DNA of 64,000 nucleotides. It comes from an uncultured Lachnospiraceae bacterium. GTDB lineage: Bacteria > Bacillota > Clostridia > Lachnospirales > Lachnospiraceae. Of the stretch, positions 1 to 64,000 are shown piece after piece; position 1 is the first letter of the stretch, and each line of letters starts with the position of its first letter. A program made the translations under genes and the position numbers. The DNA is taken from contig CANTEG010000002.1 in the NCBI GenBank assembly GCA_947652735.1, positions 156,619-220,618 of the forward strand. The letters are read 5' to 3'. The notes under the pieces are model-generated. The model saw nothing but the letters and a program-made list of their open reading frames with translations, searched no databases and had not been told where the DNA came from.

Positions 1-650
1 CACAAATGCTTAGTGAAAACATGAAAAAAGCAGGTGTGGGCGGTCAAAGGCGTACACTGTTGGACTACATAAAAACCGGTAAAAACTCCAATCTGTTTAA
101 TATTATGAATACGAAAGCAGGAGCTGCCGTAAATTCTGCGGGTATGGCAAGATATGAAAAGCTTGATAAGGCTGCGGATAAGCTGGTTGGCCAGTTGGAA
201 AAGCTTGCAAGCGATAAGGAAGACAGCGTTATCAACAAGGCGAAGGAAAGCGGCGACAGAACGCAGCTTTATAAGGATGTTGAGGCTATGGTTGAAAGCT
301 TTAATGATATGCTTTCCACAATGAAGTTTACAACAGGCAATTTAAATTCGTTCTACCGCAAGAGTGTGAACGACCTTGTTAAAGATAATGAGGAGGCACT
401 TGCTGAGGTAGGAATAAACGTAGGCTCTGACGGAAGTCTTGATATCGACAAGACAAAGTTTAACGATGCTGATTTTGAAAAAATTAAAGAAATTTTGGGA
501 GAAAAGAGCCCATTTGTTTCCAAACTTGCTTTTGTTTCCCAACATATAGGTGATAATGCGGCTGCAAATATAGAGACAACATCGAGCAGCTATCTGCCAA
601 GCGGTGTGTCAGCAGGCAGTCGTCAAAACAGGTATGACTTTAAAGGATAG
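1..650 (+). CDS. FliD C-terminal-like protein (left end partial)
   Basis: The frame is open to the left edge and the first ATG (position 6) has no visible ribosome site, so the true start is probably outside the window. The visible 214 residues are mostly helical. The C-terminal half, with LAEVGINVGSDGSLDIDKTK followed by a helical segment, resembles the C-terminal domain of the flagellar filament cap protein FliD (short Gly-x-dG-x-L-x-iD pattern, then helices). There is no catalytic motif. A LytTR regulator follows. I infer a flagellar hook or cap-associated protein, perhaps a short FliD-like paralogue; a generic coiled-coil protein is the alternative. The last residues are rich in Ser, Gly, Asn and Arg. 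Confidence 0.5.
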   Translation, partial: QMLSENMKKAGVGGQRRTLLDYIKTGKNSNLFNIMNTKAGAAVNSAGMARYEKLDKAADKLVGQLEKLASDKEDSVINKAKESGDRTQLYKDVEAMVESFNDMLSTMKFTTGNLNSFYRKSVNDLVKDNEEALAEVGINVGSDGSLDIDKTKFNDADFEKIKEILGEKSPFVSKLAFVSQHIGDNAAANIETTSSSYLPSGVSAGSRQNRYDFKG

Positions 651-670
651 AAGTGATGAATAATGATAAA

Positions 671-726
671 TGTCAAAAGCTGTCCACTTACGTCAAAAAC
701 TGTCCAGTTGCGTCAAAACAGCTTCC
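671..726 (+). promoter_or_regulatory. Three 20-bp direct repeats, candidate LytTR operator
   Basis: GTCAAAA(G/A)CTGTCCA(C/G)TT begins at 672 and 692, and a third partial copy begins at 712, giving an exact 20-bp period (about two helix turns). The repeats lie 60-115 bp upstream of the LytTR gene. LytTR proteins bind paired direct repeats about two turns apart. On the minus strand each unit contains ACAG(T/C)TTTT, close to the LytTR half-site. Autoregulation is an inference. Confidence 0.45.
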
Positions 727-787
727 GGGAATAATTTTATGCCGATAAAATAATTGAGGATTAAGAATTACTTGGAGGTGGATACAG

Positions 788-1132
788 TTGCTTATAATAG
801 TGGGTGACGATGACAAGAAGAGCATTACAGTAGGAAAGGGAGAAAGCACTCAAACCATTAAGGTGGAAAATATATATTATATTGAGAGCAACGACCATAA
901 GGTTTCCATATCATTGGGAGATAGATGTATGGAGTTTTACGGCAGGCTTACAGACCTTGAGGAGGCATTAAAGCCTGACTTTTTCAGAGTACATAAAGGC
1001 TACTTGGTTAATTTGAATTTTATCGAGCGTTATAGCCGTACAGATATATACATGAAAAATGGAGATATGCTTTCAATCTCAAAATATAAATATCAGGACT
1101 TTGTGAAAGCGTACACGAAATATTTCTCGTAA
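788..1132 (+). CDS. Standalone LytTR DNA-binding regulator
   Basis: The 114-residue protein is almost entirely one LytTR domain: IYYIES..HKV near residues 29-38, FFRVHKGYLVNL near 77-88 and the terminal KY..F...Y..Y pattern are typical. No receiver or membrane domain is present, so it is not a classical AgrA/LytR response regulator; activity may be set by abundance or by a partner. The start is TTG at 788, preceded by GGAGGT around 774-779. The gene is followed by a convergent gene and a strong hairpin. The neighbouring flagellar-like protein and membrane protein suggest a link to motility or surface behaviour, but this is only contextual. Confidence 0.85.
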   Translation: MLIIVGDDDKKSITVGKGESTQTIKVENIYYIESNDHKVSISLGDRCMEFYGRLTDLEEALKPDFFRVHKGYLVNLNFIERYSRTDIYMKNGDMLSISKYKYQDFVKAYTKYFS

Positions 1133-1236
1133 GGGAAGCTTGGATAAGTACTACAAAAAATTGTCAGGGTAAAGTGTACCTAACACAATTGTCCAAATAA
1201 ATAACAATGCTTTCAGGACTGCATAAAAATAGATAA

Positions 1237-1269
1237 GGCTGTCGTTCTAAGGTGCTTAGGACGACAGCC
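1237..1269. terminator. Bidirectional hairpin between convergent genes
   Basis: A 15-bp stem starting GGCTGTCGT (1237) pairs with its complement ending ACGACAGCC (1269), with a 3-nt GTG loop and one wobble. It lies between the LytTR gene and the convergent membrane-protein gene and can terminate both. The T-tract is weak on the plus side. Confidence 0.7.
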
Positions 1270-1361
1270 GTTGTATTTGTGGCCGCTTTTAACGGTATTA
1301 TCAAGTTGCATTTGTTAATAAAACAATATTTGCTTTGGCACGTTCCTTGGGAACTTGCTAT

Positions 1362-2633
1362 TTATTGCATAGAAGCAATCAAAGCTGCGATATCATCTGG
1401 TGACATCGGCTTATTAGGGTCATCGCTGATAGGAGCAGGGGCCACAGGCTCTGGTTCCGGTTCGGGCTCACTTGCAGGAGTCATGGAAGCAATTAAAGCA
1501 GCAATATCATCTGGCGACATCTTTTGGTTCATATCATCGCTGGCAGGTGCTGTAATAACCTCAGGTTCAGGAACACTTGGCTCTGGCATTTTCACAGATT
1601 CAGCAAGTGCTTCTAAAGATCTGTTCATTGCTTCCTCCTCTGATGTTACCGCCATAGAAGGCACCACACTTGGTTCTGGTTCCAGTTCTGGCTCTGTTTC
1701 TTCTGCTTCTGAAATGCCATCCAATAAAGCCTCAATATCAATATCTGAAGTCTCAGCAACAACATTTGCATCAGGGATGTCATGTATAAATGGGGTTTCA
1801 TCCACTACGTCTTCGTTAGCGGTATCTTCATCCGTGTCGGCAGTAAAATCAAAATCATCTGGTATATCATCGGTTGCCAGTACAAGTCCGTCATCATCAT
1901 CTTCCATAATATCATCAGGAAGTTCTTCGGGAGCACCTTCAAATATTTCTAAGCTGTCCTTTGGAGCCTCTGCCGCAGGTGCAGGAGCAAGAGAAAGCTC
2001 TGAAATTTTTCCTGACATGGAAACTACACGGTTTTTAATTGAGGTTATATCATCTGAAAGAGCATGAATGGAACTGGCAAATGCAGCCTTTTCACTTTCA
2101 GAGCATTGCTCAATCAGTATGGACAAGGAATCTAAATCAGTATCCAGCTTGTCAAGAGAAGCTGTTAATTTGTCTGTGCTGATTGAATTATATTTTATAA
2201 GTACCTTAACTGCTTTGTTAATTGTCTGGACTGTCGTATGGTTTGAAACATCAGCAGCTTCTTTCGTAAGAGCTTCCTGCCGTGCTGCAAAGACGGCATT
2301 TTCTTCATCCATTTTTTTAAGGGTTGTTGCAATTTTACGGATTTGAACATAGGTTGCTTTATTGAGCCGTTCGGCATCCTCACTGCCGCTGGCAAGTGCC
2401 TTGAAGCCTGTTATCACAGTCTGGTCTATGTATTCTTTGAGATTCGCTTCCTTTGCCCTGTTCAGTCCGGAAATGGTGCTTAAAAATACAAATACGGAAA
2501 CGACAAGAACAAGTGAAACAACAATAATATAAACAGGTTGGTTTCGGTATTCCATAATGCAGTAAACCCAACCAAGCAGGCAAGTAATGCCTATCATACC
2601 TACAGTTATCAGTCTTTTATATAATACATCCAT
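1362..2633 (-). CDS. Two-TM protein with repeated C-terminal FliM/FliN-like peptide
   Basis: The 423-residue protein has two membrane segments near residues 8-27 and 33-53, a helical or coiled-coil region to about 215, and a long acidic Pro/Glu-rich linker. It ends with two copies of MSPDDIAALIASM (about 372-384 and 410-422), the second at the extreme C-terminus. The copies resemble the N-terminal motif of the flagellar switch proteins FliM/FliN/FliY (LSQ/P-D/E-EIDALL), whose FliM version binds CheY-P. The topology would hold these peptides in the cytoplasm on a flexible tether. The role is unknown. GGAGG sits just upstream of the ATG. The repeat is also visible in the DNA, 114 bp apart. Confidence 0.7.
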   Translation of the reverse strand: MDVLYKRLITVGMIGITCLLGWVYCIMEYRNQPVYIIVVSLVLVVSVFVFLSTISGLNRAKEANLKEYIDQTVITGFKALASGSEDAERLNKATYVQIRKIATTLKKMDEENAVFAARQEALTKEAADVSNHTTVQTINKAVKVLIKYNSISTDKLTASLDKLDTDLDSLSILIEQCSESEKAAFASSIHALSDDITSIKNRVVSMSGKISELSLAPAPAAEAPKDSLEIFEGAPEELPDDIMEDDDDGLVLATDDIPDDFDFTADTDEDTANEDVVDETPFIHDIPDANVVAETSDIDIEALLDGISEAEETEPELEPEPSVVPSMAVTSEEEAMNRSLEALAESVKMPEPSVPEPEVITAPASDDMNQKMSPDDIAALIASMTPASEPEPEPEPVAPAPISDDPNKPMSPDDIAALIASMQ

Positions 2634-2737
2634 GAAGGTATCCTCCGAATAATAGTTAAAATAAAATTACAAACAAATTTATTCTATCATATCAGAAAAA
2701 AATATTCCAGTGTTTTGAGATGATATTTTACTGTATA

Positions 2738-2766
2738 TTGACTTTTAATACGCATAAAGATAAAAT
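2738..2766 (+). promoter_or_regulatory. Sigma-A-type promoter for the CARF/glycosyltransferase operon
   Basis: TTGACT at 2738-2743 and TAAAAT at 2761-2766 are separated by 17 bp, about 30 bp before the ATG at 2796. Confidence 0.65.
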
Positions 2767-2795
2767 ATTAGTGTCATTAAAGGGGGTGGCTGCAT

Positions 2796-3983
2796 ATGGG
2801 ACGAACAAAGGTCATAGTAGAATTTTATTCGGAGGAGCCATTGGAAAATATAATGGCAATGATAAAATACAGACCGGAAAAAATCATATTTCTTGGGCAC
2901 AAGGATAATATGATTACAAAGAAAATAAATGATATAAAAAAATTTCGGGATAGAAAGTGCGGCGACACAGAGCTTGAGTTTATTGAAGTTCCAAGGGATG
3001 ACTTGAATGGAGCTATTTCCCTTATGACAGATATAATTAGAGAAAATCCAGGGGTTCGGTTTGAATTAACAGGCGGAAGTGAACTGATACTGATTGCACT
3101 GGGATGTATAGCAGCCAGAATGGATATTAGTAAGCTTAGAATTGACCCGTTTACGGGAACAGAGATTGATATAAGGGGGTCAGAGGTTGTAACCTCCGAT
3201 TACCACTATAATTTAAGTATAGCAGATGACATAATACTTCACGGGGGGGTACTTACAAAGCAGACGGGAAATTATTCCGTGTGGAATTTTACGGAAGAAT
3301 TCAGGCAGGACATAAGGGCAGCCTGGAAGATATGTCAGAAACATAGAGGAAACTGGAACAGATATTGTGCGAGAATAGACGAGCTTAGAAAAAATATGCC
3401 TGACCAGTTTGAGGGGTGGATTGAGCTTTTCAGAAATCCTTTAGGGGAAGCAATACAGCTTTTAAGGGATTTGCACCAAAGCGGACTAATCAGGGATTAC
3501 AGCGAAGCGGGAAAGCGGGTTGTGTTCAGGTATAAGAATAACATGATAAAGAGAATTATTGGCAAGGCAGGCAATATACTTGAACTGCATGTGTATGAGG
3601 TTGCAACAAGGGATGGTTATGTTTTTTCTGATGCCCTTATCGGTGCCCATATAGATTGGGATGGTGAAATACATGATATGGAAAATCCAGGGTATGATAC
3701 TATAAATGAAATAGATATTATACTGATGAAAAAGGTTTGTCCTATCTTTATATCCTGCAAGAGCGGTAAAGCAGGAGGTGCCGCACTCCATGAGTTGGAG
3801 ACGGTGTCAAGAAAGTTCGGCGGAAAATATGCAAGAAAAGCACTTGTGCTTGCAAGAGGCTGTGATGACACTACAGGTACGCAATTTTTTAAGCAGAGAG
3901 CCAAGGACATGCACATTTGGATTATAGATGACGTATTCAAGATGAGTGATGATGAGCTTTTGGAACGATTGAAGAAAATATAA
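2796..3983 (+). CDS. CARF-domain PD-(D/E)xK nuclease, Card1/DUF1887 family
   Basis: The 395-residue protein has the layout of Card1/Can2-type ancillary CRISPR nucleases. An N-terminal CARF domain (about 1-150) carries FELTGGSEL at 89-97, the ligand-pocket motif, and a C-terminal restriction-nuclease-like domain (about 240-385) has E263, NEID at 304-307 and SCKSGK at 320-325 as the likely metal-binding E/D-K set. In the known family, cyclic oligoadenylate made by type III CRISPR Cas10 activates DNA and RNA cutting. No Cas10, other cas gene or CRISPR array lies in the window. The gene is only 24 bp upstream of glycosyltransferase genes and appears co-transcribed. The GGGGGTGG ribosome site fixes the ATG at 2796. 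Confidence 0.85.
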   Translation: MGRTKVIVEFYSEEPLENIMAMIKYRPEKIIFLGHKDNMITKKINDIKKFRDRKCGDTELEFIEVPRDDLNGAISLMTDIIRENPGVRFELTGGSELILIALGCIAARMDISKLRIDPFTGTEIDIRGSEVVTSDYHYNLSIADDIILHGGVLTKQTGNYSVWNFTEEFRQDIRAAWKICQKHRGNWNRYCARIDELRKNMPDQFEGWIELFRNPLGEAIQLLRDLHQSGLIRDYSEAGKRVVFRYKNNMIKRIIGKAGNILELHVYEVATRDGYVFSDALIGAHIDWDGEIHDMENPGYDTINEIDIILMKKVCPIFISCKSGKAGGAALHELETVSRKFGGKYARKALVLARGCDDTTGTQFFKQRAKDMHIWIIDDVFKMSDDELLERLKKI

Positions 3984-4007
3984 AATTTTAAAGAGGAAAT
4001 ACATGTT

Positions 4008-4760
4008 ATGAAAGTCAGCGGATGCATAGTAACATACAACAATATAGATGTTATAGAGGCTTGTATAGAAAGCGTTTTACAGTACACAAAGGGTGTGGAT
4101 TTTAAGCTGTATGTAGTTGACAACGGTTCCACTGACGGTACGAGAGAGCTTATCAGGAAAAAGTACGGCAGCGTAATACTCATAGAAAACGATAAAAACA
4201 GAGGGTTTGGTGAGGGACACAACAAGGTTATTCCGATGATTGATTCAAAATACCATGTGATTATCAATCCTGACATAAAGCTTGCGTCGGATACTATTTC
4301 GGTCCTATGCGGGTTTATGGACAAGAATGAAAGTGTTGCTATGGTCACACCGAGGATTTTAAATGAGGATAAGACTGAGCAGTATCTGCCGAAGTATTGC
4401 CCTACAATAAGGTACGTAATTATAAGCAAGATTAAGCCGTTCCGTTATCTGAGGAGACAGTACACCAGACAGGATGAAAGATTTGAAAAACCTGTCAAAA
4501 TCGAATTTTCCACGGGTTGTTTTTTGGTTGTGCGGACAGAGCTGTTTCAGGAGCTTGGGGGGTTTGACAGCAGATTTTTTATGTACTGTGAGGATGCGGA
4601 TTTATCAAGACGCGTAAGAAAAAAAGGATATATTGTTTTTTATCCGCAGGCAAGTGTCATCCACAGATGGGAGCGGGAAAATACAAGGAGCCTGAAAGGG
4701 GTTATCAGATTTATGTCCTCACTCGCCAAATATTTTTTGAAGTGGGGAATCAAATTTTAG
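4008..4760 (+). CDS. Family 2 glycosyltransferase (rhamnosyltransferase-like)
   Basis: GT-A fold of 250 residues. The N-terminus VSGCIVTYNN and VVDNGSTDGT near residues 36-45 form the nucleotide-sugar site, and INPDIKL near residues 87-93 supplies the metal-binding acidic motif. The C-terminal block GGFDSRFFMYCEDADLSRRV is the acceptor/catalytic-base region typical of WbbL-like rhamnosyltransferases. A basic, aromatic C-terminus may associate with the membrane. It is the first of three adjacent GT2 genes after the CARF nuclease, so it probably acts in cell-surface polysaccharide or glycan assembly. Donor and acceptor cannot be read from sequence. Confidence 0.88.
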   Translation: MKVSGCIVTYNNIDVIEACIESVLQYTKGVDFKLYVVDNGSTDGTRELIRKKYGSVILIENDKNRGFGEGHNKVIPMIDSKYHVIINPDIKLASDTISVLCGFMDKNESVAMVTPRILNEDKTEQYLPKYCPTIRYVIISKIKPFRYLRRQYTRQDERFEKPVKIEFSTGCFLVVRTELFQELGGFDSRFFMYCEDADLSRRVRKKGYIVFYPQASVIHRWERENTRSLKGVIRFMSSLAKYFLKWGIKF

Positions 4761-4774
4761 AGGGATAGTGGTTC

Positions 4775-5542
4775 ATGTCGATTTACGGAATTATTGTTTT
4801 GTATAACAAGGCATTTAATAAAACTTCATATAAAGCGCTTATGGATAATGGCGTAAGCCTTATAGTATGTGACAACAGCACAAGGACTATGGGTAATGAG
4901 GCGGAGGTATCGGACGCAGGTGCCTACTATATTCCTATGGGGGGAAATAAAGGACTTGCATGTGCATATAACAAGGCAATTGATATGATAAAGGATAAGC
5001 TTTCGCCAAAAAAGGATGATTATGTATGTCTGTTTGATGATGATACCGAAATACCGCTCCAATATCCAAATGAGATAAAATCAAGGAGAGAGCCAATCCT
5101 GCTTCCTATCGTGAGTGACGGTACAGGGATAATGTCCCCTTGTCTTATGAAGAATAAAATTGTCAAACGGTTTAATAGTGTGGTGGATGCGATGAAAGCC
5201 GACCCGAAGCAGATTACGGGAATCAACAGTTGTATGGCTGTGAGATGGGACTGTTACGATAATTACCGATATGATGAAACTATGTTTTTGGACTATATAG
5301 ACCACACATTCATATATGATATGAGAAAAAAGGGAATCTATCCGGCTGTTTTTAATTTTAAAATAAGGCAACACTTTTCAGCGGTAGAGGATAACAAAAA
5401 AAAGGCGGCGAAAAGATTTGCAAGGCAAAAGTCAGACCTTAAAATTTTTTATGGGGATAGAAAGCCGATATATTATTATATTGTTATGAAAAAGAAAATT
5501 AAGCTCGCAGTTAAGTATAGGGATATACGATTTTTAAGGTGA
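4775..5542 (+). CDS. Glycosyltransferase family 2-like protein
   Basis: 255 residues. It starts with GIIVLYN and VCDNSTR (positions about 5-39), the nucleotide-binding half of a GT2 enzyme, and has CLFDDDTEIP near residues 87-96 as the DxD-type metal site. The C-terminal region with FLDYIDHTFIYDMRKKG is the equivalent of the GT2 acceptor block (usually ED-D) with altered spacing. It lies 14 bp after the preceding GT2 gene in the same direction. It is more divergent than its neighbours, so substrate prediction is unsafe. Confidence 0.8.
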   Translation: MSIYGIIVLYNKAFNKTSYKALMDNGVSLIVCDNSTRTMGNEAEVSDAGAYYIPMGGNKGLACAYNKAIDMIKDKLSPKKDDYVCLFDDDTEIPLQYPNEIKSRREPILLPIVSDGTGIMSPCLMKNKIVKRFNSVVDAMKADPKQITGINSCMAVRWDCYDNYRYDETMFLDYIDHTFIYDMRKKGIYPAVFNFKIRQHFSAVEDNKKKAAKRFARQKSDLKIFYGDRKPIYYYIVMKKKIKLAVKYRDIRFLR

Positions 5543-5556
5543 TGGGAGAATGTCAT

Positions 5557-6255
5557 ATGGTGTCTGTTGCAATGGCAGTTTACAATGGAAGAAAGTATGT
5601 AAAACAACAGCTTGATTCGATTTTAATGCAGTTGGATCAAGAGGATGAGATTTGTATTTCCGTTGACCCATCAGATGATGGAAGTGAGGAACTGCTGAAT
5701 CAGCTTGCAAAAACAGAAAAAAGAATCAGGCTGTCAAAAGGTTCAGGAAATGGCGTTGCCGCAAATTTTGAAAATGCGGTTTCCATGTGCAGGGGAGATA
5801 TCGTTTTCCTTTCTGACCAGGATGACGTATGGGAAGCAGACAAGGTGAGCTTTGTAAAAAAATGTTTTGACAAAACAGGTGCAATTCTCGTTATACATGA
5901 TGTCCGTATCATGGATGAACAGCTTGAAACCGTTATTAACGAATCCTTTTACCGGTTGAAAAACAGCCGTAGGGGATTGATTAAAAATATAATCAGAAAT
6001 TCATATATGGGTTCTGCCATGGCATTTAAAAGGGAACTGGTACAATTTATTTTACCTATACCAAAAAACATTCCAATGCATGATCAGTGGATTGGACTTG
6101 TTGCAGAAAGAAAGGGAAAGGTTATTTTTACTTCCAGAAAGCTTATGCAATACAGGCGGCATGGTGCAAATGTCAGTGAACTCAGACATGCAGACGTAAG
6201 GAAAATGCTTATGTGGAGAATTCAAATGATTAAAGCCATAGTCAGAGTAAAATAG
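5557..6255 (+). CDS. Family 2 glycosyltransferase
   Basis: About 232 residues from the ATG at 5557. This start is preferred because GGGAGA lies 7 bp upstream and homology begins with VSVAMAVYNG; an in-frame GTG at 5539 would overlap the previous gene. Motifs are SVDPSDDGSEELL for nucleotide binding, FLSDQDDVWE for the DXD metal site, and MHDQWIGLVA in the acceptor-binding half. The latter two are typical of rhamnosyl/glucosyl transferases of surface polysaccharide loci. It is the last gene of the CARF-GT operon. Confidence 0.85.
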   Translation: MVSVAMAVYNGRKYVKQQLDSILMQLDQEDEICISVDPSDDGSEELLNQLAKTEKRIRLSKGSGNGVAANFENAVSMCRGDIVFLSDQDDVWEADKVSFVKKCFDKTGAILVIHDVRIMDEQLETVINESFYRLKNSRRGLIKNIIRNSYMGSAMAFKRELVQFILPIPKNIPMHDQWIGLVAERKGKVIFTSRKLMQYRRHGANVSELRHADVRKMLMWRIQMIKAIVRVK

Positions 6256-6299
6256 GCATATACTGTATCTATATGTTGGTTTCAATTTGGAGGTAATAT

Positions 6300-8003
6300 A
6301 TGGATAACGGATGTGCCGAGTATGTTTATTCAGAGGATTATCTTTCGTTTCTTGTTAGATATGACAACGATATTCAAGGTGTGTATGAAAGCTTTGAGCC
6401 GGATTGTGTTTCTGTAATTAATAATCAATTTTTGGTTGCATATAAAAAACGTACCCTTGCAGATGAGGGGGAAATTTTTAGGCTTGGATATCAGGTGCTT
6501 CCTAAATGCTATGGTTTGCTGGATGAGGATGTGGTACGGGTTACGGGTGCAGAGAGACTACGAGGATTTCCAGGACTTGGGCTTAGCGGAAAGGGAGTGT
6601 TGATTGGATTTGTAGATACAGGCATAGATATAGGAACACCGGCATTTAGGGGAGTGGATGGAACTACAAGAATAGCGGCAATATGGGATCAAAATGAAAA
6701 TGTATATGGTATGAGTGATGCCTTTTTGGGATATGGGGCAGTATTTACAAGGGCACAGATAAATGATGCATTACAAGCGAATAACCCATATGAGCAGATT
6801 CCATCTGTGGATGAGGATGGGCATGGGACATTTTTGGCTTCGGTGGCAGCAGGAAATGATGGTATGGCACCTGATTCTGAAATAATAATGGTCAAGCTGC
6901 GTCCGGCTAAAGCTACTCTCCGGGAAGTTAATCTTATACCTGAAGAAGCCAAATGTTTTGGTGAAGATGATATAATGATTGGTATTAAATTTTTGATAAG
7001 TCAGGCGGCAAAGCTTGGGAGACCTATTGTTATCTGTATGGGAATTGGGACAAATCAGGGTGACCATGCCGGAAATTCATATTTAGAAATGTATTTGAAT
7101 TCTTTTGTGGGTCTTAGAGGTTCTGCTATTATAGCGGCAGCAGGAAACGAGACGGGATATGGTACCCACTATCAGGAGATGACTATAGATGAGGGATACA
7201 GCAATGTAGAGATTGCAGTAGGCAGCAATGATAAGGGATTTATTTTAGAGCTTTGGGGTAAATCGCCAGGGTTTTTGGATATAGATATTGTATCGCCTAC
7301 AGGTGAGGTATTTTCGGATATTCCTGTTACAAGATCGGGTGAGGCATCAAGAACGTTTTTGTATGAAGGCACGACGGTGGATGTACAGACTGTATCAGCA
7401 GGAAGAACAACAGGGGATCCTTGTGTGTTTATGCGGTTTATGAATCCTACTGAGGGCATATGGGCAGTGCGGGTGAATGGTCAGGGCTCAACGGCAGAAA
7501 ATGGTTATAATATGTGGTTGCCAATACATAATTTCCTAAATTCAGATACGCGGTTCGCCATACCTGAGCCGGATGTGACAATTTGTGCACCGGGTAACAC
7601 GGAAGGGGTAATTACTGTGGCGGGATATGACTACAACACGAATGCCATATATGTGAATTCAAGTCGGGGGTATACAAGAAATGGAAGAATAAAGCCGGAT
7701 ATAACGGCACCTGCGGTAGATATTCAGGGCGTATTTGCGGGGAGGGGTGCAAGCAGCACGCAAAACGTTCTTACTACACGAAAAAGCGGAACCAGTATTG
7801 CATCTGCTGTTGTGGCAGGTGGTTCTGCACTGATTATACAGTGGGGCGTTGTTAATGGGAATAGTCCGCTGATGACCAGTTCAAATGTGAAACAAATGCT
7901 GCTTCGCGGGGCAGACAGGGTAAATCCGCTGAAATATCCGAACAGAATTTGGGGTTATGGCGTTTTAGATTTGTTTGGTGCATTTGAAGTTTTAAGAGAC
8001 TGA
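6300..8003 (+). CDS. Subtilisin-like S8 peptidase (Csp-like)
   Basis: 567 residues with a full catalytic triad: D106 in FVDTGID, H175 in DEDGHGTFLA and S499 in SGTSIASA, plus the oxyanion Asn region in AAAGNETGYG. A jelly-roll-like insert lies between the Asn and Ser motifs. No secretion signal is present; a short N-terminal region of about 90 residues may be a prodomain. The domain plan matches clostridial CspA/B/C germination subtilases, in which CspB processes the cortex hydrolase SleC and CspC has lost catalysis. This copy looks active. No sleC or cspBA gene is adjacent, so a germination role is only a possibility. GGAGG precedes the ATG. Confidence 0.88.
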   Translation: MDNGCAEYVYSEDYLSFLVRYDNDIQGVYESFEPDCVSVINNQFLVAYKKRTLADEGEIFRLGYQVLPKCYGLLDEDVVRVTGAERLRGFPGLGLSGKGVLIGFVDTGIDIGTPAFRGVDGTTRIAAIWDQNENVYGMSDAFLGYGAVFTRAQINDALQANNPYEQIPSVDEDGHGTFLASVAAGNDGMAPDSEIIMVKLRPAKATLREVNLIPEEAKCFGEDDIMIGIKFLISQAAKLGRPIVICMGIGTNQGDHAGNSYLEMYLNSFVGLRGSAIIAAAGNETGYGTHYQEMTIDEGYSNVEIAVGSNDKGFILELWGKSPGFLDIDIVSPTGEVFSDIPVTRSGEASRTFLYEGTTVDVQTVSAGRTTGDPCVFMRFMNPTEGIWAVRVNGQGSTAENGYNMWLPIHNFLNSDTRFAIPEPDVTICAPGNTEGVITVAGYDYNTNAIYVNSSRGYTRNGRIKPDITAPAVDIQGVFAGRGASSTQNVLTTRKSGTSIASAVVAGGSALIIQWGVVNGNSPLMTSSNVKQMLLRGADRVNPLKYPNRIWGYGVLDLFGAFEVLRD

Positions 8004-8011
8004 TTTTTCTC

Positions 8012-8040
8012 TTGATATATATCCATTTATAAAGTATATT
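8012..8040 (+). promoter_or_regulatory. Promoter for the FapA-like gene
   Basis: TTGATA at 8012-8017 and TATATT at 8035-8040 have a 17-bp spacer and lie about 45 bp before the start codon. Confidence 0.55.
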
Positions 8041-8083
8041 TATAGTAAGTATAGTTATTTCGGACAAAGTGGGGGAATGACGT

Positions 8084-9487
8084 ATGGAAAAAGACTGGGT
8101 TATACTAAAAATTGATGATGAACGTATGACCGTATCCTTGATGGTGAATAAGCCCGAGGGTGAACAACAGCTATGCCCTCCAAAAGGTTTTATTGAAAAC
8201 TACTTAAAGGAACACGGTGTTACCGCTGGAATTGACAAAAACGCAATTGCCATGTTATATAAACCTGAAAATTATGGACAAGACATTATAGTGGCAAGAG
8301 GAAAACCTCCTATCAATGGTCGTGATGGATTTTATGAATATATGGTTGCACTTGAAGATGACAGGTCAAAGCCTATAATTAAAGAAGATGGTTCCGTAGA
8401 TTACATAAATTCCCTGAAACTTGCAATGATAAAAAAAGATGATTTGTTTGCCGTGTATGTTCCTCCAACACAGGGCAAACCCGGATACACAGTTTGTTCG
8501 GAAGTGGTTCCTCCTGTAAAAGGAAAGGATCTTCGTAAGCTTAGAGGAAAGGGATTTAACGTAAGCGAGGATGGAAAAGAGTATAGGGCGGCACTTGATG
8601 GACGTATACGGAAAAATGAGGATAAAATTATAATTGAAAGTGTATATGAGGTACATGGGGACCTCGATATACAGCAGGGCAATGTAAAATTCAACGGTGA
8701 TGTTGAAGTAAGAGGAGATGTAAGAAGCGGTCTTACAATAGAAACAAACGGAAATATTTACATACACGGGCATGTGGGAGGTTGCAGGCTTATAGCAGGC
8801 GGTACCATTACAATCAGAAAGGGTATTCAGGGCAGAAATAAGTGTACGATGGTTGCAAAAGGTGATGTCGCGTGCAGTTTTATGGAACGGTGCATTGTCA
8901 GTACAGGCGGTGACTTATATGCAAATTACATATTGGACAGTGATGTTGCAGTAAGAGGAAAGATTTATGCCAATTCAAGACAGGGAGTAATTATCGGTGG
9001 AAATGTTTCTGCCATGCAGGGAATTGTTGTAAAGGAAGTAGGGAACACATTGGGAATTGTTACTACCCTACAGTCAGGTGTGTTGCCTGAGCATGTACAA
9101 GACGTGGCAATATACGAGGATCAGCTTAAGAAGCTGTCGGATGATATAGAACTGCTGGAGAAAAATCTTAAAAGGTTTGATGCAATTCCAGGTAACATGC
9201 GGACAAAGGAAAATGAAGAACTGCGTATGCGGATACTGCGGGCAAAGGTAATAGTAGTTACTGATTATAAAAAAATAGAGAGTAAGCTTGAAACTTTAAA
9301 ATCAGAAATGGAAATTGCCAGAGAACAGGCAGTTATCAAAATAACAGGCTATGCTTATAATGGAACCAAAATCATTATGGGGCAGAATGGATTTACTTTA
9401 AAAGACGATGTCAGGGATGTGGAGTACCGTTACGAAAACAACGAGGTAGTCCAGTCGGCAGGAGTATATAAGCGGGGCGTTTATTAA
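8084..9487 (+). CDS. FapA family protein (DUF342)
   Basis: 467 residues with the standard DUF342 layout. The N-terminal alpha/beta part contains GKPPINGRDG and PTQGKPGYTV. It is followed by a right-handed beta-helix of short repeats (about 190-330; for example GDLDIQQGNVKFNGDVEVRG) rich in Gly, Val and Ile, then a coiled coil (about 345-425) and a short C-terminal beta segment. DUF342/FapA proteins occur widely in Clostridia and are linked loosely to flagellar assembly or polar localisation; no enzyme activity is known. It appears to be a single-gene unit with its own promoter and a strong hairpin terminator. Confidence 0.88.
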   Translation: MEKDWVILKIDDERMTVSLMVNKPEGEQQLCPPKGFIENYLKEHGVTAGIDKNAIAMLYKPENYGQDIIVARGKPPINGRDGFYEYMVALEDDRSKPIIKEDGSVDYINSLKLAMIKKDDLFAVYVPPTQGKPGYTVCSEVVPPVKGKDLRKLRGKGFNVSEDGKEYRAALDGRIRKNEDKIIIESVYEVHGDLDIQQGNVKFNGDVEVRGDVRSGLTIETNGNIYIHGHVGGCRLIAGGTITIRKGIQGRNKCTMVAKGDVACSFMERCIVSTGGDLYANYILDSDVAVRGKIYANSRQGVIIGGNVSAMQGIVVKEVGNTLGIVTTLQSGVLPEHVQDVAIYEDQLKKLSDDIELLEKNLKRFDAIPGNMRTKENEELRMRILRAKVIVVTDYKKIESKLETLKSEMEIAREQAVIKITGYAYNGTKIIMGQNGFTLKDDVRDVEYRYENNEVVQSAGVYKRGVY

Positions 9488-9492
9488 GAATC

Positions 9493-9555
9493 AAAAAGAG
9501 CATCTTCACAAAGTGTTTTATCAGATAAGAAAACATTTTATGGAGATGCTCTTTT
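9493..9555. terminator. Long hairpin terminator between convergent genes
   Basis: AAAAGAGCATCT (9494-9505) pairs with AGATGCTCTTTT (9544-9555), and the loop holds a second stem (AAAGTGTTTT against AAAACATTTT). It has A-rich and T-rich flanks on both sides, so it can serve both the FapA gene and the convergent cold-shock gene. Confidence 0.75.
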
Positions 9556-9562
9556 CATTTGA

Positions 9563-9636
9563 CAGGAAACTAAGCTTCCTGCCAGCACGTTCCGTATAGA
9601 GCCTGCTGGGATTCGAACTGTAGCGCTGAATGCGCT
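9563..9636 (-). other. Three small hairpins in the 3' region of the cold-shock gene
   Basis: Short stems are AGCGC/GCGCT (9622-9636), CCAGCA/TGCTGG (9582-9609) and CAGGAA/TTCCTG (9563-9581). They probably form the structured 3' end of the cold-shock mRNA. A TTCGAATCC string here looks tRNA-like, but no T-stem pairs around it. Confidence 0.4.
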
Positions 9637-9649
9637 TCATTCAATTGAA

Positions 9650-9862
9650 TTAGACTGCAACTACATTTACAGCACGTGACTTGCTGGCATCCTTTGGATC
9701 TGCTTCAGTATCAAACGAAACCTTCTGACCCTCGTTTAAGGTTTTAAATCCATCAACCTGAATGGCTGAGAAATGTACGAATACGTCATCTCCTGTTGCA
9801 TCATTTGTAATAAATCCATAACCCTTCTCAGAATTAAACCATTTTACTGTACCGTTGTTCAT
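9650..9862 (-). CDS. cspA: Cold-shock protein, CspA family
   Basis: The real product is 70 residues and starts at the ATG complementary to 9860-9862, preceded by TAGGAGG. It is a single OB-fold cold-shock domain with RNP1 (KGYGFITN, about 13-20) and RNP2 (DVFVHFS, about 26-32), the aromatic surfaces that bind single-stranded RNA or DNA. These proteins act as RNA chaperones. The long upstream open frame is untranslated leader. The leader of about 110 nt from the promoter fits the thermosensing 5' UTRs of csp mRNAs, though temperature control is not shown here. Confidence 0.95.
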
Positions 9863-9980
9863 TGTGGTACCTCCTAAATATTTATTGTAAACAAAATTAA
9901 AAAATCTCACAAATATCTGCACATCACCGAATACCATAACATGCATCATGTGAGAACTAGAAAGTATTGAATACGTAAAG

Positions 9981-10009
9981 AGTGTAACATAAATACGCAA
10001 TTGTGTCAA
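9981..10009 (-). promoter_or_regulatory. Strong promoter for the cold-shock gene
   Basis: On the minus strand TTGACA (complement of 10004-10009), a 17-bp spacer and TACACT (complement of 9981-9986) give a near-consensus promoter. The predicted start leaves a 5' UTR of roughly 110 nt. Confidence 0.8.
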
Positions 10010-10079
10010 TCAATTTTATCGGACGAAAAATTCTTTTTTTCTTCAGAAAGAAGAAACAGTGTTTTAAGGCTGCTTTTGT

Positions 10080-10108
10080 TTGCCCGTAAACATATGTTGT
10101 GGTATAAT
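10080..10108 (+). promoter_or_regulatory. Promoter for the transglutaminase/BspA surface protein
   Basis: TTGCCC at 10080-10085 and TATAAT at 10103-10108 with a 17-bp spacer. A leader of about 95 nt precedes the start at 10211. Confidence 0.6.
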
Positions 10109-10210
10109 ATACACAAAGAAAATGAGGAGTGGGAAAGATAAATATATTATAGTATTACATAAGGAAACAAAAGTTTTTAATGTGCATAGAATGCACGATA
10201 ATTTGGAGGG

Positions 10211-12520
10211 ATGAGTATGAATACGTGGAAACACAGAAAGCTTGCTGCAATCCTTATGGCATTGGTGCTGGCTTGTGGTATTGTGACATTTGAGGGTGAT
10301 AATACAGCATTTGCCGCATCTTCGGTAACGATTAATGCAACGAATGTTACGCTTTATGGTTTGGATGACTGGGCAAAAGAATATATTTCTATTCCGTCAA
10401 ATTTAAACACGTCATTTCAGTTAAGCGTAAGCGGGGCAACGACCGCATCTTACAGTGTCATTGAAGGCGATTCTGTAACGGTATCGAAAAACGGAAAGCT
10501 TGCACTTAATATAACGACATGGTACTGGTACGGAAATATGGGGACGACCAGTCCGCATCCTGACGAAACACCTACAAAGGTAACGAATGATGTACAATAT
10601 GGAAAAAGTGTTGTACAGGTTACGGCAGGTGGAAAAACCTTTAAGGTAAATGTAGAAGTAAAGGATTATGCGGATGTTTATGCTGATGAAATTATGGATG
10701 CATACATAGCCGAAAATATAACCGCCGACATGGAAACCTATGAGAAACTTGAAAAAATTGCAAAATTTGTTGCAGACAGGAATTACAGTGTGTATTATCA
10801 ATCAGCCGCAGGACTTATCGTAAGCGGCGGAGGCGATTGCTGGGCATCGACAAATACAATCATTGCAATGGCGAAGAAGCTTGGTTTCAAGGCATGGCAC
10901 AGAAACGGAAACCGTGATTTGGGTTCGGGTTCAGGCCATATGAATGCAATGGTTTCAGATGGCAATGAATATTTTGAGGTTGAGGCAGGTTATTCAGGGG
11001 ATGCACCAAGACCATATAATGTGACAAAGAGAGAAAATCTTTACAGCACAAAAAATAACTCTGCTTATGGGGGAATTGAAATTTACCAGTATGACGGGGA
11101 AACCACGCCTGAGGTACTGGAGATTCCGGAAGAAATCAATGGTCAGCCTGTAGTAGGTATCGGGGACAAATTTGTATCAGGCGAAAAGGGCATTACAAAG
11201 GTCGTACTGCCTTCAACCATAAAATATATAGGAGACAGTGCATTTAACTCTTGTGCAAAGCTTCAAACGATTAATATCCCGGATTCTGTGGAGAGTATTG
11301 GAGATTTTGCATTTACAGGATGCAGTTCCTTGAAAAATGTAGATGCAAGCGGTGTATATACTTATGATTCGGGAGTTTTATACAAAAATAAGGAAATTCT
11401 TGTATATGCACCATGTGCCGCAAATGTTACTATCCCAGAGGGTGTAACAGAAATTGCAAATTACGCATTTTACTATAATGCAAATGTTAAGGCATTAACA
11501 ATTCCATCTTCGGTAACGAAAATAGGTGAGGGTGCATTTGGCAATTGCACGTCCCTCGGCAGTATTACATTTAAGGGAAATAACCTGAAAGAAATAGGGG
11601 ACTTTGCATTTGCGTATACCAATTTAAACTATATTACCATTCCAAGCTCAGTCATTACTATCGGGGAACATATGATGACGTATGCAGGGGATGCTAAGCT
11701 GATTGTGACAAAGGGGTCTGCGGCTGAGACATATGCGAAAAACAACAATGTGACATATTATAATCCTGACAGTGTACCCGCAGAGTCGGTTAAGCTTAAT
11801 AAAAGCCAGGTGACATTATATGTAGGGCAGACGGAAACCTTAAAGGGAAGTGTTGCGCCAGCATTTGCTTCAGGCAAGCTTACATGGAAGACGTCAAACT
11901 CAAAGGTTACGTCTGTTGTAAATGGCAAAATTACTGCAAAGGCAGCAGGAACAGCCACGATTACTGCAACAGCGGTAGGAGGCAAAAAGGCAACCTGTAA
12001 GATTACCGTAAAGGCAGGAGCTAACAGTATAAAGTTTAAAAACAAGAGTGTTACACTTGGTGTTAAGGAGACCTACAAGCTTGATACAACAATTACGCCG
12101 TCAAACATAAAAATCGGATGTACATGGAGTGCGGCAGATTCAAGGATAGCCAAAGTCAGCAGTACAGGCAAGGTCACGGCTAAGAGGGTTGGAACGACAA
12201 CCATTACGGTGAAGACAGCCAATGGCAAAAAGGCAACCTGTAAGATTGTTGTTAAAAAGGCACCAACTACAGTTAAACTTAACAAGAAAACACTAAAGCT
12301 TGGCAAGGGAAAGAGCTACACCCTTGTTCCAAAGTATTCAAAGTATGCCGCTGCAAATGCCGCAAATGTTAAATGGACAACATCAAATTCGAAGGTTGTG
12401 TCCATTAAGAAGCTTTCAAACGGTAACTGTAAGATTACGGCTAAGAGAAAAGGAACGGCAACCATTACTTATAAGACATACAATAACAAGAAGGCAACGT
12501 GTAAGGTTACGGTTAAGTAG
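10211..12520 (+). CDS. Secreted transglutaminase-like/BspA LRR/BIG2 surface protein
   Basis: 769 residues. A signal peptide (about 1-35, cleavage near AFA-A) is followed by a transglutaminase-like domain with C210 in GGGDCWAS, H243 in GSGHMNAM and an acidic residue in FEVEAG (E258 where Asp is usual). BspA-type leucine-rich repeats follow (about 310-525, units like IGDSAFNSC and IGDFAFTGC), then three bacterial Ig-like BIG2 domains (about 545-769, repeated KATCKI(T/V)VK endings). No LPXTG anchor is visible, so attachment may use the BIG2 domains. Likely role: extracellular adhesin or protein/peptide-modifying enzyme. Monocistronic, from its own promoter. Confidence 0.85.
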   Translation: MSMNTWKHRKLAAILMALVLACGIVTFEGDNTAFAASSVTINATNVTLYGLDDWAKEYISIPSNLNTSFQLSVSGATTASYSVIEGDSVTVSKNGKLALNITTWYWYGNMGTTSPHPDETPTKVTNDVQYGKSVVQVTAGGKTFKVNVEVKDYADVYADEIMDAYIAENITADMETYEKLEKIAKFVADRNYSVYYQSAAGLIVSGGGDCWASTNTIIAMAKKLGFKAWHRNGNRDLGSGSGHMNAMVSDGNEYFEVEAGYSGDAPRPYNVTKRENLYSTKNNSAYGGIEIYQYDGETTPEVLEIPEEINGQPVVGIGDKFVSGEKGITKVVLPSTIKYIGDSAFNSCAKLQTINIPDSVESIGDFAFTGCSSLKNVDASGVYTYDSGVLYKNKEILVYAPCAANVTIPEGVTEIANYAFYYNANVKALTIPSSVTKIGEGAFGNCTSLGSITFKGNNLKEIGDFAFAYTNLNYITIPSSVITIGEHMMTYAGDAKLIVTKGSAAETYAKNNNVTYYNPDSVPAESVKLNKSQVTLYVGQTETLKGSVAPAFASGKLTWKTSNSKVTSVVNGKITAKAAGTATITATAVGGKKATCKITVKAGANSIKFKNKSVTLGVKETYKLDTTITPSNIKIGCTWSAADSRIAKVSSTGKVTAKRVGTTTITVKTANGKKATCKIVVKKAPTTVKLNKKTLKLGKGKSYTLVPKYSKYAAANAANVKWTTSNSKVVSIKKLSNGNCKITAKRKGTATITYKTYNNKKATCKVTVK

Positions 12521-12638
12521 ATATAAGCAGATTGCACGAATTGTTTATCTGTGGTTTTGGGATTGGAATATTTTTTAAATTGATTTAATATACATGAAAT
12601 CAAGGAATTTTAAGCAATATAACAGGAGGAAAACGGTG

Positions 12639-13256
12639 ATGAAAGTTCTTATAATAAACGGAAGCCCCCGCGTAGGAGGAAATACGGCGATTGCGCTTGA
12701 TGAAATGGCGCGGATTTTCGAGGCGGAGGGAATAGAAACAGACATTGTGCAGGTTGGGAATCAGGATGTCCGCGGATGTATTGCATGTAATAAATGCTTT
12801 GAAAGCGGCAAGTGTGTGTTTGATGACGTGGTGAATGAAACGATACCAAAATTTGAAGCTTGTGACGGACTTGTGATTGCATCACCGGTTTATTATGGCT
12901 CTGCCAATGGTACGCTGATTTCATTTTTAGACAGACTGTTTTACAGTGCACCTTTTGATAAATCCATGAAAGTTGGAGCAAGTGTTGTAACTGCAAGGCG
13001 GGGCGGCATGTCAGCAACCTTTGATGAGCTCAATAAATATTTTACTATTTCCAATATGCCGGTTGCATCCAGTCAATACTGGAACAGCGTTCACGGCAGG
13101 GACAAGGGAGAGGCATCGCAGGATGCGGAGGGATTGCAGGTCATGCGGGTGCTTGCGAGAAATATGGCATTCCTGATAAAGAGTATTGCTCTAGGAAAGG
13201 AAAAGTATGGCTTGCCTGAAAAGGAACAACCGCAGAGAACGAACTTTATAAGATAA
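12639..13256 (+). CDS. Iron-sulfur flavoprotein, NADPH-dependent FMN reductase family
   Basis: 205 residues from the ATG at 12639 (AGGAGG about 10 bp upstream; GTG at 12636 is possible). The flavodoxin-like fold begins with LIINGSPRVGGNTA, the FMN phosphate loop. C47, C50, C53 and C59 form the compact C-x2-C-x2-C-x5-C motif that carries a 4Fe-4S cluster in archaeal and clostridial iron-sulfur flavoproteins. SPVYYGSANG is the second flavin loop. Such proteins transfer electrons in anaerobes, with roles in oxygen or peroxide detoxification suggested for some. It appears monocistronic, followed by a terminator. Confidence 0.88.
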   Translation: MKVLIINGSPRVGGNTAIALDEMARIFEAEGIETDIVQVGNQDVRGCIACNKCFESGKCVFDDVVNETIPKFEACDGLVIASPVYYGSANGTLISFLDRLFYSAPFDKSMKVGASVVTARRGGMSATFDELNKYFTISNMPVASSQYWNSVHGRDKGEASQDAEGLQVMRVLARNMAFLIKSIALGKEKYGLPEKEQPQRTNFIR

Positions 13257-13265
13257 AATTAAGAA

Positions 13266-13312
13266 AAGGTGCAGTGTGACGGAGCAATCTGTGAAGCTGC
13301 ACCTTGATTTTT
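13266..13312 (+). terminator. Rho-independent terminator after the flavoprotein gene
   Basis: AAGGTGCAG (13266-13274) pairs with CTGCACCTT (13297-13305), followed by GATTTTT. Confidence 0.8.
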
Positions 13313-13417
13313 AAGGTGTATCGTAGTGTTTTACTGGCATGTTTCTGTGGAATATGATGATGTTTAAGTTGTATAGGGATATATACTTTGTTTGTTCAGA
13401 GAAATATAGATTAGTCG

Positions 13418-13446
13418 TTGAAATATGGAAAAAAATAGGATATACT
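13418..13446 (+). promoter_or_regulatory. Promoter for the diguanylate cyclase gene
   Basis: TTGAAA at 13418-13423 and TATACT at 13441-13446 with a 17-bp spacer, 43 bp before the chosen start. Confidence 0.65.
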
Positions 13447-13488
13447 TGAAAGCTAAGTGACTTTAACATGATTTATGGAGGGGCTCGC

Positions 13489-14967
13489 ATGCTGATAAAA
13501 ACACCGATTGTTTGTCTTATGCTTACTGTATATATGCTCTGTTTTTATTACCGTAAGCCGCATATTCCGATTAAATCTACAAGAATATTTGAATTGCTTA
13601 CTGGTGTAGCTTTTTTTAATGTGTTATTTGATATGATTACGATTTATACCGTGAATCATAGAAACACGATTCCTGATAAGTTGAATTTGATTGCCCACAT
13701 TATTTATCTGATGTCTATTTTAGGGTTTATTTTCCTTTTGTTTTTATATATGAGAAGTTATCTGGAGGGAAAGTTTAAATTTTCCAAAACGGTTAGATTT
13801 TTTCAAAGTCTGCCGTTTGTGTTATCTGCTCTCGGAATTTTGGTGTTGCCGATTACATATGTCCACGGCAAGACAACGGATTATTCTTTAGGTGCAAAGG
13901 CCTATGCCCTTTATGGAAGTATTGTCATTTATTTGATTTTAATATTGTATTATTGTCTGCGTTACTGGGAGATTTTGAATAAGGATAAGAGAATTGCTAT
14001 TATACTTGCTGTTCCTATTTTTGTCGTTATATCTTTGATTCAGATGCTTGTACCGGAAACCTTATTGGTAGTTGTGGCTTCGACGTTGATTTTGATGGGT
14101 TTAATTTTAAGTACGGAAAATGCCGAAAAATATATGGACGAAAAAACCTCTCTTTTCAATCAATATGCATTTGAAATTATGTTGGATGAATTTGATTTTG
14201 AGCGGCAAAGGTTATATATCGCAGTTGTTTGTTTCTGCAAAATGGAACATAATTTTGACTGGAATCAGGATTTCTTAATCTTACAGGATATTCACAAGGA
14301 AATTAAGGCATATCGTTTGAAGGGCTACCATATTTGTGAAAATGGCGTTGTGTTTATCGGTAACTCACAGGCGAAGTGTGAGATGGTGTTGCAGGACGTG
14401 AAAAAAACAATTGAAAACAAGTATGGCAAAGACAGCATTGGCATTTCCATAAAGTTGATTTCAGGGGAAGAAGCGGATGGTAAGTATAAGTGTATGCAGA
14501 ATATCATCGCGTTTTGCACGGAAATAGGAATGAGATTTGCTTATATAGATTATCTAACGCATGTGTATAATAGAAATGCTTTTGAGCGGGATTTGGCAAA
14601 GCTGGAACCAGATAGCAGCGGTTACTATATAATGGCTGATTTGAACAATCTGAAAGTTGTAAATGATACAATTGGGCATTCCGCAGGTGATGAACTATTG
14701 CAAGGATTTGCGGATTTGCTGAGGCACACGGTCGGCAATGATGGGAGAGTATACCGTCAGGGTGGTGATGAGTTTGCTGTTTTATATGAGCAGGATGCAA
14801 AAGAGTTTGTACGTGCACTGGCAGAAAAATGTATTATTTACAATCAGTCCCGCAATGTGGCTATCAGCTATGCAATCGGATATTGCAAGCTCAGTGATAG
14901 TGATTTTATTAATGTGGCAGACAGTATGATGTATGAGGATAAAAGGAGAATTAAGGGGCAGAAGTAG
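13489..14967 (+). CDS. Membrane diguanylate cyclase (GGDEF)
   Basis: 492 residues from the ATG at 13489, which follows GGAGGGG by about 6 bp. Roughly seven hydrophobic helices fill residues 1-215 and may form a membrane sensor. A linker follows, then a GGDEF domain: DLNNLKVVND carries the first metal Asp, and an intact GGDEF signature lies at 425-429. The enzyme should convert two GTP to cyclic-di-GMP. No RxxD inhibitory I-site is present at the usual position before GGDEF, so product feedback may be absent. No EAL or HD-GYP domain is fused. It sits near motility-related genes and is monocistronic, with a terminator. Confidence 0.9.
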   Translation: MLIKTPIVCLMLTVYMLCFYYRKPHIPIKSTRIFELLTGVAFFNVLFDMITIYTVNHRNTIPDKLNLIAHIIYLMSILGFIFLLFLYMRSYLEGKFKFSKTVRFFQSLPFVLSALGILVLPITYVHGKTTDYSLGAKAYALYGSIVIYLILILYYCLRYWEILNKDKRIAIILAVPIFVVISLIQMLVPETLLVVVASTLILMGLILSTENAEKYMDEKTSLFNQYAFEIMLDEFDFERQRLYIAVVCFCKMEHNFDWNQDFLILQDIHKEIKAYRLKGYHICENGVVFIGNSQAKCEMVLQDVKKTIENKYGKDSIGISIKLISGEEADGKYKCMQNIIAFCTEIGMRFAYIDYLTHVYNRNAFERDLAKLEPDSSGYYIMADLNNLKVVNDTIGHSAGDELLQGFADLLRHTVGNDGRVYRQGGDEFAVLYEQDAKEFVRALAEKCIIYNQSRNVAISYAIGYCKLSDSDFINVADSMMYEDKRRIKGQK

Positions 14968-15038
14968 GGGCATTGCTAGTGAGATAGAAAAATTAAATAA
15001 TAGGATAAGGCAATTGTTAATATTAATCCTTTCCATAA

Positions 15039-15074
15039 AAGGCTGCGGGCTAAAAACCGCGGCCTTATTTTTGT
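15039..15074 (+). terminator. Rho-independent terminator after the GGDEF gene
   Basis: AAGGCTGCGG (15039-15048) pairs with CCGCGGCCTT (15057-15066), followed by ATTTTTGTTT. Confidence 0.85.
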
Positions 15075-15157
15075 TTAGTAGGTGTTAAATGGCGCTAAGA
15101 TTTAAAGTGTAATCTGAGGGGTACGGGCAGAACTTAAAGTCAAAAATATTGCGCAAA

Positions 15158-15177
15158 TTAGTTTGATTATAAACTAA
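15158..15177. repeat. Inverted repeat upstream of the AgrD-like gene
   Basis: TTAGTTT (15158-15164) and AAACTAA (15171-15177) form a 7-bp inverted repeat with a 6-bp gap, about 55 bp upstream of the -35 box. It is a possible regulator site. The rest of 15075-15230 shows no gene. Confidence 0.35.
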
Positions 15178-15231
15178 AAATAGCCAAGTATACGCAATTT
15201 TTTGCAAGTTTTACCAATAATCGCGTTAATT

Positions 15232-15260
15232 TTGGCAACTTGAAAAAATGCCCCTATAAA
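15232..15260 (+). promoter_or_regulatory. Promoter for the AgrD-like peptide gene
   Basis: TTGGCA at 15232-15237 and TATAAA at 15255-15260 with an exact 17-bp spacer, 31 bp before the start codon. Confidence 0.65.
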
Positions 15261-15291
15261 TATGGTACACTAAATGCGGAGGTGAAGAAGT

Positions 15292-15441
15292 ATGAAATTA
15301 AAATCCAAGATAGTAAATGCAATGTACAATGTGGCAAAAGAGACTGCTGTTGCATCTGTTAACTCCACATGTCATTTTCATTTTTATCAGGAAAAGTTGA
15401 ACCCAAAATTAGATTCGTTAAAAAAGTATAACGAGAAATAA
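15292..15441 (+). CDS. AgrD-like cyclic (thio)lactone autoinducer precursor
   Basis: A 49-residue ORF with a GGAGGTGA site just upstream, its own promoter and a strong terminator. It has the three-part layout of AgrD: a short amphipathic N-terminus (MKLKSKIVNAMYNVAKETA), a core NSTCHFHF and a charged tail (YQEKLNPKLDSLKK). The core has Ser-Thr-Cys followed by four residues, as in staphylococcal YSTCDFIM, where Cys forms the thiolactone ring with the C-terminal residue. The NPKLDSL tail resembles the VPKELTQL tail segment recognised by AgrB. No agrB, agrC or agrA gene is adjacent, so processing and sensing must be encoded elsewhere. Secretion and cyclisation are inferred. Confidence 0.72.
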   Translation: MKLKSKIVNAMYNVAKETAVASVNSTCHFHFYQEKLNPKLDSLKKYNEK

Positions 15442-15462
15442 AATTTGGGCAACTAATCTTTT

Positions 15463-15502
15463 ATAAAGGGTAAAAATATCAATGTGATATTTTACCCTTT
15501 AT
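15463..15502 (+). terminator. Terminator after the AgrD-like gene
   Basis: ATAAAGGGTAAAAATATC (15463-15480) is complementary to GATATTTTACCCTTTAT (15486-15502) apart from one bulged A, giving a long AT-rich hairpin. Confidence 0.75.
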
Positions 15503-15703
15503 ATTTTGGGATGTGAAATTGCAAAATGATTTTTATTTAAATAACCTATATGCCAAATTAATAAATCAGACAGTGATAAGTATTTAATTCAGGAAAAATG
15601 AAAAAAGACTGCGGGAGCAGACATTTCATTTAAGGAAAATAAAAGAAACATAAGAAAAGCTATAATACGGCAACCTTAGCCGAATATAGGAGGAAATCAT
15701 TGT

Positions 15704-16015
15704 ATGTATAATAAAAAGGAATGCGGAAGTAGAATAAAGCGGCTTCGTGAGGCGACAGGAAAAACACAAAAAGAGGTTGCAGATGAGATGAAGCTTTCCG
15801 TCGATACCATTTGCAAAATAGAACAGGGAAGGCGTTGTCCGTCTATTATGGTCGTGGATGTCCTGCGAAAATATTATAATACTACATCTGATTATATTAT
15901 ATATGGCAATTTGGATACTATAGAAGCATGTAAGGCCATATTGGGAACCGTACCTACAGAAAAGCGGGAGGCTGTGGAGCAGCTTATGGAAAATATTAAG
16001 GATTTAATTAAATGA
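15704..16015 (+). CDS. XRE-family transcriptional regulator
   Basis: 103 residues. An N-terminal helix-turn-helix domain of the Cro/C1 (HTH_3) type spans about residues 9-66; KTQKEVADEMKLSVDTICKI contains the recognition helix. A short helical C-terminus (about 67-103) may dimerise. The start follows AGGAGG. It sits between the AgrD-like gene and the nucleosidase operon, each separated from it by a terminator or promoter, and may control either or both. Small XRE proteins of this size often repress neighbouring accessory or phage-like genes. No ligand-binding domain is visible. Confidence 0.85.
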   Translation: MYNKKECGSRIKRLREATGKTQKEVADEMKLSVDTICKIEQGRRCPSIMVVDVLRKYYNTTSDYIIYGNLDTIEACKAILGTVPTEKREAVEQLMENIKDLIK

Positions 16016-16025
16016 ATGATTATAA

Positions 16026-16061
16026 AAATTATGAATCTGTGTAAGATTCATAATTTTTTTT
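16026..16061 (+). terminator. Terminator after the XRE gene
   Basis: AATTATGAATCT pairs with AGATTCATAATT around a short GTGTA loop and is followed by a run of T. Confidence 0.85.
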
Positions 16062-16110
16062 AGGTAAAAGTTACATGAAAGTCAGTAATAATTACATGAT
16101 TGATTTTTTG

Positions 16111-16139
16111 TCGACAAAATTTGATATAATTCGACAAAA
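16111..16139 (+). promoter_or_regulatory. -10 box flanked by TCGACAAAA direct repeats
   Basis: TCGACAAAA occurs at 16111-16119 and 16131-16139, a 20-bp period, and a perfect TATAAT (16125-16130) lies between the copies. Any -35 is poor (TTGATT at 16100 with a 19-bp gap). A protein bound to both copies would sit on the promoter, as expected for an operator, possibly of the nearby XRE regulator. A second candidate -10 (TATAAT at 16277-16282) lies closer to the gene. Confidence 0.5.
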
Positions 16140-16305
16140 AAGTATGGAAGCCTTTTGTGTTAATCGCTTTAAAGGTTGATTTCCAATGCTTAAAATGGTT
16201 GATTGTCATGTATGTGGCAGTCTGTATATAAAACGAAATGAATCGTTAGATTGAAACCATGATTAGCAGCACAAAGTATAATTTTATTGGGGAGAATTTG
16301 TAATT

Positions 16306-17214
16306 ATGAGCGTTTTTCTTTTTATAACTGCGAACGAACATGAACGTGAAGCATTTGAATCAAAATTTGTACGTCACGAAACTAAATTTATACGTGGTAA
16401 AGCGTACTATCTTGGCATTTTCGGCCTGTATCCGGCAGCATATATTCATGTAGATGAACAAGGTGTGACTAATCCATCCGCAATGCCCTTAGTAAGTCTG
16501 TTGGTAAGGGAGTTATCGCCAGCAGCAGTGCTTATGGTAGGAATTGCTTTTGGATTGGATGAGCAAAAGCAAAAAATAGGCGACGTTCTTGTTTCTGATA
16601 AGATTTTACCATATGATTCGCAAAAAATACTGGAAAATAAAACGGAATACAAAGAGATTCCCAAGGAAGTGGGATTTCAATTATTAAATGCTTTTCAGGA
16701 TTATAGAGAATGGGTATATTATTTACCCAATGATGCACGGTCAGAAGTTTATATTGGCTCAATATTGACTGGTTCAAGACTTGTTAATAGCTACGAGTAT
16801 AGAGAACAACTGATTCATGATTTTATAAATTATAGGCCAATTGGTGGAGAAATGGAGGCACAAGGAATTTATTCCATGTGTAAAGAACATGGAATAACTG
16901 AATGGATTATTGTTAAGGGCATTTGTGATTGGGGGTATAAAAAACACGCACCCGACAAAGATGCTAATCAAAAAATTGCTGCACATGCGGCAGTGGATTA
17001 TTGTTTTTATATTTTTTCGCGAGATGGTGTATTTGAATCGCTAATTAAAGCGGATAAAATGTTAAGGCTTGAAAATACAAATATTGGGGAGAGACCTTCA
17101 ACAATTAATATTACTAACATAGAGGGGGATAATTATACAGGTAATGCGATAAATAAAAGTTTGGGAAATGGAAATACATTTAATGCTCCAATTTATTTGG
17201 GTGGCGAAAAATAG
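16306..17214 (+). CDS. Nucleoside phosphorylase-fold effector with C-terminal Asn/Gly motif
   Basis: 302 residues. Residues 1-240 form a purine-nucleoside-phosphorylase/nucleosidase (PNP_UDP_1) domain: LMVGIAFGL near the N-terminal third, GSRLVNS, GGEMEAQGIYSMC (the purine/ribose-binding Glu motif) and IIVKGICDWGYKK (the catalytic-Asp region) followed by a helix. Such domains are common effectors in bacterial immune proteins, where they are thought to cleave nucleosides or nucleotides. The tail (about 266-299), NITNIEGDNYTGNAINKS with repeated GN units, matches a segment of the next protein and resembles bacterial amyloid-signalling motifs. It is the first gene of an AT-rich four-gene operon. 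Substrate and activity are unproven. Confidence 0.8.
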   Translation: MSVFLFITANEHEREAFESKFVRHETKFIRGKAYYLGIFGLYPAAYIHVDEQGVTNPSAMPLVSLLVRELSPAAVLMVGIAFGLDEQKQKIGDVLVSDKILPYDSQKILENKTEYKEIPKEVGFQLLNAFQDYREWVYYLPNDARSEVYIGSILTGSRLVNSYEYREQLIHDFINYRPIGGEMEAQGIYSMCKEHGITEWIIVKGICDWGYKKHAPDKDANQKIAAHAAVDYCFYIFSRDGVFESLIKADKMLRLENTNIGERPSTINITNIEGDNYTGNAINKSLGNGNTFNAPIYLGGEK

Positions 17215-17223
17215 GGGGACAAT

Positions 17224-18894
17224 ATGGACAAGTGTGAGGAAATGTCTACGGCGGACAAATCAATAGATGCCGATGAGGCTAGACCTGAAGGGGGAGAATC
17301 TGATTCCCTTTCTTCGGAAAAATTAATTAGTGATGGGAACATTTCAAAAAGCAGCGTGGAAATTGTAAAGAGCATATCACAAATTTTAGAAAATGGAAGA
17401 GTAACTTCCGTCAATATAACAATTAACGATATAAAAGGAGATAATTATAATGACAATGCAACAAATAACGGTGCAGGGCATGGTAACATATACAATGACC
17501 AGGTAAGAATCAATACAAATTACACGGAAACGGCCACTAATATGGAAAAAACAGGAACCTTAAATCTTTCTGATTATGATGCAGTGTATCAGTATATTAA
17601 AGATGAACAACAAAATCCGTACTGTTCTTTGTTAATTGTGCTTGCGATTTTTGATAACAGTCAATTTGATTTGGTATGTGATGAAGCCAAAATTCTTTAC
17701 GGTATACTTGTTGAAGACCATAAAGAAATTATAAATGAAAAAGGCGAAATCATTGCAATTAAACGGGAACCGTTTGAGGTTTCACGGCAAGAAGCAGGTA
17801 TAAAATTTGGTGTTAAATTTTATCAGGATGCACTGGTTACATTTGGTGGCAGAATTATAACAGATTTTATTGGCTTTTCTTCAAAAGAGCATGGGCTAAA
17901 TATTTTGCGGTGTATATTTTCAGAATTCGTAGAATTGAAAGACAAAGTAACCGCTTTTTTGACAAAACTGATTTGCTCTGAAAAAATCACATTGTATGCA
18001 GCAGCAATAAATACATTGAAAAATCTTTGTGACATTAATCCTGAATACTTTATTTCTAAAATAGTAATTAGATTAGTACAAAACAAAAGCATTTCTTCGG
18101 ATATTGCCATTGCACAGGTTTTATGTTCTATCGCGGAGAATTCAAAAAATGAATATAGTGCTGATAAATATTTAGCATTTATACCAAATATGGGAAAAGA
18201 TATACATTATTATGTTATTATATTAATGATGTGCAAAACTTTGTCATATAAACGGGATAAAATTGGTAAATTAATCCGCCCTATTTTATGGGAGCTTATA
18301 ACTCAGCCTAAGCTTCAGTTTGTACTTAATAATTTTAAAATAGACTTGCCGGATGAAGAAAATTTTATAAATAATATAGACCTCTTTTTTACTATAGGCA
18401 ATCGGTATGCTGAGTATTATATAGCACTGATATCAGAAATATATAATATTTTGAAGAAAATGAAACGCAATGATGAACAACGGGACTTTGTTCTTTTAAT
18501 TGCATTGCTGTTCATTCGCGAGGATTATAACGAGAGTTGTTTAAATACTGAAAATCCTTCAAAATTTAAAGATATGATTTTTATACGTATCATTTTACGT
18601 GATGATGAAACTTCTGATAAGTTGATTTTTTTGTGGACAGAGTTATTAAAAAGTAGGAAATTTAAGACGATAACGGAGGAAATTTTAGAAAAATATTTAA
18701 TATTACGAAATGGCTTTGTAAATGAAGAATTGGAGTATTTGAAAATTGAAGCTTTTTTTTCAAAATTGGCAGGAGAAGAAAGAATTCATAACAATATAAT
18801 GTTTTTTCTTATGAATATCTCAACACGTCCTCAAAATCCAATTGCGCTAGCTGAAAAAATATATAAAAGAATTGGAGATAAAAAAAATGGTTAA
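17224..18894 (+). CDS. Uncharacterised helical protein sharing the effector's Asn/Gly motif
   Basis: 556 residues of no family I recognise. Residues 1-55 are charged and probably disordered. Residues 63-97 (NITINDIKGDNYNDNATNNG and following GHGNIYND) match the C-terminal tail of the upstream nucleosidase-fold protein. Residues about 115-550 are predicted all-helical and leucine-rich, with a loose repeat feel reminiscent of HEAT/ARM solenoids; no ATPase P-loop is visible. It starts 9 bp after the previous stop, with GGGGGA as ribosome site, and overlaps the next gene. A sensor or scaffold that recruits the effector through the shared motif is my inference. Confidence 0.65.
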   Translation: MDKCEEMSTADKSIDADEARPEGGESDSLSSEKLISDGNISKSSVEIVKSISQILENGRVTSVNITINDIKGDNYNDNATNNGAGHGNIYNDQVRINTNYTETATNMEKTGTLNLSDYDAVYQYIKDEQQNPYCSLLIVLAIFDNSQFDLVCDEAKILYGILVEDHKEIINEKGEIIAIKREPFEVSRQEAGIKFGVKFYQDALVTFGGRIITDFIGFSSKEHGLNILRCIFSEFVELKDKVTAFLTKLICSEKITLYAAAINTLKNLCDINPEYFISKIVIRLVQNKSISSDIAIAQVLCSIAENSKNEYSADKYLAFIPNMGKDIHYYVIILMMCKTLSYKRDKIGKLIRPILWELITQPKLQFVLNNFKIDLPDEENFINNIDLFFTIGNRYAEYYIALISEIYNILKKMKRNDEQRDFVLLIALLFIREDYNESCLNTENPSKFKDMIFIRIILRDDETSDKLIFLWTELLKSRKFKTITEEILEKYLILRNGFVNEELEYLKIEAFFSKLAGEERIHNNIMFFLMNISTRPQNPIALAEKIYKRIGDKKNG

Positions 18895-20026
18895 TATGAA
18901 TCCTATTATAAAAAATGTACCATATAAATATTCATGGCTTGATAAAGCACCAGTTGTTCCAATTGATACAGCATTGGTTCTATATCCACATGATTCGCGG
19001 GAACATTGTAATGTTTATTTACAAGAAGATACAGTATTTACTGAAGCTATTAAAAAGTGGCATTTTGATAGGCTTGTACACATAACGTTACAGCCATTCG
19101 AGTTTCAGTATGCTTTTCGTTTTCCCTTGTCTAATGGAATGAATCAGAGGGTAGATATTACATATAACTTTATTGTATCTGTAAAACCTGATAAAGATGC
19201 TATAAAGGTAATTTTAAAAAATAATGTAACTGATATTTCTGAGCCGATATTGGAATGTTTTGATGTTTTTATATTGGACAGACCCTATAATTCGTTAGAA
19301 GTATCTACATTGGAAGCAGATGCATTGAAAAAGATTAGAGATGTGGTATCCCGGATAGCATATCTTAAAGTACAAGTGACCCAAGTTGCATCTTCTGTTG
19401 ATGACGTATCCCAAAAGCAGATTGAAGACGACAAAGCAGACAAATTGCGTCAGGCAGAAGTTGAGGCAATACAGAGAAAGCTTGCCCGTGACAAGGAAGA
19501 AGCGGAGGCTCGTAGAAAAGAGGCAGAAATTGCAAGGGAAAGGGCAGAAACGGAAAAGCAATTATCCCAAATACGTCATCAGGCAGAACTCGAAGAACAG
19601 CAACATAATATTGATAAAAAAACAAAAGAGGTGGCTGCTGAAAAAGCATATAAACTTCAACAAGCAGAAAATGTAGCTGCAATTGCACAAGCACAGCTTG
19701 AAAATATTAAATTGTTTGGGCTTGAGAATTTAGCCGCAATCGATTCTACATATCAAGGACATATTAATAGCCAGCAGGCTCAATTAGACCTCGAAAGAGA
19801 TAATAAAATGAAAGACCTCGAATTAGTCAAGCAAAAAATTTTGCTTGTAAAGGAAATGGTGGAGGCTGGTGTTATTGATGATATGACGGCAGGACAAATG
19901 ACACAGCAATTGTTGCTTGAAGGTTCTCAACCTACAACATCTCCAGCTTTAACATCTTCATCTACTGCTAAAATAGAGGATGAAAATATTATTAATATAA
20001 GTGAGGATGGAAAAGTTGATGTCTGA
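18887..20026 (+). CDS. SPFH/band 7-like protein with long coiled coil
   Basis: About 379 residues from the ATG at 18887 (GGAGA 7 bp upstream; it overlaps the previous gene's stop). The N-terminal 165 residues are mainly beta with a pattern like SPFH/band 7 domains (for example VDITYNFIVSVKPDKD, then ALKKIRDVVSRIA). A highly charged coiled coil (about 180-290) rich in Glu, Lys, Arg and Ala follows, then a second helical stretch and a disordered Ser/Thr tail. No N-terminal membrane hairpin is obvious, so it may be cytosolic or membrane-tethered through the next gene product. SPFH proteins form oligomeric membrane scaffolds. SPFH assignment is moderate; coiled coil is certain. Confidence 0.65.
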   Translation: MVNMNPIIKNVPYKYSWLDKAPVVPIDTALVLYPHDSREHCNVYLQEDTVFTEAIKKWHFDRLVHITLQPFEFQYAFRFPLSNGMNQRVDITYNFIVSVKPDKDAIKVILKNNVTDISEPILECFDVFILDRPYNSLEVSTLEADALKKIRDVVSRIAYLKVQVTQVASSVDDVSQKQIEDDKADKLRQAEVEAIQRKLARDKEEAEARRKEAEIARERAETEKQLSQIRHQAELEEQQHNIDKKTKEVAAEKAYKLQQAENVAAIAQAQLENIKLFGLENLAAIDSTYQGHINSQQAQLDLERDNKMKDLELVKQKILLVKEMVEAGVIDDMTAGQMTQQLLLEGSQPTTSPALTSSSTAKIEDENIINISEDGKVDV

Positions 20027-20591
20027 GTATGGAAAGCAGATAAAAGCATTCTTCCATTTTATGTTTAAACATCTTTTTGAGATTGAGTTTGGGTTTCGGG
20101 TCGTTGTTGAAGTGTTATTTTTCATGTGCATCTGTTATATATTGCTAATGTTGTTATTTAGACTTATACATAAAATAGTTTATAAGCTTAAGGATATGGT
20201 CGATTTTTTGTATATAGAGCTAATAGCACCGTTGTGGGTAAGATTATACGAAAAAATTGCGTTTTCCACGAATAATCCTAATTGGCAAGAACGTGCAAAT
20301 GAAATGAAGGAAGGTTTTAAGAAAAATAAGGATGAGAGAACAAATACTTTTCAAAATAGCAAAAATGTGAAGAAGAAACATACGGCATGGTGGATTTTTT
20401 CTTATATCGTTTTGGTTGTGTGGATAGTTGGTTTTCATTATTGTGGTGAAGAAAAGCGTGGTAGTTATGAAGTTTTCTTTTTAGGAGAACAGATTATATT
20501 AGATTTTGAAGATTGGATGACTAATACGTGGCTTGATACTGATGAACATGTTGTTGAATGCTATTTTCACGGTACAATAGAAGCAAATTAA
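20019..20591 (+). CDS. Two-TM membrane protein, last gene of the accessory operon
   Basis: About 190 residues from the ATG at 20019, overlapping the previous stop; an ATG at 20007 or GTG at 20001 are alternatives. Two strong hydrophobic segments (about 22-45 and 122-140) flank a basic, Lys-rich cytoplasmic stretch. A short acidic outer segment follows the second helix. No known family is recognised. Tight coupling to the SPFH-like gene suggests it anchors that complex in the membrane or perturbs the membrane as an effector. Confidence 0.6.
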   Translation: MSEYGKQIKAFFHFMFKHLFEIEFGFRVVVEVLFFMCICYILLMLLFRLIHKIVYKLKDMVDFLYIELIAPLWVRLYEKIAFSTNNPNWQERANEMKEGFKKNKDERTNTFQNSKNVKKKHTAWWIFSYIVLVVWIVGFHYCGEEKRGSYEVFFLGEQIILDFEDWMTNTWLDTDEHVVECYFHGTIEAN

Positions 20592-20742
20592 AAAGACATA
20601 ATGATAAGTAATTGTTTTATTTAATCAATTATTCCTGAAATAATGGCAGATGTAAAATATGGGCATTTTTTCAACCCAGGGATGGGAATGAAAAGTCTGT
20701 TGAAATGAAATTAGACTACTGGTTTTTGCCAACCGCCTCTGG

Positions 20743-20771
20743 CATAGTGTCCTTTCTCTTTGCATACACTG
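20743..20771 (+). promoter_or_regulatory. Sigma-E-type sporulation promoter for spoIIID
   Basis: GCATAGT (20743-20749) and CATACACT (20764-20771) are separated by 14 bp. They match the mother-cell sigma-E consensus (KMATATT, 14 bp, CATACAHT) with one mismatch in the -35. This agrees with SpoIIID being a sigma-E-regulon gene. Confidence 0.7.
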
Positions 20772-20800
20772 TATAAACAAACATTCTGAGGTTCATACAG

Positions 20801-21052
20801 TTGAGAGATTATATTGGGGAGCGTGCCATAAGTGTGGCTCAGTTTATTGTAGATAATGGAGCCACGGTGCGACAGGCTGCCAAAAAGTTTGGGGTAAGTA
20901 AATCAACGGTACACATGGACGTAGCTGAACGTTTACAATACATAAACCCATCGTTGGCGGCAGAGGTGCGAAAGGTTCTTGACAAAAATAAAGAGGAGCG
21001 GCATGTAAGGGGAGGTATGGCAACAAGGGAAAAATATTTAAATCATAAGTAA
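20801..21052 (+). CDS. spoIIID: Sporulation transcription factor SpoIIID
   Basis: 83 residues that match SpoIIID along the whole length: the N-terminal RDYIGERAI, the helix-turn-helix ATVRQAAKKFGVSKSTVHMD (about 21-40), RLQYINPSLA.EV and the basic RHVRGGMATREKY tail that contacts DNA. SpoIIID switches the mother-cell programme from sigma-E to sigma-K during spore formation, as activator and repressor. The start is TTG at 20801, with GAGG 9 bp upstream. A sigma-E promoter lies just before it. Its presence indicates an endospore-forming lineage. Confidence 0.95.
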   Translation: MRDYIGERAISVAQFIVDNGATVRQAAKKFGVSKSTVHMDVAERLQYINPSLAAEVRKVLDKNKEERHVRGGMATREKYLNHK

Positions 21053-21061
21053 AACTAACAG

Positions 21062-21090
21062 TTGACATTATTGTGTGCAAATGATATTGT
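21062..21090 (+). promoter_or_regulatory. Sigma-A promoter for the symporter leader
   Basis: TTGACA at 21062-21067 and TATTGT at 21085-21090 with an exact 17-bp spacer. It implies a leader RNA of about 220 nt before the symporter gene. Confidence 0.75.
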
Positions 21091-21096
21091 AAAGTT

Positions 21097-21310
21097 TGTT
21101 AATAATAAGATTTACAATTGGTAGCGACTTAAGCTTTTAACTAAAACTCGACATACGGTCTAAGCCTTTTGTTAAAAGCAAATTAGGGTTTATTTTACCA
21201 AAAGCTTTGTTTTCTGCGGGCAAGTGCCTTGACACATAGCGGATGCTTTGGGAGAAAGGCGGCTCGAAATAAATCTGCTAAGGAAAAGGCTGATGTTTAA
21301 ACGCACAGGA
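21097..21310 (+). ncRNA. Structured 5' leader of the sodium symporter gene, family unknown
   Basis: Two visible stems: GCTTTTAAC/GTTAAAAGC (21133-21141 with 21171-21179), and AGCGGAT/ATCTGCT (21238-21244 with 21273-21279) enclosing GCTTT/AAAGGC. A small GGC-AAGT-GCC hairpin lies at about 21219-21228. Length and structure suggest cis-regulation, but I recognise no known riboswitch consensus and no clear terminator/antiterminator pair. Confidence 0.4.
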
Positions 21311-21317
21311 GGAAAAT

Positions 21318-22664
21318 ATGTTAGTTATAACTTTGATTTACATTGCATTTCTAATTGGGATGGGCTTTTACGACATGAAACATGTGGGAAGCTTTGAGGA
21401 ATATGCGGTCGCAGGCAAAAAGCAGGGGACGTCGAGGGTGCTTTTGTCAATACTGGCAACAGCAATCGGAGCTTCAGCGACGATAGGAATTGTTGACAGG
21501 GCTGCAGTGATAGGGTTCCCTGCGGTATGGTGGCTGATAGTAGGCTCCGTGGGACTTATTGTGCAGGGGCTGGTGTTATCCAAAAAGGTCAGGGAGCTGA
21601 ATGCGGATACCTTGCCTGATGTTGCACAAAAAACAATCGGAACGGTCGGAAGAAAAATTATTGCAATCATTATAGCCGTTTCATGGATTGGAGTGATTGC
21701 AGCACAATATATTTCAATGGCAACTGTTGTGTCCGCCATAACAGGAAAAAATAACAGCAGGCTTATGCTGATTATCATTGTAGCCGTGACAATAGTGTAC
21801 TCCGTTGTGGGCGGTCAGATGTCCGTTATAAAAACAGATATGATTCAGGCAATTATAATGGCAGGCGGCTTTCTGCTGGTATTCATATATTTGTTTTGTG
21901 TGGATGGCAGCAGCAACGATGTTGTATTTAAACAGGTAGAGCTTACAAATAAAAGCTTTGGTGGTATGGATTTATTCAATCTTTTATTTGTTGTGGGTGG
22001 TACATATTTTCTCGGTCCTGATATTATGTCGAGAAATTTAGTCTCAAAGGATGGGAAAACGGCAAAACGGGCAGCTATAGCGGCAGGTATTGCACTTGCT
22101 GTATTTGCCGTAATCATAGTTCTTATAGGAATGTGGGTTATAAATGATAAGGGAGAATTAAATGGGACGTCACCTCTTATCTATTTATTGGATGAAATAA
22201 TTCCATACCCAATAGCGGTGGTCCTATGTTTAGGGCTTGTCTCAACGATTTTGTCATCGTTAGACACGTGCCTTGTAAATGTTGCGTCCATCATTGAGCA
22301 TGATATCATAGGCAGAGACAAGGTAAATGAAGTCCGGATTATAGTGGCGGTGATAGGAATTGCATCGCTTGGAATCGCATTGTTCAAAACAGACATCATA
22401 GGATTGCTGACGGGAGCATATTCCATATATGCACCGGGCATTGTATTTCCGCTGTTTATCGGTATTGTGTGCCATGACAGGATAAAACTAAACCGCATGA
22501 TGCTGTATTTAGGTATTATTGCGGGCGGCGGAATGGGACTGTTAAACACATACTTTAAAGTAGGCGGCGACTTATTTCCGCTGATAGGAATGGGAATATC
22601 CTTGCTGTTTGCCCTGCTGGCAATGCTACCATTGAATGGAGGAAAAGTGAAGGAATATAAATAA
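21318..22664 (+). CDS. Sodium:solute symporter family protein
   Basis: 448 residues with about 12-13 hydrophobic helices. Its features fit the SSS fold: the YAVAGKKQGT segment after the first helix, ATAIGASATIGIVDRAA in the second, GGQMSVIKTDMIQAIIM in the middle (the conserved T-D-x-x-Q region), and YFLGPDIMSRNLVSKDGKTA. The family moves sugars, amino acids, carboxylates or vitamins with Na+; the substrate cannot be read here. GGAGG precedes the ATG. It is a monocistronic unit between spoIIID and the convergent glnN, preceded by a long structured leader. Confidence 0.88.
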   Translation: MLVITLIYIAFLIGMGFYDMKHVGSFEEYAVAGKKQGTSRVLLSILATAIGASATIGIVDRAAVIGFPAVWWLIVGSVGLIVQGLVLSKKVRELNADTLPDVAQKTIGTVGRKIIAIIIAVSWIGVIAAQYISMATVVSAITGKNNSRLMLIIIVAVTIVYSVVGGQMSVIKTDMIQAIIMAGGFLLVFIYLFCVDGSSNDVVFKQVELTNKSFGGMDLFNLLFVVGGTYFLGPDIMSRNLVSKDGKTAKRAAIAAGIALAVFAVIIVLIGMWVINDKGELNGTSPLIYLLDEIIPYPIAVVLCLGLVSTILSSLDTCLVNVASIIEHDIIGRDKVNEVRIIVAVIGIASLGIALFKTDIIGLLTGAYSIYAPGIVFPLFIGIVCHDRIKLNRMMLYLGIIAGGGMGLLNTYFKVGGDLFPLIGMGISLLFALLAMLPLNGGKVKEYK

Positions 22665-22710
22665 TAGGGAAATATATGTGAAAATGCTGTAACTGTAAAT
22701 TTAAAAATAT

Positions 22711-22823
22711 AAAAAGCCTGTATAGATTGTCTGGCCATAAAAATACCTCCAAAGTAGGTTTTGTTTATTAACATTGTCTGCTTTAGAGGTATCATATTAG
22801 GTTATTTCTATATCAGGCTTTTT
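22711..22823. repeat. 113-bp two-tier inverted repeat between convergent genes
   Basis: Outer arms AAAAAGCCTGTATAGA (22711-22726) and TCTATATCAGGCTTTTT (22807-22823) pair with one bulge. Inner arms ATACCTCCAAAG (22743-22754) and CTTTAGAGGTAT (22781-22792) pair with one mismatch. The T- and A-rich ends make it a plausible bidirectional terminator for the symporter gene and glnN, but it is larger and more ordered than a usual terminator. Confidence 0.6.
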
Positions 22824-22857
22824 CAGTGTCGTTCCATTTAACGTCTTATGTCATTAC

Positions 22858-24957
22858 TTACACATAAAAAAGTAATTCCTCATATGTTGGATACGGAAGA
22901 TATTTATTTGGGATAACTGCTTCTGCAGAATCTGCAATTGCCCGCATTTTGCTCATGGTTACAATTACATTATCCCTGCATGCGTTTGCTGCCTCCTGCA
23001 TATCTTCTAATTCTGCTATTTTTTGAAGATCGTCTTTAAGTGTGTCCTTAAGAGCCGTAATATCTGAATATGCATTCTTTAGCTTGGTTATCAATGTTTC
23101 CTCTGCTTCGTATGACAAGTCAGGCATAAGTGCTTTTGTATCAGCAGTGTTTTTGGCAAGAATGGCAGTATACTTGCTGATTGAAGGAAGTAAATCCTTG
23201 GAAATCATATCTATCATTGTCCTCGCCTCAATAGCGATTGTCTTTACATAGTTTTCCAACAAAATTTCGTATCTTGACAAAATTTCCTCTCTTGTGAAAA
23301 TGTGGTGCTTTGTAAAGAGAGAAATATTTTTCTCGTCAATGAAGTGAGGCATACAGTCAGGTGTGGTAGGCAGGTTGTAAAGTCCACGTTTTTTGGCTTC
23401 TTCAACCCATTCCTGTGTGTAGCCGTTTCCATTAAATATAACCTTTTTGTGTTTTCTGATGGCACGCTTAATCAGTTCGTGTACTGCGTGCTCCATATCT
23501 TCCTCTCTTGTGCCGTCAAGCTCTGTGTAAAACTGTGCGAGAGACTCGGCAACAGCAGTGTTGAGGATAATGTTAGGGTCAGAGACCGAAGCGGATGAAC
23601 CTATCATTCGGAACTCAAATTTATTTCCGGTAAATGCAAAAGGTGACGTACGGTTTCTGTCGGTTGTATCCCTGAAGAAATGTGGAAGTACATTGGCACC
23701 GATATCCATTCGTACCTTTGCCTGTTTGCCAAAATAAGTATCATTTTCAATAGACTCCAAAACCGCATTCAGCTCGTCACCGAGGAAAATGGATACGATG
23801 GCAGGAGGTGCTTCGTTGGCACCCAAACGGTGGTCGTTTCCTGCACTTGCAGCAGATATTCTCATCAGGTCGGCATAGTCATCCACTGCCTTGATTACTG
23901 CCATAAGGAATACAAGAAACTGTATATTCTGGGCAGGTGTGCGTCCTGGATTCAGCAGATTTACACCGTCATTTGTGCAGATGGACCAGTTGTTATGCTT
24001 ACCGCTTCCGTTTATACCTGCAAACGGCTTTTCATGAAGAAGACATATGAGGTCATGCTTGTCTGCAACCCGCCTCATAATCTCCATTGTAAGCTGGTTA
24101 TGGTCTGTGGCAATGTTTCCGTTCTCAAAAATAGGTGCCATTTCATGCTGGGCAGGGGCAACCTCGTTGTGCTTGGTTTTTGACGGAATACCAAGCTTCC
24201 AAAGCTCCTCGTCAAGCTCGTGCATAAATGCGGACACACGAGGCTTTAAGGTTCCGAAATAATGATCATCCATTTCCTGTCCCTTTGGTGCAGGTGCACC
24301 TATCAGGGTTCTGCCGCAAAAAATTAAATCCTTACGCTTCTTATACATTTCCTTTTCAATAAGAAAATACTCCTGCTCAGGACCTACGGTTATATTGATG
24401 CTTGTGGCTGTCTTGTTTCCGAGCAGCTTCAGCATTTTAACAGCCTGATTGCTGAGTGCTTCCATGGAACGTAAAAGAGGTGTTTTCTTATCCAATGCCT
24501 CACCGCTGAACGAACAAAATGCGGTAGGAATATAAAGCGTTTTATCCTTAATAAATGCAGGAGATGTAGGGTCCCATGCCGTGTAGCCTCTTGCCTCAAA
24601 GGTTGCACGGAGACCGCCTGACGGAAAGCTTGATGCATCAGGCTCACCTTTGACAAGCTCCTTACCCGAAAATTCCATAATTACATGACCGTCACCTGCT
24701 ATATTGATAAAGCTGTCATGCTTTTCTGCGGTATATCCCGTCATAGGCTGAAACCAGTGCGAGTAGTGGGTTGCACCCAAATCTACAGCCCATTCTTTCA
24801 TTGCAACAGCAACGGAATTTGCCACATCAAGCTCAAGATGTGTACCATTTTCAATTGTCTTTTTCAGTGCTTTGTAAATATCATTGGGAAGCTTATTTCT
24901 CATTACTTCATCATTAAACACGAGACTGCTAAATAGCTTTGGAATTTCTGTTGCCAT
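22858..24957 (-). CDS. glnN: Glutamine synthetase type III
   Basis: 699 residues, the length typical of GSIII (about 700) rather than GSI/GSII. The GSIII N-terminal signature (LFSSLVFND), the ATHYSHWFQPMTG block, GEPDASSFPSGGLRATFEARGYTAWDPTSP and the catalytic GPEQEYFLI region are clear, as are NEVAPAQHEMAPIFE and the NDHRLGANEAPPAI block. It condenses glutamate, ammonia and ATP into glutamine as large double-ring oligomers in the cytoplasm. AGAGGT precedes the ATG. It appears monocistronic, and the divergent upstream region leads into the cobalamin riboswitch operon. Confidence 0.97.
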   Translation of the reverse strand: MATEIPKLFSSLVFNDEVMRNKLPNDIYKALKKTIENGTHLELDVANSVAVAMKEWAVDLGATHYSHWFQPMTGYTAEKHDSFINIAGDGHVIMEFSGKELVKGEPDASSFPSGGLRATFEARGYTAWDPTSPAFIKDKTLYIPTAFCSFSGEALDKKTPLLRSMEALSNQAVKMLKLLGNKTATSINITVGPEQEYFLIEKEMYKKRKDLIFCGRTLIGAPAPKGQEMDDHYFGTLKPRVSAFMHELDEELWKLGIPSKTKHNEVAPAQHEMAPIFENGNIATDHNQLTMEIMRRVADKHDLICLLHEKPFAGINGSGKHNNWSICTNDGVNLLNPGRTPAQNIQFLVFLMAVIKAVDDYADLMRISAASAGNDHRLGANEAPPAIVSIFLGDELNAVLESIENDTYFGKQAKVRMDIGANVLPHFFRDTTDRNRTSPFAFTGNKFEFRMIGSSASVSDPNIILNTAVAESLAQFYTELDGTREEDMEHAVHELIKRAIRKHKKVIFNGNGYTQEWVEEAKKRGLYNLPTTPDCMPHFIDEKNISLFTKHHIFTREEILSRYEILLENYVKTIAIEARTMIDMISKDLLPSISKYTAILAKNTADTKALMPDLSYEAEETLITKLKNAYSDITALKDTLKDDLQKIAELEDMQEAANACRDNVIVTMSKMRAIADSAEAVIPNKYLPYPTYEELLFYV

Positions 24958-25111
24958 ATGTATACCTCTTTCTTTTTGTTCTATTAACAGATGTTCTGAT
25001 TATAGTTTTGGGATAGGAAAAGTCAATAGAATAATAACAAGACGATAGAAAAACAAGTAAATGGAGCTTTTTTTAGTTAATTCTCAATTAAACTGTAAGA
25101 AGAAAAAGAAG

Positions 25112-25139
25112 TTGCAATTTGAAAATTGTATGTTAGAAT
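25112..25139 (+). promoter_or_regulatory. Promoter of the cobalamin riboswitch operon
   Basis: TTGCAA at 25112-25117, a 16-bp spacer and TAGAAT at 25134-25139, so transcription would start right at the riboswitch. The stretch 24958-25110 shows no gene. Confidence 0.55.
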
Positions 25140-25145
25140 GTTATG

Positions 25146-25305
25146 CAAGGCGAGGCAATACATCTCGGAAGCCGGTGAAAGTCCGGCACTGTGTCTCAGC
25201 AACCGTGTTGTCTACGAAAGGACATGCATTTTGCAGCCACTGGAGTATAAAGCTCTGGGAAGGTGTCTGATTAGGGAAAGGACTAAGTCGGGAGACCTGT
25301 ATTGT
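25146..25305 (+). ncRNA. Cobalamin (B12) riboswitch
   Basis: The aptamer core is recognisable in order: GCCGGTGAAAGTCCGGCAC (from 25171, the conserved B12 box region), GCAACCG (about 25199), GCCACTG (25236-25242), GGGAAGG (about 25257-25263) and the 3' element AAGTCGGGAGACCTG (25285-25299). Adenosyl- or methylcobalamin binding usually shuts off downstream transport or synthesis genes. It precedes the DUF4430/ECF operon. Confidence 0.93.
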
Positions 25306-25555
25306 TGTTATAAGCGGAAGTCTTCTGAGGTAGGACATCGTTTTATGCTTGATTTATGAAAACAATGGCTCTTATTTTGATGCGGATTATTGAATCAGAC
25401 GGATTCATATAACGGCATCTGTAGTGCTTTGTTCTTTTTTTGGTGCATAAAATGCTTAGATTCTTAAATCAGGGACAAATCTGTCTTATTTCATTAACAA
25501 AAATCAGATTAACAGATACATTTTAAATTATTTATCATAGACAGGAGAATGTGGC
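25306..25555 (+). promoter_or_regulatory. Expression platform and leader after the B12 riboswitch
   Basis: About 250 bp without a gene. Short inverted repeats are visible, such as GAATC/GGATTC near 25392-25406, and a run of T occurs near 25433, but I cannot assign a clear terminator. AGGAGA lies 8 bp before the TTG start at 25556. Control could be at translation or transcription level. Confidence 0.45.
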
Positions 25556-27130
25556 TTGGAAACAAAGAAAAGAAAAAAGCTTTATAATGTCCTTATGGCA
25601 TTAGTTATCGTAGCGGTTGCTGTTGCAGGAATTGTAATAGTAGGCATTACGCGGGGATACATCGGAAATAAGGCGGAGAGCATAAATGTTAGTGAAGTTT
25701 ATGGTATAGCAGGCATTGACAAAAACGGTATTGTCTACACGCTGGACAAAAAAACAAATGTAACCGAGGGTAATACCATTTCCACAAAAACACGGGCAAG
25801 GGTGAAGTTGGAGAAAAACGGGGACACGTACATAATAGGAGAAAATTCCACGGCAGTTGTAAAAGAAGTCAGCGATGGACAGATAAACATCGAGCTTGTT
25901 TCAGGTGAGATGCTTGTATTTATGTCAGGGGCAGGCGGCTCATCGGAGCTTATCACGGAATATGTGACGGCTGCTTCAAGTGACGGAATATATTCTGTCA
26001 GTGCAAGAACAGGTACAACGACCATATACTCATTTGCAGGTGAAGTAATTGCAGGGCTTGACGGAAAAAGTGAGACATTGCAGGCAGGAAGTTATATGTG
26101 TGTCATGGATAATGAGAATTATACCGCTGATATAGACATTCATTCATTAAGCAGCTTTCAGCTTTCCATGTTGATTGAACTGACGGACGAGAGAAGACTT
26201 TGCTTTACAGGAAATGAGCTTGCAGCACTTGCGGCAAGCCGTCAGGGTGAAAATAATTACGGTGGAGGCGATACAGTTTATCTCGACGGAAGCGTATTGT
26301 CGGCAAATGCTGACACGACGGTACAGAGTGGAAGCTATACGGACACCAACGTAAATATTAATACAGAGACAAGCTCTGGCTACGGAGCAGACGGCAATCA
26401 TTCAGAACAAGACAATAAAGAGGAAGATAAAAAGGGAGATACCCCTGAACCGCCGCCAAAGGATAACAAGCCGGCAGAGAACGATGGAACGGCTACAACA
26501 GAAAATGGAAAAAAGCCGAATGGCAATGGTGAATATACAACGGAAAATGCGACAGGGAAACCGCACGGCACGGAAAGCACGACAGAAGTACATGAAAATG
26601 AGGCGGGCACAACAGATACACGACCAAATGGTACACATAAAACGGAGAGTACGACTGCCACACAAAAGCCGACAACGGAAAAGACGGAGGCGACAACTGA
26701 GCATACGCAGGCGGAGACAAAAGCAAAAACCTGCACACTTCAGATAAGGTGTGACACCATATTGAACAATAAAGCAGACCTTACTCCGGGTAAGGATATC
26801 TATGTGCCAAATGACGGAGTGATACTCGAAACAGTTACAGTTCAGTTTAAGGATGGTGAGACAGCATTTGATGTGTTAAGAAGAACCTGTGAAGCGTACG
26901 GTATACAGCTTGAATATTCCTATACACCAATTTACGGCAGTTATTACGTAGAAGGAATCAACTATCTGTATGAATTTGACTGCGGAAGCCAGTCGGGCTG
27001 GCGATATAAGGTAAATGGCTGGCTGCCGAATTACGGATGCAGCTCATATATACTTTCTGATAAAGATGTGATTGTATTTTGTTATACCTGCCAGGGTTTG
27101 GGTGCAGACGTAGGCGGCGGAGTTTATTAA
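25556..27130 (+). CDS. Surface FecR-like/DUF4430 (transcobalamin-like) protein
   Basis: 524 residues, TTG start. One N-terminal membrane anchor or signal segment (about 10-31). A FecR-like beta domain follows (about 55-190; for example VKLEKNGDTYIIGENSTAVV). A long Thr/Glu/Lys/Asn-rich linker (about 275-390) probably spans the cell wall. The C-terminal DUF4430 domain (about 395-524) has SGWRYKVNGWLPNYGCSSY, the hallmark of this family, whose fold resembles the beta domain of transcobalamin/intrinsic factor. As the first gene under a B12 riboswitch, it likely captures corrinoids at the cell surface. Confidence 0.85.
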   Translation: METKKRKKLYNVLMALVIVAVAVAGIVIVGITRGYIGNKAESINVSEVYGIAGIDKNGIVYTLDKKTNVTEGNTISTKTRARVKLEKNGDTYIIGENSTAVVKEVSDGQINIELVSGEMLVFMSGAGGSSELITEYVTAASSDGIYSVSARTGTTTIYSFAGEVIAGLDGKSETLQAGSYMCVMDNENYTADIDIHSLSSFQLSMLIELTDERRLCFTGNELAALAASRQGENNYGGGDTVYLDGSVLSANADTTVQSGSYTDTNVNINTETSSGYGADGNHSEQDNKEEDKKGDTPEPPPKDNKPAENDGTATTENGKKPNGNGEYTTENATGKPHGTESTTEVHENEAGTTDTRPNGTHKTESTTATQKPTTEKTEATTEHTQAETKAKTCTLQIRCDTILNNKADLTPGKDIYVPNDGVILETVTVQFKDGETAFDVLRRTCEAYGIQLEYSYTPIYGSYYVEGINYLYEFDCGSQSGWRYKVNGWLPNYGCSSYILSDKDVIVFCYTCQGLGADVGGGVY

Positions 27131-27144
27131 AAAGGAGAAAAAAC

Positions 27145-30100
27145 ATGAGCAAAATAAAAAAGACATTTTATAAAAAAATGATTGCCCTGCTGATTGTTTT
27201 TGGCATGGTTATTACACCTGTGCCAATTCATGCAGAGGCAACCGAGGGAACTTTGGAAACCATACAGGGGAAAGTTGCGGAAGATAATGTGACTGATGCT
27301 CAGGGAACACCTGGTGATGCTGCTGAAGAACCTGTGGAGCAGACCGCAGAGCTTGCGTCACTAATTATAGCTACGGCATCATACCCAAACGCGAATAACG
27401 TTATTTTGAAAAATTCAGATGATACATATAAAACGGAGCATATATTTTCAAATGATGTTAAGGAGTATAATCTGGGAAGTGTGAGCGACACGGTAAGTAA
27501 GCTCTATTTCAGGGCTAAGCCAAAGGATGAAAATGATACCGTTACAATAAAATACGGAGAGGTATCAGCAGATATAACATGGCTCAGCGGCACATCGAAA
27601 AATGCTGCGTGTATATTACCGGGTAAGAATACATTTACTATCGAGGTTACAGGAGCGGGAAAGCAGACAAAAACATATACTTTTCATGTTGACAGCATGC
27701 CATCGCTCACAGGACTTACGATTGACACAGGGGAATATGTACAGTTTACCGATAAGGTATTTTCGGCAACCGAAAATGAGTACACGATTACATTGCCGTC
27801 AGATGCTGCTTCCGTTACCGTAAATGCAGTGCCGACCAAAGAAACCTACAAGGTGACCTACAATGAAAATATAGAAAACACGGTAGATATAAGCAATGCC
27901 GATAAAATATTAGTGAAGGTTTCGGCAGGGGAGGGTGAAAATGCACTTTCAAATACATACACATTTCATTTGAAAAAAATTCAGCCGTCAGACCTGACAA
28001 TCAATGCAGCTCCTGCTGATGCAACCGTTTGTGTGTATGACAAAAACGGTAACAAGGTTTCAAAGGTGAATGGAAGCTATAATGGTCTGTTTGCCATAGG
28101 TGATTATACCTATACAGTGGCAAAGTCAGGCTATGTGGAGGTTAAAGGAAATGTTCCTGCCGAGGCGGGAGAAATTAGTGTTACCCTTGAAAAAGTAGAT
28201 GAAACCCAGCCTGAGGAGATAAACTCCGACTGGTATAACTTTAGAAATAGTGACGTTAACATGGGTATTACATCCATGAAAACACCAATCAGTGTGGAAG
28301 ATACAGAACTTACATGGGCAAAATCACTTGGCAGCGGATGGAGTGCTGCACCGAGCGTACAGATTATCGTTGACAATTCACTGATTGTCATGTCAAATAA
28401 GACATTGTACAAGCTTGATTTAAGCACAGGAGAAATTCTGGCACAGGCGGACATGGTTGCTGCACCAAGCTACGGATATACACCGCCGACCTATGGGGCA
28501 GGAATGATTTTTTGTCCGCTGGGCAATGGAACAATTCAGGCATTTGATGCAAAGACACTCAAATCGCTTTGGGTTTATCAGGATGCCTTAAAGGGACAGG
28601 CGCTGTCTCCGGTTACATATTCGGCTGGATACATATATACTGGTTTTTGGAACGGAGAAGCAAAGGATGCAAATTTTGTATGCATCAGTGTTACGGATGA
28701 GGATGTAACAAATGAAACCGAAGAAAAGGTGGCGACATGGAAGCATAAGCAGCAGGGAGGCTTTTACTGGGCTGGCTCTGTCGTAATCGGTGACCGTGTC
28801 ATTGTGGGAACGGATGACGGTGAGAGCGGAACCACAGGAAATTCCAAACTTTATTCCTTTGATAAAGTAACTGGTGATGTAAAAAGTACACTTGCACTTA
28901 CGGGATTGGGCGACCAGCGTTCATCCATCGCATATGACAAGGCTTCAGGAAAGGTGTACTTCACAACAAAGGGCGGACATCTTTGCAGTGCAAAGGTTGA
29001 CGCAGAGGGAAATCTTTCGGGACTTAAAACGGTAAATTATAAGGCGCAGTCTACGAGTACTCCGATTGTGTACAAGGACAGGGTATATTTTGCCACTGGA
29101 AGCGGAATATCAGCAACAGGCTCCAAGGGAAATGTGGTTGTGGCAGATGCTGATACGTTAGAGATGATTTATGCAGTGGGGCTTTTGGGATATCCACAGT
29201 GTTCATTGCTGTTGTCAACTGCCTATGAAGCAGAAAGCGGATACATTTATTTATATTCAACATACAACAATAAGCCTGGCGGAATATCCATGATAAAGGT
29301 GAAGCCTGATGCGGCAAGTGCAGACGAGGCGGAGTTGATTGACCTTTATGGTGCAAAAGGCTATGAGCAGACTTGTATTGCAAGTATTATTTGTGATAAA
29401 GAGGGAACACTTTACTACAAAAATGAGAGTGGAAATGTTTTCGCAGTAGGAAAAAAAGACAAACAGGGTGGAGATGCGACTGGTGGAGACGCAACTACCG
29501 AGGAACCAACTACGGAAACCCCAACAACTGAAAAACCAACAACCGAGGCTCCTAAGCCTGAAAAACCTGTCGTTGGAGAAATATTTAAGGATGCTAAATC
29601 AAAGGGACAATATAAGATTACAAGCAGTAAAACTGTAGCATACACAAAGACAACTGCAACCTCAGGTAAGGTGACTGTCCCATCCACGGTAAAGTATAAG
29701 GGAACAAGCTTTCAGGTAACACAGGTAGGAAGTAAGGCATTTAGAAATAAGACAAAAATTACAAGTGTTGCCCTGGGAAAGAATATTAAGACAATAGGAA
29801 GTGAAGCATTTAGCGGATGTAAAAAGCTTGCAACGGTAAAGCTTAATTCCAATCTGACCAAGATAGGTGCTAAGGCATTTTATAACTGTACGTCACTTAC
29901 TGCCATAAAGCTTGGAAACAATGTAACTTCCATAGGAACGTCGGCATTTGCAGGCTGTACCAAACTGACCAGTGTAAGGTTAGGTACTAAGCTGACTACC
30001 ATAGGCAACAGTGCATTCCAAAAATGTACAGCCTTAACAAGCATTGTTATACCGAAAAATGTAAAAAAGATAGGAAAACAGGCATTCTATGGATGTAAGA

Positions 30101-30273
30101 AGTTAAAGAAGATTACCGTGGCAACGATAAAGCTGAAAAGTGCAAATGTCGGAGCAAAAGCATTTAGGGGAATCTATGCAACGGCAACGATAAAGGTGCC
30201 GAAAACCAAAAAGGCTGTATACAAAAAGCTGATAAGAAGCAAGGGTGCAGGAAAGAACGTAAAATATAAATAG
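27145..30273 (+). CDS. Secreted PQQ-propeller/BspA LRR surface protein
   Basis: 1042 residues from the ATG at 27145 (AGGAGA site); the frame extends further upstream but overlaps the previous gene. Signal peptide about 1-32. Two cadherin-like beta-sandwich modules follow (about 75-310), then a PEGA-like repeat, a PQQ/WD-type beta-propeller (about 385-770; LYKLDLSTGEILAQAD, IQAFDAKTLKSLWVY) and a Thr/Glu/Pro linker. Residues 820-1042 are BspA-type LRRs (IGSEAFSGCKKL, IGAKAFYNCTSL, IGTSAFAGCTKL). Co-transcribed with the DUF4430 protein and ECF genes under a B12 riboswitch, so it probably assists corrinoid binding or presentation; direct binding is not shown. Confidence 0.82.
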   Translation: MSKIKKTFYKKMIALLIVFGMVITPVPIHAEATEGTLETIQGKVAEDNVTDAQGTPGDAAEEPVEQTAELASLIIATASYPNANNVILKNSDDTYKTEHIFSNDVKEYNLGSVSDTVSKLYFRAKPKDENDTVTIKYGEVSADITWLSGTSKNAACILPGKNTFTIEVTGAGKQTKTYTFHVDSMPSLTGLTIDTGEYVQFTDKVFSATENEYTITLPSDAASVTVNAVPTKETYKVTYNENIENTVDISNADKILVKVSAGEGENALSNTYTFHLKKIQPSDLTINAAPADATVCVYDKNGNKVSKVNGSYNGLFAIGDYTYTVAKSGYVEVKGNVPAEAGEISVTLEKVDETQPEEINSDWYNFRNSDVNMGITSMKTPISVEDTELTWAKSLGSGWSAAPSVQIIVDNSLIVMSNKTLYKLDLSTGEILAQADMVAAPSYGYTPPTYGAGMIFCPLGNGTIQAFDAKTLKSLWVYQDALKGQALSPVTYSAGYIYTGFWNGEAKDANFVCISVTDEDVTNETEEKVATWKHKQQGGFYWAGSVVIGDRVIVGTDDGESGTTGNSKLYSFDKVTGDVKSTLALTGLGDQRSSIAYDKASGKVYFTTKGGHLCSAKVDAEGNLSGLKTVNYKAQSTSTPIVYKDRVYFATGSGISATGSKGNVVVADADTLEMIYAVGLLGYPQCSLLLSTAYEAESGYIYLYSTYNNKPGGISMIKVKPDAASADEAELIDLYGAKGYEQTCIASIICDKEGTLYYKNESGNVFAVGKKDKQGGDATGGDATTEEPTTETPTTEKPTTEAPKPEKPVVGEIFKDAKSKGQYKITSSKTVAYTKTTATSGKVTVPSTVKYKGTSFQVTQVGSKAFRNKTKITSVALGKNIKTIGSEAFSGCKKLATVKLNSNLTKIGAKAFYNCTSLTAIKLGNNVTSIGTSAFAGCTKLTSVRLGTKLTTIGNSAFQKCTALTSIVIPKNVKKIGKQAFYGCKKLKKITVATIKLKSANVGAKAFRGIYATATIKVPKTKKAVYKKLIRSKGAGKNVKYK

Positions 30274-30287
30274 CAGAGGAAAAAAAG

Positions 30288-31160
30288 TTGGACAGGGAAA
30301 CGGCATTTGAAAAAATAAATCCTATCATTTGTTTCATATATATAATAGGCGCTATGGCACTTTGCATGTTTACCATGCATCCCGTGGCGTGCTGTGCTGT
30401 CCTTGTAATGTCACTTTTGTTATATGTCAATGTATGCGGCAGGGGAGTTTTAAACAGACTTCCCCTGCTGCTTGTTGTATATAGTATCCTTTCACTTTCA
30501 AATCCGCTTTTTAATACAAAAGGGGAAACGATATTGTTCACCTATTTTGGCGGACGTGAATTTACGCTGGAGGCACTGTGCTACGGTATGATGCTTTCCG
30601 CTATGTTTGTCTCGGTGCTGATGCTGTTTGGCGTTTACCACCGCCTCATGACATCTGATAAGCTGATGTACATTTTTGGAGGACTTGCCCCAGGAGTGAG
30701 CCTTGTGCTTTCTATGGTGTTAAGACTTGTGCCACATTACGGAAATCAGATAAAAAAGATAAACACTGCTAGATATATCAAGCAGGAGGGGAAATATTCC
30801 AAGGTAGCAAATGTAATGTCGGCAATGACAACGTGGTCGTTAGAGTCTGGAATCCTTATGGCGGACAGCATGAAATGCAGGGGATATGGCTGCGGAACAA
30901 GAGGCAGGTTTTCTATATACAGTATAAAAGGAAAGGATATCGCTGTGCTTATTTTAGCAGTGTTCCTATTTGCGTCAGTTTTGATATGCAGGGTCAAGGG
31001 TGGCCTTGATGCCGCATTTATACCCCGCATAAAAATAAGCAGATGGGACAATATTTATTTTGTCATGGCAATATGGAATATGATATTATACTTAGCAATA
31101 CCGATTGTGATAAATGTTACGGAGGCAGTGAAATGGCACATTTTGAGATTAAAGGATTAA
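30288..31160 (+). CDS. ECF transporter transmembrane subunit EcfT (first copy)
   Basis: 290 residues, TTG start after AGAGGA. Five to six hydrophobic helices. The family's cytoplasmic coupling segment with an A-R-G-like motif is represented by SMKCRGYGCGTRGRFSIY (about 196-213), where MKCRGYG equals the usual ARGY region contacting the ATPases. Its 3' end overlaps the ATPase gene by 28 bp, showing translational coupling. It couples ATP hydrolysis to substrate-carrier toppling in group II/I ECF vitamin importers. A second EcfT is encoded three genes later. Confidence 0.85.
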   Translation: MDRETAFEKINPIICFIYIIGAMALCMFTMHPVACCAVLVMSLLLYVNVCGRGVLNRLPLLLVVYSILSLSNPLFNTKGETILFTYFGGREFTLEALCYGMMLSAMFVSVLMLFGVYHRLMTSDKLMYIFGGLAPGVSLVLSMVLRLVPHYGNQIKKINTARYIKQEGKYSKVANVMSAMTTWSLESGILMADSMKCRGYGCGTRGRFSIYSIKGKDIAVLILAVFLFASVLICRVKGGLDAAFIPRIKISRWDNIYFVMAIWNMILYLAIPIVINVTEAVKWHILRLKD

Positions 31161-32788
31161 GCTTTTGCTACCCAAATTCAGAAAAAAAGGCATTGGACGA
31201 TATTAATATTACAATAAAAAAGGGTGAATACATAACGATTTGCGGCAGAAGCGGCAGCGGAAAGACAACACTGCTTCGGCATTTAAAGAAACCAATTACG
31301 CCTTCGGGAAAAAGAGTGGGAGAAATTCTTTTTAATAAATGTCCCATAGAGGAAATGGATGTAAGGACGCAGGCATCAGCTATCGGATATGTGATGCAGA
31401 ACCCCGACAATCAGATTGTGACAGATAAGGTGTGGCATGAGCTTGCATTTGGGCTTGAAAGTCTTGGATGTGACACAAACACAATCAGGCTTAAGGTTGC
31501 CGAGATGGCAAGCTATTTTGGAATACAGGACTGGTTTCACAAAAATGTAAATGAGCTTTCAGGCGGACAAAAGCAGCTTCTCAATCTGGCTTCCATTATG
31601 GCGATGCAGCCACAGGTACTCATATGCGACGAGCCTACATCACAGCTTGACCCCATAGCAGCATCTGATTTTTTACAGACAATCAAAAAAATAAATCTGG
31701 AGCTTGGAACAACTGTTATCATGACAGAACACAGACTTGAGGAGGTATTTCCTGCCTCGGACCGTGTTGTGGTCATGGAGGATGGCAAAATCATTGCGGA
31801 CGGGGAGCCGAAAGCAGTGGGTGAGGCATTGAAAAATAAAAACAACAAAATGTTTGCGGCGCTTCCAACACCAATGCAGATTTATTATGGTGTGGGCAGC
31901 AGTCTGGAATGTCCCCTCACGGTAAGGGAGGGAAGAAACTGGATAGATGAACAACTCTCAGGCAAAGAAATAAAAAAGGACAGACTTTCTGAACAGGATT
32001 TACCTGATTTGTATGCGGACACACCTGCAATTTTTGCAAAGGAGCTTTGGTTCCGGTACAGCAAGGAAGCAAAGGATGTGTTAAAGGGGACATCGATTTC
32101 CGTGCCGAAAGGAAGCTTTTATGCCATAGTAGGCGGAAACGGAACGGGAAAATCTACATTTTTAAAAGCGATATGTGGAATTTGCAAAACCTACAGTGGT
32201 AAGATAAAAATAGATGGAAAAAATATTAATAAATATAAAAAAGAGGAATTGTTCCGTGGGCACCTTGCTCTGCTTCCCCAGGACCCGCAAAGCCTGTTTG
32301 TGAAAAAAACAGTGCGGGAGGAGCTGCTTGAGATGGCAGAGGGAGCAGATAAGGAGGAGACTGTTGCAAAAATGGCGGAAAAATGCGAGCTTACCGCACT
32401 GCTTGACAGCCACCCATACGATATATCAGGCGGGGAACAGCAGAGAACGGCACTTGCAAAGGTGCTTCTCACAAAGCCTGACATACTTCTTATGGACGAG
32501 CCAACGAAGGGGATGGATAATTTCTTTAAACAGGGGTTTGCAAATATATTAAAGGAGCTTGGGGATATCACCATACTTATGGTATCCCATGATATAGAAT
32601 TTTGTGCAAAATATGCGGATATCGTAAGCCTGTTTTTTGACGGAGGTATTATAACCACAAATACGTCACGAAGATTTTTTGCGGGAAACAGCTTTTATAC
32701 AACATCTGCGAACCGCATGAGCAGACACATGTTTGCAAACGCAGTAACTGAGGAGGATGTAATTAAACTATGCAGGGAAAATCTTTAA
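31133..32788 (+). CDS. ECF transporter ATPase, fused EcfA-EcfA'
   Basis: 551 residues from the ATG at 31133 (GGAGG 8 bp upstream). Two complete ABC nucleotide-binding domains in one chain. Half 1 has Walker A GRSGSGKTT, Q-loop YVMQNPDNQI, signature LSGGQKQ and Walker B LICDEPTSQLD. Half 2 has GGNGTGKST, signature ISGGEQQR and Walker B LLMDEPTKGMD. This duplicated layout is common for dedicated ECF importers in Clostridia. It powers uptake with the adjacent EcfT and S components at the inner face of the membrane. Confidence 0.93.
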   Translation: MAHFEIKGLSFCYPNSEKKALDDINITIKKGEYITICGRSGSGKTTLLRHLKKPITPSGKRVGEILFNKCPIEEMDVRTQASAIGYVMQNPDNQIVTDKVWHELAFGLESLGCDTNTIRLKVAEMASYFGIQDWFHKNVNELSGGQKQLLNLASIMAMQPQVLICDEPTSQLDPIAASDFLQTIKKINLELGTTVIMTEHRLEEVFPASDRVVVMEDGKIIADGEPKAVGEALKNKNNKMFAALPTPMQIYYGVGSSLECPLTVREGRNWIDEQLSGKEIKKDRLSEQDLPDLYADTPAIFAKELWFRYSKEAKDVLKGTSISVPKGSFYAIVGGNGTGKSTFLKAICGICKTYSGKIKIDGKNINKYKKEELFRGHLALLPQDPQSLFVKKTVREELLEMAEGADKEETVAKMAEKCELTALLDSHPYDISGGEQQRTALAKVLLTKPDILLMDEPTKGMDNFFKQGFANILKELGDITILMVSHDIEFCAKYADIVSLFFDGGIITTNTSRRFFAGNSFYTTSANRMSRHMFANAVTEEDVIKLCRENL

Positions 32789-33468
32789 AACGGATACTTG
32801 GTTATACTGCCATGCTGATGCTTGCAGTGATGGTATTAATTATATTTTGGAAATTTGGAAACCGCAACCACTATGTGTTTGGAACACTGCTTATTGTTTG
32901 CGGTATGCTTCCTGTCGTTTGCGGCTTTGAAAAGAAAAAGCCAGGTGCAAGAGAAATTGTAATGATATCGGTTATGAGTGCACTTGCGGTAGCTGTGAGA
33001 CTGGCATTTGCAATTGTACCCCATTTTAAACCGATGGCAGGAATTATTATGATAACAGGTATGGCATTTGGACCATCAGCAGGTTTTTTGTCAGGTATGA
33101 TATCCCTTTTGGTGAGCAACTTTGCATTTGCACAGGGACCGTGGACACCGTGGCAGATGTTTTCATTTGGCATTGGCGGTCTTGTTACAGGGCTTTTATA
33201 TGATAAAGGAATCATAGGCGAAAACAAACGGATTGTCACGGCAATTATTGGAGGAATTATTGTAGTACTGCTTATGGGACCGATTATGGACACATCCACA
33301 TTTTTCCTCGCAGACGGAATGATGGGGGATGTGACACCGTGGGCTATCTATTTATCGGGACTGCCAGTAAATGCAGTGCATGCCGTAGCCACGGCTGGTA
33401 CGCTTCTGCTTGTGAGCCCGCCGATTTTGGAGAGAATCAATCGTATCAAGGTGAAGTATGAAATTTGA
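32770..33468 (+). CDS. ECF transporter substrate-binding S component, probably corrinoid
   Basis: 232 residues with six or so hydrophobic helices. The middle (MISVMSALAVAVRLAFAIVPHFKPMAGIIMITGMAFG) and QGPWTPWQMFSFGIGGLVTG segments are typical of ECF S components (alanine/glycine-rich helix 1 and loop motifs). It overlaps the ATPase gene by 19 bp and the second EcfT gene by 11 bp. The substrate is inferred from the upstream B12 riboswitch and the DUF4430 surface proteins: cobalamin or a precursor such as cobinamide. Confidence 0.82.
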   Translation: MQGKSLKRILGYTAMLMLAVMVLIIFWKFGNRNHYVFGTLLIVCGMLPVVCGFEKKKPGAREIVMISVMSALAVAVRLAFAIVPHFKPMAGIIMITGMAFGPSAGFLSGMISLLVSNFAFAQGPWTPWQMFSFGIGGLVTGLLYDKGIIGENKRIVTAIIGGIIVVLLMGPIMDTSTFFLADGMMGDVTPWAIYLSGLPVNAVHAVATAGTLLLVSPPILERINRIKVKYEI

Positions 33469-34345
33469 GAGCTATCATCCTACAATTAATTTTATATATT
33501 TTTTGTTTGTGTTTATTGCGGCAGTCTTATTCAACCATCCGATTTATGCTGCCATAGCATTTCTTGCGTCATTTGCCTATTCCATTAAATTAAATGGCAA
33601 ACGGTCTGTCATATTGAATTTGATACTTGTGCCGTGTGTTTTTTTGTACGGATGCTGGTATGCATTTTATCATCATTTCGGCATCACAAACTTAGGGGAA
33701 AATTTTATTGGGAATAATATTACCTTTGAGTCACTGTGCTATGGAATGGTGAGAGGAATGATGGCAGTCGCCTTTGTTATGATATTTTCTGCCATGCTGA
33801 CTGTCATGTCAACAGATAAGGTGATTTATCTTGTGGGCAGGATTTTTCCAAAAGGTTCCCTGTTTATATCTATATTTTTGAGAAGCTTCAGCCGTGTGAG
33901 ACACAGGTTTCGTGCAACTGATATGTCCAGAAAAGGAATCGGTATGGGCAAGGGATATGGCAATATATTTCATAAAATAAGAAATTGTATGAGAATTCTT
34001 TCCATCGTCATTACGTGGACGCTGGAGGATTACATAGAAAGTGCCCAATCCATGAAATGCAGGGGCTATACGTTAAAGGGAAGAACCGCATTTTCAATAT
34101 ACAGATTTGACAACAGGGATAGAAGTGTTGTAATCATGCTTTGTACGGGAATTATAATTACACTTGTGGCATATTCGCTTGGTCAGACAACTGTAATTTA
34201 TGATCCTGAAATCATACTATACAAGCCTACATTGTGGGCATACTTTTTTTATATTATATATGCTTTTGTATGTCTTTTGCCGGTGATGCTTGAATTATGG
34301 AACGAAGCAGTATATAACAGAGTTAGCAGGAACATTCAAATATAG
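33458..34345 (+). CDS. ECF transporter transmembrane subunit EcfT (second copy)
   Basis: 295 residues with five to six hydrophobic helices and a cytoplasmic SMKCRGYTLKGRTAFSIYRF coupling motif, very like the first EcfT in this operon. It is translationally coupled to the S gene. Two EcfT genes around one S and one fused ATPase imply either a heterodimeric membrane scaffold or two alternative transporters sharing an ATPase. Confidence 0.85.
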   Translation: MKFESYHPTINFIYFLFVFIAAVLFNHPIYAAIAFLASFAYSIKLNGKRSVILNLILVPCVFLYGCWYAFYHHFGITNLGENFIGNNITFESLCYGMVRGMMAVAFVMIFSAMLTVMSTDKVIYLVGRIFPKGSLFISIFLRSFSRVRHRFRATDMSRKGIGMGKGYGNIFHKIRNCMRILSIVITWTLEDYIESAQSMKCRGYTLKGRTAFSIYRFDNRDRSVVIMLCTGIIITLVAYSLGQTTVIYDPEIILYKPTLWAYFFYIIYAFVCLLPVMLELWNEAVYNRVSRNIQI

Positions 34346-34356
34346 GAGATAAAACA

Positions 34357-34734
34357 ATGAGTAAAATGCTGCTGTTATACAGCTACCCAAATAAGGATGT
34401 AAGAAAAATTTCACAGCTTTGTTTAGAGCATAATTTTGAATGTAAAAAAATTCCCAAGGGAAGATTTTTGCAGACCATAGGCACTCATATAGGGCTTGTG
34501 GGACATGAGACAATAAGTGAGCGGTATGAGGGCGATGACCTGCCTGAGCCTGTCATGGTATTTTCGGGCATAGCGTCAGGTGAGCTTGATAAAATATGTG
34601 ATTTATTGGGTGATTTGAACATCAGTCAGGGCATTAAGGCAATTGCAACATCCCACAATGTAAGCTGGACAATCCTTGATTTATATGGTGAGCTTGCAAG
34701 AGAGCGGGAAGAAATTGAGAAAACAAGATATTAA
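34357..34734 (+). CDS. DUF3783-like protein
   Basis: 125 residues, no membrane segment or signal. The sequence (LLLYSYPNKDVRKISQLC at the start; VMVFSGIASGELDKICDLL in the middle; IKAIATSHNVSWTILDLYGEL at the end) fits the small DUF3783 family of unknown function found in Clostridia. It is the last gene of the riboswitch operon, 11 bp after EcfT2, with GGAGA before the ATG. Function unknown. Confidence 0.7.
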   Translation: MSKMLLLYSYPNKDVRKISQLCLEHNFECKKIPKGRFLQTIGTHIGLVGHETISERYEGDDLPEPVMVFSGIASGELDKICDLLGDLNISQGIKAIATSHNVSWTILDLYGELAREREEIEKTRY

Positions 34735-34790
34735 TATTCCTCGCGTGACAGCAATCGTAAAACAAAAAGCAAGATTAACAAATAGTAACA

Positions 34791-34819
34791 TTGCACAAAT
34801 TGTAAATTCGTATTATAAT
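34791..34819 (+). promoter_or_regulatory. Promoter for the SbcD/SbcC-like pair
   Basis: TTGCAC at 34791-34796 and TATAAT at 34814-34819 with a 17-bp spacer. Confidence 0.75.
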
Positions 34820-34883
34820 GAATCTTTAATGGCGCATACGTGTATTGACTCACGATAAACTCGTAAAAATGAGGTGTTTGTAA

Positions 34884-35948
34884 ATGAAATTTATTCATAT
34901 CGCTGATGTTCATCTCGGAATCAAGCCTGACAGAGGCCGTATATGGAGTGATGAGAGAACAGATGAAATATATGACAGCTTTAAAAATGTGATAAAGCTG
35001 TGTGAGCAGGAAAAAGCAGACCTTTTGCTGATTGCAGGAGATTTGTTTGATGCTCCGCCTACAGAACAAAATTTAAAACAGTTGGATTTTCAGCTTAGCA
35101 GATTGTCAATTACAAAGACCGTAATTATCGGTGGGGCCAACGATTATATAGAGGAAGGCTCTGCATGGGAAAGCTATGTGTTCAATTCAAATGCTGTTGT
35201 CATGCCGAGAGATAAGGCAGCCAATCTGTATTTTGAGGACATTAATGTATGCGTCACAGGCTTTAGTTACGGAAAGCCTGAATACGAGGATAGAATTTTA
35301 GAGAGACTGAAGCCGGGACGGGAAGGTGCATACAACATTTTGCTCGGGCACGGCGGAGATAAAATGCATATGCCGTTTTCTAAGGAAAAGCTGGCAAAGG
35401 CGGGCTTTGACTATATAGCACTTGGCCATATACACAAGCCTGCACATATACTCAAAAACAAGATGGCATTTGCAGGTTCCCTTGAACCGCTAAACTATAC
35501 GGAAACAGGAAGACGGGGCTATATAAGCGGAGAGGTTGACGAAGAAGGAAATACCACCATAAGCTGGATACCTTCAAATAGCAGAAGCTATGTAAACATG
35601 ACACTGGAGCTTTACCCTGACACCACAAATGCACAGCTTCAGGAAATTGTTGAGTCTGAAATAAAGAGACGCGGCAGGGAAAACATATACCGGATTTTGC
35701 TCAAGGGTACCATTGACAGCAGCATGGAGATAAACTTAAGCGGTCTTACGAGAAGATACAATATAAATGAACTGATTGACAGAACGGAATTTGACTATAC
35801 AATTGATGAATTGTACCATGGAAATGAAACGACGCTGATAGGACGTTTTATAGACATGTTTGATTATGATGGTACAGAGGAAGATGAAATAAAAGAAAAG
35901 GCAGTTAGCTATGGTATTGAAGCTTTATTGGGAGCCGGGGAGAATTAA
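34884..35948 (+). CDS. SbcD/Mre11-like metallophosphoesterase with altered motif III
   Basis: 354 residues. Metal motifs are clear: DVHLG (8-12), GDLFD (52-56), LGHGGD and LGHIHKP. The third motif, normally GNHD with a catalytic His, reads GAND here (84-87), so the Asn-His pair is changed. The C-terminal part is a capping domain. SbcD/Mre11 nucleases process DNA ends with SbcC/Rad50 ATPases. The partner gene overlaps by one base. Reduced or altered nuclease activity is an inference. It could also be a divergent YhaO-like protein. Confidence 0.8.
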   Translation: MKFIHIADVHLGIKPDRGRIWSDERTDEIYDSFKNVIKLCEQEKADLLLIAGDLFDAPPTEQNLKQLDFQLSRLSITKTVIIGGANDYIEEGSAWESYVFNSNAVVMPRDKAANLYFEDINVCVTGFSYGKPEYEDRILERLKPGREGAYNILLGHGGDKMHMPFSKEKLAKAGFDYIALGHIHKPAHILKNKMAFAGSLEPLNYTETGRRGYISGEVDEEGNTTISWIPSNSRSYVNMTLELYPDTTNAQLQEIVESEIKRRGRENIYRILLKGTIDSSMEINLSGLTRRYNINELIDRTEFDYTIDELYHGNETTLIGRFIDMFDYDGTEEDEIKEKAVSYGIEALLGAGEN

Positions 35949-37636
35949 TGTTTCTAAATAAATTATTACTTAAGGATTTTGGCAAATTTAATAATAAGGA
36001 AATTGACCTTAACGCAGGTATTAATCTTGTGTGCACTGACAGTGAGGCAAAAAAGTCATCCTTTCGGGAATTTATCATTGGCATGCTCTATGGAATTAAC
36101 AGATTTAAAGGGCTTGGTGACAGTGAGAGAAATTACGAGAGAATTAAATCCATAAGCGGAAAAAATTCATCAGGAAAGATTTATATTAAGAGTGACGACA
36201 AGTCTTACTTTGTAGAGAGAAGCTTTCAGCGAAATAGCAGTAAGGCAAGCGTTTTGGATGTGCAGTCGGGCAGAGAATATAAGCTTAAGAAAAAGGACAG
36301 TCTGTATGGCACATTTGTGGATGTGGATAAAAATACATATACGAATGGACTTTGTATTGAACCGACAAAACGTGATAATCCAAGAGAACTTGCACGCGAT
36401 ATACAGGATTATGTTGCAAATATTACACTTGCAGGAACACCGGATATTGATAAGACTATGGCGGTGGAGCTTTTGCGTGATGAGAAAAGAAAGTATGATA
36501 CGCGGTCGTTGGAGCGAGAGGTAGAGGGACTTGGAGAGCAAATAGCGGAATTTAAGGATGTGGATGAAAAGCTGTCGGACATAAGAGGACAGATTCATGA
36601 CGTGGAGGAAGAATTTGCAATTGAGACGGCGAGGAGGAAGCGGGAAGCACGCAGTCTTGTGGAAACCGAGGATGGTGCAAAGTTCGAGGACAATGACGAG
36701 ATAAACGAAGGTCTGGACAAGCTTGCCAAGAGTAGTGCTTATTTGGACAAGGATGACGATGAGGAAGCGGAAGAAAAGATAACTGACAAAATATGGTTTA
36801 TACTTCTTACAGGTGTATTTGTTGTTGCGGTTATAACGGCAATGGTATATATTCTGCCCTTTGAAAAAGGGGTCAGACAGTTGTTTGTTGTTTGTACCAT
36901 TCTTTTTGTTATCATAACAATTGTTGAGGGTATGTACGCGAAAGGGATGTTTGAGGGAGAGGTTACTACACCGTCGGAAGAGGACTTTAAACGAGTGATA
37001 CAGGAGCTTGAGCAGACGAAGAACAAGGAGGAGGAACCAACCATAGACATGTCCTTTGCTGAGGAGTTTGTGGAAAAGAAGACAAAGCTTAAGGAAGTGG
37101 AAGATGGGCTCCTTGAAAATAAGAGGCGAAAAATGGAGCTCGAGGCAGAGCTTGAGGAGGCAACTGTAAAGCTTAAGACTATGGAGCATGAGGTTCAAGC
37201 CATCACACTTGCTATTAATGCAATAAACGAAATATCAAAGGATATTCAGGATGGCATGAAGGATTTACTCGTGGGTGCGGATGAAATCATAACATCACTC
37301 ACGGACGGAAGATTTGAAGATATCAGACTTGAAATGAGCGGTCACGTGACAGTTCGCGTCAGTGGAAATTATATCAATATAGACAGGCTTTCCTATGATG
37401 ATTTAAGGCTTATATATATTGCAGTGAGACTTTCTGTGGCAAAATCGCTCTGCAAAAACAGGGAGCCGATTATACTGGATGATATTTTTAACAATTGTAC
37501 GGAACAGCAGATAGTAAGCATTATGAAATTCACTGCTGGCATTGACACGGATCAGGTAATCGCACTTACCACAAATGCGGCTGTAGCGGAGATAATATCT
37601 GTTGCAGATATTGCATATAATTATCAGACTTTGTAA
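35948..37636 (+). CDS. SbcC/YhaN-like ATPase with degenerate P-loop and two TM helices
   Basis: 562 residues. The N-terminal LKDFGKFNNKEIDL start and C-terminal SYDDLRLIYIAVRLSVA signature with Walker B PIILDDIFNN identify the SMC/Rad50-like head. The P-loop, usually GxxxxGK(S/T), reads TDSEAKKSS: Lys-Ser is kept but both glycines are lost. The mid-region is a short coiled coil containing two hydrophobic helices (about 277-298 and 307-323), a layout known from YhaN-type proteins and unlike soluble SbcC. Overlaps the SbcD-like gene. Role in DNA end handling at the membrane is an inference. Confidence 0.78.
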   Translation: MFLNKLLLKDFGKFNNKEIDLNAGINLVCTDSEAKKSSFREFIIGMLYGINRFKGLGDSERNYERIKSISGKNSSGKIYIKSDDKSYFVERSFQRNSSKASVLDVQSGREYKLKKKDSLYGTFVDVDKNTYTNGLCIEPTKRDNPRELARDIQDYVANITLAGTPDIDKTMAVELLRDEKRKYDTRSLEREVEGLGEQIAEFKDVDEKLSDIRGQIHDVEEEFAIETARRKREARSLVETEDGAKFEDNDEINEGLDKLAKSSAYLDKDDDEEAEEKITDKIWFILLTGVFVVAVITAMVYILPFEKGVRQLFVVCTILFVIITIVEGMYAKGMFEGEVTTPSEEDFKRVIQELEQTKNKEEEPTIDMSFAEEFVEKKTKLKEVEDGLLENKRRKMELEAELEEATVKLKTMEHEVQAITLAINAINEISKDIQDGMKDLLVGADEIITSLTDGRFEDIRLEMSGHVTVRVSGNYINIDRLSYDDLRLIYIAVRLSVAKSLCKNREPIILDDIFNNCTEQQIVSIMKFTAGIDTDQVIALTTNAAVAEIISVADIAYNYQTL

Positions 37637-37682
37637 AAGGTTGCTGAGTAATGGGCTGATGTCTAAAATAAAGAGGGAAACA

Positions 37683-38360
37683 ATGAAATATGATTGTTTG
37701 ATAATTGATGATGAAAAGATGCTGGCTGACAGTACAGCAGAGTATTTTAACCTGTTTGGGGTAAACACGGCGGTGAGCTACTCTGCATCAGAGTGCAGGG
37801 AATTCTTAAAAGAAAATACGACAGGGTTTTTACTGCTTGACATAAACCTTGGGGATGGAAGCGGTTTTGAGCTTTGCAAGGAGCTTAGGGAAAAGACGGA
37901 AATTCCAATTATATTTATTTCTGCACGCACCAGTGATGATGACCAGATTATTGCATTAAATATAGGCGGAGATGATTACGTCCAAAAGCCATATTCTCTT
38001 GGTGTTCTTCTGGCAAAGGTTAAGGCAATGAAAAGACGTATTGGCGGGGAGGCAAACGGATACTTTGACGAACGGTTAAGCGTTGATTTTGATAAAAGGC
38101 AGGTCATTGTTGACGGCAAAGAGGTTAAGCTTACGGCCCTTGAATTTAAGCTGTTAAGCTGTTTAATAAAAAATGAAAATAAAATTGTTACAAAGCAGGA
38201 GCTTTTTGATGAGGTGTGGGCGGACAGGTTTACGGGTGACGGAACCTTAAATGTACATATCAGAAAGCTTCGGGAAGCAATTGAATTAAATCCCGGACAG
38301 CCCAAGTACATTGTGACTATTTGGGGTGACGGATATAAGTTTGTTGGAGGAAAGCGATGA
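37683..38360 (+). CDS. OmpR-family response regulator
   Basis: 225 residues from the ATG at 37683. Receiver domain (1-118): acidic pocket D9/D10, phosphoacceptor D53 in LLLDINLGDGSG, then the conserved SAR and Lys in VQKPYS. C-terminal winged helix (about 130-225) with EFKLLSCLIKNENKIVTKQ and HIRKLREAI. The next gene is its kinase with a 4-bp overlap. The neighbouring ABC transporter is the probable target, as with antimicrobial-peptide-responsive systems. Confidence 0.93.
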   Translation: MKYDCLIIDDEKMLADSTAEYFNLFGVNTAVSYSASECREFLKENTTGFLLLDINLGDGSGFELCKELREKTEIPIIFISARTSDDDQIIALNIGGDDYVQKPYSLGVLLAKVKAMKRRIGGEANGYFDERLSVDFDKRQVIVDGKEVKLTALEFKLLSCLIKNENKIVTKQELFDEVWADRFTGDGTLNVHIRKLREAIELNPGQPKYIVTIWGDGYKFVGGKR

Positions 38361-39616
38361 AAAACGGAAGAATTATAATAGCTTTTCTCCTTATTTTTGT
38401 GGCAGAAATTATAAGCCTTGTATTCTTTGGGACAAAGTACAAGGACAGGGAGCAGGATGCGGTTTTGGTCAACGAGGCAGTATTTTCTGTGCAGGAAGAT
38501 TTTGAAAGAATAGGGCAGCATCAAAACATAACGGGACTTGACTATGTTGTAATTGATTTAGACGGAAGCGTTTTATACAAGACGGGTGAGGGTTTAAGCG
38601 AAAGTGTAAATGAAGCTGTCATACATAGGGATACGGTGCTTGATATAAAAAACGGCGGCATCGTTGCAGGTAAGATTATCATATACAATGATAGTGCAGA
38701 TGTATTTTTAAAGTGGCATGATGAAATCATTGTCATACTGTTTGTGTCAATGATTTTACAGTGTATCATTTTTATAGGCTATATCATATATTTGAGACAT
38801 TCGGTTATTAAGCCGTTCGGCAAGCTTAAGGATTTTGCCCAAAGGGTGGCAGGCGGCAATCTTGACATTCCCCTTTATATGGACAAACAAAATATATTCG
38901 GTGCATTTACGGAGAGCTTTGACATCATGCGCTCTGAACTGAAAAAGGCAAGAATTGCCGAGGCAGAGGCAAATGCAAGCAAGAAAGAGCTTGTTGCAAA
39001 GCTTTCCCATGACATCAAGACGCCTGTGGCAAGCATTAAGGCGGTGGCAGAGGTAGGAGCAGAGCTGACAGGGGATGAGAAGCTGAAACGAAATTATACG
39101 CAGATAATTTCTAAGACGGACCAGATAAACACCCTTGTCACAAACTTATTTACGGCAACCGTTGAGGAACTGACACAGCTTTCTGTGGTGCCAAGGGATA
39201 TGGAAAGCGGGGAGCTTAAGGAACTGCTTCAAAATGCAGATTATCTTCACCGTGCGAAAATCCCTGAGATTCCCGAATGTATTTTGCGTGGGGACAGTCT
39301 CCGTCTGCAACAGGTTTTTGATAATATTTTTGCCAACTCATACAAATATGCAGGCACATCTGTAGATGTAACCGTATACAAAACGGGAAAGAACCTTGCC
39401 GTCTGCATGGAGGATTACGGTGGAGGGGTTCCGGGGGAGGAACTTCCACTTTTAAAGGAAAAGTTTAAAAGAGGTGAAAATGTACAAAATATAGAGGGAG
39501 CAGGGTTGGGACTTTATATATCGGACTATTTCATGCAGCAGATGAAAGGTGAGCTTACTTTGGAAAATGGTGAGCATGGATTTAAGGTTACCGTAAGTGT
39601 TCCATTTAGTATTTAA
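38357..39616 (+). CDS. Sensor histidine kinase
   Basis: 419 residues. TM1 (about 5-25), a roughly 100-residue outer domain, TM2 (about 125-148), a HAMP domain, then the kinase: DHp with H218 in KLSHDIKTPVAS, N-box NIFANSYKYA, G1 EDYGGGVPG and G2 GAGLGLYIS. It phosphorylates the upstream regulator. The outer domain is larger than in intramembrane-sensing BceS-like kinases, so it may bind a ligand directly. No terminator is seen after it; a MITE-like insertion occupies most of the 311-bp gap to the ABC genes. Confidence 0.93.
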   Translation: MKNGRIIIAFLLIFVAEIISLVFFGTKYKDREQDAVLVNEAVFSVQEDFERIGQHQNITGLDYVVIDLDGSVLYKTGEGLSESVNEAVIHRDTVLDIKNGGIVAGKIIIYNDSADVFLKWHDEIIVILFVSMILQCIIFIGYIIYLRHSVIKPFGKLKDFAQRVAGGNLDIPLYMDKQNIFGAFTESFDIMRSELKKARIAEAEANASKKELVAKLSHDIKTPVASIKAVAEVGAELTGDEKLKRNYTQIISKTDQINTLVTNLFTATVEELTQLSVVPRDMESGELKELLQNADYLHRAKIPEIPECILRGDSLRLQQVFDNIFANSYKYAGTSVDVTVYKTGKNLAVCMEDYGGGVPGEELPLLKEKFKRGENVQNIEGAGLGLYISDYFMQQMKGELTLENGEHGFKVTVSVPFSI

Positions 39617-39683
39617 GGAAAATTTAAGGATTGCATAAAGTCATTTAAGAATTGAAAGGTTAGAATTGGACTGTAGCGTCAGA

Positions 39684-39910
39684 CTATAGCATTCTAGAGA
39701 TGAGCAAAACACATTATTTATGAAAGATAGTTGTACAATATAGACAATATCGCAAGCAAGGTGCTTTGGAGCCATCGGTGCTTAGTGAGGTTTTTTCGAA
39801 CTTAGCACCGTTATGAGCGACAAGCAGCGAAAGCGTGCCTTGCGGTGATTTGTATATATTGTACAATGGATATTTACGAAAATAGAGTTTTGCTCATCGC
39901 TATAGCATTC
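39684..39910. mobile_element. MITE-like element with 60-bp imperfect terminal inverted repeats
   Basis: An 11-bp direct repeat CTATAGCATTC lies at 39684-39694 and 39900-39910. Between them, a 205-bp stretch has long imperfect inverted arms: GATGAGCAAAAC (from 39699) matches the complement of GTTTTGCTCATC (39887-39898), and TTGTACAATATA (from 39732) matches the complement on the right arm (39853-39866). Internal GGTGCTTAGT/ACTTAGCACC can form a smaller hairpin. No coding sequence fits inside. It ends 17 bp before the ABC start codon. The remaining bases 39617-39683 hold nothing I can identify. Confidence 0.65.
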
Positions 39911-39927
39911 ATTAAAGGAGGTTAACG

Positions 39928-40686
39928 ATGCAAAACATTTTATTAAAAACAGAAAACCTTAGCAAGTCCTTTTCTAACGGCGGTGTCATGCAGCACGTTC
40001 TTAAAAATATTGACTTAGAGCTTTATCAGGGTGATTTTACTGTGATTATGGGAGCAAGCGGGGCAGGAAAATCGACTCTGTTATATGCTGTTTCGGGAAT
40101 GGATACACCGACACTGGGAACGATTATGTTTGCTGATACGGAAATATCAGCCTTAAGTCAGGATGAGCTTGCCGTGTTCAGACGAAAGCATTGTGGCTTT
40201 GTATTCCAGCAGATATATTTGATTGACGGAATGTCACTAATGGACAATGTGCTTTCCGCGGGTCTGCTTGTGAACAAAGACAAAAAGGCTGTTGTGGACA
40301 GGGCAAAAGAATTGTTTGCTTCCGTGGATATTTCGGAGGAACTGTATGAAAAGTTTCCGACACAGATTTCAGGAGGCGAGGCACAGCGGGTAGGAATGGT
40401 AAGGGCACTTATCAATCAGCCTGAAATATTATTTGCGGATGAGCCGACAGGTGCACTGAATTCCCAGACGGGACTGGATGTGCTTAATACGCTCACAGAA
40501 TTTAACAACCAGGGGCAGAGTGTTGTGATGGTAACCCATGATATGCGTTCGGCAAGACGCGGAAACCGTATCCTATATTTAAAGGATGGTGTTATAACAG
40601 GGGAATGTAATCTGGGAACATACAGGCACGGAGATATGGGAAGACATGAAAAGCTTTCTGCATTCTTATCTGAAATGGGGTGGTAG
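39928..40686 (+). CDS. ABC transporter ATP-binding protein
   Basis: 252 residues. Walker A GASGAGKST, Q-loop FVFQQIYLI, signature ISGGEAQR, Walker B ILFADEPTGALN and H-loop VTHD are all present: the MacB/LolD/BceA class. It pairs with the following FtsX-type permease. GGAGG sits 7 bp before the ATG at 39928, right beside the right end of the MITE-like element, so that element may have changed expression. Likely a peptide-antibiotic resistance or sensing exporter controlled by the adjacent two-component system. Confidence 0.93.
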   Translation: MQNILLKTENLSKSFSNGGVMQHVLKNIDLELYQGDFTVIMGASGAGKSTLLYAVSGMDTPTLGTIMFADTEISALSQDELAVFRRKHCGFVFQQIYLIDGMSLMDNVLSAGLLVNKDKKAVVDRAKELFASVDISEELYEKFPTQISGGEAQRVGMVRALINQPEILFADEPTGALNSQTGLDVLNTLTEFNNQGQSVVMVTHDMRSARRGNRILYLKDGVITGECNLGTYRHGDMGRHEKLSAFLSEMGW

Positions 40687-40687
40687 A

Positions 40688-43063
40688 ATGAAGAAAGCTT
40701 TTATTATTGCATGTTCGAACTTCCGTAAGTCAAAAGGTCAGATGATAAGTATTGCAGCTATTATGCTGATTGTGGGAATGATGCTGAATCTATGGCTTAT
40801 TTTGCAGTTTGATTATAAAAAAAATTTTGACCGAAACCATGATAAATTAAATGCGGAGCATGTAATGCTTGCAGTAAGTGTAAATAGTGAAAAAGAGCGT
40901 GATGCAGTACGAAAGCTTCTTGCCGGTATAATGGAGCGTGATGGACGCACGGATGACTTTTACATGGATGAGGCAATGTTTGGGTACGGCAGCTTTGAAT
41001 GTAACGGTGGTGCCATTAATTCAAATTTTATTTATCTTGACAGGGAAACGGCAGTGTCCCGTCCGATTGGACAAATTGAGATTGTGGAGGACAGTGACGA
41101 AACAAGCGGTGTTTACATGCCATTTATTTACAAGTCAGAGGACATCGCAATCGGAAAGGAAGTAAAAATAACCATTGGCACAAGAGAGATGTGTTACACC
41201 GTGTGTGGCTTTACCAACAGCGTTATGGCGGGCTCGAATAATTGTTCCGTATGTGAGCTTGTGCTTACGGAGGATAAATACAAAGAGCTCAAGAAAATGG
41301 CAGGTCAGGGTGAAAATATGCTGGTTTCGGAAAATGGAATCCTTTGCTCCGTCAGACTTAAGGATAAGGCGGACTGCGAGAACTACTATGCCATGCTACA
41401 AAATAAATTGAGAACGAAATATCCGTCAGCAGGTATAGGGGGCAATTACTATACTATGGTGATTCAGGCAAGGTACATCTCACAAATGATATGTGCAGGA
41501 ATCATTAGTGCAATGGCATTTTTAATACTTTTAATTGCCCTTGTTATTATTGCCTCCAATATTATCAATTATATTCAGGAAAATATGAAGAAGCTGGGGG
41601 TCTTAAAGGCAATCGGCTATACGGGCAATCAGATTATCGGAGCATTTCAAATACAGTTTTTGAGCGTTTCACTGACCGCCGTTATTCCTGGCGCATCCTT
41701 GTCATATTGCATTTTTCCGGTTATCAATGAGATGATGATTTCACAGACGGGAATTCCATATCAGATGCATTTTTTACCTGTGCCATTTTTAATCACAGTC
41801 GGTATTTTGGTAGGCGCGGTTTTTCTCACTGTGTGGACTGCTGTTGGCAGGGTAAAAAAGCTTGAGCCAATTATTGCATTAAGACAGGGGATACAGACCC
41901 ATAACTTTAAGAAAAATCATGTCAGGCTGGAACAGGTGCGGCTGCCGCTTAATGGCGCACTTGCCCTTAAGACTACTTTTGGCAGTGCGAAAAATAATGT
42001 AACCATATGCATATCCATGCTGGTTGTTACACTTGTTTTGGCTTTTTCCGCTGTGGTGACTGAAAATGTTATTTTTGATATCGATACATTTATAAACATG
42101 ATTGTTGGAGAGACAACAGACAGTGCCATAAATATTACGCATGATATTGAGGATGAATTTTTGCAAATTGTAAGTGCAGATGAGAGGGTTGAAAAAGTAT
42201 ATCTGTATAGTGCAGCAAAAGTAAGCCATGTTGATGGGGAGATACTTGAAGCAACGATTATAGATAATTATGAGGAATTAAATAATCAGAATGTAATTAT
42301 AAAGGGAAGATTTCCCAAATATGACAATGAAATAGCAATTGCTGCAAAATACGCAAAAAGAAAAGACATTGATGTGGGAGATGAAATAGTAGTAGCCATT
42401 GACGGAACGGAAGGAACGTATCTCATATCAGGGTTTACGCAAGTGACGAATCAGCTTGGTCTGGACTGCATATTGACAAGAGACGGATATATGAAATTTG
42501 GGCATGTAAACTTCATGACATACAGCATTAATTTGAAGGATGGTACGGATGTGGATGCATTTAACACTGATATGGAAGCACGATTTGGAAATAATATTAA
42601 TGGAACAATTAACGTAGACGCAGTTGTGTATGCAGGCTCCTTGGTATATGTACAGCTCATGACCATGATTGTGATTGGTATTTTGATTTTAAGTGTATGT
42701 GTCATTGCATTTGTATTATATCTGCTTGTGAGAACAAGGCTTGGAAACAAAAAGCAGGATTATGGAATTATGAAGTCTATGGGCTTTACGACAAAGCAGC
42801 TTATCATCCAGAATTCCATTTCCTTTATGCCGCCTGTTATCCTGTCAACCATTATAGGTTTGTTTGTCAGTTCTGTGGTAATCAATCCGCTGATAGCGGT
42901 ATTTTTAAGTGGCATTGGAATTGTAAAAAGTACATTCCGTGTTCCTGTAGGAACGATTATTGTGGAAGGCGTTGTAACAGTCATCATAACATTTTTGATA
43001 CTGTGCTTTATGTCACGAAAAATCAAAAAACTGTCGCCCCATGCACTTTTGACAGGAGAGTAA
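40688..43063 (+). CDS. FtsX-type ABC transporter permease
   Basis: 791 residues from the ATG at 40688, one base after the ATPase stop. TM1 near residues 17-38, a large outer domain of about 220 residues, a three-helix FtsX block (about 270-400), another TM near 440, a second outer domain and a final FtsX block (about 660-785; YGIMKSMGFTTKQLII). Two FtsX domains in one chain are usual for bacitracin/lantibiotic-type or cell-wall-stress exporters in Firmicutes. It is not a BceB orthologue by eye; the position beside a two-component system suggests stress-inducible peptide removal. Confidence 0.88.
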   Translation: MKKAFIIACSNFRKSKGQMISIAAIMLIVGMMLNLWLILQFDYKKNFDRNHDKLNAEHVMLAVSVNSEKERDAVRKLLAGIMERDGRTDDFYMDEAMFGYGSFECNGGAINSNFIYLDRETAVSRPIGQIEIVEDSDETSGVYMPFIYKSEDIAIGKEVKITIGTREMCYTVCGFTNSVMAGSNNCSVCELVLTEDKYKELKKMAGQGENMLVSENGILCSVRLKDKADCENYYAMLQNKLRTKYPSAGIGGNYYTMVIQARYISQMICAGIISAMAFLILLIALVIIASNIINYIQENMKKLGVLKAIGYTGNQIIGAFQIQFLSVSLTAVIPGASLSYCIFPVINEMMISQTGIPYQMHFLPVPFLITVGILVGAVFLTVWTAVGRVKKLEPIIALRQGIQTHNFKKNHVRLEQVRLPLNGALALKTTFGSAKNNVTICISMLVVTLVLAFSAVVTENVIFDIDTFINMIVGETTDSAINITHDIEDEFLQIVSADERVEKVYLYSAAKVSHVDGEILEATIIDNYEELNNQNVIIKGRFPKYDNEIAIAAKYAKRKDIDVGDEIVVAIDGTEGTYLISGFTQVTNQLGLDCILTRDGYMKFGHVNFMTYSINLKDGTDVDAFNTDMEARFGNNINGTINVDAVVYAGSLVYVQLMTMIVIGILILSVCVIAFVLYLLVRTRLGNKKQDYGIMKSMGFTTKQLIIQNSISFMPPVILSTIIGLFVSSVVINPLIAVFLSGIGIVKSTFRVPVGTIIVEGVVTVIITFLILCFMSRKIKKLSPHALLTGE

Positions 43064-43098
43064 AAAGAATTAATAAATATAGTGAATTGTGTTAAAAT

Positions 43099-43130
43099 AT
43101 AGGATAAAGCTATGTTAAAGCATAGTTTAT
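43099..43130. promoter_or_regulatory. Palindromic ATAGGATAAAGCTATG site, candidate LysR operator (site 1)
   Basis: ATAGGATAAAGCTATG (43099-43114) is followed at once by CATAGTTTAT (43121-43130), making overlapping inverted half-sites. Nearly the same sequence recurs at 44572-44587. It lies upstream of the ACT gene, the first gene of the LysR-containing operon. Confidence 0.5.
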
Positions 43131-43235
43131 TTATATTTCTGCCTGTTGGAAAATATGATAAAATTATGTATGAAATATGTCGATAAAGTGCTAATTACGA
43201 CATAAAACGTATATTAAAATCAGTAGGAGGCAGCT

Positions 43236-43601
43236 ATGGAACTTAAAAAGTTGGATTATACTTTGACTGTCTGTAAAGTGGAATCAGAATGTGATATTGA
43301 CTTAAACAAGGGTTTTTATTTTATCGGAAAGACAGATGAGGAATATTCTTTGGTGTGCATTACAGAGGATACACCTGCGAATACGCTGGAACGGGATGAT
43401 GGATGGAGAGGGGTTAGAATACAAGGGAAATTGGACTTCTCAATGATTGGCATTCTCTCTCGGCTGACTGGCATTCTTGCAGAGAACAAAATCGGAATAT
43501 TTGCTATATCAACTTTTAACACGGATTATATTCTTGTGAAAGAGGAAAACTTTGAAAGAGCCCTAAAAGCATTAGCTTCGGCTGGATATGATATAGTCTG
43601 A
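43236..43601 (+). CDS. ACT-domain protein
   Basis: 121 residues. The C-terminal half has the ACT-like pattern GIDFSMIG-type strand-helix: KLDFSMIGILSRLTGILAENKIGIFAISTFNTDYILVKEENF is the typical beta-alpha-beta-beta unit of the ACT_7 (CASTOR-like) subgroup. These small proteins bind amino acids. AGGAGG precedes the ATG. As first gene of a cluster with a LysR regulator, a LysE exporter and three aminotransferases, it may sense the amino acid product; this is inference. Confidence 0.82.
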   Translation: MELKKLDYTLTVCKVESECDIDLNKGFYFIGKTDEEYSLVCITEDTPANTLERDDGWRGVRIQGKLDFSMIGILSRLTGILAENKIGIFAISTFNTDYILVKEENFERALKALASAGYDIV

Positions 43602-43665
43602 TGAAAACGTTTTTAAAACCTTAAATGCAGTCTGATATTATCAGGCTGATTAGATTGGAGGAAGT

Positions 43666-44562
43666 ATGACGCTACAACAATTAAAATATATGATAATCGT
43701 TGCGGAGAAAGGCTCTATTACAGAAGCGGCAAAAGAACTGTATATTTCCCAGCCCAGCCTTTCCGGTGCTATCAAAGAGGTAGAAAAGGAAGCCGGAATC
43801 ACAATTTTCAGCCGCTGCCGGGCAGGAGTGGCGCTGACAAAGGAGGGTATGGAGTTTTTAGGATATGCAAGGCAGGTAGTTCAGCAGATGGAACTTCTGG
43901 AATCAAAATATATTGATAAAAAGCCTGCAAAACAGAGATTTTGCGTTTCCACGCAGCACTATACTTTCACCACAAATGCGTTTGTGGAATTGATACAGCA
44001 TTTTGGACAGGAAAGGTTTGAGTTTATTCTAAATGAAACACAGACACATCAGATTGTGGAAGATGTGCGGAACAGGTTTAGTGATTTGGGAATCCTATAT
44101 ATTTGTAAGAGCAATGAAAATGTATTAAGAAAGCTGTTTGATGAGTATAATTTGAACTTTTATGAACTATTTACGGCAACGCCTCACATATTTATTGGCG
44201 TAAATCACCCGTTGGCAAAATGCACATCTGTGAAACTGGAAGATTTGAAACCATATCCTCGGCTTAGCTTTGTGCAGGGCACCTATGAATCCTCCAATTT
44301 TTCAGAGGAGCTTTTCAGCAACGAACCTGCTGAAAGGAGCATTAAGGTCAGTGACCGTGCAGCTATTGTGAATATGATGATTGGATTGGACGGATATACA
44401 ATCTCAAGTGGTATTTTCCCTAAATACCTGCAGGGGGATTCTATCGTTTCGATTCCTTTGGAGGAAGATGAAGTGATGCATATCGGATACATACTGAACA
44501 AGGATAAAGAATTATCAGAACTGGGAGAGATTTATGTTGAGGCTTTAAAACAGTATCAGTAA
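43666..44562 (+). CDS. LysR-family transcriptional regulator
   Basis: 298 residues. The winged helix at the N-terminus (MTLQQLKYMIIVAEKGSITEAAKELYISQPSLS) is the classical LysR recognition region, followed by a linker helix and a two-lobed periplasmic-binding-like effector domain (about 90-298). GGAGG precedes the ATG. It is internal to the operon and probably controls it through the palindromes at 43099 and 44571. The effector ligand is probably an amino acid, judged from the LysE exporter and aminotransferases. Confidence 0.93.
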   Translation: MTLQQLKYMIIVAEKGSITEAAKELYISQPSLSGAIKEVEKEAGITIFSRCRAGVALTKEGMEFLGYARQVVQQMELLESKYIDKKPAKQRFCVSTQHYTFTTNAFVELIQHFGQERFEFILNETQTHQIVEDVRNRFSDLGILYICKSNENVLRKLFDEYNLNFYELFTATPHIFIGVNHPLAKCTSVKLEDLKPYPRLSFVQGTYESSNFSEELFSNEPAERSIKVSDRAAIVNMMIGLDGYTISSGIFPKYLQGDSIVSIPLEEDEVMHIGYILNKDKELSELGEIYVEALKQYQ

Positions 44563-44570
44563 TCATGAAG

Positions 44571-44587
44571 CATAGGATAAACCTATG
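44571..44587. promoter_or_regulatory. Palindrome CATAGGATAAACCTATG, candidate LysR operator (site 2)
   Basis: A perfect 6-5-6 inverted repeat, 78 bp before the LysE start, between the LysR and LysE genes. It shares ATAGGATAAA-C-TATG with site 1. The spacing suits LysR-type binding (dyad in a T-N11-A frame). An internal promoter for the exporter/aminotransferase part is likely. Confidence 0.55.
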
Positions 44588-44664
44588 GAAAAACATAAAA
44601 AACAGATATTACCTATTACATGACATTCCGTGCTAAGATATACAGACGGAAAGGGGGTATAAAA

Positions 44665-45249
44665 ATGCCGAGTTATGTATTAGGTAATTTTTTTATTTAT
44701 TCTGTCATCAATGCGTTTACACCAGGACCAGGGAACATCTTAGCGTTGAATACGATATCAAACTATGGATATAAAAAAGGCAGACCGCTTTTTTGGGGGA
44801 TTTTTGCAGGATATTATGTTGTGCAGGTTATATGTGCAGTTTTTGTGTTCGGAGTAAGTACCTTTTTGCCAAATATGCTTGGCATTATGAAATACATAGG
44901 AGCCGCCTATATTTTATGGTTGGCATTTCATATTGTCTTCAGTAAGCCATCCATAGATGATGAAGAAAAATCAGCGTCTTTTCTGAAAGGATTTTTGTTG
45001 CAGTTTGTCAATGTAAAAATATATTTATTCGGAATCACTGCATTGACAGGATATGTTACAGATTACAGCACTTCCTTATGGGTTTTGCTGCTGTTTGAAC
45101 TCATGATTGCAACAATCGGAACAATTGCAACACTCACATGGGTTGGAATGGGTATGCTGATACAAAAGGCATATCAAAAACATTATGGTGTAATTAATAT
45201 TATTCTTGCCCTAACCTTATTGGAGTGTGTATATAATATGCTGAAATAA
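44665..45249 (+). CDS. LysE/RhtB-family amino acid exporter
   Basis: 194 residues from the ATG at 44665 (AAGGGGG site upstream). About six hydrophobic helices; the FTPGPGNILALNTISNYG segment near residues 14-31 is the family signature (usually TPGPN...), and the C-terminal helices match. LysE/RhtB proteins export amino acids or derivatives by proton exchange. The LysR gene upstream recalls LysG-LysE, where the regulator senses the exported substrate. Linked to aminotransferases, so it may export their product. Confidence 0.9.
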   Translation: MPSYVLGNFFIYSVINAFTPGPGNILALNTISNYGYKKGRPLFWGIFAGYYVVQVICAVFVFGVSTFLPNMLGIMKYIGAAYILWLAFHIVFSKPSIDDEEKSASFLKGFLLQFVNVKIYLFGITALTGYVTDYSTSLWVLLLFELMIATIGTIATLTWVGMGMLIQKAYQKHYGVINIILALTLLECVYNMLK

Positions 45250-45301
45250 AAAAAGATACTGTTTATTAAAATTTATATGGTTTGAAAGGAAAAGAAAGAA
45301 G

Positions 45302-46429
45302 ATGAAGAAAATTCTTTTAGCTACTCCTACCATGCATACGGAGGAACGGCAGTATATTCAAAAGGCTTTTGATACAAATTGGATTTCACCATTAGGACCG
45401 AATGTAGATGAATTTGAAGATAAAGTGGCAGCTTATGTGGGAGCATCTTCTTCCGCTGCACTTTCATCTGGAACAGCGGCATTACATCTTTCAATTATTT
45501 TGGCAGGTGTAAAGGAAAATGATATTGTGTTTGTTCCTTCACTCACTTTTGCGGCAAGCGTCAATCCAATCAGATACGAGAAAGCAATTCCCGTTTTTAT
45601 TGATTCAGAACGTGACACATGGAATATGGATGTAGCGGCATTGAGGAAAGCGTTTGAAAAATATCCGCACCCCAAAGCTGTCATGGTTGTGCATTTGTAC
45701 GGAACATCAGCTAACATGGATGAAATATGCGCTCTTTGCAAGGAGCATCATGTTCCCTTGATTGAGGATGCGGCTGAATCGTTAGGAACCACATATAAAG
45801 GGAAAATGACGGGTACGTTTGGGGACTATGGAATTTATTCATTCAATGGAAACAAGATTATTACAACTTCAGGCGGAGGAACGTTAGTTGCAAAACAGGA
45901 AAAGGATGTGGAGAAAGCCCGGTTTTTATCCAAGCAGTCCCGTGATCCAGCCAGACACTATCAGCATTCTACGATTGGTTACAATTACAGAATGTCAAAT
46001 GTTGTTGCTGGAATAGGGTGCGGGCAGATGTTACATATTGAGGAGCATATACAGAAGAAACATGAAATTTATGAAGCGTACAAAGAAGCCTTTTCGGATA
46101 TAGAAGAGATAGAAATGAATCCGTTGAACAAGGATGGGATTGATAACAACTGGCTTTCCTGCATGACAATCTCACAAGGCAGCAGCGTAACACCAACGCA
46201 GGTTATGGATGTCTTAGATGCGGAAGGCATTGAAACAAGACCGATATGGAAGCCGATGCATTTACAGCCTGTATTTGAAGAATACGATTTTATTCAGGCA
46301 GAAGATGGATTAAGCGTAAGTGAAGATATTTTTAACAGAGGGCTTTGCCTGCCAAGCGATATTAAAAATACGAAAGAGGATATGGAACGCATTATTAAAA
46401 TCGTGCGGAAACAGTTTCGGCAGCAGTAA
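45302..46429 (+). CDS. DegT/DnrJ/EryC1/StrS-family aminotransferase
   Basis: 375 residues. Features of the sugar-aminotransferase branch of fold-type I PLP enzymes: SSGTAALHLSI (about 59-69), VHLYGTSANMDEI, the PLP Asp in IEDAAESLGTTYKGK, and the PLP-binding Lys in YSFNGNKIITTSGGG. Family members transfer an amino group to nucleotide-linked keto-sugars, though some act on other keto compounds. No other nucleotide-sugar gene is in this operon, so the substrate may be unusual. Followed 42 bp later by serC. Confidence 0.92.
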   Translation: MKKILLATPTMHTEERQYIQKAFDTNWISPLGPNVDEFEDKVAAYVGASSSAALSSGTAALHLSIILAGVKENDIVFVPSLTFAASVNPIRYEKAIPVFIDSERDTWNMDVAALRKAFEKYPHPKAVMVVHLYGTSANMDEICALCKEHHVPLIEDAAESLGTTYKGKMTGTFGDYGIYSFNGNKIITTSGGGTLVAKQEKDVEKARFLSKQSRDPARHYQHSTIGYNYRMSNVVAGIGCGQMLHIEEHIQKKHEIYEAYKEAFSDIEEIEMNPLNKDGIDNNWLSCMTISQGSSVTPTQVMDVLDAEGIETRPIWKPMHLQPVFEEYDFIQAEDGLSVSEDIFNRGLCLPSDIKNTKEDMERIIKIVRKQFRQQ

Positions 46430-46471
46430 AGTTACCGTTGCAAGCAAGGTAGAAGTATAGGAGGTTTTTTA

Positions 46472-47566
46472 ATGAGAAAAGTATATAATTTTTCTGCGGG
46501 TCCGGCTGTCTTGCCGGAGCCAGTCTTGCAGGAAGCGGCAGATGAAATGCTAAACTATAAGGGTAGTGGTATGTCCGTTATGGAAATCAGCCATCGTTCT
46601 TCCCTGTTCCAATCTATTATTGATGAAACGGAGCAGAATTTGCGCATACTTATGAAGATTCCGGATGATTATGCAGTTTTGTTTCTGCAAGGTGGGACTT
46701 CCCTGCAATTTTCTATGATTCCAATGAATTTTATGAGGAATGGAAAAGCAGATTATATCCTGACAGGATATTGGGCAAAGAAAGCGTATCAGGAGGCTAA
46801 GAGATATGGAGAAATTCATGTTGTAGCATCTTCAGAAGGAGATAACTTTTCCTATATCCCTGATTGCAGTGATTTGGAAATTTCACAGGATTCAGATTAT
46901 GTATATATGTGTGAAAATAATACGATTTATGGAACGAAATTTAAAGTCTGCCCTAACAGCAAGGGCAAGGTATTGATCAATGACATATCTTCTTGTTTTT
47001 TATCAGAACCGATGAATGTTTCAGATTATGGTATGCTTTTTGGAGGTGTGCAGAAAAATCTTGCGCCTGCTGGACTGGTTATTGTAATTATGTGTAAGGA
47101 CTTGATTTCTGAAACAGTCCTGCCCAACACGCCAACTATGCTACAATATAAAATCCATGCAGATAAAAAGTCGTTATACAATACGCCGCCGACTTACAAT
47201 ATCTATATGGTAGGTAAAGTGCTTAAATGGATTCAGTCATTAGGAGGCTTGGAGAAGATGAGGGAAATCAACGAAAGAAAAGCGGCAATTTTGTATGACT
47301 ATTTAGATTCCAGCTCATTGTTTTATGGTCTGTCAAATGTAAACAGCAGATCATTGATGAATGTAACTTTCCGTACAAAGTCGGATGCGGTTGATACGGA
47401 GTTTATAAAGCAGGCTGAAAAACATGGAATCATCAGCATAAAAGGTCATCGAGCGATTGGCGGAATGCGGGCAAGCCTATATAATGCCATGCCGGTTGAG
47501 GGTGTGCAGCATTTAGTTGATTTTATGCGTGAGTTTGAAAACGGTGGTGAATACTGTGAAAAATAG
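46472..47566 (+). CDS. serC: Phosphoserine aminotransferase
   Basis: 364 residues, usual length for SerC. Starts with YNFSAGPAVLPEPVLQEA and contains GTSLQFSMIPMNF, the phosphate/PLP-binding stretch, and DISSCFLSEP with VQKNLAPAGL, where Lys of QKN binds PLP. Normally it makes O-phosphoserine from 3-phosphohydroxypyruvate and glutamate, and also acts in PLP synthesis. No serA is adjacent here, unlike many serine operons, so this copy may serve the cluster's own pathway. GGAGG precedes the ATG. Confidence 0.93.
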   Translation: MRKVYNFSAGPAVLPEPVLQEAADEMLNYKGSGMSVMEISHRSSLFQSIIDETEQNLRILMKIPDDYAVLFLQGGTSLQFSMIPMNFMRNGKADYILTGYWAKKAYQEAKRYGEIHVVASSEGDNFSYIPDCSDLEISQDSDYVYMCENNTIYGTKFKVCPNSKGKVLINDISSCFLSEPMNVSDYGMLFGGVQKNLAPAGLVIVIMCKDLISETVLPNTPTMLQYKIHADKKSLYNTPPTYNIYMVGKVLKWIQSLGGLEKMREINERKAAILYDYLDSSSLFYGLSNVNSRSLMNVTFRTKSDAVDTEFIKQAEKHGIISIKGHRAIGGMRASLYNAMPVEGVQHLVDFMREFENGGEYCEK

Positions 47567-48743
47567 TGATATTTTTGAGAAAGATCGGGAGTATATTGTA
47601 CATACCTATAATCGGTTTCCAATAGCGTTAAAAAGTGGGCATGGGGCACATGCGGAAGACTTTGAGGGAAAGACATATATAGATTTCAGCAGTGGAATTG
47701 GGACAAACTCATTGGGATTTTGTAATGATGCATGGACTCAGGCTGTTGTTTCGCAGGTAAAACAATTACAGCATACCTCTAATTTGTTTTATACACTGCC
47801 GAATAGTCTTTTGGCAGAACGGCTATGTAAAATAACGGGATATTCTAAAGTTTTCTTCGGAAATTCTGGTGCAGAAGTAAATGAAGGTGCAATAAAACTT
47901 GCAAGAAAATATGGCAGGGAGGCAAGAGGGGAACAGTGCAATCGCATTATTACGCTGGAAAAATCCTTTCATGGTAGAACAATAACAACACTTTCAGCTA
48001 CGGGGCAAGACATATTTCACCAGAGTTTCTTTCCTTTTACAGAAGGTTTTTGTTATGTTCCAGCAAATAACAGTAGGGCATTGTATGAAAACGTGGATGA
48101 TACCGTGTGTGCGGTTATGATTGAACTTGTACAAGGTGAAAGCGGTGTGAATGTACTGGAAAAGGAATATGTAAAGCAAATTGAAAAAGTTTGCAGAGAA
48201 AAAAATATTTTACTTATTGTAGACGAAGTGCAGACTGGAATAGGAAGAACAGGCACATTTTTATGTAGTGAACAGTATGGAATATATCCGAATGTGATTA
48301 CTTTGGCAAAGGGACTGGGCGCAGGACTTCCAATCGGAGCAGTCCTCATGGATAAATTAACTGAAAATGTTTTTCAGGCAGGAGACCATGGCTCAACTTT
48401 TGGAGGAAATCCAATCGCTTGTGTAGGTGCAGTTGAAGTATTAAAACAAGTTGTCAATAAAGATTTTTTGGCCGATGTTAAATTTAAATCTGACTTTATG
48501 CATAAAAAATTATCTGCTATGCCTAATGTTACAGATGTATCAGGAATGGGATTGATGTTTGGGTTGTCTTTAAAAAAGAAATTGAGAGCAGGAGAAGTTG
48601 CAAAGAAGTGTGTGGAAAAAGGACTTTTGGTATTGACTGCCAAAGAAAAACTTCGGATTATGCCGCCACTGAATATTACAAAGGAGGAAATAGATGCAGG
48701 ACTTAATATTTTAAAAGCATGTTTATCAGATATATTACTGTAA
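47556..48743 (+). CDS. Acetylornithine aminotransferase-family enzyme (ArgD-like)
   Basis: 395 residues from the GTG at 47556, chosen because GGTGG lies 8 bp upstream and homology starts at YIVHTYNRFPIAL; it overlaps serC by 11 bp. Fold-type I class III aminotransferase: NSGAEVNEGAIKLARK, SFHGRTITTLSATGQ, VDEVQTGIGRTG (PLP Asp) and TLAKGLGAGLPIGA (PLP Lys in AKG) are typical of ArgD. The usual reaction is N-acetylornithine with 2-oxoglutarate. No arg genes are nearby; in this operon it may handle a different omega-amino acid. Confidence 0.9.
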   Translation: MKNSDIFEKDREYIVHTYNRFPIALKSGHGAHAEDFEGKTYIDFSSGIGTNSLGFCNDAWTQAVVSQVKQLQHTSNLFYTLPNSLLAERLCKITGYSKVFFGNSGAEVNEGAIKLARKYGREARGEQCNRIITLEKSFHGRTITTLSATGQDIFHQSFFPFTEGFCYVPANNSRALYENVDDTVCAVMIELVQGESGVNVLEKEYVKQIEKVCREKNILLIVDEVQTGIGRTGTFLCSEQYGIYPNVITLAKGLGAGLPIGAVLMDKLTENVFQAGDHGSTFGGNPIACVGAVEVLKQVVNKDFLADVKFKSDFMHKKLSAMPNVTDVSGMGLMFGLSLKKKLRAGEVAKKCVEKGLLVLTAKEKLRIMPPLNITKEEIDAGLNILKACLSDILL

Positions 48744-48902
48744 GTGCTTTCAGATAGCAGAAGAAAACTGCATATTTGATATGGCATTGAAAGAAATTAA
48801 TGCCGAAATTTCTGCCACGGGAAAGCAGGGGAATGAATGAAAGAAATATTATGCAGTAATTGTTCAAATTTTATGATGCAATACTCGTTTTCATGTAACA
48901 AT

Positions 48903-48948
48903 AAAAGGCACAGCACCCGGATTTTTATTCCGGAGGCTGTGCCTTTTA
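48903..48948. terminator. Bidirectional terminator between the aminotransferase operon and prs
   Basis: AAAAGGCACAGC (48903-48914) pairs with GCTGTGCCTTTT (48937-48948), with an inner CCGG/CCGG stem. Confidence 0.85.
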
Positions 48949-48973
48949 TTTATAAGGAAACCTGATTCGTAGT

Positions 48974-50182
48974 TTAGCTTAGGTCAGGTGCCTTGTAGTT
49001 CGGTGTGATTGTGCCGCATTCCTTGTACTCCTGAATACGTGCCTGAATACGCTCAGACTGGTCGAGGAGCTGGCTGATGGAAGCGTTGTGGTTGAGGTGG
49101 TCAATCAGTATGGCAATATATTTACTGAGGTCGGCAGAGTTGTACCACGGTCTTTCAAAAAGCTCAGGTCTTTGGTAAGTCAGGTTTGTGGTAATAACCT
49201 TTTCTATGATGCCGTCCTCATGGCATTTGTCAAAAATTTCCAATCCGTTGGTGAAAAGTCCGAAGGTTGCCAGTGCATAGACACGTTTTGCTTTGCGTCT
49301 TTTCAACTCGCGAGCCACATCAAGCATACTTTCACCCGAAGCAATCATGTCATCCACGATAATAACATCCTTGCCCTCCACGGAATCACCGAGGAATTCG
49401 TGGGCAACAATCGGATTTTTGCCGTTGACAATCGTAGTGTAGTCACGTCTCTTATAGAACATACCAACGTCAACACCTAAATGGTTGGCGAAGTAAATTG
49501 CCCTGTTCATGGCACCCTCGTCTGGGCTTATGACCATCATGTGTTCGCTGTCCAGCGTAAGGTCAGGTGTGGACATAAGGAGCGTTTTAATAAACTGATA
49601 TGTCGGCATAATATTTTCAAAACCATTACGCGGAATTGCATTTTGTACTCTTGGGTCATGGGCGTCGAAGGTAATGATGTTATCTACACCCATACCTACA
49701 AGCTCCTGAAGGGCAATTGCACAGTCAAGTGACTCGCGGCCATTGCGCTTGTGCTGCCTGCTCTCATAAAGGAATGGCATAATTACGGTAATCCTGTTTG
49801 ACTTGCCGCCGATTGCAGCAATGACACGCTTTAAGTCCGAGTAATGGTCGTCTGGTGACATCATGTTTGTCTCACCGCAGATAGAATACGTAATGTTGTG
49901 GTTTACGACATCGACTAACAGATAAAGGTCTGTTCCGCGGACGGACTCTGATAATGTTCCTTTTGCTTCACCTGAACCAAAACGCGGGCAGGCGGATTTT
50001 AAAAGATAAGAATCTTTCTCATAGCCTGCAAAGGTTATATTATCCTTGTGCTCGTGGTGTCTTTGCGCTCTCCATTTGGCGATGTAGCTGTCCACCTTTT
50101 CGCCTAAAGGCATGCAGCTCTGCAATGGTATAATACCCAACTTTCCTACAGGTACGTTAATAAGGTTACTTGAATCTGGCAT
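48974..50182 (-). CDS. prs: Ribose-phosphate pyrophosphokinase
   Basis: 402 residues, longer than the roughly 315-residue bacterial PrsA. The PRPP loop VIIVDDMIASGES, the ribose-5-phosphate contact FDAHDPRVQNAI and SPDEGAMNRA show the fold is complete. It makes PRPP from ribose 5-phosphate and ATP for nucleotides, NAD, histidine and tryptophan. The extra N-terminal length (about 60-70 residues) and inserted segments match the longer class found in Clostridia. GGAGGG precedes the ATG. nadB-nadC, which need PRPP, lie a few kilobases away. Confidence 0.93.
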   Translation of the reverse strand: MPDSSNLINVPVGKLGIIPLQSCMPLGEKVDSYIAKWRAQRHHEHKDNITFAGYEKDSYLLKSACPRFGSGEAKGTLSESVRGTDLYLLVDVVNHNITYSICGETNMMSPDDHYSDLKRVIAAIGGKSNRITVIMPFLYESRQHKRNGRESLDCAIALQELVGMGVDNIITFDAHDPRVQNAIPRNGFENIMPTYQFIKTLLMSTPDLTLDSEHMMVISPDEGAMNRAIYFANHLGVDVGMFYKRRDYTTIVNGKNPIVAHEFLGDSVEGKDVIIVDDMIASGESMLDVARELKRRKAKRVYALATFGLFTNGLEIFDKCHEDGIIEKVITTNLTYQRPELFERPWYNSADLSKYIAILIDHLNHNASISQLLDQSERIQARIQEYKECGTITPNYKAPDLS

Positions 50183-50236
50183 TTTTTTCCCTCCATAGAT
50201 TGTAAATCATTTTGCGTAAGCAAAATTGACTGCCTG

Positions 50237-51274
50237 TTAAGTGTTTGAGGTAATTGTTTTTTTCCTCTTTTGGTATCTTATATTATCACCATACATGTAA
50301 AATACGGTGTAATCAGCAATTATCCGTGACACGATACGCTCGGAATATCGTTCGCGCAGCCCTGTCATTGTGAGATTGGATGATATTAGTGTGGATAAAC
50401 CTTTTATGCTGCGCTGGTTTATAATTTCAAACAATTGGGAGAGGACAAAATTATTTGTCAGCTCCGTACCTAAATCATCAATAATCAGTAATTCACTATT
50501 GTATATATACTTATATAATTCTGCAAGCTCAGTTTTTTGATTCATAACATAGCCCGACAAAATATTTTCAAAAAGCTCATTGGCGGACAGATAAAGAACG
50601 GAATGCCCGTTGTCAAGAAGCTCTTTTGCAATGCAGTTTGTAAGAAAGGTTTTTCCCATGCCCGTCTCACCGTACATTAAAATGTTTCCACGGTCACGTT
50701 CTTTCGTCTCAAAGGATTTTGTAAATTCCTTTGAACGCTTGATAATGTTTCCCATATTTTCGTGAGGCGAAAATTGCTGGTCTTTCTTTTCCTTGCTGTA
50801 GTATGACATATCAAAGGTATCAAAATTTTCCTGTTCAAGAACCTTGTTCAAATTAGAAGAAAGATATAATGCATCTATAATCTGATTTGTAAAGCAGGTA
50901 CATTTCCTGACTGGACTTGCGGTTGCTTTGTCCTCTGAATCCACATAGCCTGTATCATGGCAAAGCTTGCAGGTATAAATCGGCTCTAAGTAGTCTAAAG
51001 GATAGCCGTGCTTTTTAAGAAGTGCTTCCTTTTCCTGCCGTAAGGCACGGTTGGTATTTTTAATGTCTTCGGTATTTTGTTTGTTGGCAGCATTTGTTAC
51101 CCTGCTTCGTGCCGCCTCAATATATAATGATGTGGATGTATGCTCTATTTCCTCGATGCGGGGAATCAGGGAATAAATCTGTTCCCGTCTTTGTTGGAGC
51201 AGACGTTTGTTTTCCAGTCTTCTTTTCTCATAGCCGCGAAGAATTTCTTCGATGTTAAGTGAGCTGTAATTCAT
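50237..51274 (-). CDS. DnaC/DnaI-like helicase loader ATPase
   Basis: 345 residues. Residues 1-95 are helical; C102, C105, C125 and C127 (TCKLC ... KCTC) form a likely zinc site, as in Bacillus DnaI. The AAA+ core has Walker A GETGMGKT (202-209), Walker B LLIIDDLG and a sensor-like SSNLT. It would load the replicative helicase onto DNA with DnaD. Stop/start junction with the upstream dnaD-like gene overlaps by one base, showing an operon. Confidence 0.9.
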   Translation of the reverse strand: MNYSSLNIEEILRGYEKRRLENKRLLQQRREQIYSLIPRIEEIEHTSTSLYIEAARSRVTNAANKQNTEDIKNTNRALRQEKEALLKKHGYPLDYLEPIYTCKLCHDTGYVDSEDKATASPVRKCTCFTNQIIDALYLSSNLNKVLEQENFDTFDMSYYSKEKKDQQFSPHENMGNIIKRSKEFTKSFETKERDRGNILMYGETGMGKTFLTNCIAKELLDNGHSVLYLSANELFENILSGYVMNQKTELAELYKYIYNSELLIIDDLGTELTNNFVLSQLFEIINQRSIKGLSTLISSNLTMTGLRERYSERIVSRIIADYTVFYMYGDNIRYQKRKKTITSNT

Positions 51275-52386
51275 TATTGGTTAACCTCTTTCAAGAATAA
51301 ATCTTCCATTTCCGTAAGTTCATTGTCCAGCCTTGTCTGTTTGAAATTATTGAAGCTTACAGCGGAGGAAGAAGTCTGAAGCTTGCGGTTGTTTCTTGCA
51401 ATAAATGCTGCATCCAACCGTTCAACATCATCAATTGTCTTGACTCCGTTTTTATGCCAGTTTTCAAGAATACCATTTATGTATGCAAAGTTGGCAGAGC
51501 TTGGTCTTGCCTCTATGGCACGGTTACATGCGTACTCAATAAGCTGGGAAGGAAATCCGAAATCCTTGCTCCATGTATTGATGTATGCAATTTCAATATT
51601 GGTAGGGTAAGCCCTGCGGATACCAAGTGCCTTGAAAACAATCTTTGTTATTCCGTTGGTGACAAGTGATTGTTCCTTCGCCTGCTGTCTCGTTTTAATT
51701 CCGTCCTGGTACCAGGCAATGGCAACGGCTTCCATGTATCGGCAGTTTTTCTTGTTCATGGTCGTACAATACTCAATCAGGTACTCAAACAAATCAACGC
51801 TGAATTTAAGGTCATCATATATGTACATAAGACTTTCCGTATCCCGTGCGGAAATTTGCTTACCGAACAATGTCTCAACCTGATAAACGATATCTGCCCA
51901 GTCATCATCGTTTTGCTTGGAATCCATTGCCGCCCTGGAAAGCTTATGTTTTACAGGCGTAACCATGCTGACGGTATCAGACATATCAGCGGTAGCCGCT
52001 GTTTCAGGTGTGTTGTCAAGTGGCTCGTCCGTTACGGTTGTCCTCAAAATAGATACGGCATCGGAAGCGAGCTTTGACTCACTTGGTGCAGGGTGAAGTG
52101 GCAACAAAACAATACCGTTCAGATTTCCTTTTCCATCGTAGTTAAGCTTCAGTACATTTTGACCAATCCAATATTTAATTGCACGACATATATCGTTTTC
52201 AGTAAGATTAAAATGGTCTGCGATTTCTGCAACAGTAATGGAAGTATTGTTACTGAGAAGTCTTACAAGATACAGATATACCTTAACAAACTCCCCATTG
52301 GCATCTGTCATGTAGTAGTCAATAAAAAAGTTGGAAATCGAAGAATAAGTCTCACTATTTTCAGTTGAAATAGTTATAGTTTTCAT
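51274..52386 (-). CDS. DnaD-like replication initiation protein
   Basis: 370 residues from the ATG at 52386, preceded by GAGGGG; the open frame extends further but upstream bases contain the promoter. The N-terminal winged helix (about 15-95; TVAEIADHFNLTENDICRAIKYW) and a C-terminal DnaD domain (about 175-340) with NIEYINTWSKDFGFPSQLIEYACN are recognisable. DnaD proteins remodel origin DNA and help load the helicase; this one is operonic with the DnaI-like gene. The linker (about 110-170) is disordered and Asp/Thr-rich. Confidence 0.88.
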   Translation of the reverse strand: MKTITISTENSETYSSISNFFIDYYMTDANGEFVKVYLYLVRLLSNNTSITVAEIADHFNLTENDICRAIKYWIGQNVLKLNYDGKGNLNGIVLLPLHPAPSESKLASDAVSILRTTVTDEPLDNTPETAATADMSDTVSMVTPVKHKLSRAAMDSKQNDDDWADIVYQVETLFGKQISARDTESLMYIYDDLKFSVDLFEYLIEYCTTMNKKNCRYMEAVAIAWYQDGIKTRQQAKEQSLVTNGITKIVFKALGIRRAYPTNIEIAYINTWSKDFGFPSQLIEYACNRAIEARPSSANFAYINGILENWHKNGVKTIDDVERLDAAFIARNNRKLQTSSSAVSFNNFKQTRLDNELTEMEDLFLKEVNQ

Positions 52387-52420
52387 TGCAATCTTTCCCC
52401 TCTGGATTTCATTCATTGGC

Positions 52421-52448
52421 ATTATAACATAGGGATTTTTTATTTCAA
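52421..52448 (-). promoter_or_regulatory. Promoter of the dnaD-dnaI operon
   Basis: On the minus strand TTGAAA (complement of 52443-52448), a 16-bp spacer and TATAAT (complement of 52421-52426). Confidence 0.8.
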
Positions 52449-52483
52449 GAGAACGTCTTTTCGATAAGCAAAAAAGGAAGAAA

Positions 52484-52510
52484 TGTGGAAAATGTGGAAA
52501 ATGTGGATGG
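52484..52510 (-). promoter_or_regulatory. Three contiguous DnaA-box-like 9-mers upstream of the dnaD promoter
   Basis: Plus-strand TGTGGAAAA (52484-52492), TGTGGAAAA (52493-52501) and TGTGGATGG (52502-52510) follow each other without gap. On the minus strand the first two read TTTTCCACA, fitting the relaxed DnaA box TTWTNCACA. They end 36 bp from the -35 box of the dnaD operon. Confidence 0.5.
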
Positions 52511-52590
52511 GATGTTACCATAATTTTGCCGTATTAGATTATTTGTTGAATTATGTGATAGTGATACGTGAGTTATGTAAACAAAAAAAT

Positions 52591-52628
52591 ACAGAGCCAT
52601 TCGGTGATTTCAACGTGAATGGCTCTGT
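52591..52628 (-). terminator. Terminator after murC
   Basis: ACAGAGCCATTC (52591-52602) pairs with GAATGGCTCTGT (52617-52628); on the minus strand it is followed by a long run of T. Confidence 0.85.
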
Positions 52629-52643
52629 GGATATTGTGGATAA
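52626..52643 (-). promoter_or_regulatory. Two contiguous DnaA boxes next to the murC stop
   Basis: Plus-strand TGTGGATAT (52626-52634) and TGTGGATAA (52635-52643) are the complements of ATATCCACA and the perfect DnaA box TTATCCACA. They abut the murC stop codon. Confidence 0.5.
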
Positions 52644-54026
52644 TTATTTTTTTAAGAGATCGGTTCCGATTAAATCGATATTTCCGGCACCCATAGTTAT
52701 CAACAAATCATTTTTTTTACAATTTTTTTCGGCATAATTTTTGATTGTGTCAAAATCACCTAAATATATGGCATTGCCGCCAGCCTCATTTATTTTGTCA
52801 CACAGGTCCTTTGAGGAGACAAGTCCTGTATCCTTTTCTCTTGCGGCATATATATCTGCCAAAATAACGTGGTCACAAACGGAAAGTGACTTGGCAAAAT
52901 CACCAAGTAGTGCGTGGGTTCTGGTATATGTATGTGGCTGGAACACACACCAAAGCTCATTGTGTGGGGTGTTTTTTGCAGCAGCAAGGGTCGCTGATAT
53001 CTCAGTAGGGTGATGTGCATAATCATCAACCACCATAACGCCTGATGGCGTGGTGCCCTTTTTTTCAAACCGTCTTTTTGCACTGGTACACTCAAAAAGT
53101 CCCGCTTTCACTGCTTCCGTGGATATACCCAGTCTTGTGGCAACCGCAATCACTGAAAGTGAGTTGGATACATTGTGAATTCCCGTGGAGTGGAGGCTTA
53201 TTGTATCCTTTGGCTCGCCATTTACGACAAGCGTGTATGTAGGATGTCCCTCGTCGTCAAATGTAATGTCCTTTGCCGTGTACATGTTATCTGGGTTAAG
53301 TCCGAAGGTATGGATGTCACACTTGATGTCGGAGCATATGTAGTCCGTGTATTCCATGTCACCGTTAATAACAAGAAGTCCGTTGTCGGGAAGCTTTTCG
53401 GCAAAAGTTTTAAAGGATGCTGCTATTTCATCTATTCCGCTGAAAAAGTCCAAATGGTCTGCATCAACATTTAATATGATGCTTATGTATGGGTTAAATG
53501 CATGGTAGCTGTTGGTGTACTCGCATGCCTCGGTCACAAAATAATCTGATTTGCCTACACGTATGTTTCCACCGATTACGTCAAGCATGCCGCCGATGGA
53601 AACCGTAGGGTCAGTATCACCCTTAAGAAGGACGTGTGACATCATGGATGTTGTGGTCGTTTTGCCGTGGGTTCCGCTTATGGCAATGGAATACTTATAG
53701 TTGCTCATAATCTGGCCGAGAAGCTGTGCTCTCGTGAGCATTGGAATTTCCTTTTCACATACAGCCATATATTCAGGATTATCCTTGCTTATAGCAGCCG
53801 TATAAACAACTAAATCAATATTACCTGTTATATTTTCAGCAGCCTGCCCTATTTTCACGGATGCTCCCTGCTTTATGAGAGAGTCTGTAATATCAGATGC
53901 TTTCATATCCGAGCCGGAAACCGTAAATCCCTCTGCAAGAAGAATTTCGGCGAGGCCGCTCATGCTTATACCCCCAATTCCCATGAAATAAACATGACAG
54001 GGCTTGTTAAAATCTACCTTATACAT
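52644..54026 (-). CDS. murC: UDP-N-acetylmuramate--L-alanine ligase
   Basis: About 460 residues; the ATG at 54026 is preferred because AAGGTG lies 6 bp upstream, against an in-frame GTG at 54035. Typical MurC features are the N-terminal GIGGISMSGLAEILL nucleotide loop, P-loop AISGTHGKTTTTSMM, the ENTD-like NVDADHLDFF and the C-terminal VVDDYAHHPTEI motif. It adds L-alanine to UDP-MurNAc with ATP, the first step of the peptidoglycan stem peptide. It is preceded by a leader of about 90 nt with an attenuator-like hairpin pair. Confidence 0.96.
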   Translation of the reverse strand: MYKVDFNKPCHVYFMGIGGISMSGLAEILLAEGFTVSGSDMKASDITDSLIKQGASVKIGQAAENITGNIDLVVYTAAISKDNPEYMAVCEKEIPMLTRAQLLGQIMSNYKYSIAISGTHGKTTTTSMMSHVLLKGDTDPTVSIGGMLDVIGGNIRVGKSDYFVTEACEYTNSYHAFNPYISIILNVDADHLDFFSGIDEIAASFKTFAEKLPDNGLLVINGDMEYTDYICSDIKCDIHTFGLNPDNMYTAKDITFDDEGHPTYTLVVNGEPKDTISLHSTGIHNVSNSLSVIAVATRLGISTEAVKAGLFECTSAKRRFEKKGTTPSGVMVVDDYAHHPTEISATLAAAKNTPHNELWCVFQPHTYTRTHALLGDFAKSLSVCDHVILADIYAAREKDTGLVSSKDLCDKINEAGGNAIYLGDFDTIKNYAEKNCKKNDLLITMGAGNIDLIGTDLLKK

Positions 54027-54036
54027 ATCGTTCACC

Positions 54037-54122
54037 TTTCATTAAAACAAAAATGCCTCGCCAGTCCTGCTAGCGAGGGTCGTTCCTAAGGAATCCACCG
54101 GCTTCGCCAGTCCCCCTTAGGA
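54037..54122 (-). promoter_or_regulatory. murC leader with attenuator-like terminator
   Basis: Read on the minus strand, the leader starts with a stem TCCTAAGG...CCTTAGGA enclosing ACTGGC-GAA-GCCGGT. It then forms a 9-bp terminator stem CCTCGCTAG-CAGGA-CTGGCGAGG followed by CATTTTTGTTTT, ending about 15 nt before the murC start. GGACTGGCGA is repeated in both hairpins, so the first copy could pair with TCGCTAG and disrupt the terminator. Confidence 0.6.
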
Positions 54123-54125
54123 CAT

Positions 54126-54153
54126 AGTATAGCATAATTCATTGACATTACAA
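54126..54153 (-). promoter_or_regulatory. Promoter of the murC leader
   Basis: On the minus strand TTGTAA, a 16-bp spacer and TATACT (complement of 54126-54131); transcription would begin at the first leader hairpin. Confidence 0.55.
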
Positions 54154-54170
54154 CTACTTTATGCCATTAT
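54142..54170 (+). promoter_or_regulatory. Promoter of nadB-nadC
   Basis: TTGACA at 54142-54147 and CATTAT at 54165-54170, 17-bp spacer, 28 bp before the nadB ATG. It overlaps the divergent murC promoter. Confidence 0.6.
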
Positions 54171-54198
54171 TATTGGGTATAACTTTTAGAGAAGACTG

Positions 54199-55524
54199 AT
54201 GTTCAAAGATGAGGAACAAAAATTGGAAAAATATGATGTCATTATTGTAGGAACAGGTGTTGCGGGCCTTTTTACAGCGTTATCCATTTCACCGAATTAT
54301 AAAGTTCTTATAGTATCAAAGGATAAAATTGAAAACAGTGATTCTTACCTTGCACAGGGCGGTATTTGTACGTTGAAGGAGCCAGGGGATTTCGACAGCT
54401 TTTTGGAGGATACCCTGCGGGCTGGCAGATATGAGAATAATCAGGACTCCGTGCGGGTTATGATAGAAAATTCTCCCATGATTATGGAGCGGCTTGTTGA
54501 GTATGGGGTAGAGTTTGACTTAAATAAGGATGGGACATACGAGTATACGAGAGAGGGTGCCCATTCCACATACCGAATCCTGCATCACAAGGATGTGACA
54601 GGCAAGGAAATCACAAACAAGCTGCTTGCATGTGTAAAAAAGCGGCAGAACATCACGCTGAGAGAGTACACAAAAATGATTGACATTATTATAGAAGACA
54701 ATGTGTGTCGTGGCGTGATTATGTCATACAAAAATGAAGTGCGGCCGTTCTTTGCAAGGGAGGTTGTGCTGGCAACAGGAGGAATTGGCGGTCTGTTTAC
54801 CCATTCCACAAATTTCAGGCATATAACGGGAGACAGCTTTGCACTTGCATTGAGGCATGGAATAAAGCTGCAAAATATAAACTACATACAAATTCATCCT
54901 ACAACTCTTTACGAAAAAGATATAAACAGAAAGTTTCTGATATCAGAGTCGGTGAGAGGCGAGGGCGGTATACTGCTCAACAAGGCGGGAGAGCGTTTTG
55001 TGGATGAGCTGCTTCCGAGGGATGTGGTGACGGATGCAATAAAAAAGCAGATGGAGGCAGATGGACGTTCCTTTGTGATGCTGTCCATAAAGCATATGCC
55101 AAAGGAGGAAATTATCAGAAGATTTCCGAATATATACAGACATTGCAGAGAAGTTGGGTACGACCTCGCCAAAGAGGATATACCAGTAACCCCTGCACAG
55201 CATTATCTCATGGGGGGCATTCTTGCAGATACATATGGAAGAACCTCAGTTGAACATCTTTTTGCAGTGGGAGAGACCGCGTGCAATGGTGTACACGGTG
55301 CAAACCGCTTGGCAAGCAATTCACTTTTGGAAAGCCTTGTTTTTGCGGAGCGGGCAGGCTGGATTATAAGTGAGGAAATCGACAATATTCCGTATGTGCA
55401 GTCGGAGGTATCTCTTGACAGATACGAGAACACGGAAAAATGGGATGAAGAAAACAGACAAATCATTATGGATGAAATAAAAAGAAGGGACAGGGAGTTT
55501 TATGATAAATGGTGTGACCAATAG
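54199..55524 (+). CDS. nadB: L-aspartate oxidase
   Basis: 441 residues, shorter than E. coli NadB (540) because the C-terminal helical domain is reduced. The FAD motif GTGVAGLFTAL, the substrate-loop SDSYLAQGGI, EGAHSTYRILHHKDVTG, ATGGIGGLFTHSTN and ESVRGEGGILLNKAGERF are all in place. It oxidises L-aspartate to iminoaspartate, the first step of NAD synthesis; in anaerobes the electron acceptor is often fumarate. nadC follows with a 23-bp overlap; no nadA is found in the window. Confidence 0.95.
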   Translation: MFKDEEQKLEKYDVIIVGTGVAGLFTALSISPNYKVLIVSKDKIENSDSYLAQGGICTLKEPGDFDSFLEDTLRAGRYENNQDSVRVMIENSPMIMERLVEYGVEFDLNKDGTYEYTREGAHSTYRILHHKDVTGKEITNKLLACVKKRQNITLREYTKMIDIIIEDNVCRGVIMSYKNEVRPFFAREVVLATGGIGGLFTHSTNFRHITGDSFALALRHGIKLQNINYIQIHPTTLYEKDINRKFLISESVRGEGGILLNKAGERFVDELLPRDVVTDAIKKQMEADGRSFVMLSIKHMPKEEIIRRFPNIYRHCREVGYDLAKEDIPVTPAQHYLMGGILADTYGRTSVEHLFAVGETACNGVHGANRLASNSLLESLVFAERAGWIISEEIDNIPYVQSEVSLDRYENTEKWDEENRQIIMDEIKRRDREFYDKWCDQ

Positions 55525-56356
55525 GGTAAATATTGACAGATACATATTAAATGCCTTGCAGGAGGATATCACAAGCGAGGATGTGACAACAAATGCAATT
55601 ATGCGGGAGGCATGTAAGGGGAGTGCTGAACTTATATGTAAGCAGGATGGTATTATATGCGGACTTGAGGTGTTTAAGAGAACCTTTGAATTACTTGATG
55701 ACGATGCCGTGTTTGAAACAGATGTTAAGGATGGGGATGTTGTAAAAAACGGACAGGTTATGGGTATCATCAAGGGAGATATCAGGGCACTTCTTTCAGG
55801 TGAGAGAACAGGGCTTAACTATCTTCAGCGAATGAGTGGAATTGCAACCTTTACAAACAGTCTTGTAAGGGAACTTGAGGGAAAAAAGACAAAGCTGCTT
55901 GATACGAGAAAAACGACACCGAACATGAGACCCTTTGAGAAGTATGCAGTCAAGGTGGGCGGCGGAACAAACCACAGATACAATCTTTCAGACGGAATAT
56001 TAATAAAGGACAACCATATAGGGGCGGCAGGAAGCATTACAAAAGCGGTCAGTATGGCGAAGGAATATGCGCCGTTTGTTCGTAAGGTTGAGGTTGAGGT
56101 TGAAACCTTGGAACAGCTTGATGAGGCACTTTCTGCCGGTGCTGACATCATTATGTTAGATAACATGGACAATGATACAATGAGAGAGGCTGTGAGACGT
56201 GTCGCAGGAAAAGCTGAAACGGAATGTTCGGGAAATGTGACGAAGGAGCGTTTGGCTGAGATAGCAGATATTGGGGTAGATTACGTGTCGGCAGGGGCAC
56301 TGACCCACTCGGCACCAATCATGGACATCAGTCTGAAAAATATGAAACCGCTGTAA
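55502..56356 (+). CDS. nadC: Quinolinate phosphoribosyltransferase (decarboxylating)
   Basis: 284 residues, the usual length. It contains ALQEDITSEDVTTNA at the N-terminus, SGERTGLNYLQRMSGIAT, the phosphate-binding LLDTRKTTPNMRPFEKYAVKVGGGTNHR block and a C-terminal EVEVETLEQLDEAL and IMLDNM with the GNVTKERL motif. It converts quinolinate and PRPP to nicotinate mononucleotide. Coupled translation with nadB. Confidence 0.96.
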   Translation: MINGVTNRVNIDRYILNALQEDITSEDVTTNAIMREACKGSAELICKQDGIICGLEVFKRTFELLDDDAVFETDVKDGDVVKNGQVMGIIKGDIRALLSGERTGLNYLQRMSGIATFTNSLVRELEGKKTKLLDTRKTTPNMRPFEKYAVKVGGGTNHRYNLSDGILIKDNHIGAAGSITKAVSMAKEYAPFVRKVEVEVETLEQLDEALSAGADIIMLDNMDNDTMREAVRRVAGKAETECSGNVTKERLAEIADIGVDYVSAGALTHSAPIMDISLKNMKPL

Positions 56357-56393
56357 AAGAATATAAAAAACAAGAGATAATGGTATTTAAATT

Positions 56394-56442
56394 GCCGGTC
56401 TAAGATATTCTTATTTAGGAGTATCTTAGACCGGCGTTTTTA
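56394..56442 (+). terminator. Terminator after nadC
   Basis: GCCGGTCTAAGATA (56394-56407) pairs with TATCTTAGACCGGC (56422-56435), followed by GTTTTTA. Confidence 0.9.
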
Positions 56443-56482
56443 ATACAACAGTTTTTTGATTTATGAAATGCTGCAGTTATTT

Positions 56483-56995
56483 TTATTGGAATGTAATGGA
56501 GTCTGCCCATGCAAGTATCTTATCTTCAAGTCGGTTAAAGTTCTTACTTTTACAAGCGAATTCGCATATCCAAAACGAGTCCCCGTTTTCAAACATACAG
56601 TGTACATAGGTATATTTCGCTTTATCTACGGTTCTGGTGTTTGTGAAGTAATAGTAGTTGTTCCTGCTCTTAAGTGCATCTTTGGATGTACTGTTAAGAG
56701 AGAGAATTTCCTCACAATAGTCTTTTAAGGACTGGATTTCATACCCTGCATATTCAAGCTCCTGTGCTGTTTCCTGCACTGCTGAAAAGACAACATCATC
56801 ACTTGAGATGTATATATCGAAATTGTTGTTTTTTGTGACACGGAATGCATCTGTTAAGGTGATTGTGAGATTAAGTTCCGTAAAGTTTTTTGGCTTGTGA
56901 CCGCATGCACATAAGGCACCTGCCATGCATATCAGTAATACAGAGAGAACTGCATAACGCTTTTGTATTGTTTTAAGAGAATGTCGTTTGTCCAT
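56483..56995 (-). CDS. Predicted lipoprotein of unknown function
   Basis: 170 residues. A basic N-terminus (KRHSLKTIQKRY), a hydrophobic segment and CACGHK around residues 29-34 form a lipobox-like end (GALCACG), so the mature protein is probably lipid-anchored outside the membrane. The rest is alpha/beta with no recognised domain. GGAGG precedes the ATG. It lies 25 bp downstream of the stop of the preceding minus-strand gene and is likely its operon partner. Confidence 0.6.
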   Translation of the reverse strand: MDKRHSLKTIQKRYAVLSVLLICMAGALCACGHKPKNFTELNLTITLTDAFRVTKNNNFDIYISSDDVVFSAVQETAQELEYAGYEIQSLKDYCEEILSLNSTSKDALKSRNNYYYFTNTRTVDKAKYTYVHCMFENGDSFWICEFACKSKNFNRLEDKILAWADSITFQ

Positions 56996-57020
56996 ATTGC
57001 CTCCTTAATTTGAATATGTA

Positions 57021-57659
57021 CTATATCGTATTGCCTGAATCAGTGTTGGCTGGTGCTTCTGTCTGACTGGCTTTTCCTTCTTCGATAAATTTGGAAATAT
57101 CAACCTGATTCGAACGCATAATTTCTTCCAAACGTTCTCTCTCGGCAGCAACTTCCCTCGCCTTGTTAATTTCAGCCTGTTTTTTTGCTTCGTCTTCAGC
57201 AGCCTCTCTTGCAAGTCGTTCCATTATTTCCTTTGCCAAATCAACGGATTCGGAAGACATGCCTGATGTATCCACTGAGTCATCCCAAACAGGGTCGACT
57301 TTGCCCATCTCTTCTGTCGGGGTAGGAACAGTCTGATTGTTCATTTGTGCGGCTATAGTTTCGTTGACATTGTTCTGCTGTTCATTTAACACCCGTGAGA
57401 TAATAGAGTCGGCTGAACTGTCAGATGTCTGTTGCTGCGAAACTGATTTATTTTCATCAGGCGGCACATTGCCCTGCTCTTTGTTTTTAGGAGGTACATA
57501 TCCAGGCTCTTTTTCTTCGGGCCAGTAGCCATGATGAGTAAGCTTATATACAGGGCGGTAAACAACGCACCACCATTTGTAAACGGTTCGCTTAATCCTC
57601 TCGAAAAAAAAGTTTTTGTATGGGTCATCGTCTAAGTATTTTGGATTCGATTTATTCAT
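57021..57659 (-). CDS. Uncharacterised Pro/Glu/Lys-rich protein
   Basis: 212 residues; AGGAGA precedes the ATG at 57659. An aromatic-basic N-terminal stretch (about 17-46, VYKWWCVVYRPVYKLTHHGY) could sit at the membrane surface. The middle is rich in Pro, Gln, Asn and Ser. The C-terminal third (about 145-190) is a charged coiled coil (LAREAAEDEAKKQAEINKAR). No known family or signal peptide. Operonic with the lipoprotein gene. Confidence 0.55.
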   Translation of the reverse strand: MNKSNPKYLDDDPYKNFFFERIKRTVYKWWCVVYRPVYKLTHHGYWPEEKEPGYVPPKNKEQGNVPPDENKSVSQQQTSDSSADSIISRVLNEQQNNVNETIAAQMNNQTVPTPTEEMGKVDPVWDDSVDTSGMSSESVDLAKEIMERLAREAAEDEAKKQAEINKAREVAAERERLEEIMRSNQVDISKFIEEGKASQTEAPANTDSGNTI

Positions 57660-57780
57660 GGCTTCTCCTTTCTGAAAAAAATATTATGGCAAATTACTCT
57701 ATGTTTATAATAACATTTTTATGCTGGGATGTGAAGAAAAATATAGATAGTTTTTTGGGGAAATAAATTGACATGGAATA

Positions 57781-59100
57781 TCAAAGCTGTCCATTGCATT
57801 TATTGTAAAATCGCAGCAATGTAATTCCTAATATACAAACTAAAATTTCCGTAATTGGATATGACATCCATACGCCTGTCATTCCCCATATAAATGAAAG
57901 TAAAATAGTCGCCGGAATAACTAAAAAGAAGCCTCTCAACAGAGAAATTATTTGAGCAGGCAAGGCTCGTTCTGTCGATGTAAAATACGTGGAAAGTATA
58001 ATATTAAAGCCAGCAAATGGTATGGCAATAAAATATAGTTTAAGACCTTTTGCCGCAATTTGCTGTAACTTTTCGTTATGTTCACTGTTAAACAATTCTG
58101 TAATCGGATTTGAACCAAATAAAAATACAATATAAATGAAAACGGAGATAATAAACATAGTCTCAACCGCATATTTTAGTATTCTGTTTGTATCATCGTT
58201 TTTGCCGTATCCGTAAGCTCTGCTTGTAATTGGCTGTATGCCCTGTGCCATTCCTGTGTAAATTGCCGTGATTACAAGCGACAGGTTGGCGACAACGCCA
58301 TAAGCAGCTACGCCGATGTTTCCCTGAAGGTGAAGTATAATGTAATTAAACACAATGATTACAATTCCTGATGCAACCTCAGTAATCAGGGAAGGGACAC
58401 CTAAGGAAATTGTACTCAAAACTAATTTTGGATAAAGTTCCGGTTTTCTCAAGCGGAGACTGCTTCGCCTGGAAAGCCAATGTCTGGACATAATGAGCAT
58501 GCTTATTACAGGTGCGAAGCCGGTTGCCAGGACAGCGCCGAAGATTCCCATCTGAAGTGGAAATATAAATATATAGTCCATTATAATATTTGAAAGACTG
58601 CCAAGCAGCATGGCAGTCATGGCAAGCCTCGGGTTGCCGTCATTTCTTACGAAGCAGAGCAAAACATCATTCATCATAAAAGCGGGGGAAAAAAATAAAA
58701 TGACCTGCAAATATGTTTTGGTCATATTAAAAACCTCGTCGTTGGCACGCATGAAGGAGGTTAGGGCTTCAGAGAAAAAAATTCCTGCAAGTATAAAGAA
58801 CAGGGAAAAAATAGCAGTGAAACACAATATGGTTGTAAATATTTTGTTTGCGTTTTCACATTCTTTTTGCCCTTTGAAAATGGAATATTTTGTGCCACCG
58901 CCCATTCCCAGCATCAGACCGCTTCCGTGAACAAAGCTGTATATGGGAATAGCTAAATTAAGTGCTGTCAGACCGTTTGCACCAAGTCCTTTGGAGATAA
59001 AAAAGGTGTCGGCGAGTATATAGCAGGATAAGCCGAGCATCCCCAGTATATTTAAGGCTACATATTTACAAAATTCCTGAAATAAATTGTTTGATTTCAT
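57781..59100 (-). CDS. MATE-family efflux transporter
   Basis: 439 residues with 12 hydrophobic helices in two related halves, typical of MATE/DinF multidrug exporters. Conserved stretches include DTFFISKGLGANGLTALNLAIP near the N-terminus and TSRAYGYGKNDD in the middle. It exports cationic compounds using Na+ or H+ exchange. The upstream region holds a structured RNA segment with a strong terminator (59190-59266), so expression might be attenuated. Confidence 0.92.
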   Translation of the reverse strand: MKSNNLFQEFCKYVALNILGMLGLSCYILADTFFISKGLGANGLTALNLAIPIYSFVHGSGLMLGMGGGTKYSIFKGQKECENANKIFTTILCFTAIFSLFFILAGIFFSEALTSFMRANDEVFNMTKTYLQVILFFSPAFMMNDVLLCFVRNDGNPRLAMTAMLLGSLSNIIMDYIFIFPLQMGIFGAVLATGFAPVISMLIMSRHWLSRRSSLRLRKPELYPKLVLSTISLGVPSLITEVASGIVIIVFNYIILHLQGNIGVAAYGVVANLSLVITAIYTGMAQGIQPITSRAYGYGKNDDTNRILKYAVETMFIISVFIYIVFLFGSNPITELFNSEHNEKLQQIAAKGLKLYFIAIPFAGFNIILSTYFTSTERALPAQIISLLRGFFLVIPATILLSFIWGMTGVWMSYPITEILVCILGITLLRFYNKCNGQL

Positions 59101-59182
59101 TCTTAATACCTCTTTGCAAGAATAGTGCTTTTGTCAAAACAGCATGTCTGTCAATAGGAAACAGACGTTTTTTGTCTAAACA

Positions 59183-59266
59183 TAAATAAAAGCGTCAAGC
59201 TCCCTATCTTCTATGACCTAACGACAGAGAGGATGACGCTTCGTCTCTTTACCCGGTGGCAAAGAG
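59183..59266 (-). ncRNA. Hairpin CTCTTT/AAAGAG followed by a large terminator
   Basis: On the minus strand CTCTTT-loop-AAAGAG (59245-59266) is followed by AAGCGTCA...TGACGCTT (59190-59241) with a 9-bp inner stem CTCTCTGTC/GATAGGGAG, then TTATTTATG. It lies between the cyclophilin stop and the MATE start. It may simply terminate the cyclophilin transcript, or be the leader of the MATE gene. Confidence 0.55.
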
Positions 59267-59353
59267 CTGCGTTTAATCTTATGGTTATTTTATATGCCTG
59301 CAAATAAATAATAACAACTTAATGTGTGTTGATGGTATTGTGGCAGGCAGACT

Positions 59354-59872
59354 TTAACATGTTTCAGGTTCATCATATGTCACACCCATAGTGTCAACGG
59401 TTACGGTTTTGATGACCTGGTCTTCCAACGGCTTGTCCCCAAAGCCTGTAGGGACGGAGGCAAGCTTATTCACTACGTCAAGACCCTCGGTAATCTTTCC
59501 GAATGCAGCATAGGCGCCATCAAGGTGAGGGCTTGTCTTGTGCATGATAAAAAATTGTGAACCGGCTGAGTTAGGCATCATGGAACGTGCCATTGAAAGA
59601 ACACCCGGCTCGTGCTTTAAGTCATTTTGGAAGCCGTTTTGTGAAAACTCTCCTTTGATGGAGTAACCCGGACCTCCCATACCTGTTCCCTCAGGACATC
59701 CGCCCTGAATCATAAAGCCCTCTATTATTCTATGAAATATAAGTCCATCATAAAATCCTTTGTTTATAAGGGAAATAAAGTTCTTTACCGTGTTAGGTGC
59801 AATGTCGGGATATAACTCGAATTTCATTGCATCTCCGCTTTCCATTGTTATTGTTACAATAGGATTTGTCAA
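59354..59872 (-). CDS. Peptidyl-prolyl cis-trans isomerase, cyclophilin type
   Basis: About 172 residues from a TTG at 59872, favoured by AAAGGA at the usual spacing; an ATG at 59881 directly overlaps that site. Cyclophilin fold: FELYPDIAPNTVKNFISL, GLIFHRIIEGFMIQGG (active-site Arg/Phe region), GPGYSIKGEF and AGSQFFIMHK are typical. It speeds proline isomerisation in the cytoplasm; no signal peptide is visible. Confidence 0.93.
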   Translation of the reverse strand: MTNPIVTITMESGDAMKFELYPDIAPNTVKNFISLINKGFYDGLIFHRIIEGFMIQGGCPEGTGMGGPGYSIKGEFSQNGFQNDLKHEPGVLSMARSMMPNSAGSQFFIMHKTSPHLDGAYAAFGKITEGLDVVNKLASVPTGFGDKPLEDQVIKTVTVDTMGVTYDEPETC

Positions 59873-59930
59873 AATTATCATCCTTTCTTGATATTTTCTA
59901 TAAAAGATGTTACTATAATATCATTATTGT

Positions 59931-59955
59931 AAAATTACTTCAAGTATGTAATTTT
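59931..59955. repeat. Inverted repeat in the cyclophilin-mltG divergent region
   Basis: AAAATTAC (59931-59938) and GTAATTTT (59948-59955), 8-bp arms with a 9-bp gap. Possible operator between divergent promoters. Confidence 0.35.
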
Positions 59956-59992
59956 ATAAAAAATTATGTAAACTAGATTAGAGGGATAAGAA

Positions 59993-61084
59993 GTGAACAA
60001 GGTTGCAGGATATATTAAAGGAATTATTCTTACGGTAGCGGTTCTTGCCTTATGTGGACAAGTATTTAACTATGTAAAAGGATTTTATAATGAATACATG
60101 GAGGAATACGAAGGAACTGCCAGTTATGACGGAGAGGATGTCGTCGTTGTTATTGAGGAAGGGGACTCAGCAAAGGAAATTGCAAATATACTTAAGGATG
60201 CAGGACTTATAAAATACCCAAGTGCATTTGTAAGAAGACTTAAGAATTCTCCATATAAAGGAAGTCTCCACAGTGGAACATTTACACTAAATACAGGCAT
60301 GAATACACTCCAAATGATGGAGGTGCTTTCACCTAGACTTTCAGCGGATGAACCGATTGACAAGCTGGTTATTCCGGAGGGCTATACAATAGAAATGATT
60401 GCAGACAGATGTTCCGAGCAGGGGATTTGCACAAGGAAAGAGTTTTTGGATGCGATAAATTCAGTTACTTCATCAGAATTTGAGTATCTTAAGGATGTTC
60501 CGGCAGGAGCCAATGTTAAATATAAGCTTCAGGGATACATTTTCCCTGCAACATATGATATCTACGAAGATACAACGGCCGAATCTCTGGTAGACTGGAT
60601 GCTTGATACATTTGACAACTATTATTCGGGTGATTTGGCAAACAGGGCGGCAGAGCTTGGTTATTCTTCATATGAGGTTGTGACAAGGGCATCAATTATT
60701 GAACGTGAAGCAAAGGTTGACAGTGAGAGGGCTACAATAGCAGGGGTAATAAACAATCGTTTGAACAATGGTATGCAGCTTCAAATGTGTCCTACAGTTT
60801 TATATCCGCTGACAGACGGAATGTACGATCAGGCACAGGTTTACTATTCTGATCTTGAGCTTGACTCACCGTATAACACATACAAATACTCAGGACTTCC
60901 AGTAGGACCAATATGCAATCCGGGATTGGCATGTATTGAGGCGGTATTATATCCGGAGGAGCATAGCTACTATTATTATCATGTAGCTGATGAGGAAGCA
61001 GGAACACACGTATTTACGGAAACATATGAGGAACATTTAAATCCTCAGATTATATATGACACAGAAAATTCTGGGACAGAGTAA
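59993..61084 (+). CDS. mltG: Endolytic murein transglycosylase MltG
   Basis: 363 residues, GTG start. One N-terminal TM helix (about 7-28), a LysM-like small domain, then the YceG core: the catalytic Glu in RASIIEREAKVDSERATIAG, INNRLNNGMQLQMCPTVLY, and SGLPVGPICNPGLACIEAVL. It cuts nascent peptidoglycan strands near the membrane and may set glycan length. It is typically single-copy and often near other envelope genes. Confidence 0.95.
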   Translation: MNKVAGYIKGIILTVAVLALCGQVFNYVKGFYNEYMEEYEGTASYDGEDVVVVIEEGDSAKEIANILKDAGLIKYPSAFVRRLKNSPYKGSLHSGTFTLNTGMNTLQMMEVLSPRLSADEPIDKLVIPEGYTIEMIADRCSEQGICTRKEFLDAINSVTSSEFEYLKDVPAGANVKYKLQGYIFPATYDIYEDTTAESLVDWMLDTFDNYYSGDLANRAAELGYSSYEVVTRASIIEREAKVDSERATIAGVINNRLNNGMQLQMCPTVLYPLTDGMYDQAQVYYSDLELDSPYNTYKYSGLPVGPICNPGLACIEAVLYPEEHSYYYYHVADEEAGTHVFTETYEEHLNPQIIYDTENSGTE

Positions 61085-61138
61085 ACATTAAATTGTAAAC
61101 GATGGTATTTACTTAAATATTAAAATAGGAGGGAAGCT

Positions 61139-63022
61139 ATGAGGACGTTTAACTTCAAGGCAAGAAATATTGGAGAGGAAAAGTATTTAACTTACACAAT
61201 GGGGGAAGGGTGTGAGTTAGATGAGGACGTTCTGGATTATTGTGAGGAAAATGATGTAAAAGAAATATTGGATATAATTTACGAAGAAGATGATGACTAC
61301 GATTACCTCACATATGATATTACGGGAAGGGTTACACTTGAGGATTACATCAAAAAGGAAATGAATGCAGAAAAGGTTCTCAATATCTTGAGGAATGTTG
61401 CGTCAAGTCTTATTTCCCTTAAAGAACAGGCAGTTCAACTCTCATACATTTTGTTAAATAAAAGCTTTGTGTATATTGATGAAAAAACATATGCCCTTAA
61501 ATTTATTTGTCTTCCTGTTGAAAGCAAAGGCTCGCTGGCTGCTGAATTTAAAGGCTTTGTGAGACAATTGCTTGCAAACATGAGATATGATGTGGACGAG
61601 AGGCTTGGCTATGTAGGAAAGCTGCTTACATATATCAATGGTGATGCCTTCAATTTACGCGGGCTTGTAGGACTGACTGAAGCATTGATGGAGGAGTACG
61701 AGGTAAGCTTTGAGGAAGCGGGAACAATAGAAGCAGACGGTGTGGAGGTTGTATCTGAGGAGCCTGAGCTTAAGTCTGAGCCATCAGATAATGTTGCTGA
61801 CTTTATGAATAATGCACCTGACGAAGATGAGGTTCTTCCTGAAATAGGTGACGATGAAGAAGATGAGGATGATGAGGACGAGGAACTGGATTCAGATATA
61901 GATGATGAACTTGACAGTATACTTCCTGCCGGCATGAAGGTTGTAGAGGGTACGGAAGAAGATAAGTCGGCAGAAGAAATTGAAAATCAAATACCTGAGA
62001 TACCGATTAAGGATATCATGACCGAAGATGTAAAGGCAGAAGAAAATCCTCAGGCTGAAGATGGAAAGGTACAAGAAGTATCTGAGGATGAAGAAGTAAG
62101 GACAGAAGGAGTACCTGAGCCTGAAGAAGTAAAGACAGAAGGAGTATCTGAGCCTGAAGTGGTGAAAGTAGAAGAAATCCCACAGGCAGAGGATATAAAG
62201 GCGGAAGCAGTACCTGAGGCTGATGCGGTGAAAGCAGAGGAAATTCCGCAGGTTGAGGATATAAAGGCGGAAGCACAGCCGCAGTCTGAAAATGAAAAGC
62301 AGGCAAAGAAAGAAACAGATGTAGACCTTATCAAAAGCAGAATTAAAGAACTCGTAGGTGAGGTGCCTACGGCAAAGACAAAGAATGAGGGAGATACGAT
62401 AAAGACGCTTGAGGAGTTAGATGAATTCCTTGAAAGCAAGCCTCCTGTTATTAAGAAAAATGTTGTAAAGGTTAATAGGGCTGCTCTGATACAGAGTGCC
62501 GCAGAACATGAAAGTGTTACCGAAGAATTAGTCAGTGATTCGCCAAAGCCTGAGAAGAAGTCAGACAAGAAAGCGGCAAAGAAGGCAGATAACGGACAGG
62601 TACCTGTTATTCAGGAGGTAAATGATGATACCACTGATAAAAAAGCAGAAAAGCCAAAAAGCAATTCTGTACTCAGTAAATCTGTTGAGGAAGCCGGCGT
62701 AAATAACATTTTAAATGCACCAAAGATTAATCCGTACATAATAAGGGTAAATACGGAAGAAAGAATTATGATTACTAAGGCGACATTTAAGATTGGTAAG
62801 GCTACAAGAGGGGTAGACTATACCGTTAGCGGAAATGGTGCTGTAAGCCGTCAACATGCAGCTATTATCCAAAAGGATGGCGTGTGTTACATAAAGGATA
62901 ACAAGTCAACAAACCACACATATGTGAATGGAAGATTAGTTGAGGAGGGAGCAGAAGAAATTCTTACCCATGAATCAACAATAAAGCTTGGAGATGAGGA
63001 GTTTATATTCAAATTAAGGTGA
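61139..63022 (+). CDS. DUF6382-FHA domain protein
   Basis: 627 residues. N-terminal DUF6382-like domain (about 1-185) with LEDYIKKEMNAEKVLNILRN, loosely like the pseudokinase part of EssB/YukC. A long acidic, repeat-rich linker (about 205-460; repeats such as IKAEAVPEADAVKAEEIPQ) follows. The C-terminal FHA domain (about 540-627) has SRQHAAI and the KSTNHTYVNG motif that bind phosphothreonine. The FHA domain suggests Ser/Thr kinase signalling. A paralogue of the N-terminal domain is the next gene. GGAGG precedes the ATG. Confidence 0.83.
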   Translation: MRTFNFKARNIGEEKYLTYTMGEGCELDEDVLDYCEENDVKEILDIIYEEDDDYDYLTYDITGRVTLEDYIKKEMNAEKVLNILRNVASSLISLKEQAVQLSYILLNKSFVYIDEKTYALKFICLPVESKGSLAAEFKGFVRQLLANMRYDVDERLGYVGKLLTYINGDAFNLRGLVGLTEALMEEYEVSFEEAGTIEADGVEVVSEEPELKSEPSDNVADFMNNAPDEDEVLPEIGDDEEDEDDEDEELDSDIDDELDSILPAGMKVVEGTEEDKSAEEIENQIPEIPIKDIMTEDVKAEENPQAEDGKVQEVSEDEEVRTEGVPEPEEVKTEGVSEPEVVKVEEIPQAEDIKAEAVPEADAVKAEEIPQVEDIKAEAQPQSENEKQAKKETDVDLIKSRIKELVGEVPTAKTKNEGDTIKTLEELDEFLESKPPVIKKNVVKVNRAALIQSAAEHESVTEELVSDSPKPEKKSDKKAAKKADNGQVPVIQEVNDDTTDKKAEKPKSNSVLSKSVEEAGVNNILNAPKINPYIIRVNTEERIMITKATFKIGKATRGVDYTVSGNGAVSRQHAAIIQKDGVCYIKDNKSTNHTYVNGRLVEEGAEEILTHESTIKLGDEEFIFKLR

Positions 63023-63079
63023 AAAGAGTTTTAGGATAATTTAAAACTGAGTTTACAATTATGTGTTGATTTGAGGGGG

Positions 63080-63134
63080 TGTCAAGATTTCCGCGAAAAC
63101 TTGACATGCAGTGTCAGCCCATTTAAATGGGCTG
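63080..63134 (+). promoter_or_regulatory. Two palindromes overlapping a promoter before the last gene
   Basis: TGTCAAG/CTTGACA (63080-63106) and the perfect palindrome CAGCCCATTTAAATGGGCTG (63115-63134). A promoter reads TTGACA (63101-63106), 17 bp, TTAAAT (63124-63129), so each palindrome covers one promoter box. The structures could also be a terminator for the FHA gene. Confidence 0.45.
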
Positions 63135-63161
63135 ATGATCAAAGGGAAAGAGGAGGCATTT

Positions 63162-64000
63162 ATGAAAAAAACTGACATAATAATCACAAAGCAAAACGAT
63201 GTGGATGTTATTAAATATGAGCTTAAGGCATCAGACGTGTATGATGACAAAGCCGCAGATAAAGCAGCAACCCTGCAAAACATTATTCCGTTTCAATATA
63301 GCGATGAAGACGGAAAAAGAACAGTCACTTCTTATGTGAGAGAACAAACAACACTTGAGATGATGTTCAAAAAAACTTTGAATAAGAAACAGGTGTTATC
63401 AATAGTCAAGGGTCTTGTGTCCGTGTATGAAATGGGGACGCAGGGGATACCTGTGAGTTACATAGTGAAAGATCCGACATATGTATACATTAATGAAAGT
63501 ACATTTGAAGTTAAGTGTATTCTTATTGCTATCAAACAAGATGTTCTGCCTTTGGCAGAAATTCCTGTGTTCTTTAGAGAAATTATTTCCAAAATGACAT
63601 TTGATGAAAATGATAAGGACAATTATGTTGCAAAAATGTTGTCTATTATTAATGCGGCTGACTTTTCAATTGGGAATCTGAAAGATTATGTTGACAGAGA
63701 AATTGAAGTAACAGGAAAGCCTGTTGCACAAAATCAGGTTAAAGTAAATAAACTTGGTGTAATGAACAATATTCAAAATGCGAACAGGCAGCCACAGGTG
63801 TCGCAAATGCCACCTGCACAGGGAATGCAACCAATGCCACCAGGACAACCAGTACAGCCGATGCCAATGGGAACACCATCAGCACCGACACCAAACATGC
63901 CAAAGCCACAGGGAATGCAGCCAGCGCAGCCGATGCCAATGGGGGCACCATCAGCACCGACACCAAACATGCCAAAGCCACAGGGAATGCAGCCAGCGCA
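63162..64000 (+). CDS. DUF6382-like protein with Met/Pro-rich repeats (right end partial)
   Basis: Starts at the ATG 63162 with AGGAGG upstream and remains open at the window edge, so it is incomplete. Residues 1-190 match the N-terminal domain of the previous protein in outline (LEMMFKKTLNKKQVLSIVKG and YIVKDPTYVYINESTFEVK). From about residue 205 on it becomes Met/Pro/Gln-rich, with a 24-residue repeat (QPMPMGTPSAPTPNMPKPQG...) encoded by exact 72-bp units. The downstream end may carry another domain. Function unknown; likely a partner of the FHA protein. Confidence 0.72.
   Translation, partial: MKKTDIIITKQNDVDVIKYELKASDVYDDKAADKAATLQNIIPFQYSDEDGKRTVTSYVREQTTLEMMFKKTLNKKQVLSIVKGLVSVYEMGTQGIPVSYIVKDPTYVYINESTFEVKCILIAIKQDVLPLAEIPVFFREIISKMTFDENDKDNYVAKMLSIINAADFSIGNLKDYVDREIEVTGKPVAQNQVKVNKLGVMNNIQNANRQPQVSQMPPAQGMQPMPPGQPVQPMPMGTPSAPTPNMPKPQGMQPAQPMPMGAPSAPTPNMPKPQGMQPA
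63855..64000 (+). repeat. 72-bp tandem repeat
   Basis: Two units, 63855-63926 and 63927-63998, differ at only two positions and continue past the window edge. They encode a 24-residue Met/Pro/Gln-rich repeat. Confidence 0.8.

Follow-up and report, generated by a model that had tools for sequence, protein, structure and literature searches.

What is a block of four tightly packed, AT-rich genes doing next to spoIIID in the genome of an uncultured Lachnospiraceae bacterium? The block lies in a stretch of 64,000 nucleotides, called the window here, and all positions are counted from its first nucleotide. An initial annotation, made from the sequence of the window, had proposed a phage-defence or cell-death module in which a helical protein senses and recruits a PNP-fold nucleosidase, with a complex of an SPFH protein and a TM protein at the membrane. 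We find that the effector-type PNP, the motif-linked helical partner and a neighbourhood that recurs elsewhere all hold up; the SPFH identity gains no support from sequence.

Gene layout and genomic site

All four genes are forward-strand entries of the ORF list. Gene 1 (16306..17214, 302 aa) encodes the PNP-fold effector and gene 2 (17224..18894, 556 aa) the helical protein. Gene 3 is listed as 18887..20026 and may start at 18887 or 18896, with 18872 as another start, giving 376-384 aa depending on the choice. Gene 4 (20001..20591, 196 aa) encodes a membrane protein with two TM helices by hydropathy. The tight packing described earlier, with a 9-bp gap followed by two overlaps, is what the forward-strand ORFs of 16306-20591 give. 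The block is indeed AT-rich: in 1-kb steps, GC content is 28-36% across 15-21 kb versus 36-47% in the remaining steps of the window. Pfam also bears out its reported neighbours, an HTH_3/XRE regulator directly upstream (15704..16015, forward strand; HTH_31 1.8e-11, HTH_3 1.6e-10) and SpoIIID downstream (20801-21052; E = 1.9e-39). The XRE protein is a possible regulator of the module, and its membership is uncertain. Terminator-like sites are in excess of shuffled sequences (11 versus 3.4); promoter-like sites are not (33 versus 31.8).

Close homology to a genome of the same genus (G028) starts at 20721, and homology to a second genome (G001) stops at 14968. None of the genomes compared shows both flanks at once, and an empty site was therefore not observed. 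In G028, the DNA before spoIIID (L037, 5173-11289) holds genes for an SF1-type helicase, a Schlafen AlbA_2 protein and an integrase; the best PADLOC match of the helicase is Mokosh MkoA (6e-46, over the helicase regions). Thus, the module occupies a slot that holds defence-like genes in a same-genus genome, and spoIIID is a possible defence hotspot.

Outside both the XRE gene and the module lies an 18-nt inverted repeat (15240-15257 and 20657-20674, 94% complementary), whose two arms are the sole two perfect matches in the genome. As ends of a mobile element the repeats are only suggestive, and they were not accepted as such: exact pairs of 14 bases with more than 4 kb between them turned up in 13 of 300 simulated sequences. 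Just inside the left repeat and ahead of the XRE gene, a 49-aa ORF (15292-15441, forward strand) resembles an AgrD-type cyclic lactone autoinducer peptide (TIGR04223, 18.5 bits with a cut-off of 19).

The effector, its helical partner and their shared tag

At the sequence level, the PNP fold assigned to gene 1 is confirmed by its match to PF01048 (E = 3.3e-10; 40.2 bits, cut-off 25.1). Aligned with the PNP of a related locus (L004, below) and with the genome's own nucleosidase, the protein retains E13, E182/E184 and D208, which we take to be the positions of the catalytic glutamates and aspartate of MTA/SAH nucleosidases. In fold and catalytic residues, gene 1 appears to qualify as a PNP-superfamily immune effector, and its matches among the PADLOC effector models are PN-superfamily (1.9e-15) and PDC-M60C (1.7e-12). 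It is distinct from the housekeeping enzyme. With the NF004079 model, gene 1 scores 44 bits against a cut-off of 169, versus 263 bits for the genome's own nucleosidase, whose gene lies on another contig. These scores support the earlier view of gene 1 as an effector-type member of the superfamily rather than an ordinary MTA/SAH nucleosidase. A PF01048 search of the genome listed three other phosphorylase-superfamily genes, the housekeeping nucleosidase among them, and missed the window copy; such a search can therefore overlook distant members.

The window PNP has no match in the phage collection. The only plasmid PNP found is on Rhizobium etli plasmid pA (L041, 5188-6738), where it adjoins HD-domain and DNA-methyltransferase genes in a possible conflict locus. 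This protein (H1, 34.7% identity) was set aside as a relative: it makes up the C-terminal domain of a larger protein, and no tag was noticed by eye.

The product of gene 2 may be a HEAT/ARM-like helical protein. Its Pfam match to RTP1_C1 falls just under the cut-off (25.3 versus 25.9 bits), and an AlphaFold2 model from three sequences places successive helices over residues 221-555 at low confidence (mean pLDDT 42.6). Searches of Pfam at E <= 1 give no match to an NLR domain (NB-ARC, NACHT) or other NTPase domain in this protein, nor to NB-ARC or NACHT in its homologues from L004 and L007; for the homologue from L011, the same holds at E <= 0.05.

The two proteins had been described as sharing a motif, and BLASTP finds it readily. 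Residues 263-299 at the C-terminus of the PNP (17092..17202, forward strand) match residues 59-97 in the N-terminal part of the helical protein (17398..17514, forward strand) with 41% identity and E = 3e-6, which links the helical protein to the PNP as its partner. As a control, every C-terminal 60 residues was compared with every N-terminal 150 residues among 51 non-overlapping window ORFs of at least 100 aa, which were chosen greedily and are not all necessarily genes. The PNP/helical pair tops the 2,550 ordered tail/head comparisons with a score of 82 (next 52, mean 24). The PNP tail and helical head of L004 match each other as well (E = 2e-6). In both of these loci, then, adjacent genes carry like motifs at the C-terminus of the predicted effector and the N-terminus of the putative receptor. 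The tag is short; in the PNP loci it is rich in Gly and Asn, and a crude count gives it beta-prone flanks.

Relatives and the exchange of the effector

A scan of genome contigs with the helical protein gave two relatives among 20 candidate stretches, L004 and L005, both from MAGs labelled Lachnospiraceae. In samples of genomes, which overlap and count the window's own genome where it was drawn, the protein was found in 1 of 145 relatives, 2 of 391 in the class (one spurious), 2 of 397 in the family, 1 of 334 in the order and 1 of 398 in the phylum, as well as in 2 of 145 relatives of G832; the first of these samples and that of the class were searched with a single-sequence query. Like G865, G832 is a member of the window's own family. 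By these counts, the helical protein is rare among the sequences covered. The window and L011 helical proteins have no match in the plasmid and phage collections, the L011 gene 3 protein and TIR none in plasmids, and the viral contigs scanned hold no relative. The spurious match in the class (G429, E = 2.9e-4) was rejected: its neighbours are apparent ruvB and ruvA genes of the opposite strand, and the 3.2 kb available there contain neither a PNP nor a TIR gene.

Four loci beyond the window carry the helical protein, and the upstream effector can be read in three of them. With the window included, the effector is visible in four of the five loci, two with PNP and two with TIR. L004 has PNP and helical genes and, past what looks like a deletion, no more of gene 3 than its end. 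This is a damaged copy of the module (9389-9676), in which the helical frame ends early. The L005 contig starts inside the helical gene and continues with a full gene 3. In L007/L012 the order is TIR, helical gene and a gene 3 cut by the contig end; in L011 it is TIR, helical gene, gene 3 and a gene for a two-TM protein. In both L007 and L011, the gene ahead of the helical homologue matches TIR_2 with E = 2e-11.

Gene 3 or its remnant follows the helical gene in five of five loci. A two-TM gene is present in two of the three loci that are readable beyond a whole gene 3; no fourth gene is found in L005, or after the gene 3 remnant of L004. Thus the co-occurrence of the four genes, on which the initial annotation had staked its proposal, stands in part. 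Effector, helical gene and gene 3 recur elsewhere, but no other locus combines all four genes with a PNP, the one complete relative (L011) having TIR in its place.

Sequence comparison firmly establishes the helical proteins of the PNP and TIR loci as homologues. The window protein is 49% identical to that of L004 and 54% identical to that of L005 over the available part; across PNP and TIR loci, scores exceed shuffles with z of 25-39 (37-39 for the window against L007 and L011; profile E = 3.9e-19). The effector slot is therefore swappable, with PNP or TIR on a homologous helical partner. Correspondence of genes 3 and 4 between the two kinds of loci rests on position and layout. Gene 3 of L007 and L011 occupies the same position as that of the window, and kinship is not established by hhalign (probability 0.9%, E = 0.064) or shuffles (z of 2.6-5.8). 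The gene 3 homologue in L005 is 39% identical to that of the window; a search of 117 relatives with window gene 3 returned its own genome only.

The tag changes along with the effector. The TIR tail of L007 matches its own helical partner weakly (E = 0.008, z 4.4), and that of L011, which differs from the L007 tail at few positions, gives no significant match to its partner when the pair is taken alone (z 0.9). In a matrix of scores, the PNP tails reach 82 and 79 on their own partners, 39 and 46 on the other PNP partner and 23-26 on the TIR partners, and the TIR tails 33-50 on TIR partners and 20-33 on PNP partners. Over a 20-column ungapped block, anchored by eye on a GD dipeptide, the cognate pairs of the window and L004 share 11 of 20 residues each versus 6-8 of 20 for non-cognate comparisons (8 tail to tail, 6 head to head, 8 and 6 crossed), a preference that comes from two PNP loci and holds although their helical proteins are nearly half identical overall. 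Each PNP tail is thus closer to its own partner's head than to the tail of the sister locus. A binding pair that co-evolved or underwent co-conversion would leave such a pattern; two genes descending separately would not. With five loci in all and both TIR copies from one genus, the independent tag changes are few.

Membrane side, mechanism and known systems

Gene 3 had been labelled SPFH/coiled-coil. By a crude propensity count, its N-terminal half is rich in strands and is followed by a long stretch of helix, probably a coiled coil. This layout, beside a gene for a membrane protein, is like that of SPFH/flotillin scaffolds in the part of the literature drawn on here (PMC11260169), and is compatible with an SPFH protein without demonstrating one. 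Unlike those scaffolds, gene 3 has no Pfam match to SPFH/Band 7, and sequence searches of Pfam and the PDB lend the label no support. At E <= 1, neither the window nor the L005 protein matches any Pfam family, Band 7/SPFH included, and the L007 protein has a single weak, unrelated match (0.15) that is not Band 7/SPFH. At E <= 0.05 the L011 protein has no match, and PDB searches with gene 3 return weak, unrelated matches only (best E = 0.036).

In gene 4, hydropathy places TM helices at residues 34-52 and 131-149. Charge counts show that the loop is basic and the C-terminal part acidic, which probably puts the C-terminus outside. The two-TM protein of L011 has the same layout plus an SH3_3 domain; its similarity to gene 4 is not above shuffles (345 of 500 reach the score), and only the layout agrees.

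We lean, with modest confidence, towards reading the cluster as an immune or programmed-death module that is linked to the membrane and whose effectors, which would destroy nucleotides, are interchangeable. Gene 3 and the two-TM protein would together make up a complex at the membrane that senses infection or an event at the envelope, and the helical protein, placed there because of its recurring neighbourhood, would act on this complex as receptor or relay. Upon activation, the helical N-terminal tags would come together and either seed the matching C-terminal tag of the effector or bind it directly. The putative mode is homotypic templating as in amyloid-signalling NLR/effector pairs, with physical binding and an amyloid form both presumed. 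Clustering would then activate the effector, a PNP-type nucleosidase here and a TIR domain in the relatives. To go by the effector families, a nucleotide pool would be destroyed (ATP or another purine nucleotide, or NAD+ for TIR), and cell and phage would be stopped, as in abortive infection.

An alternative that departs from this reading at the tag step only takes the tag as an ordinary docking or beta-strand pairing motif, not an amyloid, with stoichiometric recruitment of the effector to the membrane scaffold. We regard this as a serious contender with a little under an even chance. The amyloid nature of the tag is putative, and a short, Gly/Asn-rich stretch with beta-prone flanks would suit docking too; against this, adjacent genes with like tags at effector C-terminus and receptor N-terminus reproduce the layout of NLR-associated amyloid signalling (PMC7889193). 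Unlikely, in our view, is a death module that has nothing to do with phage and is self-regulated or toxin-antitoxin-like, in which the helical protein silences the effector by way of the tag and lets it go once the two-TM protein senses envelope stress. The anatomy would be the same, with an XRE regulator adjoining the module and a two-TM protein whose C-terminal part is probably outside and, in L011, bears the SH3_3 domain; but like tags on both partners would fit homotypic co-assembly better than inhibition, and other conflict systems are reported to take either PNP or TIR in a single slot (PMC7159879). A metabolic or envelope operon, with a nucleoside salvage enzyme, a membrane scaffold and an incidental low-complexity stretch for a tag, is highly improbable even though the PNP catalytic residues look intact: the effector swap, with TIR in two loci and a tag that differs with the effector, already largely refutes it, and the rare distribution and the genome's separate housekeeping nucleosidase and two other phosphorylase-superfamily genes also argue against it.

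BASS motifs of NLR-associated bacterial amyloid signalling pairs, of which there are ten families, were reportedly described by Dyrka et al. in 2020 (see also PMC7889193, PMC8086366). In the part of PMC7889193 drawn on here, these motifs lie at the receptor N-terminus and effector C-terminus, with TIR among the effectors. The module resembles such pairs in its adjacent genes, in its effector C-terminal and receptor N-terminal motifs that are alike within a locus, and in its TIR effectors, a likeness judged by the layout as described. It differs in having a helical protein without a recognised NTPase domain in the receptor slot, and in the extra gene 3 and two-TM genes. The hosts differ as well: that of the module makes SpoIIID and two of its relatives are labelled Lachnospiraceae, whereas filamentous actinobacteria and cyanobacteria are stressed in what PMC7889193 says of distribution in the part used. 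With the NLR domain missing, the module is not filed as a member of the NLR-associated amyloid family; it may still work like one.

ATP-cleaving PNP immune effectors occur in Detocs and CBASS. Gene 1 is similar in being a predicted PNP-superfamily effector outside metabolism that matches PADLOC effector models; unlike in those systems, none of the four proteins is by Pfam a two-component or CD-NTase partner. In filling one slot with PNP or TIR, the module loci are also like the NTP-dependent, vWA-MoxR type conflict systems as covered in part of PMC7159879; unlike these, the four proteins have no vWA or MoxR/AAA match in Pfam. The earlier statement that this gene combination is not recognisable as a described system agrees with PADLOC: at E <= 1, genes 2 and 4 are without a match and the LmuB matches of gene 3 are weak (0.014), and at E <= 0.001 nothing matches any of the four L011 proteins. 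A literature search by title and start of abstract found nothing on the combination; its coverage of subscription papers is thin, which makes it weak evidence of novelty. The module looks like an undescribed cell-suicide or anti-virus system.

A broader proposal is that of envelope-wired, amyloid-like signalling without NLRs, in which the two-TM protein, with a domain outside, and gene 3, perhaps a cage of the SPFH type, make up a membrane-anchored sensor that signals to a HEAT-like receptor; the receptor would fire PNP or TIR effectors by templating between matched tags. We offer it tentatively, as a possibility that we would not count on. To our knowledge, the trigger is not known for many PNP and TIR effectors; if the proposal is true, these effectors would gain an envelope-side input, and tag-templated signalling would no longer be confined to NLR receptors and would include a Firmicutes line that forms spores, as the presence of SpoIIID indicates. 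With a conserved helical partner shared by two PNP and two TIR loci, the module would offer a compact natural experiment in specificity.
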